64,000 nt of DNA, taken from NCBI RefSeq assembly GCF_016107395.1, contig NZ_JAAIKO010000003.1, forward strand, positions 248,001 through 312,000, read 5' to 3'. Origin of the DNA: Streptomyces fildesensis (GTDB taxonomy: Bacteria; Actinomycetota; Actinomycetes; Streptomycetales; Streptomycetaceae). The position numbers and the translations under genes are program-made. Below the pieces are notes generated by a model. It saw only the letters and a list, made by a program, of their open reading frames with translations. It searched no databases and was not told the DNA's origin. The stretch's first letter is position 1. Every line of letters begins with the position of its first letter. Below, piece after piece: positions 1 to 64,000 of this stretch.

Positions 1-2
1 TG

Positions 3-1289
3 GCCCGGCTCGCTCCCGCCGCCACCCTCGGCGAGCTCGCCGACGCCGCTCTCGTCATCGAGGCGATCATCGAGGACCTGCCGGCCAAGCAGCGGCTCTT
101 CAGCGAGCTGGAGGACGTCGTCGACGACGCGTGCCTGCTCGCCACCAACACCTCCTCGCTCTCCGTGACCGCCGTCGCCGGCGCTCTGCGCCGTCCCGGA
201 CGCTTCGTCGGCCTGCACTTCTTCAACCCGGCGCCGCTCCTCCCCCTCGTGGAGGTGGTCTCCGCCGCCACCACCGACGAGGACGCGGCGGCCACCGTGT
301 ACGCGACCGCCGCCGCCTGGGGAAAGTCCCCGGTGCGCTGCACCGACACCCCCGGCTTCATCGTCAACCGGATCGCCCGACCCTTCTACGCCGAGGCGTT
401 CCGCCTCCACGAGGAGGGGGCCGCCGATCCCGCCACCATCGACGCGGTCCTGCGCGAGTGCGGCGGATTCGCGATGGGCCCCTTCGAGCTGACCGACCTG
501 ATCGGCCAGGACGTGAACGAGGCCGTCACCCGGTCCGTCTGGGAGTCGTTCTTCCACGACCCCAAGTTCACGCCGTCCCTCGCCCAGCGCCGCCTCGTCG
601 AATCCGGACTGCTCGGCCGCAAGTCGGGGCGCGGCTGGTTCCGGTACGGGGACGAGGACCGGCCGCTCGCGGCGACGGCGGCTCCGGCGCCCGCGCCCGA
701 GCAGGTGACGGTCCTCGGCGACCTGGGGCCGGCGGCGGAACTCGTCGCCCTCATGGAGGAGGCGGGTATCCACGTCGACCACGAGGAGGGCGGCCCCGGG
801 GCGATCCTCCTGGGTGACGACGACTGGCTCTTCCTCGCCGACGGCTCCTACGCCACCGAGCGCGGCGACAGCGTCATCCACTTCGACCTCGCGCTGGACT
901 ACCGGGCCGCCACCCGGATCGCGCTGGCACCCGGCGACACCGCACGGCCCGAAGCGGTCCTGGCGGCCGTCGGGCTGTTCCAGGCGCTGGGCAAGCAGGT
1001 CAGCGTGATCGAGGACGTCCCCGGCATGATCGTCGCCCGGACGGTGGCGATGCTCGTGGACCTCGCCGCCGACGCGGTCGCCAAGGCGGTCGCCTCGCCC
1101 GCCGACATCGACACCGCGATGCGGCTCGGCGTGAACTATCCGCTCGGTCCGCTGGAGTGGGGCGACCGCCTCGGCGCGCACTGGGTGTGCGAGGTCCTGT
1201 CCGAGCTGCACGATTCGTGCCCCGGTGGCCGCTACGCCCCGTCGGCGCTGCTGCGCCGCCGTACGGCGGCCGAGGGGAAGCTGTTCTAA
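3..1289 (+). CDS. 3-hydroxyacyl-CoA dehydrogenase (5' end outside window)
   Basis: An NAD-dependent 3-hydroxyacyl-CoA dehydrogenase oxidises 3-hydroxyacyl-CoA to 3-oxoacyl-CoA in fatty acid or phenylacetate breakdown. The reading frame is already open at the window edge; 428 residues are visible and most of the N-terminal Rossmann fold, with its nucleotide-binding glycines, lies upstream. Visible marks are NTSSLSV, the block HFFNPAPLLPLVEVV, and two copies of the C-terminal helical domain, each opening with a PGFIVNR or PGMIVAR type motif (near visible residues 114 and 337). The duplicated C-terminal domain points to the long PaaH/PaaC-like form. A TetR gene follows after 2 bp, so the two are probably co-transcribed. 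The family is clear; the in vivo substrate is not. Confidence 0.9.
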   Translation, partial: ARLAPAATLGELADAALVIEAIIEDLPAKQRLFSELEDVVDDACLLATNTSSLSVTAVAGALRRPGRFVGLHFFNPAPLLPLVEVVSAATTDEDAAATVYATAAAWGKSPVRCTDTPGFIVNRIARPFYAEAFRLHEEGAADPATIDAVLRECGGFAMGPFELTDLIGQDVNEAVTRSVWESFFHDPKFTPSLAQRRLVESGLLGRKSGRGWFRYGDEDRPLAATAAPAPAPEQVTVLGDLGPAAELVALMEEAGIHVDHEEGGPGAILLGDDDWLFLADGSYATERGDSVIHFDLALDYRAATRIALAPGDTARPEAVLAAVGLFQALGKQVSVIEDVPGMIVARTVAMLVDLAADAVAKAVASPADIDTAMRLGVNYPLGPLEWGDRLGAHWVCEVLSELHDSCPGGRYAPSALLRRRTAAEGKLF

Positions 1290-1291
1290 TC

Positions 1292-1900
1292 GTGACCATG
1301 GCCGAGCCCCCTAGTCCCCGCGTCAAACGGGACACGTACACCCCCGACACGCTGCTTGCCGTCGCCGTCGAGGTGTTCAACGAGCGCGGCTACGACGGCA
1401 CCTCCATGGAGGACCTCTCCCGCGCCGCCGGAATCTCCAAGTCCTCGATCTACCACCATGTGCGCGGCAAGGAGGAACTGCTCCACCGCGCCGTCGGGCG
1501 GGCCCTGGACGGCCTGTTCGGCATTCTGGAGGAGCCGCGGGCACGCCAGGGGCGGGCGATCGAGCGGCTGGAGTACGTCACCCGGCGCACCGCCGAGGTG
1601 CTCATGGAGGAGCTGCCCTACGTCACCCTGCTGCTGCGGGTGCGCGGGAACACCAGCACCGAACGCTGGGCGATGGAGCGGCGCCGGGAGTTCGACCAGC
1701 GGGTGTCCGACCTGCTGAAGGCCGCCGCGAGCGAGGGTGATCTCCGCTCCGACATGGACATCCGGCTGGCGACGCGACTGCTCTTCGGCATGATCAACTC
1801 CATCGTGGAGTGGTACCGGCCGGACGCCAAGGGTGCGATCGACGGGGAACACGTCGCGGACGCCGCGGTACGCCTGGCCTTCGAGGGGCTGCGCACGTAG
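1292..1900 (+). CDS. TetR-family transcriptional regulator
   Basis: 202-residue one-component repressor type. The N-terminal helix-turn-helix is plain at about residues 32-55 (SMEDLSRAAGISKSSIYHHV), followed by a helical ligand-binding domain ending in a C-terminal helix rich in hydrophobics. The GTG start chosen lies 2 bp after the dehydrogenase stop and has a GAGGGGAAG Shine-Dalgarno (SD) inside the end of that gene; an ATG 6 bp further on is an alternative. Tight coupling to the acyl-CoA dehydrogenase suggests it senses an acyl-CoA or related acid and controls that gene set, but this is inference from position. Confidence 0.88.
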   Translation: MTMAEPPSPRVKRDTYTPDTLLAVAVEVFNERGYDGTSMEDLSRAAGISKSSIYHHVRGKEELLHRAVGRALDGLFGILEEPRARQGRAIERLEYVTRRTAEVLMEELPYVTLLLRVRGNTSTERWAMERRREFDQRVSDLLKAAASEGDLRSDMDIRLATRLLFGMINSIVEWYRPDAKGAIDGEHVADAAVRLAFEGLRT

Positions 1901-1958
1901 CCGAACCGTGAGGTCCAGACCATTGACCTCCGAACGGGGGCGCCGACACCGTCCAGCC

Positions 1959-2723
1959 ATGTATTCAGCTGGACGCACCCGGACCTTCCGCGCGATCGCC
2001 GCCACGGCTCTGGCCACCGCGCTTCCCCTGTTCCTGACGGCCTGTGGCGACGACGGCGGCAGCGGTGGCAAGGCGACGGCGGAGCCGTCCCCGACGGTCA
2101 CGGTGAAGACGTTCGACTGTCTGACCGAGGCCCAGGCCAAGGCCGGCTCGATCACCTTCAAGGACACCGGCGGCAACGCGCTGGACGGCTATCTGGCGGG
2201 CACGGGCACCACCGGGATCGTGCTCGCACACCAGTCGGACGGAAACGTCTGCCAGTGGGTCCCCAAGGCGCTCGAACTGGTCAAGAGCGGCTACCGGGTG
2301 CTGGCGATCGACTCCAACGGTGACGAGGTGCCCGAGGTCGTCGCGGGTGCCCAGCTGCTGCGCGGCAAGGGGGCGACGAAACTGGTGCTCATGGGCGCCT
2401 CCAAGGGCGGCACCTCGGTGCTGACCGCCGCCGCGAAGGTCCAGCCGCCGGCGGACGCCGTCGTCTCGCTCTCCGCGCCCGAGCAGTACGGGCAGATGGA
2501 CGCGGCGGCCGCGGTCCCGGGGCTGACCGCGCCGGTCTTCTACATGGCGGCGGACGGGGACACCGCGTTCGCGGATTCCACCAAGGCGCTCAGCAAGGCC
2601 TCGGTGAAGGCCAAGGAGAACTCGCTGTACATCGTGACCGGGATCCACCACGGCGTCTCGATGCTGGACGACGCCGAGAACTGGGCGAAGGTCACCGCTT
2701 TCCTGAAGAAGTACGGCGGCTGA
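1959..2723 (+). CDS. alpha/beta-hydrolase-fold lipoprotein
   Basis: 254 residues. A short basic N-terminus and hydrophobic stretch end in the lipobox LTAC, giving lipidated Cys29 and anchoring outside the membrane. The mature part has an alpha/beta hydrolase look: nucleophile elbow GASKGG near residue 148, an acid in the AADGDTAF segment, and a histidine pair in GIHHG near the C-terminus. A dienelactone-hydrolase-like esterase is the best guess; the substrate is unknown. The ATG was chosen because it directly precedes the signal peptide; earlier in-frame starts would place the lipobox too far inside. It converges on the Lrp gene across a strong hairpin. Confidence 0.8.
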   Translation: MYSAGRTRTFRAIAATALATALPLFLTACGDDGGSGGKATAEPSPTVTVKTFDCLTEAQAKAGSITFKDTGGNALDGYLAGTGTTGIVLAHQSDGNVCQWVPKALELVKSGYRVLAIDSNGDEVPEVVAGAQLLRGKGATKLVLMGASKGGTSVLTAAAKVQPPADAVVSLSAPEQYGQMDAAAAVPGLTAPVFYMAADGDTAFADSTKALSKASVKAKENSLYIVTGIHHGVSMLDDAENWAKVTAFLKKYGG

Positions 2724-2773
2724 GAGACGCACGGCGGCCACGCGCAGTGGCTGTGTGCAGCGCGCCGATGGAC

Positions 2774-2803
2774 GAGCCGGCCGGGGAGATCCCCGGCCGG
2801 CTC
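2774..2803. terminator. bidirectional hairpin terminator
   Basis: A perfect 13-bp stem (GAGCCGGCCGGGG and its complement) with a 4-nt AGAT loop sits between the convergent lipoprotein and Lrp genes and overlaps the Lrp stop codon. There is no U-tract, as is usual for streptomycete terminators. Confidence 0.8.
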
Positions 2804-3284
2804 AGTCGTCGACCACGAGGTCCGTCTCCTCGAAGACCAGGAGGGTCCGGCTGCCGAGGACCTCCGGTATGGCCTGGATGCGGGTCAGCACGAGCTCGCG
2901 GAGGCTGCGGTTGTCCGCCGTGTGCACCAGCATCAACACATCGAAATCTCCGCTTACCAGGGCAATGTGGGCTACACCCGGAAGAGTGAGAAGTGTTTCC
3001 CGGACCGTCCGCCAGGAGTTCTGAACGATCTTGAGGGTGATGTACGCCGACGCGCCCTGCCCGGCGCGTTCATGGTCCACCCGGGCGGTGAACCCGCGGA
3101 TGACGCCGTCCTCGATGAGGCGGTTGATCCGGGCGTAGGCGTTCGCCCGCGAAACGTGCACGCGCTCGGCCACAGAGCGGATCGAGGCACGTCCGTCCTC
3201 CTGCAGCAGTCGCAGAATCGTCCGGTCGATGGGATCGAGGGGACGGTTCTGCGGATCGGGCTCGGCCATCTGTTCTCGCGGCAT
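2802..3284 (-). CDS. bkdR: Lrp/AsnC-family regulator, BkdR-like
   Basis: 160-residue Lrp/AsnC protein. The N-terminal helix-turn-helix covers about residues 20-65 (core SVAERVHVSRANAYARINRL), followed by a RAM ligand-binding domain with the usual strand order. The ATG chosen has a GGGAGGT SD 8 nt upstream; a shorter start at MAEPDP is possible. It is divergent from the E1alpha-E1beta-E2 operon across 161 bp, the arrangement of bkdR, whose product regulates branched-chain 2-oxoacid dehydrogenase genes in Streptomyces and Pseudomonas. The ligand is probably a branched-chain amino or oxo acid. The symbol rests on family plus context. Confidence 0.82.
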   Translation of the reverse strand: MPREQMAEPDPQNRPLDPIDRTILRLLQEDGRASIRSVAERVHVSRANAYARINRLIEDGVIRGFTARVDHERAGQGASAYITLKIVQNSWRTVRETLLTLPGVAHIALVSGDFDVLMLVHTADNRSLRELVLTRIQAIPEVLGSRTLLVFEETDLVVDD

Positions 3285-3445
3285 GCCCCCGGACCTCCCT
3301 ACCATGGACGGACTGGCTCCATTCCAGGCTGTGCAGAACCGTTTGTCCACAGGCTGAACGTACCTGTGGCCAAAATGCCTCCAACAACCGAACAATCGGT
3401 TGGGAGGACGCGATCCGTCCTCCAACCTACGAGGAGGTGCTCGCG
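3285..3445. promoter_or_regulatory. divergent bkdR/bkd operon control region
   Basis: This 161-bp gap must hold both promoters. It contains three inverted repeats: CCACAGG/CCTGTGG (3347-3353 and 3363-3369, 9-bp spacer), a bulged CCTCC..AACCG/CGGTTGGGAGG pair around 3378-3407, and GGAGGAC/GTCCTCC (3403-3409 and 3417-3423). It is locally richer in A/T than the flanking genes. These are candidate sites for the Lrp-type regulator; I cannot tell which are bound. Confidence 0.5.
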
Positions 3446-4612
3446 ATGACCGTCATGGACCAGAAACCCGCCCCTGGCCACAGGCATGGGGGACCCCAGC
3501 GCCCCCCCATCGACGCCACGCCGCTGCTGCCCGAGACGGAACCGTTCCGGCTGCTGGGCACCCCCGACGCCGCCAAGATCGACCCGGCGCTGCTCACCGA
3601 GCTCTACGGCCAGCTCGTGCGCGGCCGCCGGTACAACCGGCAGGCCACCGCGCTGACCCGGCAGGGCCGGCTGGCGGTCTACCCCTCCAGCACCGGTCAG
3701 GAGGCCTGTGAGGTCGCCGCCGCCATGGCGCTGCGCCCCCAGGACTGGCTCTTCCCGAGCTACCGCGACACGCTCGCCGTGATCGCCCGCGGTGTGGACC
3801 CGGTCGAGGCGCTCACCCTGCTGCGCGGCGACTGGCACACGGGCTACGACCCGCGCGAACACCATGTGGCACCGCTCAGCACCCCGCTGGCCACCCAGCT
3901 GCCGCACGCGGTCGGCCTCGCGCACGCCGCCCGCCTCCAGGGCGACGACGTGGTCGCGCTCGCCATGGTCGGCGACGGCGGCACCAGCGAGGGCGATTTC
4001 CACGAGGCGCTGAACTTCGCGGCTGTCTGGAACGCGCCGGTGGTCTTCCTCGTGCAGAACAACGGCTTCGCCATCTCCGTACCGCTCGACAAGCAGAGCG
4101 CCGCCCCCTCGCTCGCCCACAAGGCGGTCGGCTACGGCATGCCCGGCCGGCTCGTGGACGGGAACGACGCGCCCGCCGTGCACCAGGTGCTCACCGAAGC
4201 CGTCGAGCGGGCCCGTTCGGGCGGCGGACCGACCCTCGTCGAGGCGGTCACGTACCGCATGGAGGCGCACACCAACGCCGACGACGCCACCCGCTACCGG
4301 GAGGACGCCGAGGTCGAGGCCTGGCGCGAACACGACCCGATCACCCTGCTGGAGCGGGAGCTGAACGGGCGCGGGCTGCTCGACGACACCACGCGGCAAG
4401 CCGCGGAGGAAGCCGCCGAGAAGATGGCCGCGGACCTGCGCGAGCGGATGAACGCCGAACCGCTGCTGGACCCGATGGACCTCTTCGCCCACGTCTACGC
4501 CGAACAGACCCCCCAACTGCGTGAGCAGGCGGCCATGCTGCGCGCCGAGCTCGATGCCGAACACGACGGCGGGCAGACCGACCACACCGAGCACGCCGGA
4601 GCCGGTTCATGA
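3446..4612 (+). CDS. bkdA: branched-chain 2-oxoacid dehydrogenase E1 alpha (copy A)
   Basis: 388-residue thiamine-diphosphate-dependent E1 alpha subunit, which decarboxylates the 2-oxo acids from Val, Leu and Ile with E1 beta. The ThDP/Mg motif runs from GDGGTSEGDFHEA to QNNGFAIS. The stretch THTNADD-type loop (MEAHTNADDATRYR) is the conserved phosphorylation-loop region of the family. The ATG used has a GAGGAGGTG SD; a GTG 9 bp earlier lies inside that SD and is rejected. The first 25 residues include a Gly/His/Pro-rich patch encoded by a small G-run/C-run palindrome (3486-3510). The stop overlaps the next start (ATGA). A second copy lies at 24155. Confidence 0.93.
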   Translation: MTVMDQKPAPGHRHGGPQRPPIDATPLLPETEPFRLLGTPDAAKIDPALLTELYGQLVRGRRYNRQATALTRQGRLAVYPSSTGQEACEVAAAMALRPQDWLFPSYRDTLAVIARGVDPVEALTLLRGDWHTGYDPREHHVAPLSTPLATQLPHAVGLAHAARLQGDDVVALAMVGDGGTSEGDFHEALNFAAVWNAPVVFLVQNNGFAISVPLDKQSAAPSLAHKAVGYGMPGRLVDGNDAPAVHQVLTEAVERARSGGGPTLVEAVTYRMEAHTNADDATRYREDAEVEAWREHDPITLLERELNGRGLLDDTTRQAAEEAAEKMAADLRERMNAEPLLDPMDLFAHVYAEQTPQLREQAAMLRAELDAEHDGGQTDHTEHAGAGS

Positions 4613-5631
4613 GCACCGCGACCGCCCCCGCCCCCACCACCGCGCGCAAGCCCGCCACCATGGCGCAGGCGCTCAACCGGGCACTGCGGGACGCCATGGC
4701 CGAGGATCCGGCCGTCCATGTACTCGGTGAGGACGTCGGCGCTCTCGGCGGCGTCTTCCGGATCACGGACGGCCTCACCAAGGAGTTCGGCGAGACCCGC
4801 TGTACGGACACCCCGCTCGCCGAGGCCGGAATCCTCGGCGCGGCGGTCGGCATGGCGATGTACGGGCTGCGGCCGGTCGTCGAGATGCAGTTCGACGCCT
4901 TCGCCTACCCCTCCTTCGAGCAGCTGATCAGCCACGTGGCCAAGATGCGCAACCGCACGCGCGGCGCGCTGCCGCTGCCGATCACGATCCGGGTGCCCTA
5001 CGGCGGCGGTATCGGCGGTGTGGAGCACCACAGCGACTCCTCGGAGGCGTACTACCTGCACACACCCGGCCTGCACGTGGTCACCCCGGCGACGGTCGGC
5101 GACGCGTACGGGCTGCTGCGGGCCGCCATCGCCTCGGACGACCCGGTGGTCTTCCTGGAGCCGAAGCGGCTCTACTGGTCCAAGGACGACTGGAACGCCG
5201 ACGAGCCGGCGGCGGTGGAGCCCATAGGGCGCGCCGTCGTGCGGCGCCCGGGGCGCAGCGCCACCCTCATCACCTACGGCCCCTCCCTGCCGGTCTGCCT
5301 CGAAGCCGCGGAAGCCGCGAAGGAGGAGGGCTGGGACCTCGAAGTCCTCGACCTGCGCAGCCTGGTGCCCTTCGACGACGAGACGGTCGCTGCAGCGGTG
5401 CGCAGGACGGGCCGGGCCGTCGTCGTGCACGAGTCCGCCGGATTCGGCGGCGCCGGTGCGGAGATCGCGGCCCGGGTCACCGAGCGCTGCTTCCACCACC
5501 TCGAAGCACCGGTCCTGCGGGTCGCCGGCTTCGACATCCCGTATCCGCCGCCGATGCTGGAGCGGCACCATCTGCCCAGCGTCGACCGGATCCTGGACGC
5601 GGTCGGCCGGCTCCAGTGGGAGGCGCGCTGA
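4609..5631 (+). CDS. bkdB: branched-chain 2-oxoacid dehydrogenase E1 beta (copy A)
   Basis: 340-residue E1 beta subunit. Family marks are the segment GEDVGALGGVFRITDGL near the N-terminus, the RIPYGGG-type loop (RVPYGGGIGGVEHHSDS), the EPKRLYW segment, and the C-terminal transketolase domain ending near HLPSVDRIL. It pairs with the upstream E1 alpha as an alpha2beta2 heterotetramer. ATGA overlap with E1 alpha and a 1-bp overlap with E2 indicate translational coupling and equal dosage. Confidence 0.94.
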   Translation: MSTATAPAPTTARKPATMAQALNRALRDAMAEDPAVHVLGEDVGALGGVFRITDGLTKEFGETRCTDTPLAEAGILGAAVGMAMYGLRPVVEMQFDAFAYPSFEQLISHVAKMRNRTRGALPLPITIRVPYGGGIGGVEHHSDSSEAYYLHTPGLHVVTPATVGDAYGLLRAAIASDDPVVFLEPKRLYWSKDDWNADEPAAVEPIGRAVVRRPGRSATLITYGPSLPVCLEAAEAAKEEGWDLEVLDLRSLVPFDDETVAAAVRRTGRAVVVHESAGFGGAGAEIAARVTERCFHHLEAPVLRVAGFDIPYPPPMLERHHLPSVDRILDAVGRLQWEAR

Positions 5632-6977
5632 TGGCCGTCGTGAAGGAGTTCACCCTCCCGGACCTGGGAGAAGGGCTGACCGAGGCGGAGATCGTCCGCT
5701 GGCTGGTGCAGGTCGGCGAGGTCGTCGCCATCGACCAGCCGGTCGTCGAGGTCGAGACGGCCAAGGCCGTGGTCGAGGTCCCGTGCCCCTACGGCGGCGT
5801 CGTCACGGCCCGGTACGGCGCGGAGGGCGAATCGCTGGCGGTGGGCCGTCCCCTGATCACGGTGGCGGTCGGAACCGCGGTGAGCTCCGACGCCTCCGGC
5901 GCTCCCGCGTCCGGTGACGCCGGCGCAGGTGAGGGATCCGGCAACGTCCTGGTCGGCTACGGCACGACCGCGCCGGGCGCACGCCGCCGCCGGGTCCGGC
6001 CGGTCGCGGCTGCCAGCCCGGCTCCGGCTCCGGCTCCGGCTCCGGCACCGGCACCGGCAGCTGTTGTTGAGACCGTGCCGGTCGGTCCGGTGGCGGTCAT
6101 CTCGCCGCTGGTGCGGCGGATCGCGCGGGAGAACCGGCTCGACCTGCGGTCGCTGACCGGCTCGGGGCCGGACGGGCTGATTCTGCGCGCGGACGTGGAA
6201 CGGGCGGTCGCCGCGGCGGGTGCCGGCACGGCAGCGGCACCGGTCGCGACAGCACCGGCGGCTACGGCCGGCCCGGCTGCCGACGTGGTGGGGGAGCGGG
6301 TGCCGTTGCGCGGGATCCGGGGAGCGGTGGCCGAGAAGCTCAGCCGCAGCCGCCGGGAGATACCCGACGCCACCTGCTGGGTCGACGCCGATGCCACCGA
6401 ACTGCTCGCGGCCAGGGCGGCCATGAACGCGGGTGGCGGGCCGAAGGTCTCCGTGCTCGCGCTGCTCGCGCGGATCTGCACCGCGGCACTGGCGCGGTAC
6501 CCGGAGCTCAACGCCACCGTCGACACCGAGCGGAACGAGATCGTGCGGCTGCCCGCCGTGCACATCGGCTTCGCCGCGCAGACGGAACGCGGGCTGATGG
6601 TCCCGGTCGTCAAGGACGCTCAGGCACGCACCACCTCAGGCCTGTCGGCGGAGATCGGCCGGCTCACCGAGGCGGCCCGCACCGGGCGGCTCACGCCCGC
6701 GGATCTCACCGGCGGCACGTTCACCCTCAACAACTACGGAGTGTTCGGTGTCGACGGTTCGACGCCGATCATCAACCATCCCGAGGCCGCGATGCTCGGA
6801 GTCGGCCGCATAGCCGCCAAACCCTGGGTCCACCAGGGGGAACTGGCGGTACGGCAGGTCGTCCAGCTGTCGTTCACCTTCGACCACCGGGTGTGCGACG
6901 GCGGTACGGCGGGCGGCTTCCTGCGGTTCGTCGCCGACTGCGTGGAGCAGCCGGCCGTGCTGCTCGCCGCGGTCTGA
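5631..6977 (+). CDS. bkdC: branched-chain 2-oxoacid dehydrogenase E2, dihydrolipoyl acyltransferase (copy A)
   Basis: 448 residues with one N-terminal lipoyl domain (lipoylated Lys in VEVETAKAVVEV, about residue 44), an Ala/Pro linker with a PAPAPAPAPAPA run, an E3-binding domain (PLVRRIARENRLDLRSL), and a C-terminal acyltransferase domain whose catalytic motif is DHRVCDG near residue 421. It transfers the branched acyl group from E1 to CoA. The E3 lipoamide dehydrogenase gene is not in the window. TGATG overlap with E1 beta; followed by about 90 bp before mobA. Confidence 0.94.
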   Translation: MAVVKEFTLPDLGEGLTEAEIVRWLVQVGEVVAIDQPVVEVETAKAVVEVPCPYGGVVTARYGAEGESLAVGRPLITVAVGTAVSSDASGAPASGDAGAGEGSGNVLVGYGTTAPGARRRRVRPVAAASPAPAPAPAPAPAPAAVVETVPVGPVAVISPLVRRIARENRLDLRSLTGSGPDGLILRADVERAVAAAGAGTAAAPVATAPAATAGPAADVVGERVPLRGIRGAVAEKLSRSRREIPDATCWVDADATELLAARAAMNAGGGPKVSVLALLARICTAALARYPELNATVDTERNEIVRLPAVHIGFAAQTERGLMVPVVKDAQARTTSGLSAEIGRLTEAARTGRLTPADLTGGTFTLNNYGVFGVDGSTPIINHPEAAMLGVGRIAAKPWVHQGELAVRQVVQLSFTFDHRVCDGGTAGGFLRFVADCVEQPAVLLAAV

Positions 6978-7068
6978 GCGGGCCAGGGCCCCGGCAGCGC
7001 CAGGGTCCGGCGGGCCGGGCAGCGCCGTGCGGGACCGCAGGACCCGGCCTCACGGCATACTGCGCGGT

Positions 7069-7662
7069 ATGAGTGCACATGACGCCGTGGTGCTGGCGGG
7101 CGGCGCCGCCAGGCGCCTGGGCGGGGCGGACAAGCCGGGACTGGAGGTCGCGGGGCGGCCGCTGCTCGACCGGGTGCTGGAGGCCTGCGAGGGCGCCGTC
7201 GACACGGTGGTCGTCGGTCCGCGCAGGCCCACCCGGCGGCCGGTGCTGTGGGCCCGGGAGGATCCGCCGGGCGGCGGACCGCTGCCCGCCCTCGCCGCCG
7301 GTCTGGCGCGGGCCGGTTCCGACACGGTGCTGGTGTTCGCCGCCGACATGCCGTTCCTGACGCGGACGGCGGCGGACGCCCTGCGGGAGTCGCTGGGGCG
7401 GGAGGCGGACGCGGACGGCGTCGTGCTGACCGATCCGTCCGGCCGGGACCAGCCGCTGGCCGCGGCCTACCGTACGGAGGCGCTGCGCCGGGGGCTGGCG
7501 CTGATCGCCACCGAGCACGGCACGCTCGCCGGGCTGCCGCTGCGCCTGCTCACCGAGGAGCTGCGGCTGCACCGGCTGCCGGACCCCTCGGGCTCGGATT
7601 CCTTCGACTGCGACACCTGGGACGATGTCGCCGCCGCACGGGCGCGACTGGAACAGGGGTGA
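7069..7662 (+). CDS. mobA: MobA-like molybdenum cofactor nucleotidyltransferase
   Basis: 197 residues. The N-terminal nucleotide-binding loop LAGGAARRLGGADK and the metal-binding AADMPFL near residue 90 mark the MobA/NTP-transferase fold, which attaches GMP to molybdopterin. The C-terminus is compact. The gene is followed by a small DUF6457-type protein and by moeA, supporting a role in molybdenum cofactor synthesis. Distinguishing MobA from MocA-type cytidylyltransferase would need modelling. Confidence 0.82.
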   Translation: MSAHDAVVLAGGAARRLGGADKPGLEVAGRPLLDRVLEACEGAVDTVVVGPRRPTRRPVLWAREDPPGGGPLPALAAGLARAGSDTVLVFAADMPFLTRTAADALRESLGREADADGVVLTDPSGRDQPLAAAYRTEALRRGLALIATEHGTLAGLPLRLLTEELRLHRLPDPSGSDSFDCDTWDDVAAARARLEQG

Positions 7663-7703
7663 GCCTGCGCGGCGATGTGCCCCGCATCGGGGACGATGGG
7701 CCT

Positions 7704-8009
7704 GTGTTGGATGAATGGATCGCCGCAGCCAAGGCCGAACTGGGGATCGAGCTCGAGGTCGACACCGAAGTCCTCCTCGACCTCGCCCGTGATGCCGCGC
7801 ATGGTGTCGCCCGCCCCGCCGCACCGCTGACCACCTTTCTGGTCGGCTACGCCGCCGCCCAGTCCGGCGGCGGCCCCGAGGAAGTGCGCAACGCTGCCCG
7901 CAAGGCGGCCGAACTTGCCGAACGCTGGTCCGCGGAGGCCGCCAGGGCCGGCGAGGCCGCCGGGAACAGCGATCCCGGGCCTTCCGAGGCAGGGAAGCCG
8001 GCCGGATGA
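7704..8009 (+). CDS. DUF6457-type small protein in the moco operon
   Basis: 101 residues (LDEWIAAAKAELGIELEVD at the start), helical, acidic, with an Ala/Glu-rich middle and a Pro/Ser/Gly tail. Proteins of this type sit between mobA and moeA in actinomycetes and have no known activity. The GTG at 7704 gives the conserved N-terminus; a GTG at 7659 that overlaps the mobA stop (GTGA) would add 15 residues and would be translationally coupled. The stop overlaps the moeA start (ATGA). Confidence 0.72.
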   Translation: MLDEWIAAAKAELGIELEVDTEVLLDLARDAAHGVARPAAPLTTFLVGYAAAQSGGGPEEVRNAARKAAELAERWSAEAARAGEAAGNSDPGPSEAGKPAG

Positions 8010-9544
8010 CCGGCCGGACGACAGGGCCCGCGGACCAGGAGGCGGCCGCCCTCAACGCGATGGGCGAGGCACTGCTGCTCGCCAACGAGGGCCGGACCGC
8101 CAACGCGTACGCGACCGGTGGACCGGCCGGGCCTGGCTCCCTCGGCCTGGGCGGCAGCGCCGACGGCGGGACGGGCCGAAGCGCCACCCCCAACCCGGAC
8201 CCCCATCCCGGACCCAGCCTCGATCCGCTCGCCATCGCGGGGCTCGACACCGGCAGCGCGCAAGCCTCCGAACCCGAACCGGCACACGAACCCGAACCCG
8301 CAGGCGAACCTGAACCGGCACACGAAACCGAGCCTCCGTCCCGACACCGGCAGCACGACCTCACCTGGCCCGAGGCCCGCAGGGCCGCGCGCGCCGCGGG
8401 CCGGCGGCTGCCCGCCGTCAGCCGGCCGCTCGCCGGAGCGCTCGGTCACGCGCTCGCCGCCCCGCTCACCGCGCTGACGGATCTGCCGTCCTTCGACACG
8501 TCGGCAATGGACGGCTGGGCCGTAGCGGGCCCCGGCCCGTGGATGCTGGAGACCCGGCAGCTCCTCGCCGGCCAGCGGCCCGGAGTGGCGCTGCTCGACG
8601 GCCACGCCATCGCGATCGCGACCGGCGCGGCCCTCCCGCCCGGTGCCACCGCGATCATCCGGCACGAGCACGGCCGCACCGAAAGGCGCACCGACGGCGG
8701 GCTGCTGCACGCCACCCATGGCGCGCCCACCCCCGGCCAGGACGTACGCCCGCGCGCCCAGGAGTGCCGAGGGGGAGAGGAACTGCTCTCCCCCGGCGTC
8801 GTCGTCACCCCTGCGGTGCTCGGTCTCGCGGCGGCCGCCGGGTATGACGAGCTGCGCGTCATCACCCGCCCCCGGGTGGAGGTGCTGGTCCTCGGCGATG
8901 AACTGCTCGACCACGGACTCCCCCACGCCGGATTCGTCCGGGACGCCCTCGGCCCGATGCTGGCGCCGTGGCTGGAGGCGCTCGGCGCCGAGGTGACCGG
9001 TACCCGGCGCGTCGTCGACGAGGTCGACGCCCTCATGAGCGCGATCGGCGAGACCACCGCCGACCTGCTGATCACCACAGGCGGAACGGCGGCCGGTCCG
9101 GTCGACCACGTCCACCCCGTCCTGCACACGCTGGGCGCGAAACTGCTCGTCGACGGGGTCGCCGTGCGCCCCGGCCACCCCATGCTGCTGGCCGAACTCC
9201 CCGGGGGCGGACACCTCGTGGGGCTGCCGGGCAATCCGCTGGCCGCGGTCTCCGGCGTCATCACCCTCGTCGCTCCCCTGCTGCGCACGCTCGCGGGCCG
9301 TCCGGTCCCGGCCCCGTACACCGCGGAGCTCACCGCGGCTGTGCCCGGCCATCCGACCGACACCCGCCTGGTGCCGGTGGTCTTCGACGACGAATCGGCC
9401 GTCGTCCCGCTGCACTTCCACGGCCCCGCCATGCTGCGCGGCCTGGCCACCGCCGACGGGCTGGCGGTCATTCCGCCCGGCGGCGCGGCGGCCGGTCAGG
9501 AGACGGCCGTGCTCGACCTGGCATGGGGGACCGCCGGTTGCTGA
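8006..9544 (+). CDS. moeA: MoeA-like molybdopterin molybdotransferase with a repetitive N-terminal extension
   Basis: 512 residues. From about residue 115 onward it is a MoeA: the DTSAMDGWAV segment, the molybdopterin-binding block TTGGTAAGPVDHVHP, and the LPGNPLAAVSG motif. MoeA inserts molybdate into adenylylated molybdopterin. The first ~110 residues are not part of the usual family: they are Pro/Glu-rich with imperfect repeats of the type EPEPAHEPEPAGEPEPAHE. This head is probably disordered and its role is unknown. ATGA overlap with the upstream gene makes the start certain. Confidence 0.87.
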   Translation: MTGRTTGPADQEAAALNAMGEALLLANEGRTANAYATGGPAGPGSLGLGGSADGGTGRSATPNPDPHPGPSLDPLAIAGLDTGSAQASEPEPAHEPEPAGEPEPAHETEPPSRHRQHDLTWPEARRAARAAGRRLPAVSRPLAGALGHALAAPLTALTDLPSFDTSAMDGWAVAGPGPWMLETRQLLAGQRPGVALLDGHAIAIATGAALPPGATAIIRHEHGRTERRTDGGLLHATHGAPTPGQDVRPRAQECRGGEELLSPGVVVTPAVLGLAAAAGYDELRVITRPRVEVLVLGDELLDHGLPHAGFVRDALGPMLAPWLEALGAEVTGTRRVVDEVDALMSAIGETTADLLITTGGTAAGPVDHVHPVLHTLGAKLLVDGVAVRPGHPMLLAELPGGGHLVGLPGNPLAAVSGVITLVAPLLRTLAGRPVPAPYTAELTAAVPGHPTDTRLVPVVFDDESAVVPLHFHGPAMLRGLATADGLAVIPPGGAAAGQETAVLDLAWGTAGC

Positions 9545-9636
9545 TGCCGGTTCCGAAGCCGGGAGGGCAACGCGACCGATGCGAGCCACCGGAGCCGAGA
9601 ACCACGAGAACCACGAGAGCGACGAGGTGAAGTCCG

Positions 9637-10824
9637 TTGAAACTGCCGCGCCACGACGCTGCCGCGGGCCGGGCGGACAGCGGCGCCGACGACCACCACA
9701 GCAACGACCACCACAGCAATGACCACAGCAACGACCACCCCAATGACCATGCCGGGAGCGGCCACCGCGGCAGCCATCCCGCCGACCACGACAGCCCGGG
9801 CAGCCTCGCCTACAAGGTGATGTTCCCCCGGCAGGCCATCGGCCCGCTGCTCCAGGTGTCCCGCCGGCTGGCGATGGCGCTGCTCGTGCTGCTCGCCACG
9901 GTCCTCATCGTCTATCTGGACCGCGGCGGGTACCACGACAACTCCGACGACGCCGTCTCGTTCCTCGACTCGCTCTACTACGCGACGGTCACGCTCTCGA
10001 CGACCGGCTACGGCGACATCGTCCCGTACAGCGTCAGCGCGCGGCTGTGCAATGTCTTCCTGGTGACGCCGCTGCGCGTCCTCTTCCTGATCATCCTGGT
10101 CGGCACCACCCTCGAAGTGCTCACCGAGCGCACCCGCGAGCAATGGCGGCTCAAACGCTGGAGGTCCACCTTGCGCGACCACATCGTCATCGTCGGATAC
10201 GGCACCAAGGGCCGGTCCGCCGCGCAGACGCTGCTCGGCCGCGGGATCCCGGTCGAGAAGATCGTGATCGTCGACCCCAGCCCCAAGGTGATCCAGGCGG
10301 CCACCGCCGAGGGCTTCGTCGGGGTGGTGGGCGACGCGACGCGCAATGACGTGCTGCTGCGCGCCGAGGCCGAGCGCGCCAAGGAGATCGTGATCGCGGC
10401 GCAGCGCGACGACACCGCCGTGCTGGTCACCCTGACCGCGCGGCAGCTCAACAAGCGGGCGAACATCGTCGCTTCGGTGCGCGAGGAGGAGAACGCGCCG
10501 CTGCTGCGCCAGTCGGGTGCCAACGCGGTGATCACGAGCTCCAGTGCCGCCGGCCGGCTGCTGGGCCTGTCGATGCTCAGCCCGAGCGTCGGACAGGTGA
10601 TGGACGACCTGATCACGTACGGCAGCGGTCTCGATCTCATCGAGCGTCCGGTCACCAAGGCCGAGGTGGGCAAGGCGCCGCGGGACGTGTCCGATCTGGT
10701 CGTCTCCGTCAAGCGCGGCCACCGGCTGCTGGGCTTCGACGATCCGGAAGCGGCCACGCTGCAGTTCGCCGACCGCCTTATCGCCATTCACCGAGCGGGT
10801 CCCGATCTGCCGTCCGGAGGGTAG
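9637..10824 (+). CDS. TrkA/RCK potassium channel with His/Asn/Asp-rich N-terminus
   Basis: 395 residues. It has two membrane segments flanking a pore loop with the selectivity filter TTGYGD (near residue 122), then a cytoplasmic RCK/TrkA-N domain opening with HIVIVGYGTKGRSA, a Rossmann glycine motif. It would conduct K+ and be gated by a nucleotide or ion. The start is a TTG with a good GAGGTGA SD; no better start exists. Residues 18-50 are repeats of H-(H)-S-N-D and related units, encoded by a degenerate tandem repeat at about 9690-9752; such a tract could bind metal ions or protons. It follows moeA by 92 bp. Confidence 0.88.
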   Translation: MKLPRHDAAAGRADSGADDHHSNDHHSNDHSNDHPNDHAGSGHRGSHPADHDSPGSLAYKVMFPRQAIGPLLQVSRRLAMALLVLLATVLIVYLDRGGYHDNSDDAVSFLDSLYYATVTLSTTGYGDIVPYSVSARLCNVFLVTPLRVLFLIILVGTTLEVLTERTREQWRLKRWRSTLRDHIVIVGYGTKGRSAAQTLLGRGIPVEKIVIVDPSPKVIQAATAEGFVGVVGDATRNDVLLRAEAERAKEIVIAAQRDDTAVLVTLTARQLNKRANIVASVREEENAPLLRQSGANAVITSSSAAGRLLGLSMLSPSVGQVMDDLITYGSGLDLIERPVTKAEVGKAPRDVSDLVVSVKRGHRLLGFDDPEAATLQFADRLIAIHRAGPDLPSGG

Positions 10825-10834
10825 CCTCGCGCTC

Positions 10835-11791
10835 ATGTATGCGATCACCATCCCCGAAGCCGGCGGACCCGAGGCGCTCGTCTGGGCCGAGGTCGCGGAC
10901 CCCGAACCCGCCGCGGGTGAGGTCCTGGTCGAGGTCGTGGCCAGCGCCGTCAACCGTGCCGATCTGCTGCAACGCCAGGGTTTCTACGATCCGCCGCCCG
11001 GCTCGTCCCCCTACCCGGGCCTGGAGTGTTCCGGCCGGATCTCCGCGCTCGGCCCCGGTGTGTCAGGCTGGGCGGTCGGCGACGAGGTGTGCGCGCTGGT
11101 GACGGGCGGCGGCTACGCGCAGAAGGTCGTCGTGCCGGTCGGTCAGCTGCTGCCGGTGCCCAAGGGGGTCGATCTGGTGTCGGCCGCCGCACTGCCCGAG
11201 GTCGTCTGCACGGTCTGGTCCAACGTGTTCATGGTCGGGCACCTGCGCCCCGGCGAAACGCTGCTGGTCCACGGCGGTTCGAGCGGTATCGGCACCATGG
11301 CGATCCAGCTCGCGAAGGCGGTCGGCGCCAAGGTCGCGGTGACGGCCGGCAGCGCGGAGAAGCTGGAGGCCTGCCGGAAGCTGGGCGCGGACATCCTGGT
11401 CAACTACCGCGAGCAGGACTTCACGGAGCTGGTCAGGGCGGACGTGATCCTCGACATCATGGGCGCGAAGTACCTCGAGCGGAACGTCGACGCGCTGGCG
11501 GTCAACGGCCGGCTCGTCATCATCGGTCTGCAGGGCGGCGTCAAGGGCGAGCTGAACCTCGCCACGATGCTGGTCAAGCGGGTGGCGGTCGTGGCGACCT
11601 CGCTGCGCGGCCGCCCGCTGGGTGAGAAGGCCGCGATCGTGGCGGCGGTGCGCGAACACGTCTGGCCGCTGCTGGAGGCCGGTACGGTGCGGCCGGTCGT
11701 CGACCGTACGATCCCGATCACCGACGCCGCCGAGGCCCACCGAGTGGTGGAAGCCAGCGCGCACATCGGCAAGGTCGTCCTGACGCTCTGA
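10835..11791 (+). CDS. zinc-independent quinone oxidoreductase (MDR family)
   Basis: 318-residue medium-chain dehydrogenase/reductase of the NADPH:quinone reductase group (the PIG3-like subgroup). Family marks are the start MYAITIPEAGGPEAL, the substrate segment NRADLLQRQGFYDPPPG, and the NADPH-binding LLVHGGSSGIGTMAIQLAK. There are no Cys ligands for structural or catalytic zinc. It lies 10 bp behind the K+ channel gene on the same strand, so the two are probably co-transcribed. Confidence 0.9.
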   Translation: MYAITIPEAGGPEALVWAEVADPEPAAGEVLVEVVASAVNRADLLQRQGFYDPPPGSSPYPGLECSGRISALGPGVSGWAVGDEVCALVTGGGYAQKVVVPVGQLLPVPKGVDLVSAAALPEVVCTVWSNVFMVGHLRPGETLLVHGGSSGIGTMAIQLAKAVGAKVAVTAGSAEKLEACRKLGADILVNYREQDFTELVRADVILDIMGAKYLERNVDALAVNGRLVIIGLQGGVKGELNLATMLVKRVAVVATSLRGRPLGEKAAIVAAVREHVWPLLEAGTVRPVVDRTIPITDAAEAHRVVEASAHIGKVVLTL

Positions 11792-11803
11792 GATCGTCCT
11801 GGC

Positions 11804-11856
11804 CTGACGGTCCTGGGGTCCCTGACGGTCCTGGGGTCCTGACGGTCCTGACGGTC
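11804..11856 (+). repeat. short tandem repeat CTGACGGTCCTGGGGTC
   Basis: A 17-bp unit CTGACGGTCCTGGGGTC occurs at 11804-11820 and 11822-11838, followed by two bare 9-bp cores CTGACGGTC at 11839 and 11848. It lies in the 194-bp gap downstream of the quinone reductase. The rest of that gap (11857-11985) holds no gene that I can support. Confidence 0.75.
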
Positions 11857-11985
11857 CGGCTGCGTGGCTGCGTAGCCCCCGTAGTCGTCGTGAGAATCCT
11901 CGACGCCCGCCCAAGATGCCGCAATTGGCACTTTATGTGAGGCTTGTCCCACATATGAAGTCGGCGGCTGAGAGGGGCGGGCGTC

Positions 11986-12774
11986 TTGCGTTCGGCATCC
12001 GGTGGGCGAGTGGCGGCGGCGGCCGTACTGACCGGAGCGCTTCTGCTCCTGCCGGTGGCGCCCGGGTGGGCGGCGCAGGGCCGCGCGACGGCGTCGGCAG
12101 GGGTCGTGTTCGCGGTGCCGCCGCCCGCAACGCCCCGGATGCCGGAGCTGCCGAAGCTGCCCGAACTACCGAAGCTGCCGGCACTGCCCAAGCCTCCCGT
12201 GCCGCCCATGCCGCCCCTCCCCGGGATGCCCGCGCCTCCCGTGACACCGGAGCAGCCGCCGCGACCGGGCAAGCCCCCGGCGCCGCCGAAGCCGACAACA
12301 CCCGGACCGGCGACGCCGAAGCCCAGTACACCGAAGCCCGTCACGCCCAAGCCGGCCACGACGAAACCGCCCACGGCGAAGCCCTCGCCGACGAAGCACG
12401 CCGGCAAGAAGAAGGGCTCGTGGCACAAGGGATGGGCGCACGGGATGTCGGCCCAGGACAGCGCGGAGGACGCCGCGTCCGACGAGGACCTGAGCGCAGC
12501 GGAATACGGTGCTCCGGATTCGGTTCAGCCGGAGGGTTCTGATGGCGCCGAGGCGTACGAGCTCCCGATGCAGCAGCCGTCCGCCGCGGTCGTCGTCCCG
12601 GTTCCGGCGCTGCCGAAGGCGCCCGCTCCGGCAGGTCCGAGCGTTGCTCCCACCGTCAGCGACGATGCCGGGGGTCCCGTCGGCCGCGCGGTGAGCGTGC
12701 TGCCGCTCGGCGCGGGGATGGCCCTGGTCGGACTGGGCCTCGGCTTCCTGGGTCTGCGCCTCCGCAGAAGCTGA
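11986..12774 (+). CDS. proline-rich surface protein with signal peptide and C-terminal membrane anchor
   Basis: 262 residues. An N-terminal signal peptide (hydrophobic core AAAAVLTGALLLLPVAPGWA) is followed by about 90 residues of Pro-rich repeats (PELPKLPELPKLP, then TPKPSTPKPVTPKP), a basic GKKKGSWHKGWAHG patch, an acidic stretch, and a C-terminal hydrophobic helix ending in LRLRRS. There is no LPXTG motif, so anchoring would be by the helix. The Pro-rich section is a likely wall-spanning stalk. The start is a TTG with an AGAGGGG SD; an in-frame GTG eight codons on is possible. No homologous enzyme domain is visible. Confidence 0.72.
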   Translation: MRSASGGRVAAAAVLTGALLLLPVAPGWAAQGRATASAGVVFAVPPPATPRMPELPKLPELPKLPALPKPPVPPMPPLPGMPAPPVTPEQPPRPGKPPAPPKPTTPGPATPKPSTPKPVTPKPATTKPPTAKPSPTKHAGKKKGSWHKGWAHGMSAQDSAEDAASDEDLSAAEYGAPDSVQPEGSDGAEAYELPMQQPSAAVVVPVPALPKAPAPAGPSVAPTVSDDAGGPVGRAVSVLPLGAGMALVGLGLGFLGLRLRRS

Positions 12775-12882
12775 TCCGTCAGCGGCCTCGGTCCCGGTTC
12801 GCGGCCACCTGACCCCTGTTCGCGCCCCTGTTCACGCCTCCGTTCGCGCCTCCGTCCCCGGCTCACCCTCCTCCGCCCGACC

Positions 12883-12922
12883 TTGCTCTCTGTGACCATA
12901 CTCGGTATACATACTCAGTATG
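12883..12922 (+). promoter_or_regulatory. leaderless padR promoter with twin palindromic operator
   Basis: TTGCTC (12883-12888), a 17-bp spacer and TATACA (12906-12911) form a good -35/-10 pair whose transcription start would fall on or within two bases of the A of the padR ATG at 12920. No SD precedes that ATG. Two copies of an 11-bp palindrome lie across this promoter: ATACTCGGTAT (12898-12908, one mismatch) and the perfect ATACTCAGTAT (12911-12921), 13 bp centre to centre. They cover the -10 and the start codon, as expected for PadR autorepression. Confidence 0.68.
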
Positions 12923-13615
12923 TCGATCCGTCATGGCCTCCTGGCCCTCCTCGATCGCGGTCCCCGCTACGGGTTCCAGCTGCGTACCGAGTTCGAGTCC
13001 CGTACCGGTTCCACCTGGCCGCTGAACGTCGGCCAGGTCTACACGACCCTTGGACGGCTGGAGCGCGACGGCCTGGTCGTGCCGGCGGGGGAGGACGACG
13101 GCGGCCACGCGCTGTATGCCATCACCGATGAGGGACGCAGCGAACTGCGCACCTGGTTCTCCACACCTGTGGACCGGGCGAATCCACCCCGCAACGAGCT
13201 GGCGATCAAGCTGGCGATGGCCGTGGGCTCGTCCGACATAGACATCCGTGCCGTCATCCAGGCGCAGCGGCACCACACCCTCCAGGCCCTGCAGGACTAC
13301 ACCCGGCTGAAGGCCCAGGCGCTCGTCGCGCTGGAGCAGGACCAGAACCGTGACGACGTCGCGTGGCTGCTCGTCATCGAGCAGCTGATCTTCCAGGCGG
13401 AGGCCGAGGCCCGCTGGCTGGACCACGCGGAGACCCGGCTCGTACGGCTGGCCGACGCGGTCGCCGCCGACAAAGGCGGCGTGAACGACGCGAAGCCGAC
13501 CCCGAACCCGAACCCGAACCAGGCTCCGAACCCGAACCAGGCTCCGAAGCAGGAAGCCGCGCACGACAAGGGACTGCGTGCCGCCCTGGCGCGTTCGAGG
13601 CCCGGCCGGCGCTGA
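12920..13615 (+). CDS. PadR-family regulator of the adjacent ABC exporter
   Basis: 231 residues. The winged helix covers about residues 1-80 (LLALLDRGPRYGFQLRTEFE, then LNVGQVYTTLGRLERDGLV), followed by the helical Vir-type C-terminal dimerisation domain. The last 50 residues add an unusual Asn/Pro tract (PNPNPNQAPNPNQAPK) encoded by a short tandem repeat at about 13500-13550. The mRNA looks leaderless (see the promoter entry). The ABC/FtsX pair starts 61 bp downstream with no obvious separate operator, so the regulator probably controls it within one operon, perhaps in response to an antibiotic. Confidence 0.88.
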   Translation: MSIRHGLLALLDRGPRYGFQLRTEFESRTGSTWPLNVGQVYTTLGRLERDGLVVPAGEDDGGHALYAITDEGRSELRTWFSTPVDRANPPRNELAIKLAMAVGSSDIDIRAVIQAQRHHTLQALQDYTRLKAQALVALEQDQNRDDVAWLLVIEQLIFQAEAEARWLDHAETRLVRLADAVAADKGGVNDAKPTPNPNPNQAPNPNQAPKQEAAHDKGLRAALARSRPGRR

Positions 13616-13676
13616 CCCGTACGTCGCGATAACCGTTCCGACCTGACCACAGACCTGATCACAGGGGGATCAACCC

Positions 13677-14414
13677 ATGTCTGCCCAAGAGCATCAGCCC
13701 GTCCTGCAGTTGCAGGAGCTGACCCGAGTTCATGGCAGCGGCACCACGGAAGTGCACGCGCTGCGCGGCATCGACCTGTCCGTCTTCCCCGGTGAACTCG
13801 TCGCCGTCATGGGCCCGTCCGGCTCCGGCAAGTCCACACTGCTGACCATCGCGGGCGGACTCGACCTCCCCACCTCGGGCCGGGTGCTCGTCGAGGGTAC
13901 CGATCTCACCACCGCGAACCGTAAGCAGATGGCCGCGCTGCGCCGCCGCAGCATCGGCTACGTCTTCCAGGACTACAACCTCATACCGGCGCTGACCGCC
14001 GTCGAGAACGTCGCCCTGCCCCGTGAGCTCGACGGCACCTCCGCCCGCAAGGCCCGCCGTGAGGCGCTGGCTTCGCTGCAGGAGATGGACCTCGACCACC
14101 TCGCCGACCGCTTCCCGGACGAGATGTCCGGCGGTCAGCAGCAGCGGGTGGCCATCGCCCGCGCGCTGGTCGGCGACCGCCGGCTGGTGCTGGCCGACGA
14201 GCCGACGGGTGCGCTGGACTCCGAGACCGGCGAGTCGGTACTCGCGCTGCTGCGGGCCCGCTGTGACGCGGGTGCGGCCGGCGTCCTGGTCACCCATGAG
14301 CCGCGGTTCGCGGCCTGGGCGGACCGGGTGGTCTTCCTGCGGGACGGTTCCGTCGTCGACACGACGCTGCGCTCGAACGCCGAGTCGCTGCTCACCGGCG
14401 GTGTGGCTCAGTGA
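13677..14414 (+). CDS. ABC transporter ATP-binding protein (LolD/MacB type)
   Basis: 245-residue ATPase. Walker A GPSGSGKST, Q-loop VFQDYN, signature MSGGQQQRVAIARAL and Walker B RLVLADEPTGALD are all intact, followed by the switch histidine in VTHEP. The type is that of mechanotransmission exporters that work with FtsX-like permeases. The start has an AGGGGGAT SD. It overlaps the permease start (GTGA), indicating a two-gene complex. Confidence 0.94.
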   Translation: MSAQEHQPVLQLQELTRVHGSGTTEVHALRGIDLSVFPGELVAVMGPSGSGKSTLLTIAGGLDLPTSGRVLVEGTDLTTANRKQMAALRRRSIGYVFQDYNLIPALTAVENVALPRELDGTSARKARREALASLQEMDLDHLADRFPDEMSGGQQQRVAIARALVGDRRLVLADEPTGALDSETGESVLALLRARCDAGAAGVLVTHEPRFAAWADRVVFLRDGSVVDTTLRSNAESLLTGGVAQ

Positions 14415-17263
14415 ACGGCTGGCTCAATTCCTGGCGTGCCGCGGTGCGGATCGCGCGGCGTGACGCCTGGCGCTTCAAGGGACGCAGCATCCTCGTCCTG
14501 GCCATGATCGCGTTGCCGATCCTGGGCGTGAGCGCCGCTGACATCACCATCCGCAGCTCGCAGTTGACCGCAGAACAGTCGCTGACCCGCGACCTCGGTG
14601 CAGCCGACGCCGTGCTCTCCGACGCCGCGTACGACGGTCTGCCGATCTACCAGTCCCCGGACGGCAGGAACAAGTCGCTGGTCAACGACAACGCCTCGGG
14701 GCAGATGATCCCGGGCGGCAACGGTCCCGGCGTCAACATCCCGGCCGTCATCCCCGCCGGGGCGAAGACGCTGAAGGACTCCGTCGGCACGGGCAAGGTC
14801 CACACGAAGTACGGCCTGCTGGACGTCGACATCCGTGAACTGAAGGCCTCCGACCCGATGGCCGCCGGGATCATGGAGCTGGACCGCGGTCACTTCCCGG
14901 ACGCGCCGGACGAGGTCATGGCGACCAACGCGTTCCTCAAGACGAGCGGCCTCCACGTCGGCTCGTCGGTCTCCGCCCGCGACCTGGCCACCAAGTACAA
15001 GATCGTCGGCGCCTACGACCTGCCAGGAGAGCTGAAGACGGCGCAGATCAACGCCCTGCCGGACGCCTTCCTGGCGCCGCTGGCCAAGGCCCTCAAGGCG
15101 GCCGGACGCGATGGGCCGGGCATCACATCCAAGTACTTCGTGGCCGTGGACGGTGGTTTCACGTGGAACATGGTGAAGGAGGTCAACGCCAAGAGCGTTG
15201 TCGCCCACTCCCGCGCGGTGTCGCTCGACCCGCCGGCCGATTCCGAGGTGCCGCTGTTCGTCAAGTACCCGGACTGGAACCAGAACTACGGCGGCAGCAC
15301 CGCTGAGAAGGCCGCGCTGCTCGCCGTGGGCGCGACGATCGTCGGCCTGGCGATGCTGGAGATCTGCCTGCTCGCAGGACCGGCCTTCGCGGTCGGCGCC
15401 CGCCGCTCGCGCCGCCAGCTCGGGCTGGTCGGGGCCAACGGCGGCGACCGCCGCCACATCCGCGCGATCGTGCTGTCCGGCGGCCTGGTGATCGGTGTGG
15501 TCGCCGCCGTCGTCGGCACGGTGCTCGGTCTCGCGCTGACCTTCGCCCTCCGTGAGCCGCTGGAGGAGTACACCGGTGCGCGCTTCGGCGGTATCTCGGT
15601 GCATCCGCTCGAACTCCTCGGCATCGGGCTGCTCGCGATTCTCACCGGACTGCTGGCCGCCATCGTCCCGGCGGTCGTCGCGTCCCGGCAGAGCGTGCTG
15701 GCGGCGCTGACCGGTCGGCGCGGCGTCCGGCACGCCAACCGGGTGCTGCCGGTGCTCGGCCTCGCCGCCGTCTGTCTCGGCGTCGGTATCGCGGTCTTCG
15801 GCTCGATGAAGACCGACAACGTGCTCGCGGTCGGCGGCGGCTCCGCCATCGCCGAACTCGGCATCGTCGCGCTGACCCCAACCCTGGTCGGGCTCTTCGG
15901 ACGGCTCGGCGGCTGGCTGCCGCTCTCCCCGCGGCTCGCCCTGCGGGACGCGGTGCGCAACCGGGGTCGTACGGCCCCGGCCGTCGCCGCCGTCCTCGCG
16001 GCCGTCGCGGGCACGGTCGCGGTGGCGACGTACACCGCCAGCAGCGACCTGGAGAGTCGCAACGGGTACGAGGCGCGGGCGCCCTACGGTGTCGCGTCGA
16101 TCAGCATCGAACGGGAGCAGGGCCGTGACCTGGACGCGGTCCGGGCGGCCGTCGAGAAGCGCTTCCCGGTCTCGTCCCGCGCGGATGTCTCACGGGTGGT
16201 CGTCGGCAAGAAGACCTGCTCGATGTACAGCAGCAGCCCCGGCTGCGGCCGGGCGGAGATGGTCCTGCCCCCGGCGAACGCCTGCCCCACGGACGGGCCG
16301 GACACCGACAAGAAGTTCAGCGTGGCCGAGCGCCGCAAGCTGTCGAAGGACTGGCGCTGCGAACGTACCTACCACAGCAGTGCCATCAGCACGGATTCCG
16401 AGGTGCTGATAGGTGACGCCGGGCTGCTCCACGCGCTCGGCATCAAGGACCCGGGCGCCGAGCAGGCGCTCGCGGCCGGCCACACGGTGCTCTTCGACAA
16501 GCACTACGTCGAGAAGAACCGGCTCACCTTCCGGATCATCGAGGACTCCTCGAAGCCGATCGCCGAAGGCCAGGAGGCCACCGGACCGCTGAAGTCGTTC
16601 CCCACGTACGTCGCCCAGGACGGCACGGAGTCCTACGGCGTCCGCGCCATCATGACGCCCGCCACGGCCAAGGCCGCCGGACTGCAGACCCTTCCCTTCG
16701 GTTCGTACTTCGTGAACGAGAACGCGCCCAGCAGCAAGGAGCAGCAGGCGCTGGAGGACGATCTCTCCAAGCTGGGTGCCGATCCGAACCTGTATGTCGA
16801 GGAGGGCTATGTCAGCGACAACAACGTCATCCTGCTGGCGCTGACCGTCTTCGCCGGCCTGGTCACCATCGGCGCCGCGGGCATCGCCACCGGTCTGGCC
16901 CAGGCGGACGCCGAGCCCGACCTGAAGACCCTGGCGGCGATCGGCGCCGATCCCCGGGTGCGGCGGACCCTGTCCGGCTTCCAGTGCGGGGTGGTGGCCG
17001 TGATGGGCGTGATCCTCGGCTCGGCCGCGGGCGTCCTGCCCGCGATCGGGCTGCGCAAGGCCGAGGAACGTCAGCAGCTGAAGTTCTACCAGGAGGCGAT
17101 GGACCGGGGCTGGGGCGGCATGGGCGGTGTTCCGCACGTCCCGATCGTCATTCCCTGGTCGACCCTGGCGGCCCTGATCGTCGCCGTCCCGCTGGGCGCG
17201 GCGCTGCTGGCGGCCCTGGTCACCCGGTCCCGCACCTCGCTGTCCCGCCGCGAGGCGTCGTAG
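14411..17263 (+). CDS. FtsX-like ABC permease, two FtsX domains
   Basis: 950-residue membrane protein. The first membrane helix is at about residues 28-44 (ILVLAMIALPILGVSAA), followed by a ~260-residue outer domain, three or four helices of the first FtsX domain (about 295-435), a central helix pair and a short linker, then a second outer domain (about 545-800) and the C-terminal FtsX helices. The second outer domain carries four cysteines (CSMYSSSPGC, NACPTD, WRCERT) that could form two disulphides. It partners the ATPase just upstream. Such pairs export peptides or antibiotics, or protect against them. The substrate is unknown. Confidence 0.92.
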   Translation: MNGWLNSWRAAVRIARRDAWRFKGRSILVLAMIALPILGVSAADITIRSSQLTAEQSLTRDLGAADAVLSDAAYDGLPIYQSPDGRNKSLVNDNASGQMIPGGNGPGVNIPAVIPAGAKTLKDSVGTGKVHTKYGLLDVDIRELKASDPMAAGIMELDRGHFPDAPDEVMATNAFLKTSGLHVGSSVSARDLATKYKIVGAYDLPGELKTAQINALPDAFLAPLAKALKAAGRDGPGITSKYFVAVDGGFTWNMVKEVNAKSVVAHSRAVSLDPPADSEVPLFVKYPDWNQNYGGSTAEKAALLAVGATIVGLAMLEICLLAGPAFAVGARRSRRQLGLVGANGGDRRHIRAIVLSGGLVIGVVAAVVGTVLGLALTFALREPLEEYTGARFGGISVHPLELLGIGLLAILTGLLAAIVPAVVASRQSVLAALTGRRGVRHANRVLPVLGLAAVCLGVGIAVFGSMKTDNVLAVGGGSAIAELGIVALTPTLVGLFGRLGGWLPLSPRLALRDAVRNRGRTAPAVAAVLAAVAGTVAVATYTASSDLESRNGYEARAPYGVASISIEREQGRDLDAVRAAVEKRFPVSSRADVSRVVVGKKTCSMYSSSPGCGRAEMVLPPANACPTDGPDTDKKFSVAERRKLSKDWRCERTYHSSAISTDSEVLIGDAGLLHALGIKDPGAEQALAAGHTVLFDKHYVEKNRLTFRIIEDSSKPIAEGQEATGPLKSFPTYVAQDGTESYGVRAIMTPATAKAAGLQTLPFGSYFVNENAPSSKEQQALEDDLSKLGADPNLYVEEGYVSDNNVILLALTVFAGLVTIGAAGIATGLAQADAEPDLKTLAAIGADPRVRRTLSGFQCGVVAVMGVILGSAAGVLPAIGLRKAEERQQLKFYQEAMDRGWGGMGGVPHVPIVIPWSTLAALIVAVPLGAALLAALVTRSRTSLSRREAS

Positions 17264-17290
17264 CGGGGAACACCGCCTGACCAGCCGAAC

Positions 17291-17334
17291 GTGTGCCCTC
17301 TGACGTGGTGGATCAGCCGCATCAGGGGGCACAC
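17291..17334 (+). terminator. hairpin terminator after the FtsX permease
   Basis: GTGTGCCCTCTGA (17291-17303) pairs with TCAGGGGGCACAC (17322-17334) over 13 bp with a single G-T pair and an 18-nt loop. Confidence 0.7.
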
Positions 17335-17351
17335 CTTCAGGAGAACGCAGT

Positions 17352-17915
17352 GTGCGAGAGAATGGCGGCATGGAGATGCCGATGAACGAACGGTCGCAGG
17401 AGAGCCCGCAGGTCCTGATCGTGGGACCGGACGGAATGGCGCTCGGCGGCACCCCTGGCGGCGGCGAGGAATCGCGCGAGGTCCCGGTGACAGACATGGT
17501 GGAACAGCCGGCGAAGGTCATGCGTATCGGCAGCATGATCAAGCAGCTTCTGGAAGAAGTGCGGCAGGCGCCGCTCGACGAGGCGAGCCGCGTTCGTCTC
17601 AAGGAGATCCACGCCAGTTCCGTCAAGGAACTGGAGGACGGTCTCGCGCCCGAGCTGGTGGAGGAGCTGGAACGGCTCTCGCTGCCTTTCAACGACGACT
17701 CGATCCCGACCGAGGCCGAGCTGCGCATCGCCCAGGCGCAGCTGGTGGGCTGGCTGGAGGGCCTCTTCCACGGCATCCAGACGGCGCTGTTCGCCCAGCA
17801 GATGGCAGCCAGGGCTCAGCTGGAGCAGATGCGCCGCGCCCTCCCGCCGGGCGTGGGCGGGCACGAGGAGGACGAGGGCGGCCACCCGGGCGCCCGCTCC
17901 GGCCCGTACCTCTAG
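17352..17915 (+). CDS. bpa: bacterial proteasome activator Bpa (DUF2587)
   Basis: 187 residues. This ATP-independent ring-forming factor opens the 20S proteasome gate. It has the Bpa core of four helices (about residues 50-160: VTDMVEQPAKVMRIGSMIKQ, then LRIAQAQLVGWLEGLFHGIQ) and ends in S-G-P-Y-L, equivalent to the C-terminal GQYL tail with which mycobacterial Bpa docks into the proteasome. The GTG start has an AGGAGA SD 7 nt upstream; an ATG at 17370 is an alternative. The last codons and the stop lie in the first unit of a 16-bp tandem repeat. Confidence 0.88.
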   Translation: MRENGGMEMPMNERSQESPQVLIVGPDGMALGGTPGGGEESREVPVTDMVEQPAKVMRIGSMIKQLLEEVRQAPLDEASRVRLKEIHASSVKELEDGLAPELVEELERLSLPFNDDSIPTEAELRIAQAQLVGWLEGLFHGIQTALFAQQMAARAQLEQMRRALPPGVGGHEEDEGGHPGARSGPYL

Positions 17916-17966
17916 GAACCCGTACCTCGAGGAACCCGTGCCTCCGGGAACCCGTACCTCTAGGAA
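17903..17966 (+). repeat. four tandem copies of a 16-bp unit overlapping the bpa stop
   Basis: The unit CCCGTACCTCTAGGAA is repeated at 17903, 17919, 17935 and 17951 with 0-3 changes, followed by a partial CCCG. The first unit encodes the last three residues (PYL) and the TAG stop of bpa; the others are downstream copies. Confidence 0.9.
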
Positions 17967-17989
17967 CCCGGGAATCACCGACAGGTAAC

Positions 17990-18032
17990 CGCGGAGGGCC
18001 CGGCACACATCATGTGTGCCGGGCCCTCCGCG
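17990..18032. terminator. bidirectional terminator between bpa and kinase gene
   Basis: A perfect 20-bp stem (GGAGGGCCCGGCACACA at its core) with a 3-nt TCA loop lies between two convergent genes. Confidence 0.88.
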
Positions 18033-18051
18033 TACTGCCGCTACGGCCGGA

Positions 18052-19779
18052 TCAGCTGGCGCCCTTGCCGGTGGAGACCCAGATGGTGATCTTGCTGGCG
18101 TCGTTCTTCCACGTGACGTTGTAGTCGGCCAGCGCCTTGGGCGTCTGGTCGACGACGGCGCCCTTGCCCCACTGCTGCTCGTTCGTGTACTTCACCGTGT
18201 ACTTCCAACCGGCGGCCTTCAGGCAGGCCTCGACGGAGTCCCGGTACTTGGTGTTGAACTGCGGGAACAGGACCATGTTCGGGTCCGTGTTGGTGAAGCC
18301 CTGGGTGGCCCCGGTGCACGCCGACGACTCCAGCGTCCGGGTCTTGTCGCCCTCGACGACTCCGCCGGGGTTCGCGGTCGACGGCGAGGTCCCGCCGCTG
18401 GAGGCACCCGGCGCGTACTGGCTGGAGGACGTGGACGGGGAGGCGGTGTCGTTGCCCTTGCCGGCGGTGTCGTCCGAGCCGCCCCCCTTCATCTTGACGA
18501 TCAGGCCGACGATCAGGCAGATGGCGACCACCGCCACCGCGGCGCCGATCAGGACGGTCCGGCTCGACCGGCCGCCGCCGTTGCCCCCGCCACCGGGTCC
18601 GCCGGAGACCGTGCCGGGCTGCATCGGGTACCCGGCCGTCGGAGCAGGCGTCCGGTACTGCGGCGCCTGCTGCTGGACCTGCTGCGGGTAGCCGTAAGCG
18701 GCCGGGGTCGCGGGCGCCGGGGTGCTCGGGCCGTAGGCGCTGTGCTGCGGCGAAGGCGTCTGGTACGGGCTGTGGACGTTCGGCGGCGGGGTGTGCAGCG
18801 CGCCCTGGGCGGGCGGGAAGACCGTCGCGGAGACGCCCTCGCCGCGGCCGCGGGCGTGCGGGCCCTCGCCGATGATCAGCGGGGTGGCGCCGGCCTGCGT
18901 CGAGGCGCCGACCCGCTCCAGCTCGTCGTGCATCGCGTCCGCGGTCGGGAAGCGCTCCGCCGGGTTCTTCTTCAGGGCCCGCGCGATCAGCGCGTCGATG
19001 CCGGGGGTGATCGCCCGGTTGAACTGGGACGGTGCGGGCGGGATCTCCTGCACGTGCTGGTACGCCATGCCCAGCGGCGAGTCCGACTCGAAGGGGATCC
19101 GGCCGGTCGTCAGCTCGAAGAGCATGCAGCCGACGGAGTACAGGTCGGACCGCTCGTCGACGCCGCGGCCCAGCGCCTGCTCGGGCGACAGGTACTGCGG
19201 GGTGCCGACGACCATGCCGGTCTGCGTCATCGACGTCACGCCGGACTGCATGGCCCGGGCGATGCCGAAGTCCATGACCTTGACCACGCCACGCTTGGTC
19301 ACCATCACGTTGCCGGGCTTGATGTCGCGGTGCACCAGGCCCATCTCGTGACTGACCGCGAGGGCCGCCAGCACATCGCCGGTGATCTTCAGTGCCTTCT
19401 CGGCCGGCATCGCGCCGTACTGCGCGATGTCCTCGGCCAGCACCACGTTGAGCGGCTTGCCCTCGACGTACTCCATGACGATGTACGGGACCATCGCGCC
19501 GTCGAGGGTGTCCTCGCCGGAGTCGAAGACCGAGACGATGTTGGTGTGGTTCAGTTTGGCCACAGCTTGCGCCTCGCGGCGGAACCGCTCACGGAAGGAC
19601 TGTTCGTTCCCCAGGCTCGTGTGCAGTGTCTTGACGGCGACCGGGCGGTCCAGCACCGTGTCGTGTCCCAGGTGCACCGATGCCATGCCGCCCTCGCCGA
19701 GGAGATCGCGCAGCACATAGCGACCGCCTCCGACCGAGCGACCCGCGTAATCGGTCTGCGCGCCGTCCCCGCTGCTCAT
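18052..19779 (-). CDS. membrane Ser/Thr protein kinase (PknB-like) with one PASTA-like domain
   Basis: 575 residues. The kinase domain fills about residues 20-280: glycine loop LGEGGMASV, VAVK lysine, HRDIKPGN catalytic loop, DFG, and GTPQYLSPEQ. A Pro/Gln/Tyr-rich juxtamembrane linker follows (about 300-400), a membrane helix at about 406-428, a Ser/Thr-rich spacer, and an outer C-terminal domain of about 70 residues with the form of one PASTA unit (GAVVDQTPKALADYNVTW) and two cysteines. One PASTA domain is fewer than in true PknB. It is divergent from a second kinase gene across a 210-bp gap. Confidence 0.92.
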   Translation of the reverse strand: MSSGDGAQTDYAGRSVGGGRYVLRDLLGEGGMASVHLGHDTVLDRPVAVKTLHTSLGNEQSFRERFRREAQAVAKLNHTNIVSVFDSGEDTLDGAMVPYIVMEYVEGKPLNVVLAEDIAQYGAMPAEKALKITGDVLAALAVSHEMGLVHRDIKPGNVMVTKRGVVKVMDFGIARAMQSGVTSMTQTGMVVGTPQYLSPEQALGRGVDERSDLYSVGCMLFELTTGRIPFESDSPLGMAYQHVQEIPPAPSQFNRAITPGIDALIARALKKNPAERFPTADAMHDELERVGASTQAGATPLIIGEGPHARGRGEGVSATVFPPAQGALHTPPPNVHSPYQTPSPQHSAYGPSTPAPATPAAYGYPQQVQQQAPQYRTPAPTAGYPMQPGTVSGGPGGGGNGGGRSSRTVLIGAAVAVVAICLIVGLIVKMKGGGSDDTAGKGNDTASPSTSSSQYAPGASSGGTSPSTANPGGVVEGDKTRTLESSACTGATQGFTNTDPNMVLFPQFNTKYRDSVEACLKAAGWKYTVKYTNEQQWGKGAVVDQTPKALADYNVTWKNDASKITIWVSTGKGAS

Positions 19780-19989
19780 CTGTACCGCTTCCCCCTAGAG
19801 AGGGCCCATCGGCCCGCCGGCTTGCCCGCCAAGTCTGGCTTATCGCGCGGGCACGTCAAGTTCGTTGACCATCTCGTCACCTGATGCGCATCGGGCCCAT
19901 ACATGAGCGGCCCGGCACCGTCCCCGGAGACGGTAGCGTGGCCGACCAGAAAACCTGTAAGGCGAGGCACCAAGCGACGGCGAGGACTG
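19780..19989. promoter_or_regulatory. divergent promoter region between two Ser/Thr kinases
   Basis: 210 bp between the kinase starts. I see no clear palindrome. The rightward kinase may start at 19903, which would shorten the gap to 123 bp. Confidence 0.4.
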
Positions 19990-21543
19990 ATGGTCGACCC
20001 CCATGAGACGACCGCAGGAACCGGAGCGTCCGATTCGCCCGAATTGTGGGGCGCGCAAGGGATGGTCGGTGACGGCCGTTACCGGCTGACCTACCGGCTG
20101 GGACGCGGCGGAATGGCCGAGGTCTTCGCGGCCGAGGACGTACGGCTGGGCCGGATCGTGGCGATCAAGCTGCTGCGCTCCGATCTGGCGGAGGACCCGG
20201 TCTCCAAGGCGCGCTTCACCCGCGAGGCACAGTCGGTCGCCGGGCTGAACCACCATGCCGTGGTCGCGGTGTACGACTCGGGCGAGGACCGCACCCCCAC
20301 CGGCACGGTCCCCTACATCGTCATGGAGCTGGTCGACGGGCACACCATCCGCGACCTGCTGACCGGCGCCGAGGCGCCGCCCATCGACCAGGCGCTGATC
20401 ATCATCTCCGGTGTGCTGGAGGCGCTCGCCTACAGCCACCAGCACGGCATCGTGCACCGTGACATCAAGCCGGCCAACGTCATCATCACCAACGCCGGCG
20501 CCGTCAAGGTCATGGACTTCGGCATCGCCCGCGCGCTGCACGGCGCGGCCAGCACCATGACGCAGACCGGCATGGTCATGGGCACCCCGCAGTACCTCTC
20601 CCCCGAGCAGGCGCTCGGCAAGGCGGTCGACTACCGCTCCGACCTGTACGCGACCGGCTGCATGCTCTACGAGCTGCTGGCGCTGCGGCCGCCCTTCACC
20701 GGTGAGACGCCGCTGTCCGTGGTCTACCAGCACGTGCAGGACGAACCGCAGGTGCCGTCCACGGTCAGCGACCGGGTGCCGCCGGAGCTCGACGGTATGG
20801 TGCTGCGCGCGCTCGCCAAGCACCCGGACGACCGGTTCCAGAGCGCCGAGGAGATGCGCGGCGTCGTGCAGTACGCGCTGCACATGCTCCAGGAGCAGGG
20901 CGGCTGGAACAACGTCTGGGACACCGGCGTCGTGCCGCACTCGGCCCCGGTCACCCCGCCGGCGGGCACCGGCATGGGCTCCGGCCCGACGATCGGGCGG
21001 CAGGGCAACAGCACCACGGCGGAGTTCAGCCGGCCGGTGATGCTGGGCGCGTCCGGTGGCGGAGCGGACGAGACGCGCGGCTACCACGAGCCGCAGCACG
21101 GTGGCGGCGGCCGGGGCAACAAGTGGCTCAAGCCGGTGCTCTTCGTGCTGGCCGCGGTGCTGGCCGTCTCGATGGGCGTGTACTTCGCCGTCGGGCAGGC
21201 GGGGAACAAGAAGGACCCGGGCCAGGACGTGGCGCCGCCGAGCTCACAGAGCTCGCAGGACCAGAGCTCCGCGCCGAGCCAGGACACCTCCACGGATCCG
21301 AACCAGGGCGACGGGGGCATCACGCAGCCGCCAACGACGACGCCGTCCCACCGGCCGACGCGCACCACCTCACCGACGCCCACGGAGACGCAGACCGAGA
21401 CGCAGACGGAGTCTCCGTCCGAGTCCCCGTCCGAGTCCCCCTCGGCGTCGTCCGACCCGCCGACGAAGGACCCGACGACGCCTCAGGGCACCCCGTCGAC
21501 CGCCCCCGGCGGCAACAACAACGGCAAGCCCGGCACCGGCTGA
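19990..21543 (+). CDS. membrane Ser/Thr protein kinase without PASTA domain
   Basis: 517 residues. Kinase domain near residues 20-275 with LGRGGMAEV, VAIK, HRDIKPAN, DFG and GTPQYLSPEQ all intact. A linker leads to a membrane helix at about 383-403 (VLFVLAAVLAVSMGVYFAVG) and an outer tail of ~110 residues made only of Ser, Thr, Pro, Gln, Glu and Gly, including TETQTETQTESPSESPSESP. The tail has no sensory fold, so the signal must be received otherwise or the tail is a wall probe. The ATG at MVDPHETT was chosen; a start at 19903 would add 29 residues. Confidence 0.9.
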   Translation: MVDPHETTAGTGASDSPELWGAQGMVGDGRYRLTYRLGRGGMAEVFAAEDVRLGRIVAIKLLRSDLAEDPVSKARFTREAQSVAGLNHHAVVAVYDSGEDRTPTGTVPYIVMELVDGHTIRDLLTGAEAPPIDQALIIISGVLEALAYSHQHGIVHRDIKPANVIITNAGAVKVMDFGIARALHGAASTMTQTGMVMGTPQYLSPEQALGKAVDYRSDLYATGCMLYELLALRPPFTGETPLSVVYQHVQDEPQVPSTVSDRVPPELDGMVLRALAKHPDDRFQSAEEMRGVVQYALHMLQEQGGWNNVWDTGVVPHSAPVTPPAGTGMGSGPTIGRQGNSTTAEFSRPVMLGASGGGADETRGYHEPQHGGGGRGNKWLKPVLFVLAAVLAVSMGVYFAVGQAGNKKDPGQDVAPPSSQSSQDQSSAPSQDTSTDPNQGDGGITQPPTTTPSHRPTRTTSPTPTETQTETQTESPSESPSESPSASSDPPTKDPTTPQGTPSTAPGGNNNGKPGTG

Positions 21544-21550
21544 CCGGGCC

Positions 21551-21594
21551 GCGTTCACCGGCCCCGGCCCCGCGGCCGGTCAGCCGGTGAACGC
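21551..21594. terminator. inverted repeat between convergent kinase and phosphotransferase
   Basis: GCGTTCACCGG (21551-21561) and CCGGTGAACGC (21584-21594) form a perfect 11-bp stem around a GC-rich inner hairpin. The right arm lies in the last codons of the leftward gene. Confidence 0.7.
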
Positions 21595-22614
21595 GTCGCT
21601 GACCGCCTCGTACTCGCGGGTCCACCACACCGCGAGCGCGGAGGACGCCGGGAAGAGCGGGTCGGAGCGCCGGTCGCGCTCCTGGTAGCGCCAGCGCAGC
21701 ATCCAGAAGTCGTTCAGGCGCTCCCACCAGACCCGGTGCACCGCCGCGGCCATCTCCTGGGCGGCCGTCCCGGCCGCGAGCCGGTAGGCGCGCGCGTAGG
21801 GCCGCACCTTCGCCAGGTCGAGCTTCCCGTCACCCGGCCGGACGAAGAAGATCGCGGCGGCCCGTACCGCCTCCTCCGCGCGCGGCTGCACGCCGAGCCG
21901 GTCCCAGTCGACGATGGCGACGGGTTCGTCCCCGCGGTAGAGCAGGTTCAGCGGGTGGAAGTCGCCGTGCACCCAGCCGGTGGCGGGCCCGTCCGGGGCG
22001 GGCGGGCGGCGATGGGCGTGCCGTTCCAGCAGGGTGCGGCGCTCCAGCAGCCGGTGCTCGGCCAGCTCGTCGAAGGTCTCGCGCGGCTCGTGCGCGTGGG
22101 CGAGGTCCAGCAGCTCGTCGATGAGCGCGTACGTCCGCCCGGGGTCGGCGCTGGGATGCGCGACCCGGTCCGCCTCCGGCGGGGGCTGTACGCGGGCCAG
22201 GCCGGCGTGCACATGGCCGAGGAGAGCGCCGAGGCGCCGGGACTGGGCGGCGGTCAGCTCGGTGCCCTCCCGGTGCCGGCCCTCGACCCACGGGTAGAGC
22301 GCGTAGCAGCGCCCGCCGACGACGGCGACGGTCCGGCCCTCGGTGTCGGCGACCGGGGCGGCGACGGGCAGCCCGAGGCCGTCCAGGAGCAGGGTCGCGC
22401 GGTGCTGGCGGGCGATGACGGCGGCGTCCGCGGTGTCCGGCGCGACGTAGTGCTTGAGGAAGAACCGGCCGCGGGTGGTCGCCAGCCGGTAGCCGCGGTT
22501 CAGCAGTCCCTGGGGGACCGGATGGCAGGCCAGTGGGGTGCCGGCGCCCTCGTAACGGCGCAGCAGTGTGCCGAGCGTGCGCTCAGCGAGCAGCTCCGTC
22601 GCCGTGCCCGTCAC
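21580..22614 (-). CDS. APH-family small-molecule phosphotransferase
   Basis: 344 residues with the aminoglycoside phosphotransferase/choline kinase fold: the catalytic loop VHGDFHPLNLL near residue 217 and the Mg-binding IVDWDRLG near residue 237. The N-terminal lobe has FFLKHYV as the ATP lysine strand. Members phosphorylate aminoglycosides, homoserine or choline-like molecules. It resembles the CotS/HSK2-like group without a clear substrate. It follows a PNPOx-like gene by 15 bp on the same strand. Confidence 0.82.
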   Translation of the reverse strand: MTGTATELLAERTLGTLLRRYEGAGTPLACHPVPQGLLNRGYRLATTRGRFFLKHYVAPDTADAAVIARQHRATLLLDGLGLPVAAPVADTEGRTVAVVGGRCYALYPWVEGRHREGTELTAAQSRRLGALLGHVHAGLARVQPPPEADRVAHPSADPGRTYALIDELLDLAHAHEPRETFDELAEHRLLERRTLLERHAHRRPPAPDGPATGWVHGDFHPLNLLYRGDEPVAIVDWDRLGVQPRAEEAVRAAAIFFVRPGDGKLDLAKVRPYARAYRLAAGTAAQEMAAAVHRVWWERLNDFWMLRWRYQERDRRSDPLFPASSALAVWWTREYEAVSDAFTG

Positions 22615-22629
22615 CCGGGAAATCGTAGA

Positions 22630-23046
22630 TCACGCGGCGTGCAGCTCCGGCCACCCTGCGACACCCTTCACGAACTGGACGTCCACGAACTGCGGGTCGA
22701 TCCGCAGATGGACCGGATCGAAGGCCTGCTCGTCCACGAACGAGGGAAGCGGTCCGAAGATCTCGTCCGCGCTGTCGGGTGCCGGGATGACGCGGGCGGT
22801 GCCGGTGAGGTGCACGGCCCAGATGGAGTCCGTGGCCGTGTTCAGGTTGTCGGCCTGGTAGCCGACGACGGAGCCGTCGCAGGCGCCGTGTATGTCCCAG
22901 CCGCGGTGTACGCGGATCAGCACGTGGTCGTCCACCACGACGTGCCGGGCGACGGCGATGTACGGCATGGCGTGGCGCGAGAGGGCCAGGCGTCCGTAGC
23001 GGACGGCGGCCACGAGCTCGAGCGTGCGTCGTTCTTGGGGGGACAT
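22630..23046 (-). CDS. pyridoxamine 5'-phosphate oxidase-like flavin/deazaflavin-binding protein
   Basis: 138 residues with the split-barrel order of the PNPOx-like family: GRLALSRHAMPYIAVARHVVV, a strand with VLIRVHRGWDI, then VVGYQADNLN and VHLTGTARVI. Streptomyces holds many such FMN- or F420-binding oxidoreductases, and the substrate is not predictable. It is the first gene of a leftward pair with the phosphotransferase. Confidence 0.78.
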   Translation of the reverse strand: MSPQERRTLELVAAVRYGRLALSRHAMPYIAVARHVVVDDHVLIRVHRGWDIHGACDGSVVGYQADNLNTATDSIWAVHLTGTARVIPAPDSADEIFGPLPSFVDEQAFDPVHLRIDPQFVDVQFVKGVAGWPELHAA

Positions 23047-23179
23047 CTCTCCACTGTGGCGTTCGGCGGGCGGGACGGGACAGGGGCGGCGGCCCCCGAT
23101 CGGCAGGGTCCTTGGTCCCTGGCGCCGCGGGGGGCGGCTGCGCGGGTCCTGGAGCGCCGGCCGGGCGCCCCGGGCGGCC

Positions 23180-23863
23180 TCAGCGCTGCTGGTTCTCCTC
23201 CGCGTGCATCCTGGCGACGTAGGCGGCCGCCTGGGTCCTGCGCTCCATGCCGAGCTTGGAGAGCAGCGAGGAGACGTAGTTCTTGACCGTCTTCTCCGCG
23301 AGGTGCAGCTTCTCGCCGATCTGCCGGTTGGTGTGGCCCTCGCCGATCAGGTCGAGGATCTTCTTCTCCTGCTCGGTCAGGCCGGCGAGCCGGTCGTCGC
23401 CCTTGTCCGCGCCGTGCCGCAGCCGCTCCAGCACCCGGGCGGTCGCGACGGGGTCCAGCAGCGACTTCCCGGCGGCGACGTCACGGACGGCGCTGACCAG
23501 GTCCGTCCCCCGGATGGCCTTGAGGACGTAACCCGCCGCGCCGGCCATGATCGCGTCGAACAGCGCCTCGTCGTCGGCGAACGAGGTCAGCATCAGGCAC
23601 GTGATGTGCGGATCGCCGGACCGGACCTCCCGGCAGACCTCGACGCCGCTGCCGTCGGGCAGCCGGACGTCCAGGACCGCGACGTCGGGGCGGGTGGCGG
23701 GGATCCGGGTGAGGGCCTCGGCGGCCGTGCCGGCCTCACCGACGATCTGGATATCGGTCTCTATGGAGAGCAGCTCATGGACGCCCCGACGGACCACTTC
23801 GTGGTCATCGAGGAGGAAAACGCGGATTTTTCCGTCTTCGATCACGAATCGAGCATCGCACAC
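23180..23863 (-). CDS. orphan NarL/LuxR-type response regulator
   Basis: 227 residues. Receiver domain with acidic pair D19/D20, phosphoacceptor D65 (VAVLDVRLPD) and the VLKA lysine; C-terminal LuxR helix-turn-helix (LTEQEKKILDLIGEGHTNRQ, then AEKTVKNYVSSLLSKLGM). The DNA-binding part resembles DevR/DosR. No histidine kinase lies next to it. From memory it matches the S. coelicolor orphan regulator next to bkdA, which was reported to be phosphorylated by an unlinked kinase and to affect antibiotic production. The GTG start has a GGAG SD 8 nt upstream. Confidence 0.9.
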   Translation of the reverse strand: MCDARFVIEDGKIRVFLLDDHEVVRRGVHELLSIETDIQIVGEAGTAAEALTRIPATRPDVAVLDVRLPDGSGVEVCREVRSGDPHITCLMLTSFADDEALFDAIMAGAAGYVLKAIRGTDLVSAVRDVAAGKSLLDPVATARVLERLRHGADKGDDRLAGLTEQEKKILDLIGEGHTNRQIGEKLHLAEKTVKNYVSSLLSKLGMERRTQAAAYVARMHAEENQQR

Positions 23864-24154
23864 GATTCGATCTCCAGACCTCTTACGCCATTTCGATCCG
23901 CGAGATACCGTTCCTCTGTCCCGGTGGCCTGCGACAACGCCTATTTACTAGGTAATCCAAGCAAAACCGCAGGTAGGACGCCTTCGCGCGATTGCGGATG
24001 TAGTAGGTAACGTCTTTCTTGCAGGCCACTTGCCGGGGCACTGTCACGCCTGGCTCGGCCATGCCGCACATACCCCGTGCGCCGCGTCGACACCAGGTGA
24101 GCCGCAACTGGCCTCCCGGCGGATCCCGGGGGCCGGACAGACGGAGGAGCGAAC
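23864..24154. promoter_or_regulatory. divergent region between response regulator and second bkd operon
   Basis: 291 bp without a gene. The middle is AT-rich and holds two near-identical decamers, TACTAGGTAA (23946-23955) and TAGTAGGTAA (24001-24010), 55 bp apart. The first sits in a TTAC-TAG-GTAA inverted repeat. These are candidate operator sites. The last 60 bp before bkdA are GC-rich and end in a GGAGGAGC SD. Confidence 0.5.
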
Positions 24155-25291
24155 GTGAGCGTGAAGAGCACTGCCGCGCGGAGGACTACCCGCGGCGGCG
24201 CGAAGCGCCGTGGGGGCGAGCCCGAGCTCGTACAGCTGTTGACCCCCGAGGGCAAGCGCGTCGAGCACAGCGAGTACTCCATCGACCTGACCCCGGACGA
24301 GCTGCGTGGCCTGTACCGCGACATGGTGCTGACCCGCCGTTTCGATGCCGAGGCGATCACACTGCAGCGGCAGGGCGAGCTGGGCCTGTGGGCCTCGCTC
24401 CTCGGCCAGGAGGCGGCACAGATCGGATCGGGACGGGCCACCCGTCCGGACGACTACGTCTTCCCGACCTACCGTGAACACGGTGTGGCCTGGACCCGCG
24501 ATGTGGACCCGCTGAACCTGCTGGGCATGTTCCGCGGGGTCAATCACGGTGGATGGGACCCCAACGAGAACAATTTCCACCTGTACACGATCGTCATCGG
24601 CTCGCAGACGCTGCACGCGACCGGTTACGCGATGGGTGTCGCCAAGGACGGCGCGGACTCCGCCGTCATCGCCTATTTCGGCGACGGCGCCTCCAGCCAG
24701 GGCGATGTCGCGGAGGCCTTCACCTTCGCGGCCGTCTACAACGCCCCCGTGGTGTTCTTCTGCCAGAACAACCAGTGGGCGATCTCCGAGCCGACCGAGA
24801 AGCAGAGCCGGGTGCCGATCTACCAGCGCTCGGCCGGTTTCGGCTTCCCGGGCGTCCGGGTCGACGGCAATGACGTGCTGGCCGTGCTGGCCGTCACCAA
24901 GGCCGCCCTGGAGCGGGCCCGCACCGGCCAGGGGCCGATGCTCGTGGAGGCGTTCACCTACCGGATGGGCGCGCACACCACGACCGACGACCCCACCCGC
25001 TACCGCGCCGACGAGGAGCGCGAGCAGTGGGAGCTGAAGGACCCGATCCTGCGGCTGAAGACGTACCTGGAGGCCGAGGGCTTCGCCGACGAGGCGTACT
25101 ACGCCTCGATCGACAAGGAGAGCGACGCGCTCGCCAAGCGGGTGCGGGACGGTGTGCGCACCATGCCGAACCCCGACACCATGGCGATCTTCGAGAACGT
25201 CTACGCGGACGGGCACGCGCTCGTCGACGAGGAGCGCGCGCAGTTCGCCGAGTACCTCGCGTCGTTCGCCGACGAGACTGAGGGGCACTGA
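24155..25291 (+). CDS. bkdA: branched-chain 2-oxoacid dehydrogenase E1 alpha (copy B)
   Basis: 378 residues. The ThDP motif runs from FGDGASSQGDVAEA to CQNNQWAIS, with the phosphorylation-loop region MGAHTTTDDPTRYR. The basic N-terminus (AARRTTRGGAKRRGG) differs from that of copy A. The GTG has a GGAGGAGC SD 4 nt away. It is the first gene of a second complete operon, with only 2 bp to E1 beta. It is a diverged paralogue of the gene at 3446, not a recent duplicate. Confidence 0.94.
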   Translation: MSVKSTAARRTTRGGAKRRGGEPELVQLLTPEGKRVEHSEYSIDLTPDELRGLYRDMVLTRRFDAEAITLQRQGELGLWASLLGQEAAQIGSGRATRPDDYVFPTYREHGVAWTRDVDPLNLLGMFRGVNHGGWDPNENNFHLYTIVIGSQTLHATGYAMGVAKDGADSAVIAYFGDGASSQGDVAEAFTFAAVYNAPVVFFCQNNQWAISEPTEKQSRVPIYQRSAGFGFPGVRVDGNDVLAVLAVTKAALERARTGQGPMLVEAFTYRMGAHTTTDDPTRYRADEEREQWELKDPILRLKTYLEAEGFADEAYYASIDKESDALAKRVRDGVRTMPNPDTMAIFENVYADGHALVDEERAQFAEYLASFADETEGH

Positions 25292-25293
25292 CC

Positions 25294-26274
25294 ATGACCA
25301 TGACCACGTTGACCATGGCCAAGGCCCTCAACGAGGCGCTGCGCCAGTCGCTGGACACCGATCCCAAGGTCCTGCTCATGGGCGAGGACATCGGGAAGCT
25401 CGGCGGCGTCTTCCGCATCACCGACGGCCTGCAGAAGGACTTCGGCGAGGAGCGGGTCATCGACACCCCGCTGGCCGAGTCCGGCATCGTCGGTACCGCG
25501 ATCGGCCTGGCGCTGCGCGGCTACCGGCCGGTCGTCGAGATCCAGTTCGACGGCTTCGTCTTCCCCGCGTACGACCAGATCGTCACGCAGCTCGCCAAGA
25601 TGCACGCGCGGGCGCTGGGCAAGGTCAAGATGCCCGTCGTCATCCGCATCCCGTACGCGGGCGGCATCGGCGCGGTCGAGCACCACAGCGAGTCCCCGGA
25701 GACGCTCTTCGCGCACATCCCGGGCCTGAAGGTGGTCTCGCCGTCCAACCCGCAGGACGCCTACTGGATGCTGCGGCAGTCCATCGACTGCGACGACCCG
25801 GTGATCTTCTTCGAGCCGAAGCGCCGTTACTGGGACAAGGGCGAGGTCGACACCGAGGCCATTCCGGGCCCGCTGCACAAGGCCCGGGTGACCCGCACCG
25901 GCACGGATCTCACCCTGGCGGCGTACGGTCCCATGGTGAAGGTCTGCATGGAGGCCGCCGCGGCTGCCGCCAAGGAGGGTCGTAGCCTGGAAGTGGTGGA
26001 CCTGCGGTCCTTGTCGCCGATGGACTTCGACACGATCCAGGCGTCGGTCGAGAAGACCCGCCGGCTGGTGATCGTGCACGAGGCTCCCGTCTTCCTGGGG
26101 ACCGGCGCGGAGATCGCCGCCCGGATCACCGAGCGGTGCTTCTACCACCTCGAGGCTCCCGTGCTGAGGGTCGGCGGCTTCCACGCCCCGTACCCGCCGG
26201 CCCGGCTCGAGGAGGAGTACCTGCCCGGCCTGGACCGCGTACTCGACGCCGTCGACCGCGCGCTGGCGTACTGA
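25294..26274 (+). CDS. bkdB: branched-chain 2-oxoacid dehydrogenase E1 beta (copy B)
   Basis: 326 residues. Marks: MGEDIGKLGGVFRITDGLQ, the RIPYAGGIGAVEHHSESPE loop, EPKRRYW, and the C-terminal transketolase domain ending LPGLDRVLDAV. It works with the E1 alpha gene 2 bp upstream. It is shorter than copy A by 14 residues, mainly at the N-terminus. Confidence 0.95.
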   Translation: MTMTTLTMAKALNEALRQSLDTDPKVLLMGEDIGKLGGVFRITDGLQKDFGEERVIDTPLAESGIVGTAIGLALRGYRPVVEIQFDGFVFPAYDQIVTQLAKMHARALGKVKMPVVIRIPYAGGIGAVEHHSESPETLFAHIPGLKVVSPSNPQDAYWMLRQSIDCDDPVIFFEPKRRYWDKGEVDTEAIPGPLHKARVTRTGTDLTLAAYGPMVKVCMEAAAAAAKEGRSLEVVDLRSLSPMDFDTIQASVEKTRRLVIVHEAPVFLGTGAEIAARITERCFYHLEAPVLRVGGFHAPYPPARLEEEYLPGLDRVLDAVDRALAY

Positions 26275-26288
26275 GAGGCGAGGAGAGC

Positions 26289-27713
26289 GTGACTGTGACC
26301 GACATTGCGCAGCGCTTCCGCGAGTTCAAGATGCCCGATGTGGGCGAGGGACTCACCGAGGCCGAGATCCTCAAGTGGTACGTCAAGCCGGGTGACACCG
26401 TCACCGACGGGCAGGTCGTGTGCGAGGTCGAGACGGCGAAGGCGGCTGTCGAGCTGCCGATCCCGTTCGACGGCGTCGTGCACGAGATCCGTTTCCCCGA
26501 GGGGGAGACGGTCGACGTGGGCACCGCCATCATCTCGGTGGACACCACCCCGGGCGCCCCGGACGAGGCTCCGGCCGCCGCCGCGGCCCCGGCCGCGGCC
26601 GTGCCGGCCGAAGCGGCACCCGCCGCACCCGCCGAGCCGGCGAAGCGGCAGGCGGTGCTGGTGGGCTACGGCGTCTCCGAGGCGTCGACCGTCCGCCGGG
26701 CCCGCAGGACGCCCGGCCCGGTGCCGGCCCAGCCCAAGGGCCGGCCGGCGGCGGAGCTGAACGGCCACGGCGCGACCGGGGCCACCGGCCTCGCCGCTCC
26801 CGCCGGGGACCGGCCGCTGGCCAAGCCCCCGGTGCGCAAGCTCGCGAAGGACCTCGGCATCGATCTGAGCTCCGTCGTCCCGAGCGGCCGGGACGGGACC
26901 ATCACCCGTGAGGACGTGCACGCGGCGCTCGCGCCCGCGCCGGCCGAGCCCGCCGTGGTGGCGGCGCCCGCCGCTGCCGCCGCGAGCCCCGCGGTCGTCG
27001 CGGAGCCGGGTGCCCGGGAGATCCGTACGCCGATCAAGGGCGTCCGCAAGGCCACCGCGCAGGCGATGGTCGCGAGCGCCTTCACCGCGCCGCACGTCAC
27101 GGAGTTCGTGACCTTCGACATCACGCGGACGATGAAGCTGGTCCAGGAGCTCAAGCTGGACCCGGCGTTCGAGGGCCGCAAGGTCAGCCCGCTGCTGCTG
27201 GTGGCGAAGGCGCTGCTGGTGGCGATCCGGCGGAACCCCGAGGTGAACGCGACCTGGGACGAGGCCGGCCAGGAGATCGTCCGCAAGGACTATGTGAACC
27301 TGGGCATCGCCGCGGCGACCCCGCGCGGGCTGATCGTGCCGAACATCAAGGACGCCGGCGCGAAGACGCTGCCCGAACTGGCCACCGCGCTCGGTGAGCT
27401 GGTGGCGACCGCACGCGAGGGCAAGACCTCTCCCGCGCAGATGCAGGGCGGCACGGTGACCATCACCAACGTCGGCGTCTTCGGCGTCGACACCGGAACG
27501 CCGATCCTGAACCCGGGGGAGTCCGCGATCCTCGCCTTCGGCGCGGTCAAGGACATGCCCTGGGTACACAAGGGCAAGGTGAAGGTCCGCAAGGTCACCA
27601 CGCTGGCCCTGTCGTTCGACCACCGGGTGGTCGACGGCGAGCTGGGCTCGAAGGTGCTCGCGGATGTCGCGGCGCTCCTGGAGCAGCCGAAGCGCCTGCT
27701 GACCTGGGCGTAG
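26289..27713 (+). CDS. bkdC: branched-chain 2-oxoacid dehydrogenase E2 (copy B)
   Basis: 474 residues: one lipoyl domain (Lys in VETAKAAVE, near residue 51), a long Ala/Pro linker, E3-binding domain (PPVRKLAKDLGIDLSSV), and an acyltransferase domain with DHRVVDG near residue 448. The GTG start follows an AGGAGAG SD. A strong terminator ends the operon. Confidence 0.95.
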   Translation: MTVTDIAQRFREFKMPDVGEGLTEAEILKWYVKPGDTVTDGQVVCEVETAKAAVELPIPFDGVVHEIRFPEGETVDVGTAIISVDTTPGAPDEAPAAAAAPAAAVPAEAAPAAPAEPAKRQAVLVGYGVSEASTVRRARRTPGPVPAQPKGRPAAELNGHGATGATGLAAPAGDRPLAKPPVRKLAKDLGIDLSSVVPSGRDGTITREDVHAALAPAPAEPAVVAAPAAAAASPAVVAEPGAREIRTPIKGVRKATAQAMVASAFTAPHVTEFVTFDITRTMKLVQELKLDPAFEGRKVSPLLLVAKALLVAIRRNPEVNATWDEAGQEIVRKDYVNLGIAAATPRGLIVPNIKDAGAKTLPELATALGELVATAREGKTSPAQMQGGTVTITNVGVFGVDTGTPILNPGESAILAFGAVKDMPWVHKGKVKVRKVTTLALSFDHRVVDGELGSKVLADVAALLEQPKRLLTWA

Positions 27714-27740
27714 TTCACCGGGGCAGCCGAGCATCACGCG

Positions 27741-27776
27741 AAAGAGGCCCGGACGTACAAACGTCCGGGCCTCTTT
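27741..27776 (+). terminator. Rho-independent terminator of the second bkd operon
   Basis: A perfect 16-bp stem AAAGAGGCCCGGACGT, loop ACAA, and the complementary arm ending in CTCTTT. Confidence 0.93.
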
Positions 27777-27853
27777 GCCGTGTCCATCCGTCATGAAAAG
27801 CCGGATCTGTGGCGATATTAGGGGGAAACCCAGCTTCCGCCCGGAGGGACACC

Positions 27854-28048
27854 GTGGCCGTATCCGTATCCGCGATCCTGCTGCTCCTGATCATGACGGT
27901 CGTCTTCCTGCGCAGCGGATCACTGAAGGTCTCGCACGCACTGGTCTGCGTCTTCCTCGGCTTCTACCTCGCGGGCTCGAGCGTCGCCCCGAGCATCCAG
28001 AACGGGCTCACGGCGACGGCCAACGTGGTGAGCAGCCTGCACCCCTGA
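27854..28048 (+). CDS. small two-helix membrane protein
   Basis: 64 residues, start GTG with a GGAGG SD 6 nt upstream. Helix one is about residues 3-18 (VSVSAILLLLIMTVVFL); helix two spans SHALVCVFLGFYLAGSSVAP. The C-terminal part is a short amphipathic segment. I know no function. Small proteins of this layout are conserved between bkdC and a GntR gene in streptomycetes, as far as I recall. Confidence 0.72.
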   Translation: MAVSVSAILLLLIMTVVFLRSGSLKVSHALVCVFLGFYLAGSSVAPSIQNGLTATANVVSSLHP

Positions 28049-28098
28049 CGGGTCCGCACGGGCCGGCCGGTCCGTATCGCGGACGCGGGTTTCTCGTG

Positions 28099-28130
28099 GA
28101 TACGTGATGTATCTATGATGCGTCCATCAT
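28099..28130 (+). promoter_or_regulatory. gntR promoter/operator overlapping the start codon
   Basis: Two inverted repeats lie directly before the ATG at 28129: GATAC-gtgat-GTATC (28099-28113) and ATGATG-cgtc-CATCAT (28115-28130), the second running into the start codon. A TATGAT -10 hexamer lies at 28114-28119, nine bases from the ATG, with a weak TTCTCG 17 bp above. No SD is visible, so a leaderless, self-repressed transcript is likely. Confidence 0.55.
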
Positions 28131-28797
28131 GCTTCCCGCCCCCGTGGTGGCCCCCGCCGCCAAGCCGCCGCCCGCCGCCGAGCGGGTCTATGTCCACATC
28201 AAACAGGGCGTCCTCGACCGCAGTTACGAGGGCGGCACGCTGCTCACCGAAGGTGATCTCGCCGAGGCCGTCGGGGTGTCCCGTACGCCGGTGCGCGAGG
28301 CGCTGCTCCGCCTGGAGGCGGAGGGGCTGATCAAGCTCTATCCGAAGAAGGGCGCGCTCGTCCTGCCGGTCTCCCTGCAGGAGATCGCCGATGTCGTGGA
28401 GACCCGGCTGCTCGTCGAGCAGCACGCGGTCGCCCGGCTGGTGCCCGCCGCGCCGCCCGCGCTGCTGGCCCGGCTGGAGGAGCTGCTCGCCGAGCAGCAG
28501 GGGCACGCCGACGCGGGTGACCTCGCGGCGTTCGCGGTCGCCGACCGCTGCTTCCACGCCGAGATTGTCCGGGCGGCGGGCAACCGCATCCTCGCCCACC
28601 TCTACGACCAGCTGCGCGACCGGCAGTTGCGGATGGGTGTGGCCACGATGCACGCCGAGCCCAGCCGCGTCGCGAAGAACCTGGTGGAGCACGGCGAGAT
28701 CCTCGCGGCGCTCAGGGACGGTGACGGCGTCCGCGCCGCCGCCCTGGTGCACCGCCATGTCTCGTGGGTGAAGGTCATGGCCCGGGGGGACGCATGA
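28129..28797 (+). CDS. GntR-family regulator (FadR/FCD type)
   Basis: 222 residues. Winged helix at about residues 18-85 (LTEGDLAEAVGVSRTPVREA) and an all-helical FCD domain with candidate metal-binding histidines (RCFHAEIV, VEHGEI, VHRHVSW). FCD proteins sense organic acids, amino acids or sugar acids. The stop overlaps the start of an MFS transporter (ATGA), so the transporter's substrate is the likely ligand. Confidence 0.9.
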   Translation: MLPAPVVAPAAKPPPAAERVYVHIKQGVLDRSYEGGTLLTEGDLAEAVGVSRTPVREALLRLEAEGLIKLYPKKGALVLPVSLQEIADVVETRLLVEQHAVARLVPAAPPALLARLEELLAEQQGHADAGDLAAFAVADRCFHAEIVRAAGNRILAHLYDQLRDRQLRMGVATMHAEPSRVAKNLVEHGEILAALRDGDGVRAAALVHRHVSWVKVMARGDA

Positions 28798-30080
28798 GCA
28801 TGAACGGCGAACCGCCCGGCGGGCGGCGTGCCGCCACGGTGTGGGGCATCGGCACGCTCGTCTACATGGTCGCCGTGGTGCACCGCACCAGCCTCGGCGT
28901 GGCCGGGATCGACGCCGCGGAGCGTTTCCACATCGGGGCGTCCGCGCTCTCCACCTTCTCGATCCTCCAGGTGCTGGTCTACGCGGGGCTGCAGATACCC
29001 GTCGGGCTGATGGTCGACCGGCTCGGCACCAAGAAGGTGCTGACCATCGGCATCGTGCTGTTCACCGCCGGCCAGCTCGCGTTCGCGCTGTCGCACTCGT
29101 ACGGAATGGCCCTCGCCGCCCGCGCGGTGCTCGGCTGCGGTGACGCGATGACGTTCGTCAGCGTGCTGCGGCTCGGCTCCCGCTGGTTCCCGGCCCGCCG
29201 GGGCCCGATGATCGCGCAGGCCGCCGCGCTCTTCGGCGTCGCGGGCAATCTGATCAGTACGGTCGCGCTCTCCCGGATCCTGCACTCGGCGGGCTGGACC
29301 GCCACGTTCACCGGCACCGCGATCGGCGGCGCGTTCGTCCTCGTCCTGGTGCTGCTGTTCCTCAAGGACCACCCCGACGGCTACGAGCCGGCCCCCGCCG
29401 AGCACGCGGGCTTCGGCTATGTGCGCCACCAGATCGTCTCCGCCTGGCGCGAGCCCGGCACCCGGCTCGGGATGTGGGTGCACTTCACGACGCAGTTCTC
29501 CGGGATGGTCTTCCTGCTGCTGTGGGGGCTGCCGTACCTGGTGGAGGACCAGGGCATGTCACGCGGGGCGGCGGGGTCGATGCTCACCCTCGTGGTGCTC
29601 GCCAACATGGTCTTCGGCACGCTCTTCGGCCAGCTGATCGCCCGTCACCACGGCGCGCGGATGCCGATCACGCTGACCGCGATCGGGGCCAGCACCGTCG
29701 CCTGGGCGGCCGTGCTGTCCTGGCCCGGCGGCCACGTCCCGCTGTGGATGCTGATCTGCCTGTGTGTCGCGCTGGGCGCCTGCGGCCCCGCGTCGATGAT
29801 CGGCTTCGACTTCGCCCGCCCGGCCAACCCGCCGGAGCGCTTCGGCACCGCCTCCGGCATCGTCAACGTCGGCGGCTTCACCGCCTCGATGATCACGCTG
29901 CTGGCGATCGGCGTGCTGCTGGACGCGACGGGCGACAACTACCGGATCGCCTGGTGCAGTGTCTTCGTGCTCCAGGCGATCGGCACCTTCCAGATCCTGC
30001 GGCTGCGCGGCCGCGCGACCCGGCTGGAGAAGGACCGGATCGCGGTCAGCCGCGTCGAGAGCGTGCACGTGCCGGTGTAG
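28794..30080 (+). CDS. major facilitator superfamily transporter
   Basis: 428 residues with about 12 membrane helices. The loop between helices two and three carries GLMVDRLGTKKVL, the MFS motif G-x-x-x-D-R-x-G. The ATG is fixed by ATGA overlap with gntR. The closest type is the nitrate/sialic acid/anion-symporter-like group, but the substrate is not clear. Its gene pairs with gntR as a sensor-transporter unit. Confidence 0.88.
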   Translation: MSMNGEPPGGRRAATVWGIGTLVYMVAVVHRTSLGVAGIDAAERFHIGASALSTFSILQVLVYAGLQIPVGLMVDRLGTKKVLTIGIVLFTAGQLAFALSHSYGMALAARAVLGCGDAMTFVSVLRLGSRWFPARRGPMIAQAAALFGVAGNLISTVALSRILHSAGWTATFTGTAIGGAFVLVLVLLFLKDHPDGYEPAPAEHAGFGYVRHQIVSAWREPGTRLGMWVHFTTQFSGMVFLLLWGLPYLVEDQGMSRGAAGSMLTLVVLANMVFGTLFGQLIARHHGARMPITLTAIGASTVAWAAVLSWPGGHVPLWMLICLCVALGACGPASMIGFDFARPANPPERFGTASGIVNVGGFTASMITLLAIGVLLDATGDNYRIAWCSVFVLQAIGTFQILRLRGRATRLEKDRIAVSRVESVHVPV

Positions 30081-30099
30081 CGGGTGGGAGCGGGACGCT

Positions 30100-30924
30100 C
30101 TACGGGGTGAGGGCGATGTGCGCCAGGATCGCGTTCGCCAGCCCCTGGTCGCCCTCCACCTTCACCCGGTCCGCGACGGCCGCCGGGCGCACCCGCCCGC
30201 AGACCAGCCGCAGGAACGTCTCCCAGTCGGTGCTGAAGGTCACGGCGGGGCCCAGGGAGACCGCGGAGTCGATCGTGCCGCGCCCCTCCTGGTCGATCCG
30301 GACCGTCCGCATGAACTCCAGCGGGCCGTGGATGTCGAAGACCACCGCGGAACCCGGCTGCGCCCCGGCGTCCTTGGCGATCATCTTCGGCAGCCCGCGG
30401 AGCAGGAAGTCCCGCGCGTACACGGCCGCGGGCGACGCCAGGTTCCCCGGGGTGGCCAGCGCGCGCCGCAGATCCTGCTCGTGGACCCAGACGTCGAAGG
30501 TCCGCATCCACAGCAGGTGTTCGAGGGTCATCTCCTGGCCCATCGGACCGCGCATGCTCTGCTCGGGCCCGCGCGACTCGTTCCGCAGCTGGCGGGAGCG
30601 CCGGATGATCGTGTACTCGAGCTCGGAGGTCATCTCCGGGGCCGTGTGATGGCGCCGGGTGTCCACCGGCACCTCGATGTAGCGGGCGAACTCGCTGGTG
30701 ATGTGCCGCAGATCACTCGGCAGGGTGTGGATCGGGCGCGGATCCCCGAGCATCTCGCACTCGTAGCCGATGACGTGTGACACGACGTCGCGCACCGACC
30801 AGTACGGGCACTCGGTCGGCCGGTTCCATTCACCCTCGACGAGGGGGGCGACCAATTCGTTGATGGATTCTATGGAGTGGGTCCAGGCGTCGATGTACGG
30901 CTGGATCTTACTGTGGACGGTCAC
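30100..30924 (-). CDS. maleylpyruvate isomerase-like (DinB-fold) protein
   Basis: 274 residues. The N-terminal four-helix DinB/MDMPI domain has candidate metal histidines in VVSHVIGYE (near residue 50) and VWVHEQDLRR (near residue 148), followed by a C-terminal SCP2-like domain (GPAVTFSTDWETFLRLVCGR). Such proteins are mycothiol-dependent enzymes in actinobacteria. The specific reaction is unknown. It converges on the MFS gene with 19 bp between stops. Confidence 0.8.
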   Translation of the reverse strand: MTVHSKIQPYIDAWTHSIESINELVAPLVEGEWNRPTECPYWSVRDVVSHVIGYECEMLGDPRPIHTLPSDLRHITSEFARYIEVPVDTRRHHTAPEMTSELEYTIIRRSRQLRNESRGPEQSMRGPMGQEMTLEHLLWMRTFDVWVHEQDLRRALATPGNLASPAAVYARDFLLRGLPKMIAKDAGAQPGSAVVFDIHGPLEFMRTVRIDQEGRGTIDSAVSLGPAVTFSTDWETFLRLVCGRVRPAAVADRVKVEGDQGLANAILAHIALTP

Positions 30925-31058
30925 GGGACCCCTCGACGGATCGATGCGCGGTCGTGGTGGTGTGCGCCTAAGTTACGCTCCGCGCGGGTACCCACGCAGT
31001 GCTTTCGAGTGACGATGGTAGGCCCGACTTGACGACCAAACGTATGGGCGGTGGGTGT

Positions 31059-31835
31059 ATGCGCGCTTCTTTGCTGCAGATCGACGTCGACTTGAACGAA
31101 ACGGTCGCCGACCGGCGGGACCGGGTGGCCGCGCTGGTGCGCGCCCAGGGCGGGACGGATCTGGTCGTACTGCCGGAACTGTGGCCGGTCGGGGCCTTCG
31201 CGTCGGACACCTTCGCGGCGGAGGCGGAGCCGCTCGACGGGCCGACGGCCGACGCGATGTCAGCGGCGGCGCGGGACGCGGGAGTCTGGCTGCACGCCGG
31301 TTCCATCGTCGAGCGCGACCCTGACGGGCCGCTCTACAACACCTCGCTCGTCTTCGGGCCCGACGGGGAGCTGCGGCACACCTACCGCAAGATCCACCGG
31401 TTCGGCTTCGACCAGGGCGAGGCGGCGCTGATGGCGCCCGGCGAGGAGATCGTCACGGTCGCGCTCCCGGACACCGTGCTGGGCCTGGCGACCTGTTACG
31501 ACCTGCGCTTCCCCGAGCAGTTCCGGCTGCTCGTCGACGCCGGCGCCCAGATGCTGGTCATCCCGGCCGGCTGGCCGGCGAAGCGGCGGGAGCACTGGCG
31601 GCTGCTCGCGCGGGCCCGCGCGGTCGAGTCCCAGACCTACGTTCTGGCCTGCGGGACGGCGGGCACTCACGCGGGTGTCGAGCTCGCGGGTCACAGCATG
31701 GTCGTCGACCCGTGGGGCGACATCGTCGCCGAGGCCGGCACCGGCGAGGAGATCCTCACCGTCGACCTCGACCCCGCCCTCGTCACGAAGACCCGCCACG
31801 ACTTCCCGGTACTGCGGGACCGCCGCCTCGGCTGA
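31059..31835 (+). CDS. carbon-nitrogen hydrolase (nitrilase superfamily, Nit2-like)
   Basis: 258 residues with the full Glu-Lys-Cys triad: E40 (VVLPELW), Lys near 110 (YRKIHRFGF) and Cys near 146 (LATCYDLRFPE). The sequence is of the omega-amidase/deaminated-glutathione-amidase type. The ATG before RASLLQIDVDLNE gives the conserved N-terminus; longer in-frame starts at 30999 and 31044 would add residues with no family equivalent. Confidence 0.87.
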   Translation: MRASLLQIDVDLNETVADRRDRVAALVRAQGGTDLVVLPELWPVGAFASDTFAAEAEPLDGPTADAMSAAARDAGVWLHAGSIVERDPDGPLYNTSLVFGPDGELRHTYRKIHRFGFDQGEAALMAPGEEIVTVALPDTVLGLATCYDLRFPEQFRLLVDAGAQMLVIPAGWPAKRREHWRLLARARAVESQTYVLACGTAGTHAGVELAGHSMVVDPWGDIVAEAGTGEEILTVDLDPALVTKTRHDFPVLRDRRLG

Positions 31836-31913
31836 GCGGGGTCGCTGCGCGCTCGTCGTGGGGGCGGGGCCGCCGCGCGGCGGCCGGGGCGGTGCTTGAC
31901 TCGCACGCGGCGC

Positions 31914-31949
31914 GACAACACGATCACGCACAGTAGTGATCGTGTTGTC
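31914..31949. repeat. perfect 14-bp inverted repeat upstream of the secreted esterase
   Basis: GACAACACGATCAC (31914-31927), an 8-bp spacer, and GTGATCGTGTTGTC (31936-31949). The stem is only half G+C in a region of about 75% G+C. It lies 78 bp after the amidase stop and ends 20 bp before the esterase start, so it is either a terminator or an operator. Confidence 0.85.
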
Positions 31950-31968
31950 CAGCGTCAGGAAGCTCTCC

Positions 31969-32805
31969 GTGTCCCAGACCCTGTCCCGAGCCGCCGCCCT
32001 CCTCACCGCCCTCGCGGCGGCCGCCCTGATCGGCGTACCCGCCGCCGGGGCGTCGGCTCCCCCGCCGTCCGTCCGCTACGCCGCTCTCGGCGACTCCGCC
32101 GCCTCCGCGCCCGGCGTGCCGGACGAGGCGGACGCGAGCTGTATGCGCTCCACGCACAACTACCCGCACCTGGTGGCCGCGCGCCTCACGTCGGCCGTCC
32201 TCACGGACGTCACCTGCGCGGGAGCGGACACCGGCACCCTCGCCTCCGAGGGCCAGTTCGACGCGCTCACCAAGGACACCGGCCTGGTGACGCTCACCAT
32301 CGGCGGCAACGACGTCGGGTTCACCGGGATCATCGTCAAGTGCAGCGCCCTGGGCCTGCTCGACCCGTCGGGCAAGCCCTGCGCCAACAGCTACGGCAGC
32401 GGGCTCGACGACCGGATCAGGGCGGCCGAGCCGAAGGTCGCCGCCGCGCTCCGGACGATCCATCAGCGCTCCCCGGGCGCCCGGGTGCTGCTCGTCGGCT
32501 ACCTCAACCTCATCCCGGACGACGCCAGGACCTGCCGCCCGCGCGTGCTGTTCACCGGCGGTGACATGGCCTTCCTGAACGATTTCGAGAACAGCCTCAA
32601 CGCGATGCTGGCCCGTGTCGCCGACGCCGGGGGCGCCGATTTCGTCGACAACCACCCGGCCAGCGCGGACCGTGACATCTGCCGCGACGACGCCACCCGC
32701 TGGACCGAGGGCCTCATCCCGACCAACCGGTCGATCCCGTTCCACCCCAACGCCCGGGGCGAGCAGGCGATGGCCGACGCGGTGCTGGCGGCCGCCGCGC
32801 GGTAG
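31969..32805 (+). CDS. secreted SGNH/GDSL hydrolase
   Basis: 278 residues. A signal peptide (ALLTALAAAALIGVPAAGASA) is followed by SGNH blocks: the nucleophile Ser43 in AALGDSAAS, the oxyanion asparagine in TIGGNDVGF, and the catalytic Asp/His near the C-terminus (FHPNARGE). Cysteines at CMRS, CAGAD, KCSAL, PCANS, CRPR and CRDD suggest three disulphides, as in Streptomyces extracellular lipases. The GTG start has an AGGAAG SD 6 nt upstream. An earlier GTG at 31936 lies inside the inverted repeat and has no SD. Confidence 0.87.
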   Translation: MSQTLSRAAALLTALAAAALIGVPAAGASAPPPSVRYAALGDSAASAPGVPDEADASCMRSTHNYPHLVAARLTSAVLTDVTCAGADTGTLASEGQFDALTKDTGLVTLTIGGNDVGFTGIIVKCSALGLLDPSGKPCANSYGSGLDDRIRAAEPKVAAALRTIHQRSPGARVLLVGYLNLIPDDARTCRPRVLFTGGDMAFLNDFENSLNAMLARVADAGGADFVDNHPASADRDICRDDATRWTEGLIPTNRSIPFHPNARGEQAMADAVLAAAAR

Positions 32806-32845
32806 CCCGGTCGGGGGAGGGCTCAGGCCCTCCCCCTCAGCCGGC

Positions 32846-33340
32846 TCAGTCGTCCCCGTGCTCCTTGTCGACCATCCGGTCCACGCACACCGCGATGGCG
32901 ATGAGCATCCCCGCGTCCGCGTCCTCGCGCTCCACATCGATCGCGTACGTGTCCCGCATCCGGAACCACTTCCGGGAGATCCGCGCGAGCCGCTCCCCCT
33001 CGTACTCGATGTCGAACTCCTTGTCGACGATGTCCCCGCGGACCTCCAGCTCCTCCCCCGAGGCCAGCTCCGCCCGGAACACGTCCCGCAGCAGCGTCAG
33101 CCGCTTCTTCCGGATGGTGACCAGCACGTCCCCGCCGCGCTCCACCGTCATGGTGTCCCGCAGGCTCACCAGCTTCTTCCGGATCACCGCGACCTCGTCC
33201 CCCCGGGCGTCCCGCAGCTCCAGCGTCTCCCGGATCCGCAGGACCTTCCCGTCGACGTAGAACGCCCGATCGCCGCGTTCGTCCTCGATCCAGTAGTCGT
33301 CACCGATCGCGAACAGCTTCTCCCGCACGAGGTATTTCAT
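32846..33340 (-). CDS. LURP-one-related (tubby-like barrel) protein
   Basis: 164 residues built of short strands with repeated units of the type DERGDRAFYVDGKVL, DARGDEVAVIRKKLV and EGERLARISRKWF, typical of the LOR/DUF567 family (12-stranded barrel). Bacterial members have no fixed function; lipid or membrane association has been proposed. The ATG begins MKYLVREKLF, the conserved start. No SD is apparent. It converges on the esterase gene. Confidence 0.82.
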   Translation of the reverse strand: MKYLVREKLFAIGDDYWIEDERGDRAFYVDGKVLRIRETLELRDARGDEVAVIRKKLVSLRDTMTVERGGDVLVTIRKKRLTLLRDVFRAELASGEELEVRGDIVDKEFDIEYEGERLARISRKWFRMRDTYAIDVEREDADAGMLIAIAVCVDRMVDKEHGDD

Positions 33341-33379
33341 GGAGGAATGTCTACCCCGGGCGTGCTGTTGGATGGGGGT

Positions 33380-35224
33380 ATGACTGCACGTGCGCGCGTC
33401 CGGGCCCCAGAACTCATCGGCAAGGGCGGCTGGCTCAACACCGGTGATCACCAGCTGACCCTCGCTGACCTGCGAGGACGCATCGTCATTCTGGACTTCT
33501 GGACGTTCTGCTGTGTGAACTGCCTGCATGTGCTCGATGAGCTGCGGGAGCTCGAGGAGAAGCACCGGGACACCGTCGTGATCATCGGGGTGCACTCGCC
33601 GAAGTTCGTGCACGAGGCGGAGCACCAGGCGGTCGTGGACGCGGTGGAGCGGTACGAGGTGCATCATCCGGTGCTCGACGATCCGGAGCTCGGGACGTGG
33701 AAGCAGTACGCGGTACGGGCGTGGCCGACGCTGGTGGTGGTCGACCCCGAGGGGTACGTGGTCGCACAGCACGCGGGTGAGGGGCATGCGCACGCGCTGG
33801 AGGCGCTGGTCACGGAGCTGGAGGCGGAGCACGGCGCCAAGGGGACGCTGCGGCGGGGCGACGGGCCCTATGTGGCGCCGGAGCCGGTGGCGACGCATCT
33901 GCGGTTCCCGGGGAAGGCGCTGGCGCTCGCCGACGGCGGTTTTCTCGTCTCGGACACGACCCGGCACCAGCTCGTCGAACTGGGCGCGGACGGCGAGACC
34001 GTCGTGCGGCGGTTCGGCGACGGGGAGCGCGGGCTGGTGGACGGCGGTCCTGAGGTGGCGCGGTTCAGTGAGCCGCAGGGGCTGGCGCTGCTGCCGGACG
34101 GTTCCGTCGTCGTCGCGGACACTGTGAACCACGCGCTGCGGCGGCTGGATCCGGCGACCGGCGGCGTGACGACGCTCGCCGGGACCGGCGGCCAGTGGTG
34201 GCAGGGGTTCCCGACGGCGGGGCCGGCCCATGAGGTGGCGCTGTCGTCGCCGTGGGACGTCGCGTGGTTCGCCGGCCGGGTGTGGATCGCGATGGCGGGT
34301 GTGCACCAGCTGTGGGCGTACGACCCGGCGACCGGGACCGTCGAGGTGGCGGCCGGTACGACCAACGAGGGGCTGGTCGACGGGCCCGCCGACGAGGCGT
34401 GGTTCGCGCAGCCTTCGGGGCTGGCGGCCGCGGGGGACCGTTTGTGGGTCGCGGACTCGGAGACGTCGGCCGTGCGCTGGGTCGAGAGCGACGGTGCCGG
34501 CTTCGTGGTGCGGACCGCCGTCGGTACCGGGCTGTTCGACTTCGGGCACCGGGACGGCGCCGCGGAACAGGCGCTGCTGCAGCACCCGTTGGGCGTCACC
34601 GCACTGCCCGACGGATCGGTCGCGATCAGCGACACGTACAACAACGCGCTGCGCCGCTTCGACCCGGAGACCGGCGAGGTGACGACGCTCGCGACCGATC
34701 TGCGGGAGCCGTCCGACGCGGTGCTGGTGGGCGGGGACGTCATCGTGGTCGAGTCGGCCCGGCACCGGCTCACCCGGCTGAGGCTGCCCGAGGAGGCGGT
34801 GCGGGTGGAGTCGGCCGCGCACCGCACGCAGCGGCCGGCGGAGGTGGCCGCGGGGCCGTTCCGTCTCGACGTGGTCTTCACCGCGCCCGCCGGACAGAAG
34901 CGCGACGAGCGCTACGGCCCCTCGACGCGGCTGCTGGTCAGCTCGACCCCGCCGGAACTCCTGCTGGAGGGCGAGGGGAAGGGCACCGACCTGGGCCGGG
35001 ACCTGGTGCTGAATCCCGAGGTCGCGGAGGGCGTCCTGCATGTGTCGGCGATGGCCGCCTCGTGCGACGACCCCGATGGGGGCACCTCCCAGTCGGAGAC
35101 TGGGGGAGAGTACCCGGCCTGCCATATGCACCAGCAGGACTGGGGCGTCCCGGTCCGGCTGGCCGCCGCCGGCGCGGGCCGGCTGGCGCTGGTGCTGGCA
35201 GGGATGGACGAGCCGGGCGAGTGA
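33380..35224 (+). CDS. thioredoxin-like/NHL-repeat protein (NHLRC2 type)
   Basis: 614 residues. The N-terminal thioredoxin fold (about 10-150) has the redox motif C45-V-N-C48 (WTFCCVNC). It is followed by about six NHL beta-propeller blades (e.g. LLPDGSVVVADTVNHALRRL, LPDGSVAISDTYNNALRRF) and a C-terminal beta domain. This is the architecture of NHLRC2, of unclear function. Near residues 567-577 a small palindromic DNA element (35075-35111) inserts a GGTSQSETGGEY stretch in the last domain. No signal peptide, so it is cytoplasmic. Confidence 0.88.
   Translation: MTARARVRAPELIGKGGWLNTGDHQLTLADLRGRIVILDFWTFCCVNCLHVLDELRELEEKHRDTVVIIGVHSPKFVHEAEHQAVVDAVERYEVHHPVLDDPELGTWKQYAVRAWPTLVVVDPEGYVVAQHAGEGHAHALEALVTELEAEHGAKGTLRRGDGPYVAPEPVATHLRFPGKALALADGGFLVSDTTRHQLVELGADGETVVRRFGDGERGLVDGGPEVARFSEPQGLALLPDGSVVVADTVNHALRRLDPATGGVTTLAGTGGQWWQGFPTAGPAHEVALSSPWDVAWFAGRVWIAMAGVHQLWAYDPATGTVEVAAGTTNEGLVDGPADEAWFAQPSGLAAAGDRLWVADSETSAVRWVESDGAGFVVRTAVGTGLFDFGHRDGAAEQALLQHPLGVTALPDGSVAISDTYNNALRRFDPETGEVTTLATDLREPSDAVLVGGDVIVVESARHRLTRLRLPEEAVRVESAAHRTQRPAEVAAGPFRLDVVFTAPAGQKRDERYGPSTRLLVSSTPPELLLEGEGKGTDLGRDLVLNPEVAEGVLHVSAMAASCDDPDGGTSQSETGGEYPACHMHQQDWGVPVRLAAAGAGRLALVLAGMDEPGE
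35075..35111 (+). repeat. small G/C-run palindrome inserted in the NHL gene
   Basis: The sequence around CTCCCAGTC-gga-GACTGGGGGAG forms a 7-9 bp hairpin with flanking GGGGGCAC. It is in frame and codes for Gly/Ser/Thr-rich residues. Confidence 0.6.
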
Positions 35225-35235
35225 GGGAGTGGCGT

Positions 35236-35262
35236 CGGCGGGGCCGGAGCACGGCCCCGCCG
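35236..35262. terminator. bidirectional hairpin terminator
   Basis: CGGCGGGGCCG and CGGCCCCGCCG (11 bp, 5-nt loop GAGCA) between the convergent NHL and DUF6458 genes. Confidence 0.82.
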
Positions 35263-35266
35263 GTCG

Positions 35267-35491
35267 TCACTCGTAGTAGCGGCGCTCCTCGACCATCGGC
35301 TCCACGCCGCCCCGTACGGTCTGCAGCCGGCGCCGCTTGAAGATGCTCACGTAGGCCGCGACGCCGATCGCCCCGACGGCCATCATGATCAGGCCCACCA
35401 GGTCGACATTGACGCCCGACATGTGCCAGTCGGTCGCGAAAGTGAGGATCGCGCCGATCGCGATCAGTGCGATGCAGCCGCCGATGCCCAT
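35267..35491 (-). CDS. DUF6458-type small membrane protein (paralogue 1)
   Basis: 74 residues with two membrane helices (IGGCIALIAIGAILTFATDW and VDLVGLIMMAVGAIGVAAYV), a basic KRRRL loop and a tail ending in EERRYYE. The SD GGAGG is 8 nt before the ATG. A paralogue at 57553-57792 shares the layout and the RYYE-type tail. Function unknown. Confidence 0.82.
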   Translation of the reverse strand: MGIGGCIALIAIGAILTFATDWHMSGVNVDLVGLIMMAVGAIGVAAYVSIFKRRRLQTVRGGVEPMVEERRYYE

Positions 35492-35514
35492 GATGTCCGC
35501 CTCCGTCGTGCGTT

Positions 35515-35579
35515 GGCCGTTCCGGTCGGTTCCGATCCGGTTGGTTCCGAGGGGGCGTCTACCCCCGACCGGAACGGCC
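35515..35579 (-). terminator. long inverted repeat after the aminopeptidase gene
   Basis: GGCCGTTCCGGTCGG (35515-35529) and its exact complement (35565-35579) give a 15-bp stem. The 35-nt loop holds a further GGGGG/CCCCC pair (35551 and 35562). It lies downstream of the leftward M18 gene and upstream of the DUF6458 gene, so it could end the former. Confidence 0.7.
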
Positions 35580-35621
35580 ATGCGCGGCAGCGGAGTTGGC
35601 GGGGCACCGCCGGACCCGCCG

Positions 35622-36911
35622 TCAGCTCTCGATGAAGGACTTCAGCGCGCTCGCCAGCAGGTGCGGGTCGTCCGCGCCGCTCAGCTCGCGGGCGGAGTGC
35701 ATCGACAGGATCGCCACACCGACGTCGACCGTCGTGATGCCGTGCCGGGCCGCGGTGATCGGACCGATCGTCGTGCCGCACGGCATCGAGTTGTTGGACA
35801 CGAAGTGCTGGAACGGCACCCCGACCCGCTCGCAGGCGGCGGTGAAGATGCCGCGCCCCGAACCGTCGGTGGCGTACCGCTGGTTGACGTTGGTCTTGAG
35901 GATCGGACCGCCGTTGGCCCGCGGGTGGTGCGTGGGGTCGTGGCGCTCGACGTAGTTGGGGTGCACCGCGTGACCGGAGTCGGACGAGACGCAGACCGTG
36001 CCGGCCAGCGCGCGCTGCCGGTGCTCGTAGTCGCCGCCGCGCGCGTGCACGGACCGCTCCAGGACGTTGCCGAGCAGGGGGCCCTGCGCGCCGGTGTCGG
36101 ACTCGCTGCCGTTCTCCTCGTGGTCGAAGGCGGCGAGGACGGGGATGTACGCGAGGTCCTGGCCGGCGACGGCCGCCAGAGCGGACGTCGCGGCGTGCAC
36201 GGACAGCAGGTTGTCCATCCGGGGCGACGCCAGCAGCTCGCGGTCGCGGCCCAGGTAGGCGGGCGGCTGCACGTCGTGCGCCATCACGTCCCAGCCGGTG
36301 ACCTCGGACCCGGTCACCCCGGCCTCCTCCGCGAGGAAGTCGATCAGATCGCCGTCGGTCACCTTGCCGAGGCCCCAGACGGGCTGCATGTGCCGCTGCT
36401 TGTCCAGCGTGAGGCCGTTGTCGTTGACGCCCCGGTCCAGGTGGATGGCGAGCTGGGGGACGCGCAGCAGCGGCCGGTCGACGTTGACCAGCCGGGAGGT
36501 GCCGTCGCGCAGCGTCAGCCGGCCGGAGAGCCCGAGGTCCCGGTCGAGCCAGCTGTTCAGCAGCGGGCCGCCGTAGAGCTCCACGGCGATCTGCCGCCAG
36601 CCGGCCGAGCCCATGTCCGGGCGCGGCTTCACCCGCAGGTTCGGTGAGTCGGTGTGCGCACCCATGATCCGGAACGGTGTCTCGGGACGTGCACCCTCGG
36701 GGACGTACCAGGCGATGATCGCGCCGCCGCGCAGCACGTACTTGCCGCCCTTCGCACCGTCCCAGGACTCGGTCTCCTGGACCTGCCGGAACCCGGCCTT
36801 CTCCAGCCGTTCCGCAGCGCTCGCCACGGCGTGGTAGGGCGACGGGCTGGCCTGCACAAAGGCCACCAGGTCATCGGTGTGGGCACGGGTGAAGTGAGGG
36901 TGGACGCTCAT
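35622..36911 (-). CDS. M18-family aminopeptidase (ApeB/DnpA-like)
   Basis: 429 residues, the length of bacterial M18 aspartyl-type aminopeptidases. Zinc ligand motifs are intact: GAHTDSPNL near residue 82, FDHEENGS, SSDSGHAVHPNY, and the C-terminal VGVAILSMHSARE. M18 enzymes form large dodecameric cages that trim acidic N-terminal residues in the cytoplasm. The start at MSVHPHF was chosen; there is no clear SD. Confidence 0.93.
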   Translation of the reverse strand: MSVHPHFTRAHTDDLVAFVQASPSPYHAVASAAERLEKAGFRQVQETESWDGAKGGKYVLRGGAIIAWYVPEGARPETPFRIMGAHTDSPNLRVKPRPDMGSAGWRQIAVELYGGPLLNSWLDRDLGLSGRLTLRDGTSRLVNVDRPLLRVPQLAIHLDRGVNDNGLTLDKQRHMQPVWGLGKVTDGDLIDFLAEEAGVTGSEVTGWDVMAHDVQPPAYLGRDRELLASPRMDNLLSVHAATSALAAVAGQDLAYIPVLAAFDHEENGSESDTGAQGPLLGNVLERSVHARGGDYEHRQRALAGTVCVSSDSGHAVHPNYVERHDPTHHPRANGGPILKTNVNQRYATDGSGRGIFTAACERVGVPFQHFVSNNSMPCGTTIGPITAARHGITTVDVGVAILSMHSARELSGADDPHLLASALKSFIES

Positions 36912-37050
36912 GGGGCCAGCATAGAAGTCCGCCGTCGCGGGATGCCGTCGGCGGGGTGCCCGGGGCACTTTCAGGGGCCCCTACCTACCGGGACGTCCGG
37001 ATCCGGCCCGGTCCCGACCGGATCCGGCCGAATCGGACCGGACCATGGCG

Positions 37051-37578
37051 CTACGGATGGATCCGGAACAGTACATTCCGGCGCAGCGGGCCTTCGGGGA
37101 AGTCCGGATCGTCGAAGTCGTCGGCCGGGTCGCTGGTCATGCCGATCCGGCGCATCACCGCCTGGGAGCGCACGTTGGTGGCGGTGGTCACCGCGAGGAT
37201 CTCCGGCAGGGCGAGGGTCCTGAAGCCGAAGTCCAGGACGGCCAGGGCGGCTTCGGTGGCGTAGCCGTGGCCCCAGGCCTGCCGGGACAGCCGCCAGCCG
37301 ATCTCCACCCCGGTGAAGGCGAAGCCCTCGTCGACCGGGTCCAGCCCGGCGAAACCGATGAACCGGCCGGTGTCCGCCACCTCGACCGCGAACCAGCCGT
37401 AGCCCCGCTCCTCGAACCCCTTCTCGAAGCGGGCCACCGAGGCCGCGCTCTGTTCGGGGGTGAGCAACTCGCCCAGGTGCTCCCGGACCTCGGGATCGGC
37501 GTTCATCTCCGCCCACGGCGCGAGGTCGGATTCCCGCCAGCGGCGGAGCAGGAGGCGGTCGGTACGCAGTTCAGGCAT
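37051..37578 (-). CDS. GNAT acetyltransferase (RimJ/RimL-like)
   Basis: 175 residues. N-terminus LRTDRLLLRRWRESDLAPW is that of the RimJ/RimL group; the acetyl-CoA loop is in WRLSRQAWGHGYATEA; the C-terminal VTTATNVRSQAVMRRIGM is the conserved N-x-x-S motif. It acetylates an amino group of a protein or small molecule; the target is unknown. The 36912-37050 gap downstream contains two copies of CCGGATCCGGCC 21 bp apart. Confidence 0.88.
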   Translation of the reverse strand: MPELRTDRLLLRRWRESDLAPWAEMNADPEVREHLGELLTPEQSAASVARFEKGFEERGYGWFAVEVADTGRFIGFAGLDPVDEGFAFTGVEIGWRLSRQAWGHGYATEAALAVLDFGFRTLALPEILAVTTATNVRSQAVMRRIGMTSDPADDFDDPDFPEGPLRRNVLFRIHP

Positions 37579-37734
37579 GGTGCGACGCTAACGCGGCGAC
37601 GCCGGCGGAAGCGATCGGTTTTGACTCCGGCGGGTTACTCAAAGTGCGGTATCGATGACGGAAGGTAAGGATGGGCCTCGGTCGCTCCGGAACCCGTGGG
37701 CGACTCCCTTCCCTTCTCTCACAAAGGTGAGCTG

Positions 37735-38553
37735 ATGAGCGAACGATCGAGGCACGCCATATCCAGTCGCGCACGTCGTCAACGGCTGTGGGGTCTGGCC
37801 GGCGGAGTGAGCATCGTGACCGTCCTCTTCGCGGGCACCGCGTCCGTCGGGTCGGCCAGCGCGGCGACGGGACACGGTCTGTCTTCCGCCGGGACCAAGG
37901 GGGCTGTCGCAGCGTGCGACAACAGCTACGGCTGCGACCACGAGGGCGGCCCTGAGACGGGTCCCCCCGGACCGCAGGGACCCCCCGGCCCGCAGGGACC
38001 GCAGGGTGACCCCGGTCAGCCCGGCCCCGCCGGCCCGCCCGGTGCTGACGGCGCTGCGGGCGCTGCGGGTGCTCCTGGCGCCCCCGGTGCTCCGGGTGCC
38101 ACGGGTGCCGCGGGCGCTGACGGCGCTCCGGGTACCGCGGGTGCGCCGGGTGCCGCGGGTGCTGACGGCGCTCCGGGTCCGGCGGGTGCGCCGGGTGCCG
38201 CGGGCGCTCCGGGCCCGGCCGGTGCCGATGGCGCTCCGGGTGCCGCTGGTGCTCCGGGCGCCCCGGGTGCCGCTGGTGCCCCGGGTGCTCCGGGCCCGGC
38301 CGGCCCCGCCGGGCCGGTCACCAGTCACCAGGTCGTCGGCACGCCGGTGAACACCCTGCTGGGCTCGGTCACCGCGACCGCGACCTGCCCGGCGGGCACG
38401 GTGCTGCTGGGCGGCGGGTACCGCATCGGCGGCCTGGTCACGCTGCAGGTCCTCGACAACAGCCGCGACGCGACCAACACCAACCAGTGGAACGTCACCG
38501 CCTTCGGCGCTCTCGGCGACACGATCACGGCCGTCGCGGAGTGCGCTCCGTAA
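37735..38553 (+). CDS. secreted collagen-like protein with 40 G-X-Y triplets
   Basis: 272 residues. A signal peptide precedes the SASAATGHG cleavage region, then a short linker with two cysteines ([12 protein letters not shown]). From about residue 75 there are 40 uninterrupted G-X-Y triplets (120 residues), starting with GPPGPQG units and continuing with [13 protein letters not shown] units, then a ~77-residue beta-rich C-terminal domain with two cysteines that could nucleate trimerisation. X/Y positions are rich in Ala, Pro and Asp, with no Lys. The start has an AAAGGTGAG SD. The DNA of 38040-38310 is internally repetitive. Confidence 0.9.
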
Positions 38554-38693
38554 CGCCGGATCACGGTGTGAACGGCCCTTGAGGCCCATTCGCCGGCCCA
38601 GGTCACGAAGCCTCCGCGCTTGGTGACCCGGGTCGGCTTCGCTGTGCGGCGGGCGGTCGTCCGCGACGGCGGAGAACGCGAGGAGAACGCGAA

Positions 38694-38739
38694 AGGCCGC
38701 GCCGCCCGTCCGGGGAATCGGGAACGGACGGCGCGGCCT
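38694..38739. terminator. hairpin between collagen-like gene and fadE
   Basis: AGGCCGCGCCG (38694-38704) pairs with CGGCGCGGCCT (38729-38739), with an inner CCGTCC/GGACGG extension. It serves the two convergent genes. Confidence 0.75.
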
Positions 38740-38784
38740 GTCACAGGGTGCGGGCAGAACGGGACCCAGGGCGGGTCCCTGGCG

Positions 38785-40611
38785 TCAGAACGCCTCTTCC
38801 GGCAGGTCCATCACGTCGAGCGTGACGGTCTCGGCCAGCGACCGCTGGACGCCGACGTTCGGCAGGATGTTGGCGGCGAAGAACTTCGCGGCCGCGATCT
38901 TGCCGGTGTAGAAGGCGGTGTCCTTCGCGCCGGCGGACGGCAGCTTCTCGGCGGCCACGGCGGCACCGCGCAGCAGCAGGTAGCCGATGACGACGTCGCC
39001 GGAGGCGAGCAGCAGGCGGGTGGAGTTCAGTCCGACCTTGTAGATGGACCGGACGTCCTTCTCGGTGCCGGCCAGGTCGGTCAGCATGGTGCCGACGATG
39101 GCCTCGAGGTCCACGGCGGACGTGGCGAGCTGCTCGCGGGCGGCGGCCAGCTCCTCGCCGCCGACGGCCTCGGCGAGGAACTTCTTGATCTCCTCGGACA
39201 GGGTGGTCAGCGCCTGGCCCTGGTCGCGGACGATCTTGCGGAAGAAGTAGTCCTGGCCCTGGATCGCGGTGGTGCCCTCGTAGAGGGTGTCGATCTTGGC
39301 GTCCCGGATGTACTGCTCGATCGGGTACTCCTGCAGGTAGCCGGAGCCACCGAAGGTCTGCAGGGACTGGGCGAGCTGCTCGTAGGACTTCTCGGAGCCG
39401 TAGCCCTTGACGATCGGCAGCAGCAGGTCATTGAGGCCGATGAGCGCCTTGGCGTCCTCGCCCGCCGCCTCCTGGACCGCGATCTGGTCCTGGACGGAGG
39501 CGGTGTAGAGCACCAGGGCGCGCATGCCCTCGGCGTACGCCTTCTGCGTCATGAGGGAGCGGCGCACGTCCGGGTGGTGCGTGATGGTGACCTTCGGCGC
39601 GGTCTTGTCCATGAACTGCGCGAGGTCCGGGCCCTGCACGCGCTCCTTGGCGTACTCCAGCGCGTTCAGGTAGCCGGTGGAGAGGGTCGCGATGGCCTTC
39701 GTGCCGACCATCATGCGGGCGAACTCGATGATGCGGAACATCTGGCGGATGCCGTCGTGCTTGTCACCGAGCAGCCAGCCCTTGGCGGGGTGCTGGTCGC
39801 CGAAGGTCATCTCGCAGGTGTTGGAGGCCTTGAGGCCCATCTTGTGCTCGACGTTCGTGGCGTAGGCGCCGTTGCGCTCGCCCAGCTCGCCGGTCTCCCA
39901 GTCGAAGTCGTACTTCGGCACGATGAAGAGCGACAGGCCCTTGGTGCCGGGGCCGGCGCCCTCGGGGCGGGCCAGCACCAGGTGGATGATGTTCTCGGAC
40001 ATGTCGTGCTCGCCCGAGGTGATGAAGCGCTTGACGCCCTCGATGTGCCAGGAGCCGTCCTCCTGCTCGACGGCCTTCGTGCGGCCCGCGCCGACGTCGG
40101 AACCCGCGTCGGGCTCGGTCAGCACCATCGTGGCGCCCCACTGGCGGTCCACCATGAGCTTGGCGACCTTGGCCTGCTCCTCGGTGCCTTCCTCGAAGAC
40201 GACGCCGGCGAACGCCGGGCCGGAGGAGTACATCCAGATGGCCGGGTTGGAGCCGAGAATCAGCTCCGCGTACGACCAGATGAGGGAGGCGGGGGTCTTG
40301 GTGCCGCCGATCTCCTCGGGGATGCCCAGACGCCAGTACTCGGAGTCCATGTACGCCTGGTAGCTCTTCTTGAAGGTGTCCGGCACCGGCGCGGTGTTGT
40401 CCGACGGGTCGAAGACCGGCGGGTTGCGGTCGGCGTCGGTGAAGGACGCGGCCAGCTCGTTCTCCGCGAGGCGCGAGACCTCGCTGAGGATGGTCCTTGC
40501 GGTCTCCACGTCCATCTCGGCGAACGGGCCGGTGCCGTAGAGCTTGTCGCGGCCGAGCACCTCGAAGAGGTTGAACTCGATGTCGCGGAGGTTGGACTTG
40601 TAGTGGCCCAT
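38785..40611 (-). CDS. acyl-CoA dehydrogenase (FadE5-like, ~600-residue type)
   Basis: 608 residues, the large acyl-CoA dehydrogenase form with N- and C-terminal extensions. Motifs: [13 protein letters not shown] (FAD/substrate), [36 protein letters not shown] and the catalytic glutamate of [10 protein letters not shown]. It performs the first step of fatty acid beta-oxidation with FAD. The start is [13 protein letters not shown]; 40 nt upstream is a palindrome that looks like a TetR-family site. A pirin gene lies 0.7 kb away. Confidence 0.93.
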
Positions 40612-40650
40612 GACGACGGCTCCGTATCGCACTCGATCAGTTACGTGGCA

Positions 40651-40672
40651 GTACTACAGCAAGCAGTAATAC
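40651..40672 (-). promoter_or_regulatory. TetR-type operator candidate upstream of fadE
   Basis: Left arm GTACTACAGC, 2-bp AA centre, right arm GCAGTAATAC: an inverted repeat matching at 8 of 10 positions. It lies 40-61 bp upstream of the fadE start in an AT-rich strip within a 140-bp divergent gap. Confidence 0.55.
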
Positions 40673-40751
40673 AGAATGATGCTACCCGCCGGTAATAAGA
40701 AGCAACCCCTTCCCGCCCGGATGTGACGGGACACTCGCTAGTCTTGGGTAC

Positions 40752-41189
40752 GTGTACGGCTACGACCAGACCTCGCATCCCGGCCCACCGCCCGGCGCTG
40801 CCCCGATGCCGGGGGTGTACCCCGAGCCGTCCCCACCCTCGCTCGCGGACGCCGTACGGGCCTTCACCACGGGTTCGCTCTCCGCCGAGGACTTCCAGGC
40901 GATCTTCTCGACGTCGAAGGTCTACTGCCCGCGCGGCGAGAACCCCGGATTCCTCGCGCTGCACGACACACAGCAGCCGGTGATCCCGATGTTCACCTCG
41001 CTCAAGGAGCTGCGGCGGTACGCGGGCAAGGAGTCCAAGTACTTCGTCATCACCGGCGCCGAGGTGCTCGACCTGCTGCCGACCGGCTACGGCTTCGTGC
41101 TCGACATCGACGGCCAGCACCGGATGGTCTTCGACGCCAAGGCCGTCGAACAGATGGTCGAATTCACGATGCGCCGGATGTATGGCTGA
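40752..41189 (+). CDS. SseB-domain protein
   Basis: 145 residues. After a Pro/Gly-rich head, the SseB domain runs from about residue 30: VRAFTTGSLSAEDFQAIF, VYCPRGENPGFLALHDTQ, VIPMFTSLKELRRYAG, LLPTGYGFVLDIDG. The same fold occurs in ESX-linked and enhanced-serine-sensitivity proteins. Function here is unknown. The GTG start follows TAGTCTTGGGTAC with no good SD, so the first residues are uncertain. Confidence 0.78.
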   Translation: MYGYDQTSHPGPPPGAAPMPGVYPEPSPPSLADAVRAFTTGSLSAEDFQAIFSTSKVYCPRGENPGFLALHDTQQPVIPMFTSLKELRRYAGKESKYFVITGAEVLDLLPTGYGFVLDIDGQHRMVFDAKAVEQMVEFTMRRMYG

Positions 41190-41250
41190 CGCGAGCTGAT
41201 TCCACCCCGCTGAGCTGGGGGAATATCGCACGCCTTGCCGAATGTTCAGT

Positions 41251-41267
41251 ATTCAACTAAGTTGGAT
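41251..41267 (+). promoter_or_regulatory. pirin promoter with a 17-bp palindrome over the -10
   Basis: ATTCAACT-A-AGTTGGAT (7 of 8 arm positions paired) overlaps the -10 candidate TAAGTT (41258-41263), which is 17 bp from TTGCCG (41235-41240). It suggests a MarR-type, possibly redox-sensing, repressor. Confidence 0.55.
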
Positions 41268-41289
41268 CCAGAACACGAGGAGGACCGCC

Positions 41290-42240
41290 ATGCCCGCCGT
41301 GACCGTCGAGAACCCGTTGACCCTGCCGCGCGTCTCCGCGCCCGCCGGTGCGGTGCCGCGTCCGGCGCTGGCCGTGTCCACCGCGCCGAGCGGTTTCGAG
41401 GGCGAGGGCTTCCCCGTCCGCCGCGCGTTCGCGGGCATCGACTACAAGAACCTCGACCCGTTCATCATGATGGACCAGATGGGTGAGGTGGAGTACGCGC
41501 CGGGCGAGGCGAAGGGCACCCCCTGGCACCCGCACCGCGGCTTCGAAACCGTCACCTACCTGATCGACGGCACCTTCGTGCACCAGGACTCGCACGGTGG
41601 CGGCGGCGTGATCAACGGCGGCGACACCCAGTGGATGACGGCGGGCAGCGGCCTGCTGCACATCGAGGCGCCGCCGGAGGAGCTGGTCGTCACCGGCGGG
41701 CTCTTCCACGGGCTGCAGCTGTGGGTCAACCTGCCGAAGAGCGACAAGATGATGCCGCCCAAGTACCAGGACATCGGCGGCGGCCAGGTCCGGCTGCTGA
41801 CGTCCGCCGACGGCGGCGCGCTCATCCGGCTGATCGCGGGCGACCTCGACGGCCACGTCGGTCCCGGGGCGACCCACACCCCGATCACGATGATGCACGT
41901 CTCGCTGAACCCGGGCGCCGAGGTGACGCTGCCCTGGCGGCCGGACTTCAACGCTCTCGCCTACGCCCTCGCCGGGCGTGGCACCGCCGGCCCGTCGGGC
42001 CGCCCGTTCAGCACCGGGCAGACGGTCGTGTTCGGCAAGGGCGACTCGCTCACGATCAAGGCGGATGAGAAGCAGGAGTCGCGCAGCCCGAACTTCGAGT
42101 TCGTGCTGCTCGGCGGACAGCCGATCCGCGAGCCGATGATGCAGTACGGGCCGTTCGTGATGAACACCCACGCCGAACTGGCGCAGGCCTTCGACGACTT
42201 CCAGGCCGGCCGCCTCGGCCGGATCCCTGCGGGGGCCTGA
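41290..42240 (+). CDS. pirin family protein
   Basis: 316 residues, a two-cupin protein. Metal ligands are in the motifs WHPHRGFETV (two His) and LLHIEAP (His, Glu), which match the iron-binding residues of human pirin. Pirins act as quercetin dioxygenases or as redox-sensitive modulators. In S. ambofaciens a pirin was reported, as I recall, to affect an acyl-CoA dehydrogenase, which fits the fadE gene close by. The ATG follows a GAGGAGGACC SD. Confidence 0.92.
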   Translation: MPAVTVENPLTLPRVSAPAGAVPRPALAVSTAPSGFEGEGFPVRRAFAGIDYKNLDPFIMMDQMGEVEYAPGEAKGTPWHPHRGFETVTYLIDGTFVHQDSHGGGGVINGGDTQWMTAGSGLLHIEAPPEELVVTGGLFHGLQLWVNLPKSDKMMPPKYQDIGGGQVRLLTSADGGALIRLIAGDLDGHVGPGATHTPITMMHVSLNPGAEVTLPWRPDFNALAYALAGRGTAGPSGRPFSTGQTVVFGKGDSLTIKADEKQESRSPNFEFVLLGGQPIREPMMQYGPFVMNTHAELAQAFDDFQAGRLGRIPAGA

Positions 42241-42273
42241 CCCCGGACCGGTGACCGCGAACCGGTGACGGCG

Positions 42274-42293
42274 GCCGGCCGACTACGGCCGGC
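42274..42293. terminator. short hairpin between pirin and phosphatase genes
   Basis: GCCGGCCG-acta-CGGCCGGC; the loop holds the stop codon of the leftward phosphatase gene. Confidence 0.6.
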
Positions 42294-44349
42294 GGCCGCC
42301 GGACGCCGCGGCCTCGTGGATCTCGAACCAGATCGCCTTGCCGTCGCCCCGGGGATCGACACCCCAGGCGTCCGCCAGCTCCTCGATCAGCAGCAGACCG
42401 CGCCCCGACGAGGCCATCTCGCCGGGGCTGCGGCGATGCGGCATGTCGTCGCTGCGGTCGCCCACGTCGATCCGCAGCCGGCGCTTGGCGGGCACCCCCA
42501 TCAGGCGCGCGGTCAGCACCGCGTCCTCGTCGGTGTGCACCAGCACATTGGTGATCAGCTCCGAGACCAGCAGCACCGCCGCGTCCACCTGGTCCGGGAC
42601 GGTCCAGTCGTGCAGCAGCGCGCGGATCTCGTGGCGGGCCTCGCGGATCTGCCGCGGCGCGCTCTGCGAGATGGTCAGCACCGTCCGGCGCACCGGAACG
42701 TCGCAGCTCGGCCCGTCCAGGTCGCGGCGCAGCAGCATCAGCGCGATGTCGTCCTCGCGGCGGTCGGCGAGCGGCCCGGTGGTGTGGTGCGACGCCGGCC
42801 CGTGCACCGCCCGCACCAGATGGTCGGCGAGCGCCTCCAGATCGTCCGACGGCCCGGTCTCCAGGGCGGCGCGCAGCCGCTGCCAGCCGGTGTCCAGGTC
42901 GTGGCCGCCGGTCTCGATCAGCCCGTCGGTGCAGATCAGCAGTACTTCGCCGGGTTCCAGCACCAGCCGGGTCGTGGGGTAGTCGCTGTCGGGGGCGATG
43001 CCCAGCGGCAGGCCGCCCGCGGTGCGGCGGATGATCGTGGTGCCGTCGCCCATCCGGATGGCGGGCTCCGGGTGCCCGGCCCTGACCACGTCCAGGGTGC
43101 CGGTCGCCGGGTCCGCCTCCAGGTACAGGCAGGTCGCGAACCGGTCGTCGTCGCCGTGGTCGGGGTCGCTGAGCCCGGCGAGGAACCGTGAGGTGCGCGA
43201 CAGCACCGCGTCCGGGTGGTGGCCCTCGGCGGCGTAGGCGCGCAGCGCGATCCGCAGCTGGCCCATGAGGCCTGCGGCGCGTACGTCATGACCCTGCACA
43301 TCGCCGATGACCAGCGCGGTGCGGCCGGACGGCAGATCGATCGCGTCGTACCAGTCGCCGCCGACCTGCAGCCCGCCGCCGGTGGGCACGTAGCGGGCGG
43401 CGACCGTCATGCCCTCGATGCCGGGACCCCGGGTGGGGAGCATGGTGCGCTGCAGGCCGTCGGAGAGCTCCCGCTCGGATTCGTGCAGGTGGGCGCGGGA
43501 GAGCGCCTGGGCGAGCATCCGGGCGACGGTGGTGAGGACGGAGCGCTCGTCGGGGGTGAAGGCGACCGGTTCACGGAAGGCCGCCATCCATGCGCCGATC
43601 GTGTTGCCCGCGACCACCAGCGGCAGAAAGGCCCAGGAGGAGCGGCCGAAGGGCTTGGCGAGCGGCCAGGTCGCCGGGAAGCGCTGTTCGTACGCCTCGG
43701 GGGTCGGCAGATAGACGGCCCGGCCGGTGCGGACCACCAGCGTGGCCGGGTAGTCGGTGGCCATCGGCATGTCCGTGAACGGGCCGTCGGTGCCGACGGA
43801 GTGGCCGTGGTGCCCGATGATCGCCAGCCGGTCGCCCCGGACGCCGAAGACGGCCAGTCCGTCGGGTGAGAACCCCGGCATCGACAGCGTCGCGGCGACC
43901 CGCAGCACCTCGGCCGTGCTGTCCGCCTCCGCCAGCGCCCGTCCGGCGTCCAGCAGGAAGGCCTCCCGGGCCCGCCGCCAGTCCCCGGAGTGCACCGCAC
44001 CGCCCGAGGTCGCGGCGCGCGCCTCGTGCAGCGTCCCGGCCATCGTGAGCCGGCCGGTCGGCCGCATCCGGATGCGTACGGTCCGCAGGATGCTGCCGTC
44101 GTCGCCGATCACCCGCATCAGGGACTCCACCACGGTGCCCTCGGCGCGGGCGAGGGCGAGCCCGCCGTTCAGCGCCACGAAGTCCTCGGCGTGCAGGCAC
44201 GCGCGCACGGCGGACGACCGGGACGTGGCCGGGTCCGCGGGAAGCCCCAGCAGCGCCGCCGCCGTCGCGTTCATCGCCACGGTGCCGGCGGTCTCGTCCC
44301 AGTGCCACAGCCCCGTGCCGACGGCTGCCAGAACGTCCTCGGTGCGCAT
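42283..44349 (-). CDS. PAS-GAF-SpoIIE phosphatase with C-terminal HATPase domain
   Basis: 688 residues with four parts: PAS (about 1-110), GAF (about 130-290), SpoIIE-type PP2C phosphatase (about 310-535) and an RsbW-like HATPase (about 560-680). Phosphatase metal sites are QVGGDWYDAIDL, VIGDVQGHDVRAAG, CTDGLIE and REDDIALMLL; the HATPase has VSELITNVLVHT (N box) and SSGRGLLLIEELADAWG. Such proteins couple signal sensing with dephosphorylation of an anti-anti-sigma factor and may themselves carry anti-sigma kinase activity. A second protein of this design is at 58818. Confidence 0.93.
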   Translation of the reverse strand: MRTEDVLAAVGTGLWHWDETAGTVAMNATAAALLGLPADPATSRSSAVRACLHAEDFVALNGGLALARAEGTVVESLMRVIGDDGSILRTVRIRMRPTGRLTMAGTLHEARAATSGGAVHSGDWRRAREAFLLDAGRALAEADSTAEVLRVAATLSMPGFSPDGLAVFGVRGDRLAIIGHHGHSVGTDGPFTDMPMATDYPATLVVRTGRAVYLPTPEAYEQRFPATWPLAKPFGRSSWAFLPLVVAGNTIGAWMAAFREPVAFTPDERSVLTTVARMLAQALSRAHLHESERELSDGLQRTMLPTRGPGIEGMTVAARYVPTGGGLQVGGDWYDAIDLPSGRTALVIGDVQGHDVRAAGLMGQLRIALRAYAAEGHHPDAVLSRTSRFLAGLSDPDHGDDDRFATCLYLEADPATGTLDVVRAGHPEPAIRMGDGTTIIRRTAGGLPLGIAPDSDYPTTRLVLEPGEVLLICTDGLIETGGHDLDTGWQRLRAALETGPSDDLEALADHLVRAVHGPASHHTTGPLADRREDDIALMLLRRDLDGPSCDVPVRRTVLTISQSAPRQIREARHEIRALLHDWTVPDQVDAAVLLVSELITNVLVHTDEDAVLTARLMGVPAKRRLRIDVGDRSDDMPHRRSPGEMASSGRGLLLIEELADAWGVDPRGDGKAIWFEIHEAAASGGRRP

Positions 44350-44469
44350 TCGGACATTTTATGAGGGTTTGGCCGACTCATACGAATGGGGGTGGACGTC
44401 CTGGCGCCGGTAGGCTGTGACGGGCCCCTTCCGGGCTCCTTCACCGAAATCCGACGACTTGGATGAACG

Positions 44470-46236
44470 ATGCATCGGTACCGGTCCCACACCTGCGGCG
44501 AGCTGCGCGCCACCGACGTCGACACCGACGTCCGCCTGTCCGGGTGGCTGCACAATCGCCGCGATCTGGGCGGCGTACTCTTCGTCGACCTCCGGGACCA
44601 CTACGGCTTCGTCCAGCTGGTCGTCCGGCCGGGTTCGCCCGCGTACGAGCAGCTCAGCAGCCAGTCCAAGGAATCCGTCGTCCGCGTCGACGGCCGGGTG
44701 CTCGCGCGCAGCGCGGAGAACGTGAACCCGGACCTGCCGACCGGCGGGATCGAGATCGACGTCACCTCCTTCGAGGTGCTCGGCGCCGCGGACCCGCTGC
44801 CCTTCCCGGTCTTCCCGGAGGACAACGCCAACGAGGAGGCGCGGCTCACCAACCGCTTCCTGGACCTGCGCCGGCAGCGCATGCACAAGAACATCATGCT
44901 GCGCTCGGACGTCATCTCCTTCCTCCGCAAGGAGATGACCGCGCTCGGCTTCAACGAGCTGGCCACCCCGATCCTGTCGGCGACCTCCCCCGAGGGCGCC
45001 CGCGACTTCCTGGTGCCCTCGCGCGTGCACGCCGGCAAGTTCTACGCGCTCCCGCAGGCCCCGCAGCAGTTCAAGCAGCTGCTGATGATCGCCGGCTTCG
45101 ACCGCTACTTCCAGATCGCGCCGTGCTTCCGCGACGAGGACTCCCGGGCCGACCGCTCGCCCGGCGAGTTCTACCAGCTCGACATCGAGATGAGCTTCGT
45201 CGAGCAGGAGGACGTCTTCGGCGTCATCGAGAAGGTCATGACCGACCTCTTCACCCAGTACGGCGGCGGCCGTGAGGTCACCTCGCCGTTCCCGCGCATC
45301 CCGCTGCGCGAGTCGATGCTCAAGTACGGAAACGACAAGCCGGACCTGCGCGCCAAGCTCGAACTCGTCGACGTCTCGGACGTCTTCGCCGGCTCCGGCT
45401 TCAAGGCCTTCGCCGACAAGCACGTCCGCGCGCTGGCCGTGCCGGACACCGCGGCCCAGCCGCGCAAGTTCTTCGACCAGATGGGCGAGTACGCGGTCGA
45501 GCAGGGCGCCAAGGGCCTGGCCTGGGTCCGCGTCGGCGAGGACAACGCCCTCACCGGCCCGATCGCCAAGTTCCTGACCGAGGACGACGTCAAGGCGCTG
45601 CTGGCCGCCGTCGACGCCAAGCCCGGCCACGCGATCTTCTTCGGCGCCGGCGAGTTCGCCGAGGTTTCCAAGATCATGGCGGCCGTCCGCGTCGAGGCCG
45701 CCAAGCGCGCCGGCCACTTCGAGGAGAACGTCTTCCGGTTCTGCTGGGTCGTCGACTTCCCGATGTTCGAGAAGAACGAGGACACCGGCGCGATCGAGTT
45801 CTCCCACAACCCGTTCTCCATGCCGCAGGGCGGCCTGGAGGCGCTGGAGACCAAGGACCCGCTCGACATCCTCGCCTGGCAGTACGACATCGTCTGCAAC
45901 GGCATCGAGCTGTCGTCCGGCGCGATCCGGAACCACGAGCCCGCGGTCATGTACAAGGCGTTCGAGATCGCCGGCTACGACCAGGCGACCGTGGAGAAGG
46001 AATTCGGCGGCATGCTCCGCGCCTTCCACTTCGGCGCCCCGCCGCACGGCGGCATCGCCCCGGGCGTGGACCGCATGGTCATGCTGCTCGCGGACGAGCC
46101 GAACATCCGCGAGACGATCGCCTTCCCGCTCAACCAGCACGCCCAGGACCTGCTCATGGGCGCGCCGAGCGAGGTCGAGGAGAGCCGGCTGCGCGAGCTG
46201 CACATCCAGCTCCGCAAGCCGCAGCCGAAGGTCTGA
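44470..46236 (+). CDS. aspS: aspartyl-tRNA synthetase
   Basis: 588 residues, the bacterial class II type: OB-fold anticodon-binding domain (about 1-110, [20 protein letters not shown]), catalytic motif 2 ([19 protein letters not shown]), the GAD insertion domain (about 290-420) and motif 3 ([14 protein letters not shown]). Length and order are those of a full enzyme. Whether it is discriminating or also charges tRNA-Asn depends on GatCAB, which is not in the window. Confidence 0.97.
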
Positions 46237-46246
46237 CCGGCGGCCC

Positions 46247-46277
46247 CCGGTCCCGGACGCGTTCCGTCCGGGACCGG
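46247..46277 (+). terminator. aspS terminator hairpin
   Basis: CCGGTCCCGGAC and GTCCGGGACCGG, 12-bp perfect stem, 7-nt loop. Confidence 0.8.
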
Positions 46278-46312
46278 AGGCAACCCGGAAGGAGTGCCAT
46301 CGCGTTCCACTG

Positions 46313-46447
46313 ATGTGGAAGGGACACGATGGCGAGCAGACGATGCTGACGCCCCCGGAATTCGAGGAGTTCGTGGCGGCGCGCGGCCCGAGGCTGCTGC
46401 GCGTCGCCTGGCTGCTGACCGGCGACGCCCATCTCGCGGAAGACCTG
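46313..46447 (+). pseudogene. remnant of an ECF sigma factor (SigE-like) gene
   Basis: The frame opens with a clear sigma-70 region 2 start: FEEFVAARGPRLLRVAWLLT, then GDAHLAEDL, as in streptomycete SigE-type ECF sigma factors. After EDL the similarity stops and the frame becomes R-T-P-R-P-G-G. Only about 45 residues remain of a usual ~170. Regions 2.3-4 are absent, replaced by the convergent toxin-antitoxin genes. A short EL-PDRAAGRDY string in another frame directly after could be the far end of the same gene, implying an internal deletion. Confidence 0.65.
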
Positions 46448-46477
46448 CGAACTCCCCGACCGGGCGGCCGGGCGGGA

Positions 46478-46825
46478 CTACAGCGCCAGCTGACGGCGGA
46501 GGGCGTCGTCCAGCGATTTCAACGTCACGGACGGCACCGCTCCGAGACGTCGTACCAGCCGCTCCACGGCCACGGTCCGTACCTGCTCGCACTGGGCCTT
46601 GGCGTCCTTGACGAGTCCGGACCGCCCGGCATCCAGGAAGACTTGGAAGGCGTAGACCCGGTCGGTGTTGGAGGTGACCGGGACCACCGTGATCACGCCG
46701 CGGCCCTGGGTCTCCACGGACCGGTTCGCGGCGTCGTGGGAGACGATCACAGCGGGCCGAGCCTTGATCGCCTCGCTGCCGCGGACCGGATCCAGGTCCA
46801 CGAGGTAGATGTCACCGCGCCTCAT
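46478..46825 (-). CDS. mazF: MazF-like toxin (PemK/MazF endoribonuclease)
   Basis: 115 residues. The MazF fold is evident: MRRGDIYLVDLDPVRGSE, ARPAVIVSHDAANR, VITVVPVTSN, and AKAQCEQVRTVAVERLVRRLG. MazF toxins cleave mRNA or tRNA at short sites. The start lies inside the end of the upstream antitoxin frame, as in other mazEF pairs. The gene appears intact. The antitoxin frame in front of it carries a stop codon, so control of this toxin is in question. Confidence 0.88.
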   Translation of the reverse strand: MRRGDIYLVDLDPVRGSEAIKARPAVIVSHDAANRSVETQGRGVITVVPVTSNTDRVYAFQVFLDAGRSGLVKDAKAQCEQVRTVAVERLVRRLGAVPSVTLKSLDDALRRQLAL

Positions 46826-47042
46826 GGACCACCCCGTCGGCCGTGGCCGCCTCCCAGAGTCCGGCGTCCTCCGAGCCGTCCCACTCGTCCCAGGCGGCGG
46901 CCTATTCGTCTTCGAGGCGTGCCGTGCGCAGCATCTCGATCGCTGCGTGTATCACAGCGGACCGCGATTCGGCGGCGGTCGCCGACGCATACGCATCGAC
47001 GAACGCCACATCTGCCTCGGGCAGGCTGACACTGATCTTCAT
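46812..47042 (-). pseudogene. mazE: MazE-like ribbon-helix-helix antitoxin frame split by an amber codon
   Basis: The frame begins MKISVSLPEADVAFVDAYA, a ribbon-helix-helix start, and reads 46 residues to LEDE, where TAG at 46902-46904 stops it. Beyond, the same frame reads on as AAAWDEWDGSEDAGLWEAAT and ends with a TGA inside mazF at 46812, the overlap expected for an intact gene. The lost part is the acidic/aromatic tail that normally grips the toxin. One base change (TAC to TAG) would explain it. It begins 11 bp after the metG stop on the same strand, so it is probably in the metG transcript. Confidence 0.75.
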
Positions 47043-47053
47043 GACCATCGGTA

Positions 47054-48781
47054 CTACTCGGCGGTGTCCGGGTTGCCGCCGAAGCGCTCGCGGTAGGTGT
47101 CGAGGTCCTCATCGGTGATCTTGGCGAAGAGCACCGGCGGGACGGTGAACGGGATGCCGGGTGCCAGGAAGGACAGGGACTTGGCCTCGTCCTGGCTGAC
47201 CCAGGTCCGGTTGTCGTCCGGAAGGGCGAAGGCGCTGCGCATCGCGGCGGACGAGGACGGGATGAACGGCTCGGAGACCACCGCGTACAGGTGGATGAGG
47301 TTCATCGCGGTGCGCAGGGTGAGCGCCGCGCCGTCCGGGTCCGTCTTGATCTCCATCCAGGGGGCCTTCTCCTCCAGGTAGGAGTTGCCCGCGCTCCACA
47401 GGGCGCGCAGCGCGGCCGCAGCCTTGCGGAACTGGAGGGTGTCCAGGTGGCCCTCGTACTCGGCCAGCAGTCCGGCGATCTGCTCACCGAGCTTCGCCTC
47501 GGCCTCGCCGGCCGCGCTGCCCGCCGGCACGTCGTCACCGAAGCGCTTGCGGGAGAAGGACAGGACGCGGTTGACGAAGTTGCCCAGGGTGTCGGCGAGG
47601 TCCTTGTTCACGGAGGAGGAGAAGACCTCCCAGGTGAACGAGGTGTCGTCGGACTCCGGGGCGTTGGCGATCAGGAAGTAGCGCCAGTAGTCGGCCGGCA
47701 GCAGGTCCAGCGCGGCATCGGTGAAGATGCCGCGGCGCTGGCTGGTGGAGAACTTCCCGCCGTAGTACGTCAGCCAGTTGAAGGCCTTGACGTAGTCGAC
47801 CTTCTTCCACGGCTCGCGGGTGCCCAGCTGGGTGGCCGGGAACATCACCGTGTGGAACGGGACGTTGTCCTTGGCCATGAACTCGGTGTACCGGACGTCG
47901 TCCGCCTCGTACCACCAGGACTTCCAGTCCCGGGTCTCCCCGTCGGGAGCGGCGTCCGCCCATTCCTTGGTGGAACCGATGTACTCGATCGGGGCGTCGA
48001 ACCAGACGTAGAAGACCTTGCCGTCCGCGGCCAGCTCCGGCCAGGTGTCGGCCGGGACCGGAACGCCCCACTCCAGGTCGCGGGTGATCGCGCGGTCCTG
48101 GAGGCCCTCGGTGAGCCACTTGCGGGCGATGGAGGAGGCGAGGGTGGGCCATTCGCCGCCCACCTCGTCGATCCACGCCTCGACCTCGCCGGCCAGCTTC
48201 GACTGCAGGAGGAACAGGTGCTTGGTCTCGCGGACCTCCAGCGCGCTGCTGCCGCTGATCGCGGAGCGCGGGTCGATCAGGTCCGTGGGGTCCAGCACCC
48301 GGGTGCAGTTCTCGCACTGGTCGCCGCGGGCCTTGTCGTAACCGCAGTGCGGGCACGTGCCGACGATGTAGCGGTCGGGCAGGAAGCGCTCGTCGGCGAG
48401 CGAGTAGACCTGGCGGATCGCGCGTTCCTCGATGAAGCCGTTGGCCTGGAGGCGGCGCGCGAAGTGCTGGGTCAGGTCGCGGTTCTCCGGGGAGGAGCTG
48501 CGGCCGAAGTAGTCGAAGCGCAGCGCGAAGCCGTCGTAGATCGCCTTCTGCGCCAGATGCTGCTCGGAGCAGAAGGTGTCGACCGGCAGCCCGGCTTCCT
48601 TGGCGGCGAGTTCGGCGGGGGTGCCGTGCTCGTCGGTGGCGCAGATGTAGAGGACGTCGTGCCCGGTCTGGCGCAGGTAGCGGGCGTAGACGTCGGCCGG
48701 GAGCATCGACCCCACCATGTTGCCCAGGTGCTTGATCCCGTTGATATAGGGCAGGGCGCTGGTGATGAGGTGTCGAGCCAT
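47054..48781 (-). CDS. metG: methionyl-tRNA synthetase
   Basis: 575 residues. Class I synthetase with a Rossmann catalytic domain (start [17 protein letters not shown], the HIGH region), a four-cysteine zinc knuckle ([17 protein letters not shown] near residue 143), the [12 protein letters not shown] methionine pocket, and KFSTSQ in the KMSKS place. The second lysine of KMSKS is thus Thr, a variant seen, as I recall, in a known actinobacterial subtype. The length lacks the C-terminal tRNA-binding extension. The stop is 11 bp from the antitoxin frame. Confidence 0.95.
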
Positions 48782-48988
48782 TGCAGGCTGCTCCCAATTC
48801 GTTACGCGGGGTGACTGATTGATCTACGGACCGTCAATATCGTATCCGACCCCCCGGGCACCCCTTCTTGTTTTCCTCTGGGGGCGGCATCGGGCGGGCA
48901 GGCGGCAGGCGCAGCCCGGGAGCACCGCGCGGGGGGACGGCCCGGAACATGCGGGGCCGGCGCCCCGTTGTTGATCACGGTGGGTGAC

Positions 48989-49036
48989 TGCACGTGCGCA
49001 TGCACGTGCACATGCACGTGCTGGTGCAACCGGTTA
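48989..49036 (+). repeat. 12-bp-phased TGCACGTG array before the DUF397 gene
   Basis: Four consecutive 12-bp units begin at 48989, 49001, 49013 and 49025: TGCACGTGCGCA, TGCACGTGCACA, TGCACGTGCTGG, TGCAACCGGTTA. Three contain the palindrome CACGTG. The array ends 50 bp before the DUF397 start, within a 305-bp gene-free stretch (48782-49086), the rest of which shows no gene. A matching array lies at 49879-49926. Confidence 0.88.
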
Positions 49037-49086
49037 TCATCTGGCTTACCCAGTAGGGCAGTTACGGGGAATTTGGGGAGCGTCTT

Positions 49087-49320
49087 ATGAGCCGGACACA
49101 CAATGGCATGGCCTCGACAGATCTCCAGGGAGTCGTCTGGCAGAAGAGTTTGCACAGCAACGCGAACGGTACGTGCGTTGAGCTGGCGCAGCTGCCCGGC
49201 GGTGAGGTGGCAGTACGCAATTCACGCTTTCCGGACGGACCCGCGTTGATATATACGCGGGCCGAGATCGAATCACTGATTCTCGGGGTCAAGGATGGCG
49301 AGTTCGACCACCTCATGTGA
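49087..49320 (+). CDS. DUF397 protein
   Basis: 77 residues: VVWQKSLHSNANGTCVELAQ, VAVRNSRFPDGPALIYTRAE, then ESLILGVKDGEFDHLM. DUF397 proteins are small partners of XRE/DUF5753 regulators in actinomycetes (WhiJ/Scr1-Scr2-like modules) and can inhibit the paired regulator. An XRE gene of that type and an HATPase gene follow at 49333-50872. The ATG has a GGGGAGCG SD. Confidence 0.88.
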   Translation: MSRTHNGMASTDLQGVVWQKSLHSNANGTCVELAQLPGGEVAVRNSRFPDGPALIYTRAEIESLILGVKDGEFDHLM

Positions 49321-49332
49321 CCGTATATGAAC

Positions 49333-49824
49333 CTATAGCGACGGGTCTTCGGCCATTCCGATCGGTGAATGGAAGAGGGCCCAGACGACTTTTCCCGCCC
49401 CGGTGAGCGGATGCCAGCCCCAGGTCTCGCTGTAGGACTCCACCAGGTGCAGCCCCCGTCCGGACTCCGCGACGAAGTCGGGCGTCCTTGCCACCGGACC
49501 GATGGCGCTGGGGTCGCGTACGGCGCAGACCACCCGTGAGGTCCAGCGCACCAGACTGAGATGGACCGGGGCACCGCCGGTGCCGGGGGGCACGCCGTAA
49601 CGCAGCGCGTTGGTGACGAGTTCCGAGGCGACCAGCTCGATGCTCTCGAAGAGTGGTGCCAGATCCCAGCGCTGAAGTGTCGCCCGGGTGAATCTCCGGG
49701 CGTCGCGGACGGCTTCGAAGCGTCCCGGCAGCTCGCACGTGGCGCCGCTGGACGCGGCCAGGCCCCCGGGGGCGAGCACTCCATCCCATAACGGCTCAAG
49801 CACAGTTGCGGCCTCAGTCCTCAT
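49333..49824 (-). CDS. RsbW/SpoIIAB-like HATPase (regulatory ATP-binding protein)
   Basis: 163 residues of a GHKL ATPase: ELVASELVTNALRYG (N box), VRDPSAIGPV, and SGRGLHLVESYSETWGW (G box). The fold is that of anti-sigma kinases, and stand-alone copies accompany XRE/DUF397 modules in streptomycetes. The start MRTEAATVLEPL leaves 54 bp to the array at 49879. The gene is convergent with DUF397 (12 bp apart) and divergent from the XRE gene. Confidence 0.87.
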   Translation of the reverse strand: MRTEAATVLEPLWDGVLAPGGLAASSGATCELPGRFEAVRDARRFTRATLQRWDLAPLFESIELVASELVTNALRYGVPPGTGGAPVHLSLVRWTSRVVCAVRDPSAIGPVARTPDFVAESGRGLHLVESYSETWGWHPLTGAGKVVWALFHSPIGMAEDPSL

Positions 49825-49878
49825 GCGCGCCCACTGGGTATCTGCACGAACCCCATGGTCCCCAACGCCCACACGGTA

Positions 49879-49926
49879 TGCAAGGGCGAATGCACGTGCA
49901 GATGCAAGGAATGATGCACGTGATGT
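49879..49926. repeat. 12-bp-phased TGCA array between HATPase and XRE genes
   Basis: Four units start at 49879, 49891, 49903 and 49915: TGCAAGGGCGAA, TGCACGTGCAGA, TGCAAGGAATGA, TGCACGTGATGT. CACGTG occurs in units two and four, 24 bp apart. A further TGCACG at 49843 is 36 bp upstream, still on the 12-bp phase. It occupies the 181-bp divergent promoter gap. Confidence 0.88.
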
Positions 49927-50005
49927 TGCTGTGTGACCGGGTGAGTACTCAACGCAGCGCAACCGTGGCAGACTGCTGACGACCTAGGGGCGGAGCGTGA
50001 CGTAA

Positions 50006-50872
50006 ATGACCACAGGGCAGCCGGGAGGCGGGTCCATCGTGCGACGTATTCTGCTGGGAGCTCAGCTGCGGCGGCTTCGCGAAGCGGGAGGAATCACCCG
50101 TGAGGCCGCCGGTTATTCGATCCGCGCGTCCGAATCGAAGATCAGCCGCATGGAGTTGGGACGCGTGAGCTTCAAGGAACGGGATGTTGCCGACCTCCTG
50201 ACCCTCTACAACGTGGTCGACGACGAGGACCGCGCGGCCCTCCTCGGGCTCGTACGCGAGGCGAACGTGGCCGGCTGGTGGCACGGGTACGGGGACGTCC
50301 TCCCGGCCTGGTTCCAGACGTATGTGGGTCTCGAGGAGTCCGCCTCACTGATCCGGACCTTCGAAGTGCAGTTCATCCACGGCCTGTTGCAGACCGAGGA
50401 CTACTCCCGTGCGGTCGTCGAGCTCGGCCACCCCGGCGCGGCCGCGTCCGAGATCGAACGCCGGGTCGGCCTGCGGATGGAGCGGCAGAAGCTGCTGGTC
50501 TCGGAGCGGGCACCGCACTTCGTCGCCGTCATGGACGAGGGCGCGCTGTACCGGCCGTTCGGCGGACGGGACGTCATGCGCGGGCAGTTGAGCCATCTGA
50601 TGGAAGTCGCGCAGCAGCCGAATGTGACGGTCCACGTCCTGCCGTTCGAAATCGGGGGCCATGCGGCGGGCGGCGGTGCGTTCACCCTGCTGCGATTCCC
50701 GGAGTCCGACCTGTCGGACCTCGTCTATCTGGAACAGCTCACCAGCGCGCTGTACATCGACAAGCGTGAGGAAGTGGACTTCTACGACAAGACCATGGAA
50801 AGGCTCTGCGTGGACAGTCTTTCCGCCGAGCGTTCGCTCGAGCGACTCCGCAAGATCCATCAACAGGCTTGA
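50006..50872 (+). CDS. XRE-family regulator with DUF5753 domain
   Basis: 288 residues: helix-turn-helix at about 20-75 (LGAQLRRLREAGGITREAAG, then SIRASESKISRMELGR) and the DUF5753 domain (about 100-280: ASLIRTFEVQFIHGLLQTED, LLVSERAPHFVAVMDEGALY). Related proteins such as WhiJ and BldB partners control development together with a DUF397 protein. The twin 12-bp-phased arrays flanking its neighbours are the likely binding sites. The ATG has GGAG upstream. Confidence 0.9.
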   Translation: MTTGQPGGGSIVRRILLGAQLRRLREAGGITREAAGYSIRASESKISRMELGRVSFKERDVADLLTLYNVVDDEDRAALLGLVREANVAGWWHGYGDVLPAWFQTYVGLEESASLIRTFEVQFIHGLLQTEDYSRAVVELGHPGAAASEIERRVGLRMERQKLLVSERAPHFVAVMDEGALYRPFGGRDVMRGQLSHLMEVAQQPNVTVHVLPFEIGGHAAGGGAFTLLRFPESDLSDLVYLEQLTSALYIDKREEVDFYDKTMERLCVDSLSAERSLERLRKIHQQA

Positions 50873-50936
50873 TACGAAGGTAATATGACGCCGCATCACT
50901 AACGCGTGCCGCATCGGCCACCGCGAAAGGGATAAA

Positions 50937-52394
50937 GTGTCGTACTTCTCCGAGTTGGCTCTTCAGTACATCGACGGTGAGTGGCGCTCCGGCTCCGGCT
51001 CCTGGGACATCGTCGATTTCAATCCCTACAACGGGGACAAACTCGCCTCGATCACGGTGGCGACGAAGGCCGAGGTGGACCAGGCGTACCGGGCTGCGGA
51101 ACGCGCTCAGACCGCCTGGGCCGAGACCAACCCGTACGCCCGCCGGCTGGTCTTCGAGCGCGCGCTGAAGGTCATCGAGGAGCGCGAGGCGGAGATCACC
51201 GAGGCGATCATCGCCGAGCTGGGCGGCACGTACCTCAAGGCCGGCTTCGAGCTCGCCCTCACCAAGGACATGCTGCGGCAGTCGATGCAGCTCGCGCTGC
51301 ACCCCGAGGGGCGGATCCTGGCGTCCCCGGTGGACGGCAAGGAGAACCGCCTCTACCGGAAGCCGGTCGGCGTCGTCGGGGTGATCAGCCCGTTCAACTT
51401 CCCGCTCTTCCTCGGTCTGAAGTCCATAGCCCCGGCGCTGGCGCTCGGCAACGCCGTGGTGCTCAAGCCGCACCAGAACACCCCGGTGGTCGGCGGCACG
51501 CTGATCGCGAAGATATTCGAGGAGGCGGGCCTGCCGGCCGGTCTCTTCAACGTCGTCATCACGGACATCGCCGAGATCGGCGACAGCTTCATCGAGCACC
51601 CGGTGCCCAAGGTCATCTCCTTCACCGGTTCCGACCACGTGGGCCGGCACGTGGCCACGGTCGCCGCCTCGCACTTCAAGCGGACGGTGCTGGAGATGGG
51701 CGGCAACAGCGCGCTCGTCGTCCTGGACGACGCCGACCTGGACTACGCGGTCGACGCCGCGGTCTTCAGCCGCTTCGCCCACCAGGGCCAGGTGTGCATG
51801 GCGGCCAACCGGGTGCTGGTGGACCGCTCGGTGGAGCAGGAGTTCACCCGGAAGTTCGTCGCGAAGACCGCCTCGCTGATCGTCGGCGACCCGGCCGACC
51901 CGGCCACCCAGATCGGCCCGCTGATCAACACCCTCCAGGCCGAGCGCATCACGGCCGAGGTCGCACAGGCCGTCGAGGCGGGCGCCACGGCGCTGCTGCT
52001 CGGTGAGGCCGACGGCGCCGTCGTGTCACCGACCGTGCTCGGCGACATCCCCGCGGACGCCGCGATCCTGCGCCGTGAGCTGTTCGGCCCCGTGGTCCTG
52101 GTGGTGCCCTTCGATGGTGAGGAGGAGGCGGTCCGGATCGCCAACGACACCCCGTTCGGGCTCAGCGGCGCCGTCCACACCCGGGACATCGAGCGTGGTG
52201 TGCGCTTCGCCCAGCGCATCGACACCGGCATGATGCACGTCAACGACGGCACCATCGCGGACGAGCCGATCGTGCCCTTCGGCGGTGAGAAGGCGTCCGG
52301 TGTGGGGCGGCTCAACGGCGATGCCACCGTGGACGCGTTCACGACCGTGAAGTGGATCTCCATCCAGCACGGACGCAGCCGGTTCCCGTTCTGA
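50937..52394 (+). CDS. NAD(P)-dependent aldehyde dehydrogenase
   Basis: 485 residues. Catalytic Cys near 287 (QGQVCMAANR), Glu in LEMGGNSALVV near 251, cofactor motif FTGSDHVGRHV and the ISPFNFPLFL block. It resembles benzaldehyde/vanillin dehydrogenases. The GTG start has an AAAGGGATA SD. It stands alone, 64 bp behind the XRE gene. Confidence 0.93.
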   Translation: MSYFSELALQYIDGEWRSGSGSWDIVDFNPYNGDKLASITVATKAEVDQAYRAAERAQTAWAETNPYARRLVFERALKVIEEREAEITEAIIAELGGTYLKAGFELALTKDMLRQSMQLALHPEGRILASPVDGKENRLYRKPVGVVGVISPFNFPLFLGLKSIAPALALGNAVVLKPHQNTPVVGGTLIAKIFEEAGLPAGLFNVVITDIAEIGDSFIEHPVPKVISFTGSDHVGRHVATVAASHFKRTVLEMGGNSALVVLDDADLDYAVDAAVFSRFAHQGQVCMAANRVLVDRSVEQEFTRKFVAKTASLIVGDPADPATQIGPLINTLQAERITAEVAQAVEAGATALLLGEADGAVVSPTVLGDIPADAAILRRELFGPVVLVVPFDGEEEAVRIANDTPFGLSGAVHTRDIERGVRFAQRIDTGMMHVNDGTIADEPIVPFGGEKASGVGRLNGDATVDAFTTVKWISIQHGRSRFPF

Positions 52395-52465
52395 CCCGCG
52401 CTCCGATCGCTTTCTGACCAGCACTCCGACGTCCGGTAGCCCGGCTCATCACGGTCGTCAGATCG

Positions 52466-52497
52466 ATCTTCACTCCAACGGGTGAAGATACGTATCT
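52466..52497. promoter_or_regulatory. overlapping inverted repeats between ALDH and STAS genes
   Basis: ATCTTCAC (52466-52473) and GTGAAGAT (52482-52489) form an 8-bp hairpin. The 12-bp palindrome AGATACGTATCT (52486-52497) shares the AGAT of the right arm, so the two structures exclude each other. It lies 108 bp before the STAS start. Confidence 0.55.
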
Positions 52498-52604
52498 GTT
52501 CCGGGCTACCGCCTCCCGTGTGCGAATTCCCGCCGGATACGGTGACCGTAGGTCACCCAGGCCCCGGTGGTCGCTCGCACGGTCGACCGCGGGAGGGGAC
52601 ACCG

Positions 52605-53000
52605 GTGCAGGATGATGCCCGCAGTGATCCGCCGATCGGCCCGCCGAATCTGGTCCCCCCGGCCAATCGGTATGCGCGCACCTACCGGATCGACGCGTTC
52701 ACCGTCGTGGAGCTGCGCGGTGAACTGGACATCGACACCGCGCGGTTCGTGGCTCCGCATCTGGATCTCGTCTCCGGCGGTCCGCCCCCGCTCCGGGTCG
52801 TCGTCGATCTGTGCCCGCTGGAGTTCGTCGACTGCTACGGCCTGTCCCTGCTCTGCCGTGCCCGCCGCCGTGTCCAGGTCCGGGGCGGGGAGCTGAGAAC
52901 GGTCTGCGACCGCCCGTCGACGCTGCGGCTGCTGCGGTTGACCGGACTGGCCGAGGCCTTCCACCCGGTGCCGAACCTCGCGCGCGCCATGGGGGGTTGA
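52605..53000 (+). CDS. STAS-domain protein (anti-sigma-antagonist-like) lacking the phosphorylation serine
   Basis: 131 residues. The STAS domain spans about 25-125: YRIDAFTVVELRGELDIDTA, LRVVVDLCPLEFVDCYGLSLL (given in two parts here: LRVVVDLCPL, EFVDCYGLSLL), and VCDRPSTLRLLRLTGLAEAF. In SpoIIAA/RsbV the loop is D-S-S/T-G, with the first or second residue phosphorylated by the anti-sigma kinase. Here it is D-C-Y-G, with no Ser or Thr. The GTG start has a GGGAGGGGAC SD. It may be a constitutive antagonist or have a different role. Confidence 0.85.
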   Translation: MQDDARSDPPIGPPNLVPPANRYARTYRIDAFTVVELRGELDIDTARFVAPHLDLVSGGPPPLRVVVDLCPLEFVDCYGLSLLCRARRRVQVRGGELRTVCDRPSTLRLLRLTGLAEAFHPVPNLARAMGG

Positions 53001-53085
53001 GCGCAGCTCGCCCCGGTAGCGGGTCCTGAGGAATGGTGTTTGCCTGAGATGGTCCGAATTGGACACCTTTCAGGAGGAAATGGCC

Positions 53086-53259
53086 ATGTCCAAGCACACA
53101 GCCCGCAGCGCCCACTCCAAGGGCATGAGGCATACCGAGCAAGTGGATGCCGCGCAGGCGAAGCACCGCGCCAACGAGGTGCGGGAGAACCTGGACGCTT
53201 TCGAGTACACCGAGAGCCCCGAGGCGGAACGGCAGCACGCGCACGAGCCCCAGGAGTAG
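53086..53259 (+). CDS. small hydrophilic protein, no known family
   Basis: 57 residues, highly charged and His/Glu/Ala-rich (KHRANEVRENLDAFEYTESP in the second half). The AGGAGG SD lies 8 nt from the ATG chosen; an ATG 6 bp earlier is too close. A perfect terminator follows. I do not recognise it. Confidence 0.65.
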   Translation: MSKHTARSAHSKGMRHTEQVDAAQAKHRANEVRENLDAFEYTESPEAERQHAHEPQE

Positions 53260-53270
53260 CGGCCGGTGCG

Positions 53271-53304
53271 TGAGGGGCGGGCCCGCGACAGGGCCCGCCC
53301 CTCA
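53271..53304 (+). terminator. terminator after the small protein gene
   Basis: TGAGGGGCGGGCCC, 6-nt loop GCGACA, and the exact complement: a perfect 14-bp stem. Confidence 0.88.
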
Positions 53305-53392
53305 TCCGGTCGGCGGACATCCGAGTGCGGGAGCGGACAAACCGGGTGATCCTGTGCCGGACAGCTCAGCGGGCGATCGGAGGGTCATCAGC

Positions 53393-54883
53393 ATGGCGTC
53401 GATGGATGTTCCGGCCGGCGGGAGAGACGCGGCGAAAGCCGCTTCGCCGGCCACCAGCGCGGCGCGGGTGCCCGGCAAGCAGTACATGTCGTGGCTGACG
53501 CTGGCGTTCATGACCACCAGTTCGGTGGCGAGCCTGCGCGCGGCGCCGTCCATGGCCGTCTACGGCCTCGCCGCGGTCTTCCTCTACGTCGTGCCCGCGA
53601 TCGTCTTCCTGATCCCGACGGCGCTGGTCTCGGCCGAGCTGGCGTCGGGCTGGAACGGCGGTGTGTACCGCTGGGTGAGCGAGGGGCTGTCGAAGCCGAT
53701 GGGCTTCCTGGCGGTGTGGTGCCAGTTCGCGATGACGATCTTCTACTACCCGAGCCTGCTGGCCTATGTGGCGAGCACCTTCGCGTACATCATCGATCCG
53801 CGGCTGGCGAGCGACGGCCTCTATGTGGCCATCGTGATCGTGGTGCTGTTCTGGACCGGTGTCTGGGTCTCCTCGCGCGGCACGAAAGCCGTGGCGGGCC
53901 TGGCGAGCGGCGGCCTGATCATCGGCACCCTCATCCCGGGTGCGGTACTGGTGATCCTCGGCTTCGTCTTCCTCGGCCAGGGCAACCCCTCGGCCGCGCC
54001 GATGGACGCCTCGCACATCCTGCCGCAGTGGACCGGACTGGCGAGCCTCGTGCTGATCGTCAACAACTTCCTGTCGTACTCCGGCATGGAGATGAACGCG
54101 GTGCACGTCTCCTCGCTGCGGAACCCGGACAAGGAGTTCCCGAAGTCGATGTTCACCGCGATGGGCCTGGTCCTGCTGATCTTCATCCTGCCGGCCCTGG
54201 CGGTCAGCTGGGTCGTCCCGGCCCATGACCTGAGCCTGACAGCGGGGGTCATCCAGGCCTTCGACGCCTTCTTCTCCTACTTCAACGTCGGCTGGCTCAC
54301 GCCGGTGTTCGGCGTGATGCTCGTCGCGGCGGCGCTCGGCGGCATGCTGACCTGGCTCGCCGGACCGTCCAAGGGGCTGCTGCTGATCTCCCGGCAGGAG
54401 GGCTATCTGCCGCCGTTCCTGCAGCAGCTCAACAGGTTCGGCGTCCAGCAGAACATCCTCGTCGCGCAGGGCCTGATCACCACCGTCATCGCGCTGCTCT
54501 ACGCGTTCATCCCCAACGTGTCCAGCGCGTACTGGATCTTCTCCGTCATCACCACGCAGATCTACCTGATCGTCTATCTGCTGATGTTCGCGGCGGCGAT
54601 CCGCTTGCGGAAGACCCAGCCGGACCATCCACGCGGCTACCGGGCGCCCGCGCTGCACGTGCTGTGCGTCGTCGGCCTGCTGTCGTCGCTCGCGGCGCTC
54701 GTCATCGGCTTCGTGCCCTCCTCGCAGTTCGGCGGCGGCAGCGTCCTCGCCTACGTGGGCATCGTCACGTCCGGGCTCCTCCTGCTGGGGCTGCTGGTGC
54801 CGTACCTGTTCTACACACTGCGCAAGCCCAGTTGGCGCCAGCACGTGGACGAGAACCCGGCAGAGGCGGGAGTCGACGCATGA
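53393..54883 (+). CDS. APC-family amino acid permease/antiporter
   Basis: 496 residues with about 12 membrane helices (GLAAVFLYVVPAIVFLIPTA, MGFLAVWCQFAMTIFYYPSL and so on). The layout and the loop GWNGGVYRWVSEGL fit the glutamate:GABA/amino acid antiporter group (GadC/AdiC-like), proton-linked or exchange transport. The SD GGAGGGT is 7-8 nt before the ATG. The stop overlaps the next start (ATGA). With a dipeptidase two genes on, it may feed or clear amino acids. Confidence 0.88.
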   Translation: MASMDVPAGGRDAAKAASPATSAARVPGKQYMSWLTLAFMTTSSVASLRAAPSMAVYGLAAVFLYVVPAIVFLIPTALVSAELASGWNGGVYRWVSEGLSKPMGFLAVWCQFAMTIFYYPSLLAYVASTFAYIIDPRLASDGLYVAIVIVVLFWTGVWVSSRGTKAVAGLASGGLIIGTLIPGAVLVILGFVFLGQGNPSAAPMDASHILPQWTGLASLVLIVNNFLSYSGMEMNAVHVSSLRNPDKEFPKSMFTAMGLVLLIFILPALAVSWVVPAHDLSLTAGVIQAFDAFFSYFNVGWLTPVFGVMLVAAALGGMLTWLAGPSKGLLLISRQEGYLPPFLQQLNRFGVQQNILVAQGLITTVIALLYAFIPNVSSAYWIFSVITTQIYLIVYLLMFAAAIRLRKTQPDHPRGYRAPALHVLCVVGLLSSLAALVIGFVPSSQFGGGSVLAYVGIVTSGLLLLGLLVPYLFYTLRKPSWRQHVDENPAEAGVDA

Positions 54884-55338
54884 AGCGCACCGCGGGGAAC
54901 ATGAAGCGCACCCTGATGGCGTCCGAGCACCGGTGGATCTACATCGGCTCGATCGTGCTGCTGGTGGTGTTCGCCGTCATCGGGATCATCCAGTACACGA
55001 CCCTGCGCGAGACGGCCAAGGCCAACGACAAGGCCGACCAGCTCTCCAAGCAGCTCGCCGACGCCGGCTATCCGGTGCCCGACCACGACCTGATCGTCCG
55101 GACCCTGGGCGACGACGGCGCGTCGCTGTGCAGGGACCCGGGCAACGCCCTGGTCAAGGCCCAGGCGAAGGCGGCCCTCGTCAACGGCGCGAGCGGTCCC
55201 GGTACGCGCCCGGTCATCGCCGACAGCGAGGCGATCAGCGCGGCCTCGCTGGCCGTCTCCGTCTACTGCCCGGACAAGCTCGGTGAGTTCGAGAAGGCGT
55301 ACGGCGGCCTCAAGTACGACGACACCGTCAAGAAGTGA
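54880..55338 (+). CDS. single-pass membrane protein of unknown function
   Basis: 152 residues. A membrane helix (about 20-40, IYIGSIVLLVVFAVIGIIQY) is followed by an outer domain of ~110 residues with a heptad-like start (TLRETAKANDKADQLSKQLA) and two cysteines (LCRDPGN, VYCPDK). It is coupled to the permease (ATGA) and 37 bp ahead of the dipeptidase. It is possibly an accessory subunit of the permease; no family is recognised. Confidence 0.78.
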   Translation: MKRTAGNMKRTLMASEHRWIYIGSIVLLVVFAVIGIIQYTTLRETAKANDKADQLSKQLADAGYPVPDHDLIVRTLGDDGASLCRDPGNALVKAQAKAALVNGASGPGTRPVIADSEAISAASLAVSVYCPDKLGEFEKAYGGLKYDDTVKK

Positions 55339-55375
55339 CCGCCGCCGCAACCCCGCACCCTCCAGGAGCCGTGTG

Positions 55376-56722
55376 ATGTCCGACGACCTCAAACAGCGCA
55401 TCAGCGGCCTGATGCCCCGCGCCAAGGCCGATCTGACGGAGCTGGTCGCCATGACCTCGGTGGCCGACCCCCGCCAGTACCCGGTGGAGGAGTGCCACCG
55501 CACCGCGCAGTGGGTAGCGGACGCCTTCACCGAGCTGGGCTTCACCGACATGCGGCTGGCCGACACCATCGACGGCAGCAAGGCCGTGCTCGGCCACCGG
55601 CCGGGCCCGCCCGGCGCGCCGACCGTGCTGCTCTACTGCCACTACGACGTGCAGCCGCCGCTCGACGACGCCGCCTGGACCAGCCCGCCCTTCCGGCTCA
55701 CCGAGCGCGACGGGCGCTGGTACGGGCGAGGCACCGCGGACTGCAAGGGCAACATCGCCATGCACCTCACGGCGCTGCGGGCGCTCGGCGACGACATCCC
55801 CGTCACCCTGAAGTTCATCGCCGAGGGGTCGGAGGAGCAGGGCACCGGCGGCCTGGAGGACTTCGTCCCCAAGAACGCCGAGGAGCTGCGCGCCGACGCG
55901 ATCCTGGTCTGCGACACGGGCAACGCGGCCGTCGGCGTCCCCGCCGCGACCGTCACGCTGCGCGGGCTCGCGAACGTCGTGGTCACCGTCACCGCGCTGG
56001 ACTCCGAGATGCACTCCGGGATGTTCGGCGGTCCCGCCCCCGACGCGCTCGCCGCGCTCATCCACATGCTGGCGTCGCTGCGCGACAGCCGGGGCAACAC
56101 CACCGTCGACGGCCTGGACAACACCAGGACGTGGACCGGCGAGGGGTACGACCCGGAGCAGTTCCGCACCGACGCGCACATGGTGGAGGGCACCGAGCTG
56201 CTCGGTGACGGCACCGTCTCCGACATGCTGTGGGCCCGCCCGGCCCTCACCGTCCTCGGTATCGACTGCCCGCCCGTCGTCGGCTCCTCCGCCGCGATCC
56301 AGGCCACCGCCGCCGCCCGCCTCAATCTGCGGGTGCCGCCGGGCACCGACCCGCGAACGGCGCAGGACGCGCTCGCCGCGCACCTGGAGAAGGCCGCGCC
56401 CTGGGGGGTGCGGGTGGAGATCGAGCGGGAGTCGTCCGGTGCCCCCTTCGAGGCCGTCACCACGGGGCCGGCCTACGCCGCGCTGGGCGCGGCCATGGAG
56501 GAGGCGTACGGCAAGCCCATGACGACCCTCGGGCAGGGCGGCTCGATCCCGCTGTGCAACGTCTTCGCGGACACCTACCCCGATGCCGAGATCATCCTGA
56601 TGGGCGTCGAGGAACCGCTGTGCCTCATCCACGCGCCGAACGAGAGCGTCGACCCGACCGAGATCGCGAACATGGCGCTGTCCGAGGCGCTGTTCCTGCG
56701 GAGCTTCGGGAAGAAGAAGTAG
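55376..56722 (+). CDS. M20-family metallodipeptidase
   Basis: 448 residues. Zinc ligands: H in LLYCHYDVQPP, bridging D in GRGTADCKGN, catalytic Glu pair in AEGSEEQG, and H in LIHAPNESV. The dimerisation lid domain contains ALDSEMHSGMFGG. These di-zinc enzymes of the carnosinase/CNDP type cleave dipeptides in the cytoplasm. An AGGAG SD precedes the ATG by 7-8 nt. It ends the permease operon. Confidence 0.93.
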   Translation: MSDDLKQRISGLMPRAKADLTELVAMTSVADPRQYPVEECHRTAQWVADAFTELGFTDMRLADTIDGSKAVLGHRPGPPGAPTVLLYCHYDVQPPLDDAAWTSPPFRLTERDGRWYGRGTADCKGNIAMHLTALRALGDDIPVTLKFIAEGSEEQGTGGLEDFVPKNAEELRADAILVCDTGNAAVGVPAATVTLRGLANVVVTVTALDSEMHSGMFGGPAPDALAALIHMLASLRDSRGNTTVDGLDNTRTWTGEGYDPEQFRTDAHMVEGTELLGDGTVSDMLWARPALTVLGIDCPPVVGSSAAIQATAAARLNLRVPPGTDPRTAQDALAAHLEKAAPWGVRVEIERESSGAPFEAVTTGPAYAALGAAMEEAYGKPMTTLGQGGSIPLCNVFADTYPDAEIILMGVEEPLCLIHAPNESVDPTEIANMALSEALFLRSFGKKK

Positions 56723-56749
56723 CCGCGGCGGGAACGGATCACGCCGCGG
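56723..56749. terminator. weak hairpin between convergent genes
   Basis: CCGCGGC and GCCGCGG (7 bp, 13-nt loop), starting right after the dipeptidase stop and reaching into the last codons of the leftward gene. Confidence 0.5.
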
Positions 56750-57556
56750 AGCCGGCCACGGTCGGCGCTACCGGTGGGGCCGGGGTACCCAGCCGCCGGG
56801 CCACCGGCTCCTCCTGCGCGATCACATGGCCGACGCAGATACCGATCGTGATGACGGTGAAGAGCACGATCAGCCAGGACAGCAGGACGAAGAGCGACCC
56901 GAACGGGCCGAACTGCCGCAGGCTGCGGTCGACGGCCCCCGGCATGTAGATCGCCGACCACGCGACGACCCCCAGGACGCCCGCCGACACCAGCATCGCC
57001 CCCGGCAGCAGCGGCAGCCAGGGGATCCGGGAGCCCAGCAGGAAACGCTGGGTCCACCACCACAGGAGCGTCCCGGAGAGGAGCTGCAGCGGGACGCCGA
57101 GGGCCGTGCCCACGCCGAAGCCGTCGTGCAGCGGGCCCTGGAGCAGCAGGTCGACGAGCCAGACCACCCACCGCCACGCGACCAGCCGGGCGCCGGCCCT
57201 GGGCATCCGCCAGGCCCGTTCGCAGGTCCGCTGCAGGCCGTCGCCGAGAGGAGGGTGACGATGATGCCGACGATGCCGATGGAGTTGGTCTCGGTGGTGT
57301 CGTCGGCCGCGTAGACCTGCCGGACCTGGTCCAGCGCGTCGTGGTGCAGCCCGAGGACGGAGTGCAGCGAGGAGACGAGCTGGTCGCGGACGCCCTGGGG
57401 CGCGAACGCGGCGATCACGAAGAGAGCGGGCAGGGCCCCCAGGAAGGCCTGGGCGGCCAGCCGGGTGGCGCAGTCCAGGACGTTCACCGCGGTGAACTCG
57501 TGGACGAGCCGCCCGATGAAGGGGGCCCTGCGCAGTACCCGGTCGAGCACGGTCAC
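56739..57556 (-). pseudogene. YihY/BrkB-family membrane protein, frameshifted
   Basis: The N-terminal frame starts at GTG 57556 (VTVLDRVLRRAPFIGRLVHE) and gives helices typical of YihY (UPF0761), up to IGIVGIIVTLLSAT near 57240. The second half is in another frame from about 57245 to the stop at 56739: LQRTCERAWRMPRAGARLVA, then helices such as LLPGAMLVSAGVLGVVAW and LSWLIVLFTVITIGICVG. A one-base deletion (or two-base insertion) at about 57235-57255 joins them. Both halves keep good codon use, so the mutation is recent or a sequence error. GTGA overlap with the DUF6458 gene. Confidence 0.75.
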
Positions 57557-57792
57557 GGGCGAGGGGGGTCCTCGTAGTACCGCTGCTCGTAGACGCGCTC
57601 GGATTCGTAGCGGCGGTCGGTACGCCGGCGGCGGCCGAAGGCCAGCAGCATGCCGATGAGAAGGCTCGCGGCTCCGCCGAGCATGCAGATGGTGCCCAGG
57701 ACGCCGATGTCGATCCACCGGGTCTGCCAGGTGATCGCGTATCTCAGGATCGCCCCGATGATGATGAGGGCGAGCCCACCGGCTGCGGTCAT
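57553..57792 (-). CDS. DUF6458-type small membrane protein (paralogue 2)
   Basis: 79 residues, two membrane helices (GGLALIIIGAILRYAITWQ and IGVLGTICMLGGAASLLIGM), a basic RRRRTDRR loop and the tail EQRYYEDPPRP. It resembles the protein at 35267 in order and tail. SD GAAGGGA before the ATG. Its stop overlaps the start of the YihY gene. Confidence 0.82.
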   Translation of the reverse strand: MTAAGGLALIIIGAILRYAITWQTRWIDIGVLGTICMLGGAASLLIGMLLAFGRRRRTDRRYESERVYEQRYYEDPPRP

Positions 57793-58009
57793 GTCGAGGT
57801 CCCTTCCGGGGCATGGACGGCGTCGGTCGTCACCGGCTCTCCGCCCAGCCTGCGGGGCCCGGCCTCCGCTGTCCTGTCGGGAGCCGTCACGTTGGGCCGT
57901 TGGGGGACCGGAATGTCATAGTCTGAATGCAGACAAATACTCCCAAAGTTATGCTGGCGATCCGATTCCGGTAGCGGACTCGGACACCGCACCCAGGAGA
58001 GGACGGACC
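57793..58009. promoter_or_regulatory. divergent promoter gap with a GTCTG/CAGAC repeat
   Basis: 217 bp between the DUF6458 gene and the DUF6325 operon. An inverted repeat GTCTG-aatg-CAGAC (57921-57934) sits in an AT-rich strip (57910-57960). A common regulator for both operons is possible. No other feature seen. Confidence 0.45.
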
Positions 58010-58429
58010 GTGGGAATCGGACCCGTCGAATACCTTGTCGTCGCATTTCCCGGCAGCCGGTTCACCGGCCGCATCGCACCCGCGCTCGCCGACATCGTCG
58101 CGTCCCGCACCGTACGGATCCTCGACATCACCTTCGTCCGGCGGGAGGAGGACGGGACGATCGAGTGTGTGGAGCTCCAGGACCTCGACCCCGACGACCT
58201 GGTCGCCTACGACCCGGTGGAGGGCACCATCGCCGGGCTCTTCAACGACGCGGACATCCAGGCGCTCGCCCGGAGCGTGCCGCCGGGCAGCTCGGCGGCG
58301 CTCATCGTCTGGGAGGACCTGTGGGCGGTACCGCTCACCGATGCCGTCCGCGGTGCCGGCGGGATCACCGTGGCCCACGAGCAGATCCCGGCGGAGATCG
58401 CGGAGCGGGCTCTCGCGGAGGCCCGCTGA
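58010..58429 (+). CDS. DUF6325 protein
   Basis: 139 residues: GPVEYLVVAFPGSRFTGRIA, then LADIVASRTVRILDITFVRR, VELQDLDPDD and GITVAHEQIPAEIAERAL. It is a soluble alpha/beta protein common in streptomycetes and linked, by genome context, to SHOCT proteins and stress phosphatases. No biochemical role is known. The GTG follows an AGGAGAGGAC SD. Confidence 0.82.
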   Translation: MGIGPVEYLVVAFPGSRFTGRIAPALADIVASRTVRILDITFVRREEDGTIECVELQDLDPDDLVAYDPVEGTIAGLFNDADIQALARSVPPGSSAALIVWEDLWAVPLTDAVRGAGGITVAHEQIPAEIAERALAEAR

Positions 58430-58472
58430 CCGTCCGCCCGCCGGTCCGACGACTCGGAAAGGACGTCCTGAC

Positions 58473-58784
58473 ATGCCGTTTCGCAGAGGAGCCATGAACC
58501 GCAGGGGGCCCGGGCTGCTGGGTGCCGTCGCGCGCACCGCCGTGGTGGCCGGCACCGCATCCGCCGTCAGCGGCCGGGTGCGGCAGCACCAGCAGGAGAA
58601 GTTCGCCGGGCAGGAGGCCGAGCAGGCCGCGCAGGCCCAGGCGGCGCAGCAGCAGCCCGCCGCGCCGGCGGCGCCCGGCGACGACACCATCAGCCGTCTG
58701 GAGCGGCTGGCGGGACTGAAGACCCAGGGAATCCTCACGGAAGAGGAGTTCGCCGCCGAGAAGGCGAAGATCCTGTCGGGTTGA
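58473..58784 (+). CDS. SHOCT-domain protein
   Basis: 103 residues. The C-terminal 30 residues are a SHOCT domain (LERLAGLKTQGILTEEEFAA). An Ala/Gln-rich linker (QEAEQAAQAQAAQQQPAAPA) joins it to a short basic and partly hydrophobic N-terminus (GAVARTAVVAGTASAVSGRV). It lies in the DUF6325 operon, 33 bp before the phosphatase. Confidence 0.8.
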   Translation: MPFRRGAMNRRGPGLLGAVARTAVVAGTASAVSGRVRQHQQEKFAGQEAEQAAQAQAAQQQPAAPAAPGDDTISRLERLAGLKTQGILTEEEFAAEKAKILSG

Positions 58785-58817
58785 CCGGCGGGAAACGCGA
58801 CACCCCGGAGTACGGAT

Positions 58818-60944
58818 ATGCCCGAACAGGACCGGCCGCCCGACGGCGGCGAGCTCCCGGGCACCGGCACGCCCCGTACCGGTCTGGCCGAACGCCTCGC
58901 CCTGAACCACATGGGCAGCTTCGACTGGGACCTCAGGATCGGCACCCTGGAGCTGGACCCGGCCGCCCTGGAGGTCTTCGACCTGCGGCCGGAGGAGTTC
59001 AACGGCCGGCCCAACTCCCTGTACAGCCGGGTGACGCCCGAGGACGGCGCCCGGCTCGACGCGGTACTCAACCGGGCCCTGCACGAGCGGGCGTCGTCGT
59101 ACGGCATGTACTTCCAGGCGTTCCTCCGGGACGGCACACCGCGCTGGACGCACACCCAGGGCCGCATCCTGCGCGACGAGGACGGCAAGGCCGTGCGCGT
59201 CATCGGCATCGTCCGTGACGCCACCGCCGAACTCACGCACTCCACCTTGCTGCGGACCCTGGAGGAGGACCGCAAACGCCAGACGTCCATGGTGGAACGG
59301 ACCACGCAGGCTCTGTCGCGCGCCGTCACCGTCGACGACGTCACCGCCGCGCTGACCGGCAGCGGCGGGCTGGAGCGGTTCGGGGCCGACGGCCTCGCGC
59401 TGGGGCTGGTCGACGGCAGCATGCTCAAGATCATCGCGCTCACCGGCCGGTCGATGGAGGTCCTGTCCGACCTGCGGCTCACCCGGATCGACGACGACCT
59501 CCCGCTGTCCGAAGCGATCCTGAAACAGCGCCCGCGGTTCGTCAGCTCGCTGTCGGAACTCGCCGACCGCTACCCCCGGCTGCGGCCCTACACAGGGGAG
59601 ATGGAGATCGAGGCGGCGGCCTACCTGCCGCTGGTGGCCCAGGCGCGCTCCATCGGCGGCCTCTGCCTGTTCTACCGGGACCGCACCCACTTCACCGCCG
59701 AGGACCGCAACCTCTGCCTCGCCCTCGCGGGCATCGTCGCCCAGTCGCTGCAGCGCGCCATGCTCTTCGACCAGGAGCGCGAGTTCGCCACCGGGCTGCA
59801 GGCCTCGATGCTGCCGCGGCGGATCCCCGAGGTCACCGGTGGGGAGATCGCCGTGCGCTACCACGCGGCCTGGAGCGGCCGGGAGGTCGGCGGCGACTGG
59901 TACGACGTCATCCCGCTGCCGCAGGGCCGCATCGGTGTCGTCGTCGGCGACGTCGAGGGCCACGACACCCACGCCGCGGCCATGATGGGCCAGCTCCGGA
60001 TCGTGCTGCGCGCCTACGCCGCCGAGGGCCACGCCCCTTCCACGGTGCTCGCGCGTGCCTCGCAGTTCCTCGCCGAGCTCGACACCGAACGCTTCGCCAC
60101 CTGCACCTACGCCCAGGTCGACCTGGCCACCGGCGACGTACGCGTGGTGCGGGCCGGCCACCTCGGGCCGCTGATCCGGCACACCGACGGGCGGACCGGC
60201 TGGCCCAACGTCCGCGGCGGACTGCCGCTCGGCCTGGCCACCCACTTCGAGGACCACGAGTACCCGGAGACCCGGCTGGACCTGGTGCCGGGGGAGACCC
60301 TGCTGCTGTGCACCGACGGGCTCGTCGAGCAGCCGGGCAAGGACATCGGCGAGGGCATGGACGAGCTCGCCGACGCCGTACGGCACGGACCGCACGGCGC
60401 GGCCGCGCTCGCCGACCATCTCTCGGACGGCCTGTGGGCCCGGCCGGGCGCGGAGGACGACATGGCGCTGCTCCTGCTGCGCCGGGCGCCCGACCCGGGC
60501 ACCGCCAAGGCCCCGCGCATCCACCAGTACGTCCACCAGGCCGACCCGGAGGGGTTGGCCGAAGCCCGCGCGGTGCTGCGCCAGGCGCTGTTGGACTGGG
60601 GTGCGGGCGAACTGGTCGACGATGTCGAGCTGGTGGCCGGCGAACTCCTCACCAACGTCCTGCTGCACACCGAGGGCGGTGCCGTGATGACGCTGGAGAT
60701 CGTCCCCTCGGTACGGATCAAGGGGCCCCACCGGGTGCGGCTGGCCGTCCAGGACCGTTCCAGCGTCTGGCCGCGCCGCAGGACCCCGGGCGAGGCCGCG
60801 ACCTCGGGCCGCGGTCTGCTGCTCATCGACTCCCTCGCCACCCGCTGGGGCGTGGAGCCGCGCGGGGAGGGCAAGTCGGTGTGGGCCGAGTTCCGGTGGC
60901 TCCCGGCGGAGGACCGGGGGGAGACGGGTTCCCCGGCACCCTGA
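58818..60944 (+). CDS. PAS-GAF-SpoIIE phosphatase with HATPase domain (second)
   Basis: 708 residues with the same order as the protein at 42283: PAS (about 25-140), GAF (about 160-315), SpoIIE PP2C (about 330-560; REVGGDWYDVIPL, VVGDVEGHDTHAAA, CTDGLVE, AEDDMALLLLRR) and HATPase (about 580-700; VAGELLTNVLLHTEGGAVM, SGRGLLLIDSLATRWG). It acts probably on an anti-anti-sigma factor in response to a ligand or light/redox sensed by PAS/GAF. It is the last gene of the DUF6325-SHOCT operon. Confidence 0.93.
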   Translation: MPEQDRPPDGGELPGTGTPRTGLAERLALNHMGSFDWDLRIGTLELDPAALEVFDLRPEEFNGRPNSLYSRVTPEDGARLDAVLNRALHERASSYGMYFQAFLRDGTPRWTHTQGRILRDEDGKAVRVIGIVRDATAELTHSTLLRTLEEDRKRQTSMVERTTQALSRAVTVDDVTAALTGSGGLERFGADGLALGLVDGSMLKIIALTGRSMEVLSDLRLTRIDDDLPLSEAILKQRPRFVSSLSELADRYPRLRPYTGEMEIEAAAYLPLVAQARSIGGLCLFYRDRTHFTAEDRNLCLALAGIVAQSLQRAMLFDQEREFATGLQASMLPRRIPEVTGGEIAVRYHAAWSGREVGGDWYDVIPLPQGRIGVVVGDVEGHDTHAAAMMGQLRIVLRAYAAEGHAPSTVLARASQFLAELDTERFATCTYAQVDLATGDVRVVRAGHLGPLIRHTDGRTGWPNVRGGLPLGLATHFEDHEYPETRLDLVPGETLLLCTDGLVEQPGKDIGEGMDELADAVRHGPHGAAALADHLSDGLWARPGAEDDMALLLLRRAPDPGTAKAPRIHQYVHQADPEGLAEARAVLRQALLDWGAGELVDDVELVAGELLTNVLLHTEGGAVMTLEIVPSVRIKGPHRVRLAVQDRSSVWPRRRTPGEAATSGRGLLLIDSLATRWGVEPRGEGKSVWAEFRWLPAEDRGETGSPAP

Positions 60945-60967
60945 CCCCGGCGCGGTGGTTCCCGGCT

Positions 60968-60999
60968 GTCGGCGTCAGAAGGCCGTCGGCGTCAGAAGG
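60968..60999. repeat. 17-bp tandem duplication over the pucR stop codon
   Basis: GTCGGCGTCAGAAGG occurs at 60968-60982 and again at 60985-60999. The second copy holds the stop codon and last codons of the leftward PucR gene. Confidence 0.85.
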
Positions 61000-62239
61000 G
61001 TTCGTGCACGCCGGGCGGCAGGCCCGGCAGTCCCGACGGGCCCGCCCGCTCCTGGAGGTACAGGGCGCGGAGCACGATCTCGGTCGCGAACCGGGCGTCG
61101 GGATCGGAGAGTTGGTCGCCGAAGGCACGGTCGAGGATCCGCATGCGGTAGCGCACGGTCTGCGGGTGCACTTCGAGGAGTTCGGCCATCTGGGCGGCGG
61201 TGCCGCGGGTGGTGAGCCACGTGCGCAGGGTGTCGACGAGCCGGGTGCGCTGGGTGGGGGTGAGGCCGACGAGCGGGCCGAGGTGCTTCTTGCTGAGCTG
61301 GTTGATCAGGGCGGGGTCTCCGAGGAGCCATAACGGCAATAAGTGGTCCTCGCACAGCACCACCGGCCGGTCGTCGATGATCCCGGCGTCGGCCAGTGCG
61401 AGGGTCTGCCGCGCCCAGCGCAGCGAGTCCGCCGCGTCCCCGAGCGGGGTGGTCAGCCCGACCGCCGCCCGGCTGCCGGTCAGCGCGGTGTCGAGGGCCG
61501 CGCGCCGGACGTCGTCGAGCGGGCCGGGGACCAGCAGATGGGGTTCGGGTCCCGACAGGTCGACGAGGATGTCGCGGTCCAGGGCCGCCCGCGTCAGCTT
61601 GGACTCCGGGCCCAGGGCGACGAGCGTCACCTCGTCCGGCAGCGGCCACGCGGCGTGCTCGGCGAGTTCGGCGATCGCGGCGAGCGAGACGGACGGGGTG
61701 GCCAGAATCAGCCGCAGCACCCGGCGGCGGCGGTTGTCCGGTTTCTCACCCAGCTCGGCCATGGCTTCCAGATAGCCCTCGCGGGAGAGCGACGCGAGCT
61801 CGCCGACATAGGCGAACAGCGAGTCGGCGAAGGTCATCATGACGGAGGGCGGGAGCTTGTAGCGCTCGGAGACCTTCATCGCCCGGCGCAGCCCGACCCG
61901 GGCGCCGATCCGGTACGCGGCCTGCAGGCTGTCCAGGCTGCGGCCCTCGTACGCCTCGAAGCGGCCGAACCTGCGGCACATGTCGTCGCGGAGCGTGGAG
62001 GTCGTGGAGGGGGCGGCGATCTGGTCGACGAAGGTGGCGATGTTCTGCTCGATCCCGATGCGTATCGCCTGCCCGTAGGGCCCGTCCAGAATGTGGGAGT
62101 ACTCCGGTAACGCCCCGATGATCTCGGCGGACATCTCCTGGAAGAGGCTGGGCAGTTCGGGCCACATGATCGCCGCGAGCTCCTGCGGGATCGGTCGCAG
62201 CGGCTCGGCCGGTCCCGCGGCCCGTCTCGCTCCGGACAC
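60992..62239 (-). CDS. PucR-family regulator
   Basis: 415 residues. A long N-terminal helical domain (RsbRD-like, about 20-170) and a GGDEF-like central domain lead to a C-terminal PucR helix-turn-helix (LTTRGTAAQMAELLEVHPQT, VRYRMRILDRAFGDQL). PucR proteins activate purine, proline or other catabolic and morphological genes. A TACGACACGTCGTA site lies 60 bp upstream. Confidence 0.88.
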   Translation of the reverse strand: MSGARRAAGPAEPLRPIPQELAAIMWPELPSLFQEMSAEIIGALPEYSHILDGPYGQAIRIGIEQNIATFVDQIAAPSTTSTLRDDMCRRFGRFEAYEGRSLDSLQAAYRIGARVGLRRAMKVSERYKLPPSVMMTFADSLFAYVGELASLSREGYLEAMAELGEKPDNRRRRVLRLILATPSVSLAAIAELAEHAAWPLPDEVTLVALGPESKLTRAALDRDILVDLSGPEPHLLVPGPLDDVRRAALDTALTGSRAAVGLTTPLGDAADSLRWARQTLALADAGIIDDRPVVLCEDHLLPLWLLGDPALINQLSKKHLGPLVGLTPTQRTRLVDTLRTWLTTRGTAAQMAELLEVHPQTVRYRMRILDRAFGDQLSDPDARFATEIVLRALYLQERAGPSGLPGLPPGVHEPF

Positions 62240-62668
62240 GCTCGTCCCCCCTCAACTAGGCGGCGCAGGGTGGGGCATCGGACATGCCGGGAGTGACGTA
62301 CGACACGTCGTAGCTCGTCGAAACATAGACCAACGGCGGCCGGAGCGCAGCACCCAGGGGCCGTAAACGTGCACGGGGCATGTGACCGGCGGCCGGTCCC
62401 CGGGGTGCGTGCGTGCTCACTTCCGGACAGTTCTCAGCCGGAATCTATTGCTCCAGAGATAAGAAAATACTCGGGAGTAAGGTCGTTCTCCCAATCTCTG
62501 ACTGGAGTATTGCGCCACCCTGTTACCGATGCGTAACGTGCCCATTCGCAAGGGCAGCCGAATTTATTCGGTGCCGCGTTCCAGGTATTGAGCCGCAGTC
62601 GCAATCCCCGCCTGAACAGCGTGGATCGCGGTTAATCAGGTACGCCAACTCCTTGAAAGGATCAGCCC
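62240..62668. other. 429-bp gene-free region with AT-rich, repeat-bearing core
   Basis: Divergent gap between pucR and the secreted-protein gene. It holds TACGAC-ac-GTCGTA (62299-62312), nested arms CAGAGAT (62453)/ATCTCTG (62494) enclosing GGGAG/CTCCC, AATACTC/GAGTATT arms, and GTTAC-N6-GTAAC (62522-62537). G+C falls clearly between 62440 and 62580. Promoters and operators are expected here; no gene supported. Confidence 0.55.
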
Positions 62669-63286
62669 GTGCGCAAGCTGACCAAGAGCACCATCGTCGT
62701 CGGTGCGGCCCTCGCCGCCGCCGTCGGATTCTCCACCTCTCCCGCCTCCGCGGCCGGCACCTGGACCGTGACCGGCGGTGGCTCGTTCACAGCGGTGGCG
62801 ACCAGCCCGATCCTGACGGACACCAACACCGGCACCCAGCTCAAGTGCACCAAGTCCAACGCCGCCGGCAGCGCCGCGAACGGCACCGGGCTCTCCGGTA
62901 CCGCCATCGCGAGCATCTCCTCCGTCACCTGGACCAGTTGCTCGGGTCCCGCCGGCATCTCCTTCACCGTCACCGCCCAGGGCCTGCCCTGGAAGCTCAA
63001 CGCCGCGACGTACTCCGCGGGCGTCACCACCGGCACCATCACCGGCGTCAAGGCCCACATCAGCGGTCTGTGCAACGCGGACTTCAACGGCCCGACGGCC
63101 GGCAGCACCGCCACCCTCACCGGCAAGTACACCAACTCCACCCATGTGCTGACGGTCAGCGGCGGGAACCTGAAGGCGTACAACGTCTCGGGCATCTGCC
63201 TCGGTCTGATCAACAACGGCGACAGCGCCGTCTACAGCGCCAACTACGTCCTGAGCCCCGCCACCCTGCAGATCACCTCCCCGTGA
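62669..63286 (+). CDS. secreted beta-rich protein of unknown function
   Basis: 205 residues. A signal peptide (STIVVGAALAAAVGFSTSPA-SA) precedes a mature domain rich in Thr, Ser, Gly and Asn, with four or five cysteines (LKCTKS, TSCSG, GLCNAD, GICLGL). Short strands with alternating polar residues suggest an all-beta fold. The GTG start has a GAAAGGATC SD. A similar gene type is often found next to DUF6801-like secreted proteins, as it is here. Confidence 0.8.
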   Translation: MRKLTKSTIVVGAALAAAVGFSTSPASAAGTWTVTGGGSFTAVATSPILTDTNTGTQLKCTKSNAAGSAANGTGLSGTAIASISSVTWTSCSGPAGISFTVTAQGLPWKLNAATYSAGVTTGTITGVKAHISGLCNADFNGPTAGSTATLTGKYTNSTHVLTVSGGNLKAYNVSGICLGLINNGDSAVYSANYVLSPATLQITSP

Positions 63287-63292
63287 GCCAAC

Positions 63293-63342
63293 CCGCTGTG
63301 CGGACCCCGGCCCGGAGCCACGGGCCGGGGTCCGCACAGCGG
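63293..63342 (+). terminator. strong terminator of the secreted-protein gene
   Basis: A perfect 21-bp stem (CCGCTGTGCGGACCCCGGCC and so on) with an 8-nt loop GGAGCCAC. Confidence 0.93.
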
Positions 63343-63411
63343 AGCGCGCGCCCAGCGGCGCCCGGCTGCTCACCGGTACTCAATGGAATACAAAGCTCCG
63401 CTCCGCATTTA

Positions 63412-63422
63412 TCACTCAGTGA
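63412..63422 (+). promoter_or_regulatory. TCACT-C-AGTGA palindrome in AT-rich upstream region
   Basis: An 11-bp perfect palindrome followed by an A6 run at 63424-63429, about 145 bp upstream of the last gene. It may be an operator for that gene. Confidence 0.4.
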
Positions 63423-63567
63423 CAAAAAATCCGATGGCCGCGAGATCGCGGAACATTCCTGTGTTCGATCACTTGTCCTCGTTATTACCCGCACGTAGTG
63501 TCCTGCGTCCCGACCGAGTTCGTGATTCCCCGCAGGTATGCGCCGAGCCAGTCCGAGGAGTGCCGCA

Positions 63568-64000
63568 ATGAGGGGTGCAGGTGTTCCACGCCGTACGGTG
63601 CGGCTGGCGGGCCTCGCGGCGGCGGCGCTCGTGGCGGGGCTGTTGTCCGGATCCGGCTCCGCGGCGGCCGGACGGGACGGACCGCTGACGATGGCCTACC
63701 GGTGCGCCTTCCCCGGCGGCGATCAGCCGGTGCACGTCGTCCTGACCCAGCTCTTCCCGGACACCGGGGCGGTCAACAGGCCGATCCAGCCCGGTGATCC
63801 GACCATGGCGGTGACGGTGCCCCGCGCCGCCGTCGACGGGCTCGTGCCGGACACCACCGGAACGCTGGCCGGCACCGGAAGTCTCACCGCCCGTGTCACC
63901 CAGGGCACTTCGGCCGCCGACGCCCCCTGGCCGGGACTGCGGGCCCCCGCCGTTGCGGTGGCCGGCAAGGACGACCTGGTGCTGACGTTCAAGGGCGAGG
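63568..64000 (+). CDS. DUF6801-type secreted protein (3' end outside window)
   Basis: 144 residues visible, continuing past the window edge. A signal peptide (basic RRTVR, core LAGLAAAALVAGLLSGSGSA) precedes TMAYRCAFPGGDQPVHVVLT and TVPRAAVDGLVPDTTGTLAG, which fit the DUF6801 domain found in actinobacterial surface proteins. The ATG has a GAGGAG SD 7 nt upstream. Function unknown. Confidence 0.8.
   Translation, partial: MRGAGVPRRTVRLAGLAAAALVAGLLSGSGSAAAGRDGPLTMAYRCAFPGGDQPVHVVLTQLFPDTGAVNRPIQPGDPTMAVTVPRAAVDGLVPDTTGTLAGTGSLTARVTQGTSAADAPWPGLRAPAVAVAGKDDLVLTFKGE

Follow-up and report, generated by a model that had tools for sequence, protein, structure and literature searches.

The locus is a trio of genes in a 64-kb stretch of a 9.4-Mb genome, referred to here as the window. 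A gene for a BldB-like DUF397 protein of 77 aa (49087..49320, plus strand; PF04149, E 7.9e-18) is followed on the minus strand by an AbaA-like, anti-sigma-type HATPase_c_2 gene (49333..49824, ATG at 49824; PF13581, E 5.2e-12 when translated from 49827). Divergent from the latter lies the gene of a WhiJ-like regulator of 288 aa (50006..50872, plus strand), which combines an XRE-type HTH_31 domain (PF13560, E 8.7e-16) with DUF5753 (PF19054, E 3.5e-59). The trio thus has the make-up of a WhiJ/AbaA/BldB cluster, in which an XRE HTH protein with a C-terminal DUF5753 (PF13560, PF19054) has DUF397 and HATPase_c neighbours (PF04149, PF13581). The gene order, DUF397+, HATPase-, XRE+, is termed order 1. 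On the DUF397 side the trio is adjoined by metG (minus strand, start 48781). At the other end an aldehyde dehydrogenase gene (50937-52394, plus strand) begins 64 bp after the XRE gene and may be a member of the module; an aldehyde dehydrogenase also follows the XRE gene in the Streptomyces locus L208.

Two arrays of short phased repeats are placed upstream of these genes. Array A (48989..49028, plus strand) precedes the DUF397 gene, its putative target, and contains TGCA at 48989, 49001, 49013 and 49025, a period of 12 bp. Array B (49879..49922, no strand assigned) is located about 0.9 kb away, between the divergent HATPase and XRE genes, with TGCA at 49879, 49891, 49903 and 49915; the HATPase gene is its putative target. 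All eight starts are where a sequence-only reading of the window had placed them, and CACGTG is present in five of these units, as it had claimed. No other run of at least three TGCA at exactly 12 bp is found in the window. The earlier view that such phasing is hard to obtain by chance is borne out by 200 first-order resamplings, which gave 0.005 runs of at least three per window and none of four. The word underlying both arrays is TGCACGTGCA, and the unit reads TGCACGTGCANN at 12 bp. Because the unit is itself the palindrome TGCACGTGCA, TGCA also falls on a 6-bp half-unit grid. The word TGCACGTG occurs 13 times, against 3.4 expected.

Conservation was assessed first within the genus, meaning the own genus group of the window's genome, which is Actinacidiphila-like and is counted apart from Streptomyces (g9). 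The XRE orthologue and the arrays occur together in 35 of 35 genus genomes; the loci of 30 were read, and the remaining five, followed by match coordinates only, have exact extended matches at both array positions. Counted from the core TGCACGTGCA, array B has TGCA at -12, 0, +6 and +12 in all 30 loci, and array A at 0, +6 and +12 in all 30 and at -12 in 28. Of the 30 loci, 9 have the fourth TGCA of array B at +24 and 20 have it at +25; that of array A (49025) is kept in 2 of 30. Since the fourth units are mostly not conserved and three are kept, the strict element comprises three units; the four-unit arrays described earlier are present in the window, but only three units of each are conserved in the genus. 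Across the 30 loci the mean column identity of array A is 0.96 (32 bp, 48989-49020), compared to 0.64 in the 40 bp to its left. The three-unit block of array B likewise reaches 0.96, with 0.81 on the left and 0.85 on the right.

Two smaller elements had been linked to the arrays. A TGCACG in the HATPase leader (49843..49848, no strand assigned) was said to keep the phase of array B. It does so, 36 bp off, in the window and in 11 of 30 genus loci, but the distance is 37 bp in 15 of 30; a TGCA 36 bp off array B is also present in four other genera (g6, g7, g13 and g16). The 12-mer TACCCAGT(A)GGGC, supposed to accompany both arrays, is found on the array A side in 1 of 30 and on the array B side in 4 of 30 genus loci, and on both sides only in the window's genome. 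Being mostly unconserved in these loci, it was rejected as an operator common to both promoters.

Beyond the genus, we examined 48 loci of other genera of the family, from 48 of 211 genomes with a match and 12 of 16 other genera. Forty were chosen by hand among the best matches listed (34 in order 1, six in order 2), and eight, all Streptomyces-type (g9), came from the class sample. Nineteen named loci and seven others are the same DNA as examined loci and were counted once. In order 2 (six loci, two genera) the genes run XRE+, DUF397-, HATPase-. Order 3, HATPase- / DUF397+ / XRE+, is that of five second-copy loci in genus genomes, where one common array lies before HATPase and DUF397 in 5/5. 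The XRE proteins of these orders are only 66-69% (order 2) and 60-63% (order 3) identical to that of the window.

With the core scored as an exact TGCACGTGCA within 260 bp upstream of a gene start, it is found upstream of HATPase in 83 of 83 Streptomycetaceae trios examined, across all three gene orders. For DUF397 the count is 75 of 82, with one mismatch in the remaining 7. Related genomes in these counts are not independent. For HATPase the sets contribute 30/30 (genus), 34/34 and 8/8 (other genera), 6/6 (order 2) and 5/5 (order 3). The corresponding values for DUF397 are 30/30, 27/34 (the rest with one mismatch), 7/7 assessable, 6/6 and 5/5, with L186 left out because it has 79 bp of upstream DNA. 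Among paralogues in the window's own genome the exact core is present in 0 of 11 HATPase and 0 of 10 DUF397 upstream regions, one of the latter having it with one mismatch. Conservation of phased units upstream of orthologues, on which the sequence-only reading had staked its proposal, therefore holds across the family and, as described below, beyond it.

The HATPase gene carries a further conserved feature, a TTA (bldA-type leucine) codon at codon 12 (49789..49791, minus strand), identified by locus comparison. TTA is present in 30/30 genus and 31/34 other-genus loci, together 61 of 64 main-order loci, and at the same codon as in the window in 29 and 30 of them, respectively (codon numbering in this comparison begins one codon early). 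It is absent from the six order-2 loci (0/6) and occurs in 1 of 5 second-copy loci, elsewhere in the gene. Upstream of the same gene, the window contains an ATG-started open reading frame of 11 codons (49821-49856, minus strand; MGFVQIPSGRA), whose TGA overlaps the HATPase ATG (ATGA). An open frame with the same overlap is seen in 29 of 30 genus loci, often with V-Q-I-P-R-G near its end. Its ATG start is variable among these loci and the frame is not general outside the genus; it is possibly a leader peptide or a coupling device.

We propose that the arrays are dedicated operators of the neighbouring WhiJ-like XRE/DUF5753 protein, which would put the DUF397 and HATPase promoters under its control, and we give this reading a probability of roughly 0.75. 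Location, register, conservation and the near-exclusive tie to this XRE subfamily come directly out of the comparison of loci; that the XRE protein reads arrays A and B is what we infer from them. Each 12-bp unit of the operator would ideally comprise the dyad TGCACGTGCA and 2 further bp. XRE proteins would use their HTH to occupy adjacent units cooperatively, each 12-bp step bringing about 51 degrees of additional twist.

In a simpler model, possible though in our estimate less probable, the functional site is one palindrome TGCACGTGCA occupied by an XRE dimer. The units around it would be weak extra sites, and the 12-bp register would follow from the 6-bp half-site grid with no polymer. For an XRE dimer, a half-site distance of 6 bp is unusual. 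It is consistent with this model that TGCACGTGCA is the one element found nearly everywhere, that array B of Streptomyces is mostly reduced to TGCA-N8-TGCACGTGCA, and that several loci outside the family have just one core. The second copies speak against it: their arrays extend over 72 bp with six 12-bp units in register, several of them non-palindromic (z 6.6-8.4, 0/200 shuffles, best of lags 6-16), and provide independent support for the 12-bp period. The spacing of TGCA upstream of HATPase points in the same direction. With one locus per genus, pairs 6, 12 and 18 bp apart occur in 13 of 13 genera (30, 22 and 22 pairs), where 0.23 pairs are expected at 12 bp and about 0.2 at 6 and 18 bp. 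Upstream of DUF397, 14 pairs at 12 bp were counted in 10 of 13 genera, against 0.20 expected, along with 17 pairs at 6 bp.

Scans for periodicity give a less sharp picture. The best lag is 12 or 6 in 30 of 43 DUF397 and 27 of 33 HATPase regions of the module, compared to 15 of 41 controls, and reaches p <= 0.05 at that lag in only 14/43 and 19/33; the DUF397 row of L188 was discarded as an artefact of a masked N run. Seven loci with WhiJ9-like repeats, used as positive controls, gave lag 10 at p <= 0.05 in only 3, indicating that the scan misses short arrays or misplaced starts. The main scan, run with lags 6-16 and 3-6 units on the 260 bp before XRE, covered 14 of 15 own-genome paralogues, none of which reached p <= 0.05. 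A narrower scan of 21 paralogues (lags 8-15, three units) returned L002 at lag 10 (p 0.030) and L014 at lag 12 (p 0.007), and 3 of 41 upstream regions of paralogue genes reached p <= 0.05 with 60 shuffles, two of them at lag 12. These two (p < 0.02) lie upstream of DUF397 in L005 and upstream of XRE in L017, both own-genome paralogues, and their self-similarity may reflect coding sequence or chance. In the main scan no comparable arrays were seen upstream of XRE in canonical own-genome paralogues. Operators of this type are therefore not a general property of WhiJ-like genes, and the idea that all of them carry such arrays was rejected.

Because the loci above were fetched by XRE similarity, the association of array and XRE is partly by design; counts that start from the motif are free of this. 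The pattern TGCACGTGCANNTGCA has 136 exact matches in the 35 genus genomes, overlapping ones counted. Assigned by hand against XRE match coordinates, 118 belong to the main XRE locus, 8 to loci of second XRE copies and 10 to other places, which puts 126 of 136 at this XRE subfamily; the 10 compare with 18 matches of the reversed control pattern. The window's own genome has two exact extended sites, both at the module, and a search for further targets there with up to two mismatches yielded 132 matches, fewer than the 224 of the reversed control. Matches elsewhere do not exceed the control, so the site looks dedicated to this module. One single-mismatch site, TGCACGTACACTTGCA, lies on contig C470 of this genome (129286-129301). 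An XRE-like fragment interrupted by an internal stop is about 3 kb away, and the site is perhaps the remnant of a related module.

The module also reaches beyond Streptomycetaceae. At E <= 1e-75 the XRE protein is found in 246 of 249 family genomes and, within a class sample of 296 genomes, in 67 outside the family. From 19 of these 67 genomes, 20 loci in seven families were chosen by hand. An exact core lies within 260 bp upstream of any trio gene in 15 of the 20, in five of the seven families, and a core with at most one mismatch in 17; shuffled upstream regions give 0.0002 (exact) and 0.0173 (one mismatch) per region. Five of the 20 have no exact core within 260 bp. By gene, the exact core was found at 9 of 17 DUF397, 6 of 7 HATPase and 6 of 20 XRE genes. 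In L189-L191 the core is at DUF397 even though the XRE start is over 1.2 kb away from that gene. In L188, where part of the DUF397 upstream region is masked, a core was seen before XRE but not before DUF397. XRE proteins of the module have a near-constant recognition helix (ASESKISRMELGR or a close variant), which differs from that of own-genome paralogues. Helix and operator are not one-to-one, since the variant SHAKISRLELGR is common to the second copies, which have arrays, and to the orphans, which do not.

These data bear on a rival reading, which we consider improbable: that a regulator other than the XRE protein recognises the arrays and governs DUF397 and HATPase genes like these. In its favour, the XRE protein is so far a predicted reader of the arrays, and the orphan XRE copies, which have no DUF397 or HATPase neighbours, carry the core in 0 of 2 cases (seven second-copy or orphan loci were examined). 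Yet such a regulator would serve one kind of locus only, as matches elsewhere in the 35 genomes do not exceed the control. Array and XRE are moreover conserved together across families, and WhiJ9 sets a precedent for a WhiJ protein on tandem repeats (PMC10294661). A weaker point is that exact extended sites are missing from 2 of the 3 family genomes in which the XRE was not found at E <= 1e-75; they are missing from many XRE-bearing genomes as well.

More doubtful still is a mainly autoregulatory role, of the sort known from many XRE systems, in which the array would serve the XRE gene itself. Array B of order 1 does occupy the intergenic region common to HATPase and XRE, and the core lies within 260 bp of XRE in 63 of 64 order-1 loci; the core of L188 is at XRE, and WhiJ9 appears to be autorepressed (PMC10294661). 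However, array A is about 0.9 kb away, at DUF397, and the XRE promoters of the other gene orders have no exact core (0/6 in order 2, 0/5 in order 3). The absence from these 11 promoters indicates that the array belongs to the DUF397 and HATPase promoters, where the core is retained in 6/6 and 6/6 order-2 loci. The earlier assignment of the arrays to the promoters of the trio thus holds for DUF397 and HATPase in all gene orders but not for XRE when the order changes. We rejected the idea that XRE is a target in all three orders; in order 1 the array may have a role at its promoter too. DUF397 and HATPase would accordingly be the conserved targets, and XRE autoregulation would not be the conserved purpose of the arrays. 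Chance or a simple-repeat expansion without function, suggested by the short and partly perfect repeat units, is negligible in view of columns at 0.96 beside more variable flanks (0.64-0.85) and of arrays in differing sequence contexts across genera and families, and is already contradicted by the comparison.

If the arrays are operators of the XRE protein, the DUF397 promoter offers a hint as to its action. The predicted -10 element TATCAT (49035..49040, plus strand) stands at a fixed distance from array A: the last TGCACGTGCA core is 34 bp from TATSAT in 30 of 30 genus loci. In the 34 other-genus loci, with near-core units and TAGACT allowed, the distance is 16, 17, 40, 52 or 53 bp; divided by 6, every distance leaves a remainder of 4 or 5. 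The array covers the -35 position, where no TTGACN-like hexamer was seen by eye. At the HATPase promoter, inspected by eye across genera, no -10 was seen at a fixed distance from the array. An array that fills the -35 region of the DUF397 promoter, in fixed register with the TATSAT -10 and with no -35 consensus, would suit an activator, and an occluding repressor would occupy the same place; class II-like activation is somewhat likelier than occlusion.

The DUF397 product would modulate the XRE protein and at the same time be its target, creating a feedback loop. The HATPase would be the output of the circuit, with its TTA codon adding a gate by the bldA tRNA. Loss of BldB raises abaA paralogues in S. 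venezuelae and activation of iosA requires WhiJ9 (PMC10294661). On this basis we would cautiously favour activation by the XRE protein, with DUF397 as antagonist.

A broader picture can be drawn, as a tentative and rather unlikely extension. It would be an actinobacteria-wide unit as old as several families, in which a WhiJ-type regulator forms head-to-tail polymers along arrays phased at 12 bp. The arrays would lie at two promoters, that of the regulator's own antagonist DUF397 and that of a bldA-gated anti-sigma-type HATPase. DUF5753 would have the fold of a catalytically silent phospholipase-D/TrmB-like sensor. WhiJ paralogues would differ in unit sequence and in period (10 vs 12 bp), with helical register as well as sequence separating about twenty parallel circuits.

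Regulator clusters of the WhiJ/BldB/AbaA type have multiplied strongly in Streptomyces, and their targets have been obscure. A 2013 review states that information is lacking both on what WhiJ targets and on the anti-sigma-like protein (PMC4255298), and in the accessible text of the open-licence literature WhiJ9-iosA is the only case we found worked out since. The module described here is probably the SCO3421-SCO3424 cluster, as suggested by its wide conservation and the HATPase TTA codon rather than by a sequence match; no S. coelicolor name is among the 120 of 4389 matches listed. The SCO3421 cluster contains the most widely conserved WhiJ paralogue, with the XRE gene in nearly all complex actinomycetes; its AbaA-like gene SCO3423 includes a TTA codon in 12 of the 14 Streptomyces compared (PMC4255298). 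Likewise, the XRE gene studied here is present in nearly all members of the family and in other complex actinomycetes, with TTA in the HATPase gene. SCO3424 is described as similar to AbaA and BldB (PMC6767563), and sigma-E targets include both SCO3424 and SCO3423 (PMC6767563, PMC10771440), so the module may also respond to envelope stress. The consulted parts of PMC4255298 and PMC6767563 describe no operator or target for this cluster. With the predicted operator, the WhiJ paralogue of widest conservation would have two promoters as defined targets and a site specified to the base, seen in more than 80 family loci, which makes spacing, cooperativity and DUF397 antagonism simple to test.

The module also resembles Scr1/Scr2 and other S. 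coelicolor XRE-DUF397 pairs, which are pleiotropic and in which the XRE likewise has a DUF397 partner (PMC6262351, PMC10364602), but in those pairs DUF397 usually comes after the XRE gene. Neither text uses the terms motif, EMSA or palindrome. XRE-DUF397 pairs have further been proposed as type II toxin-antitoxin systems, with DUF397 toxicity neutralised by the XRE protein (PMC2701414). No mention of TGCACGTGCA together with Streptomyces was found in the open-licence literature.

The closest parallel is WhiJ9 of S. venezuelae, which binds three tandem direct repeats, CGNNCTCAAC, in the iosA-whiJ9 intergenic region, DR3 being the most important; BldB does not bind DNA, and each WhiJ is proposed to act on the neighbouring abaA gene (PMC10294661). 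It is the only direct-repeat operator bound by a WhiJ protein that we found in the accessible open-licence literature, and in view of it the earlier statement that no operator of this form had been described for WhiJ-like systems was too strong, although its sequence and period are different. The WhiJ9-consensus pattern matches in 14 of 394 family genomes, and in the window's genome the three-repeat CTCAAC pattern has no match. Among 12 loci fetched with the pattern, five are without an XRE match and seven, all from g9, have it directly before an XRE gene with an exact 10-bp period; we take these seven to be WhiJ9 orthologues. Repeats such as CTCAACCGATCTCAACCGGTCTCAAC are seen directly before the XRE genes of these Streptomyces loci (L116-L122).

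In both systems tandem repeats lie beside a whiJ-like gene, and in the WhiJ9 case the neighbouring gene is acted on and a BldB paralogue lies alongside. The WhiJ9 repeats are CGNNCTCAAC with an inferred period of 10 bp, located 113 bp from the start site (PMC10294661), whereas the unit described here is the palindrome TGCACGTGCA at 12 bp, in arrays at two promoters, and array A abuts the predicted -10. The predicted operator supports the proposal that every WhiJ protein targets the abaA gene next to its own (PMC10294661). A tandem-repeat operator beside a whiJ-like gene was already known from WhiJ9; what the present comparison would add is another unit, another period and a second promoter.
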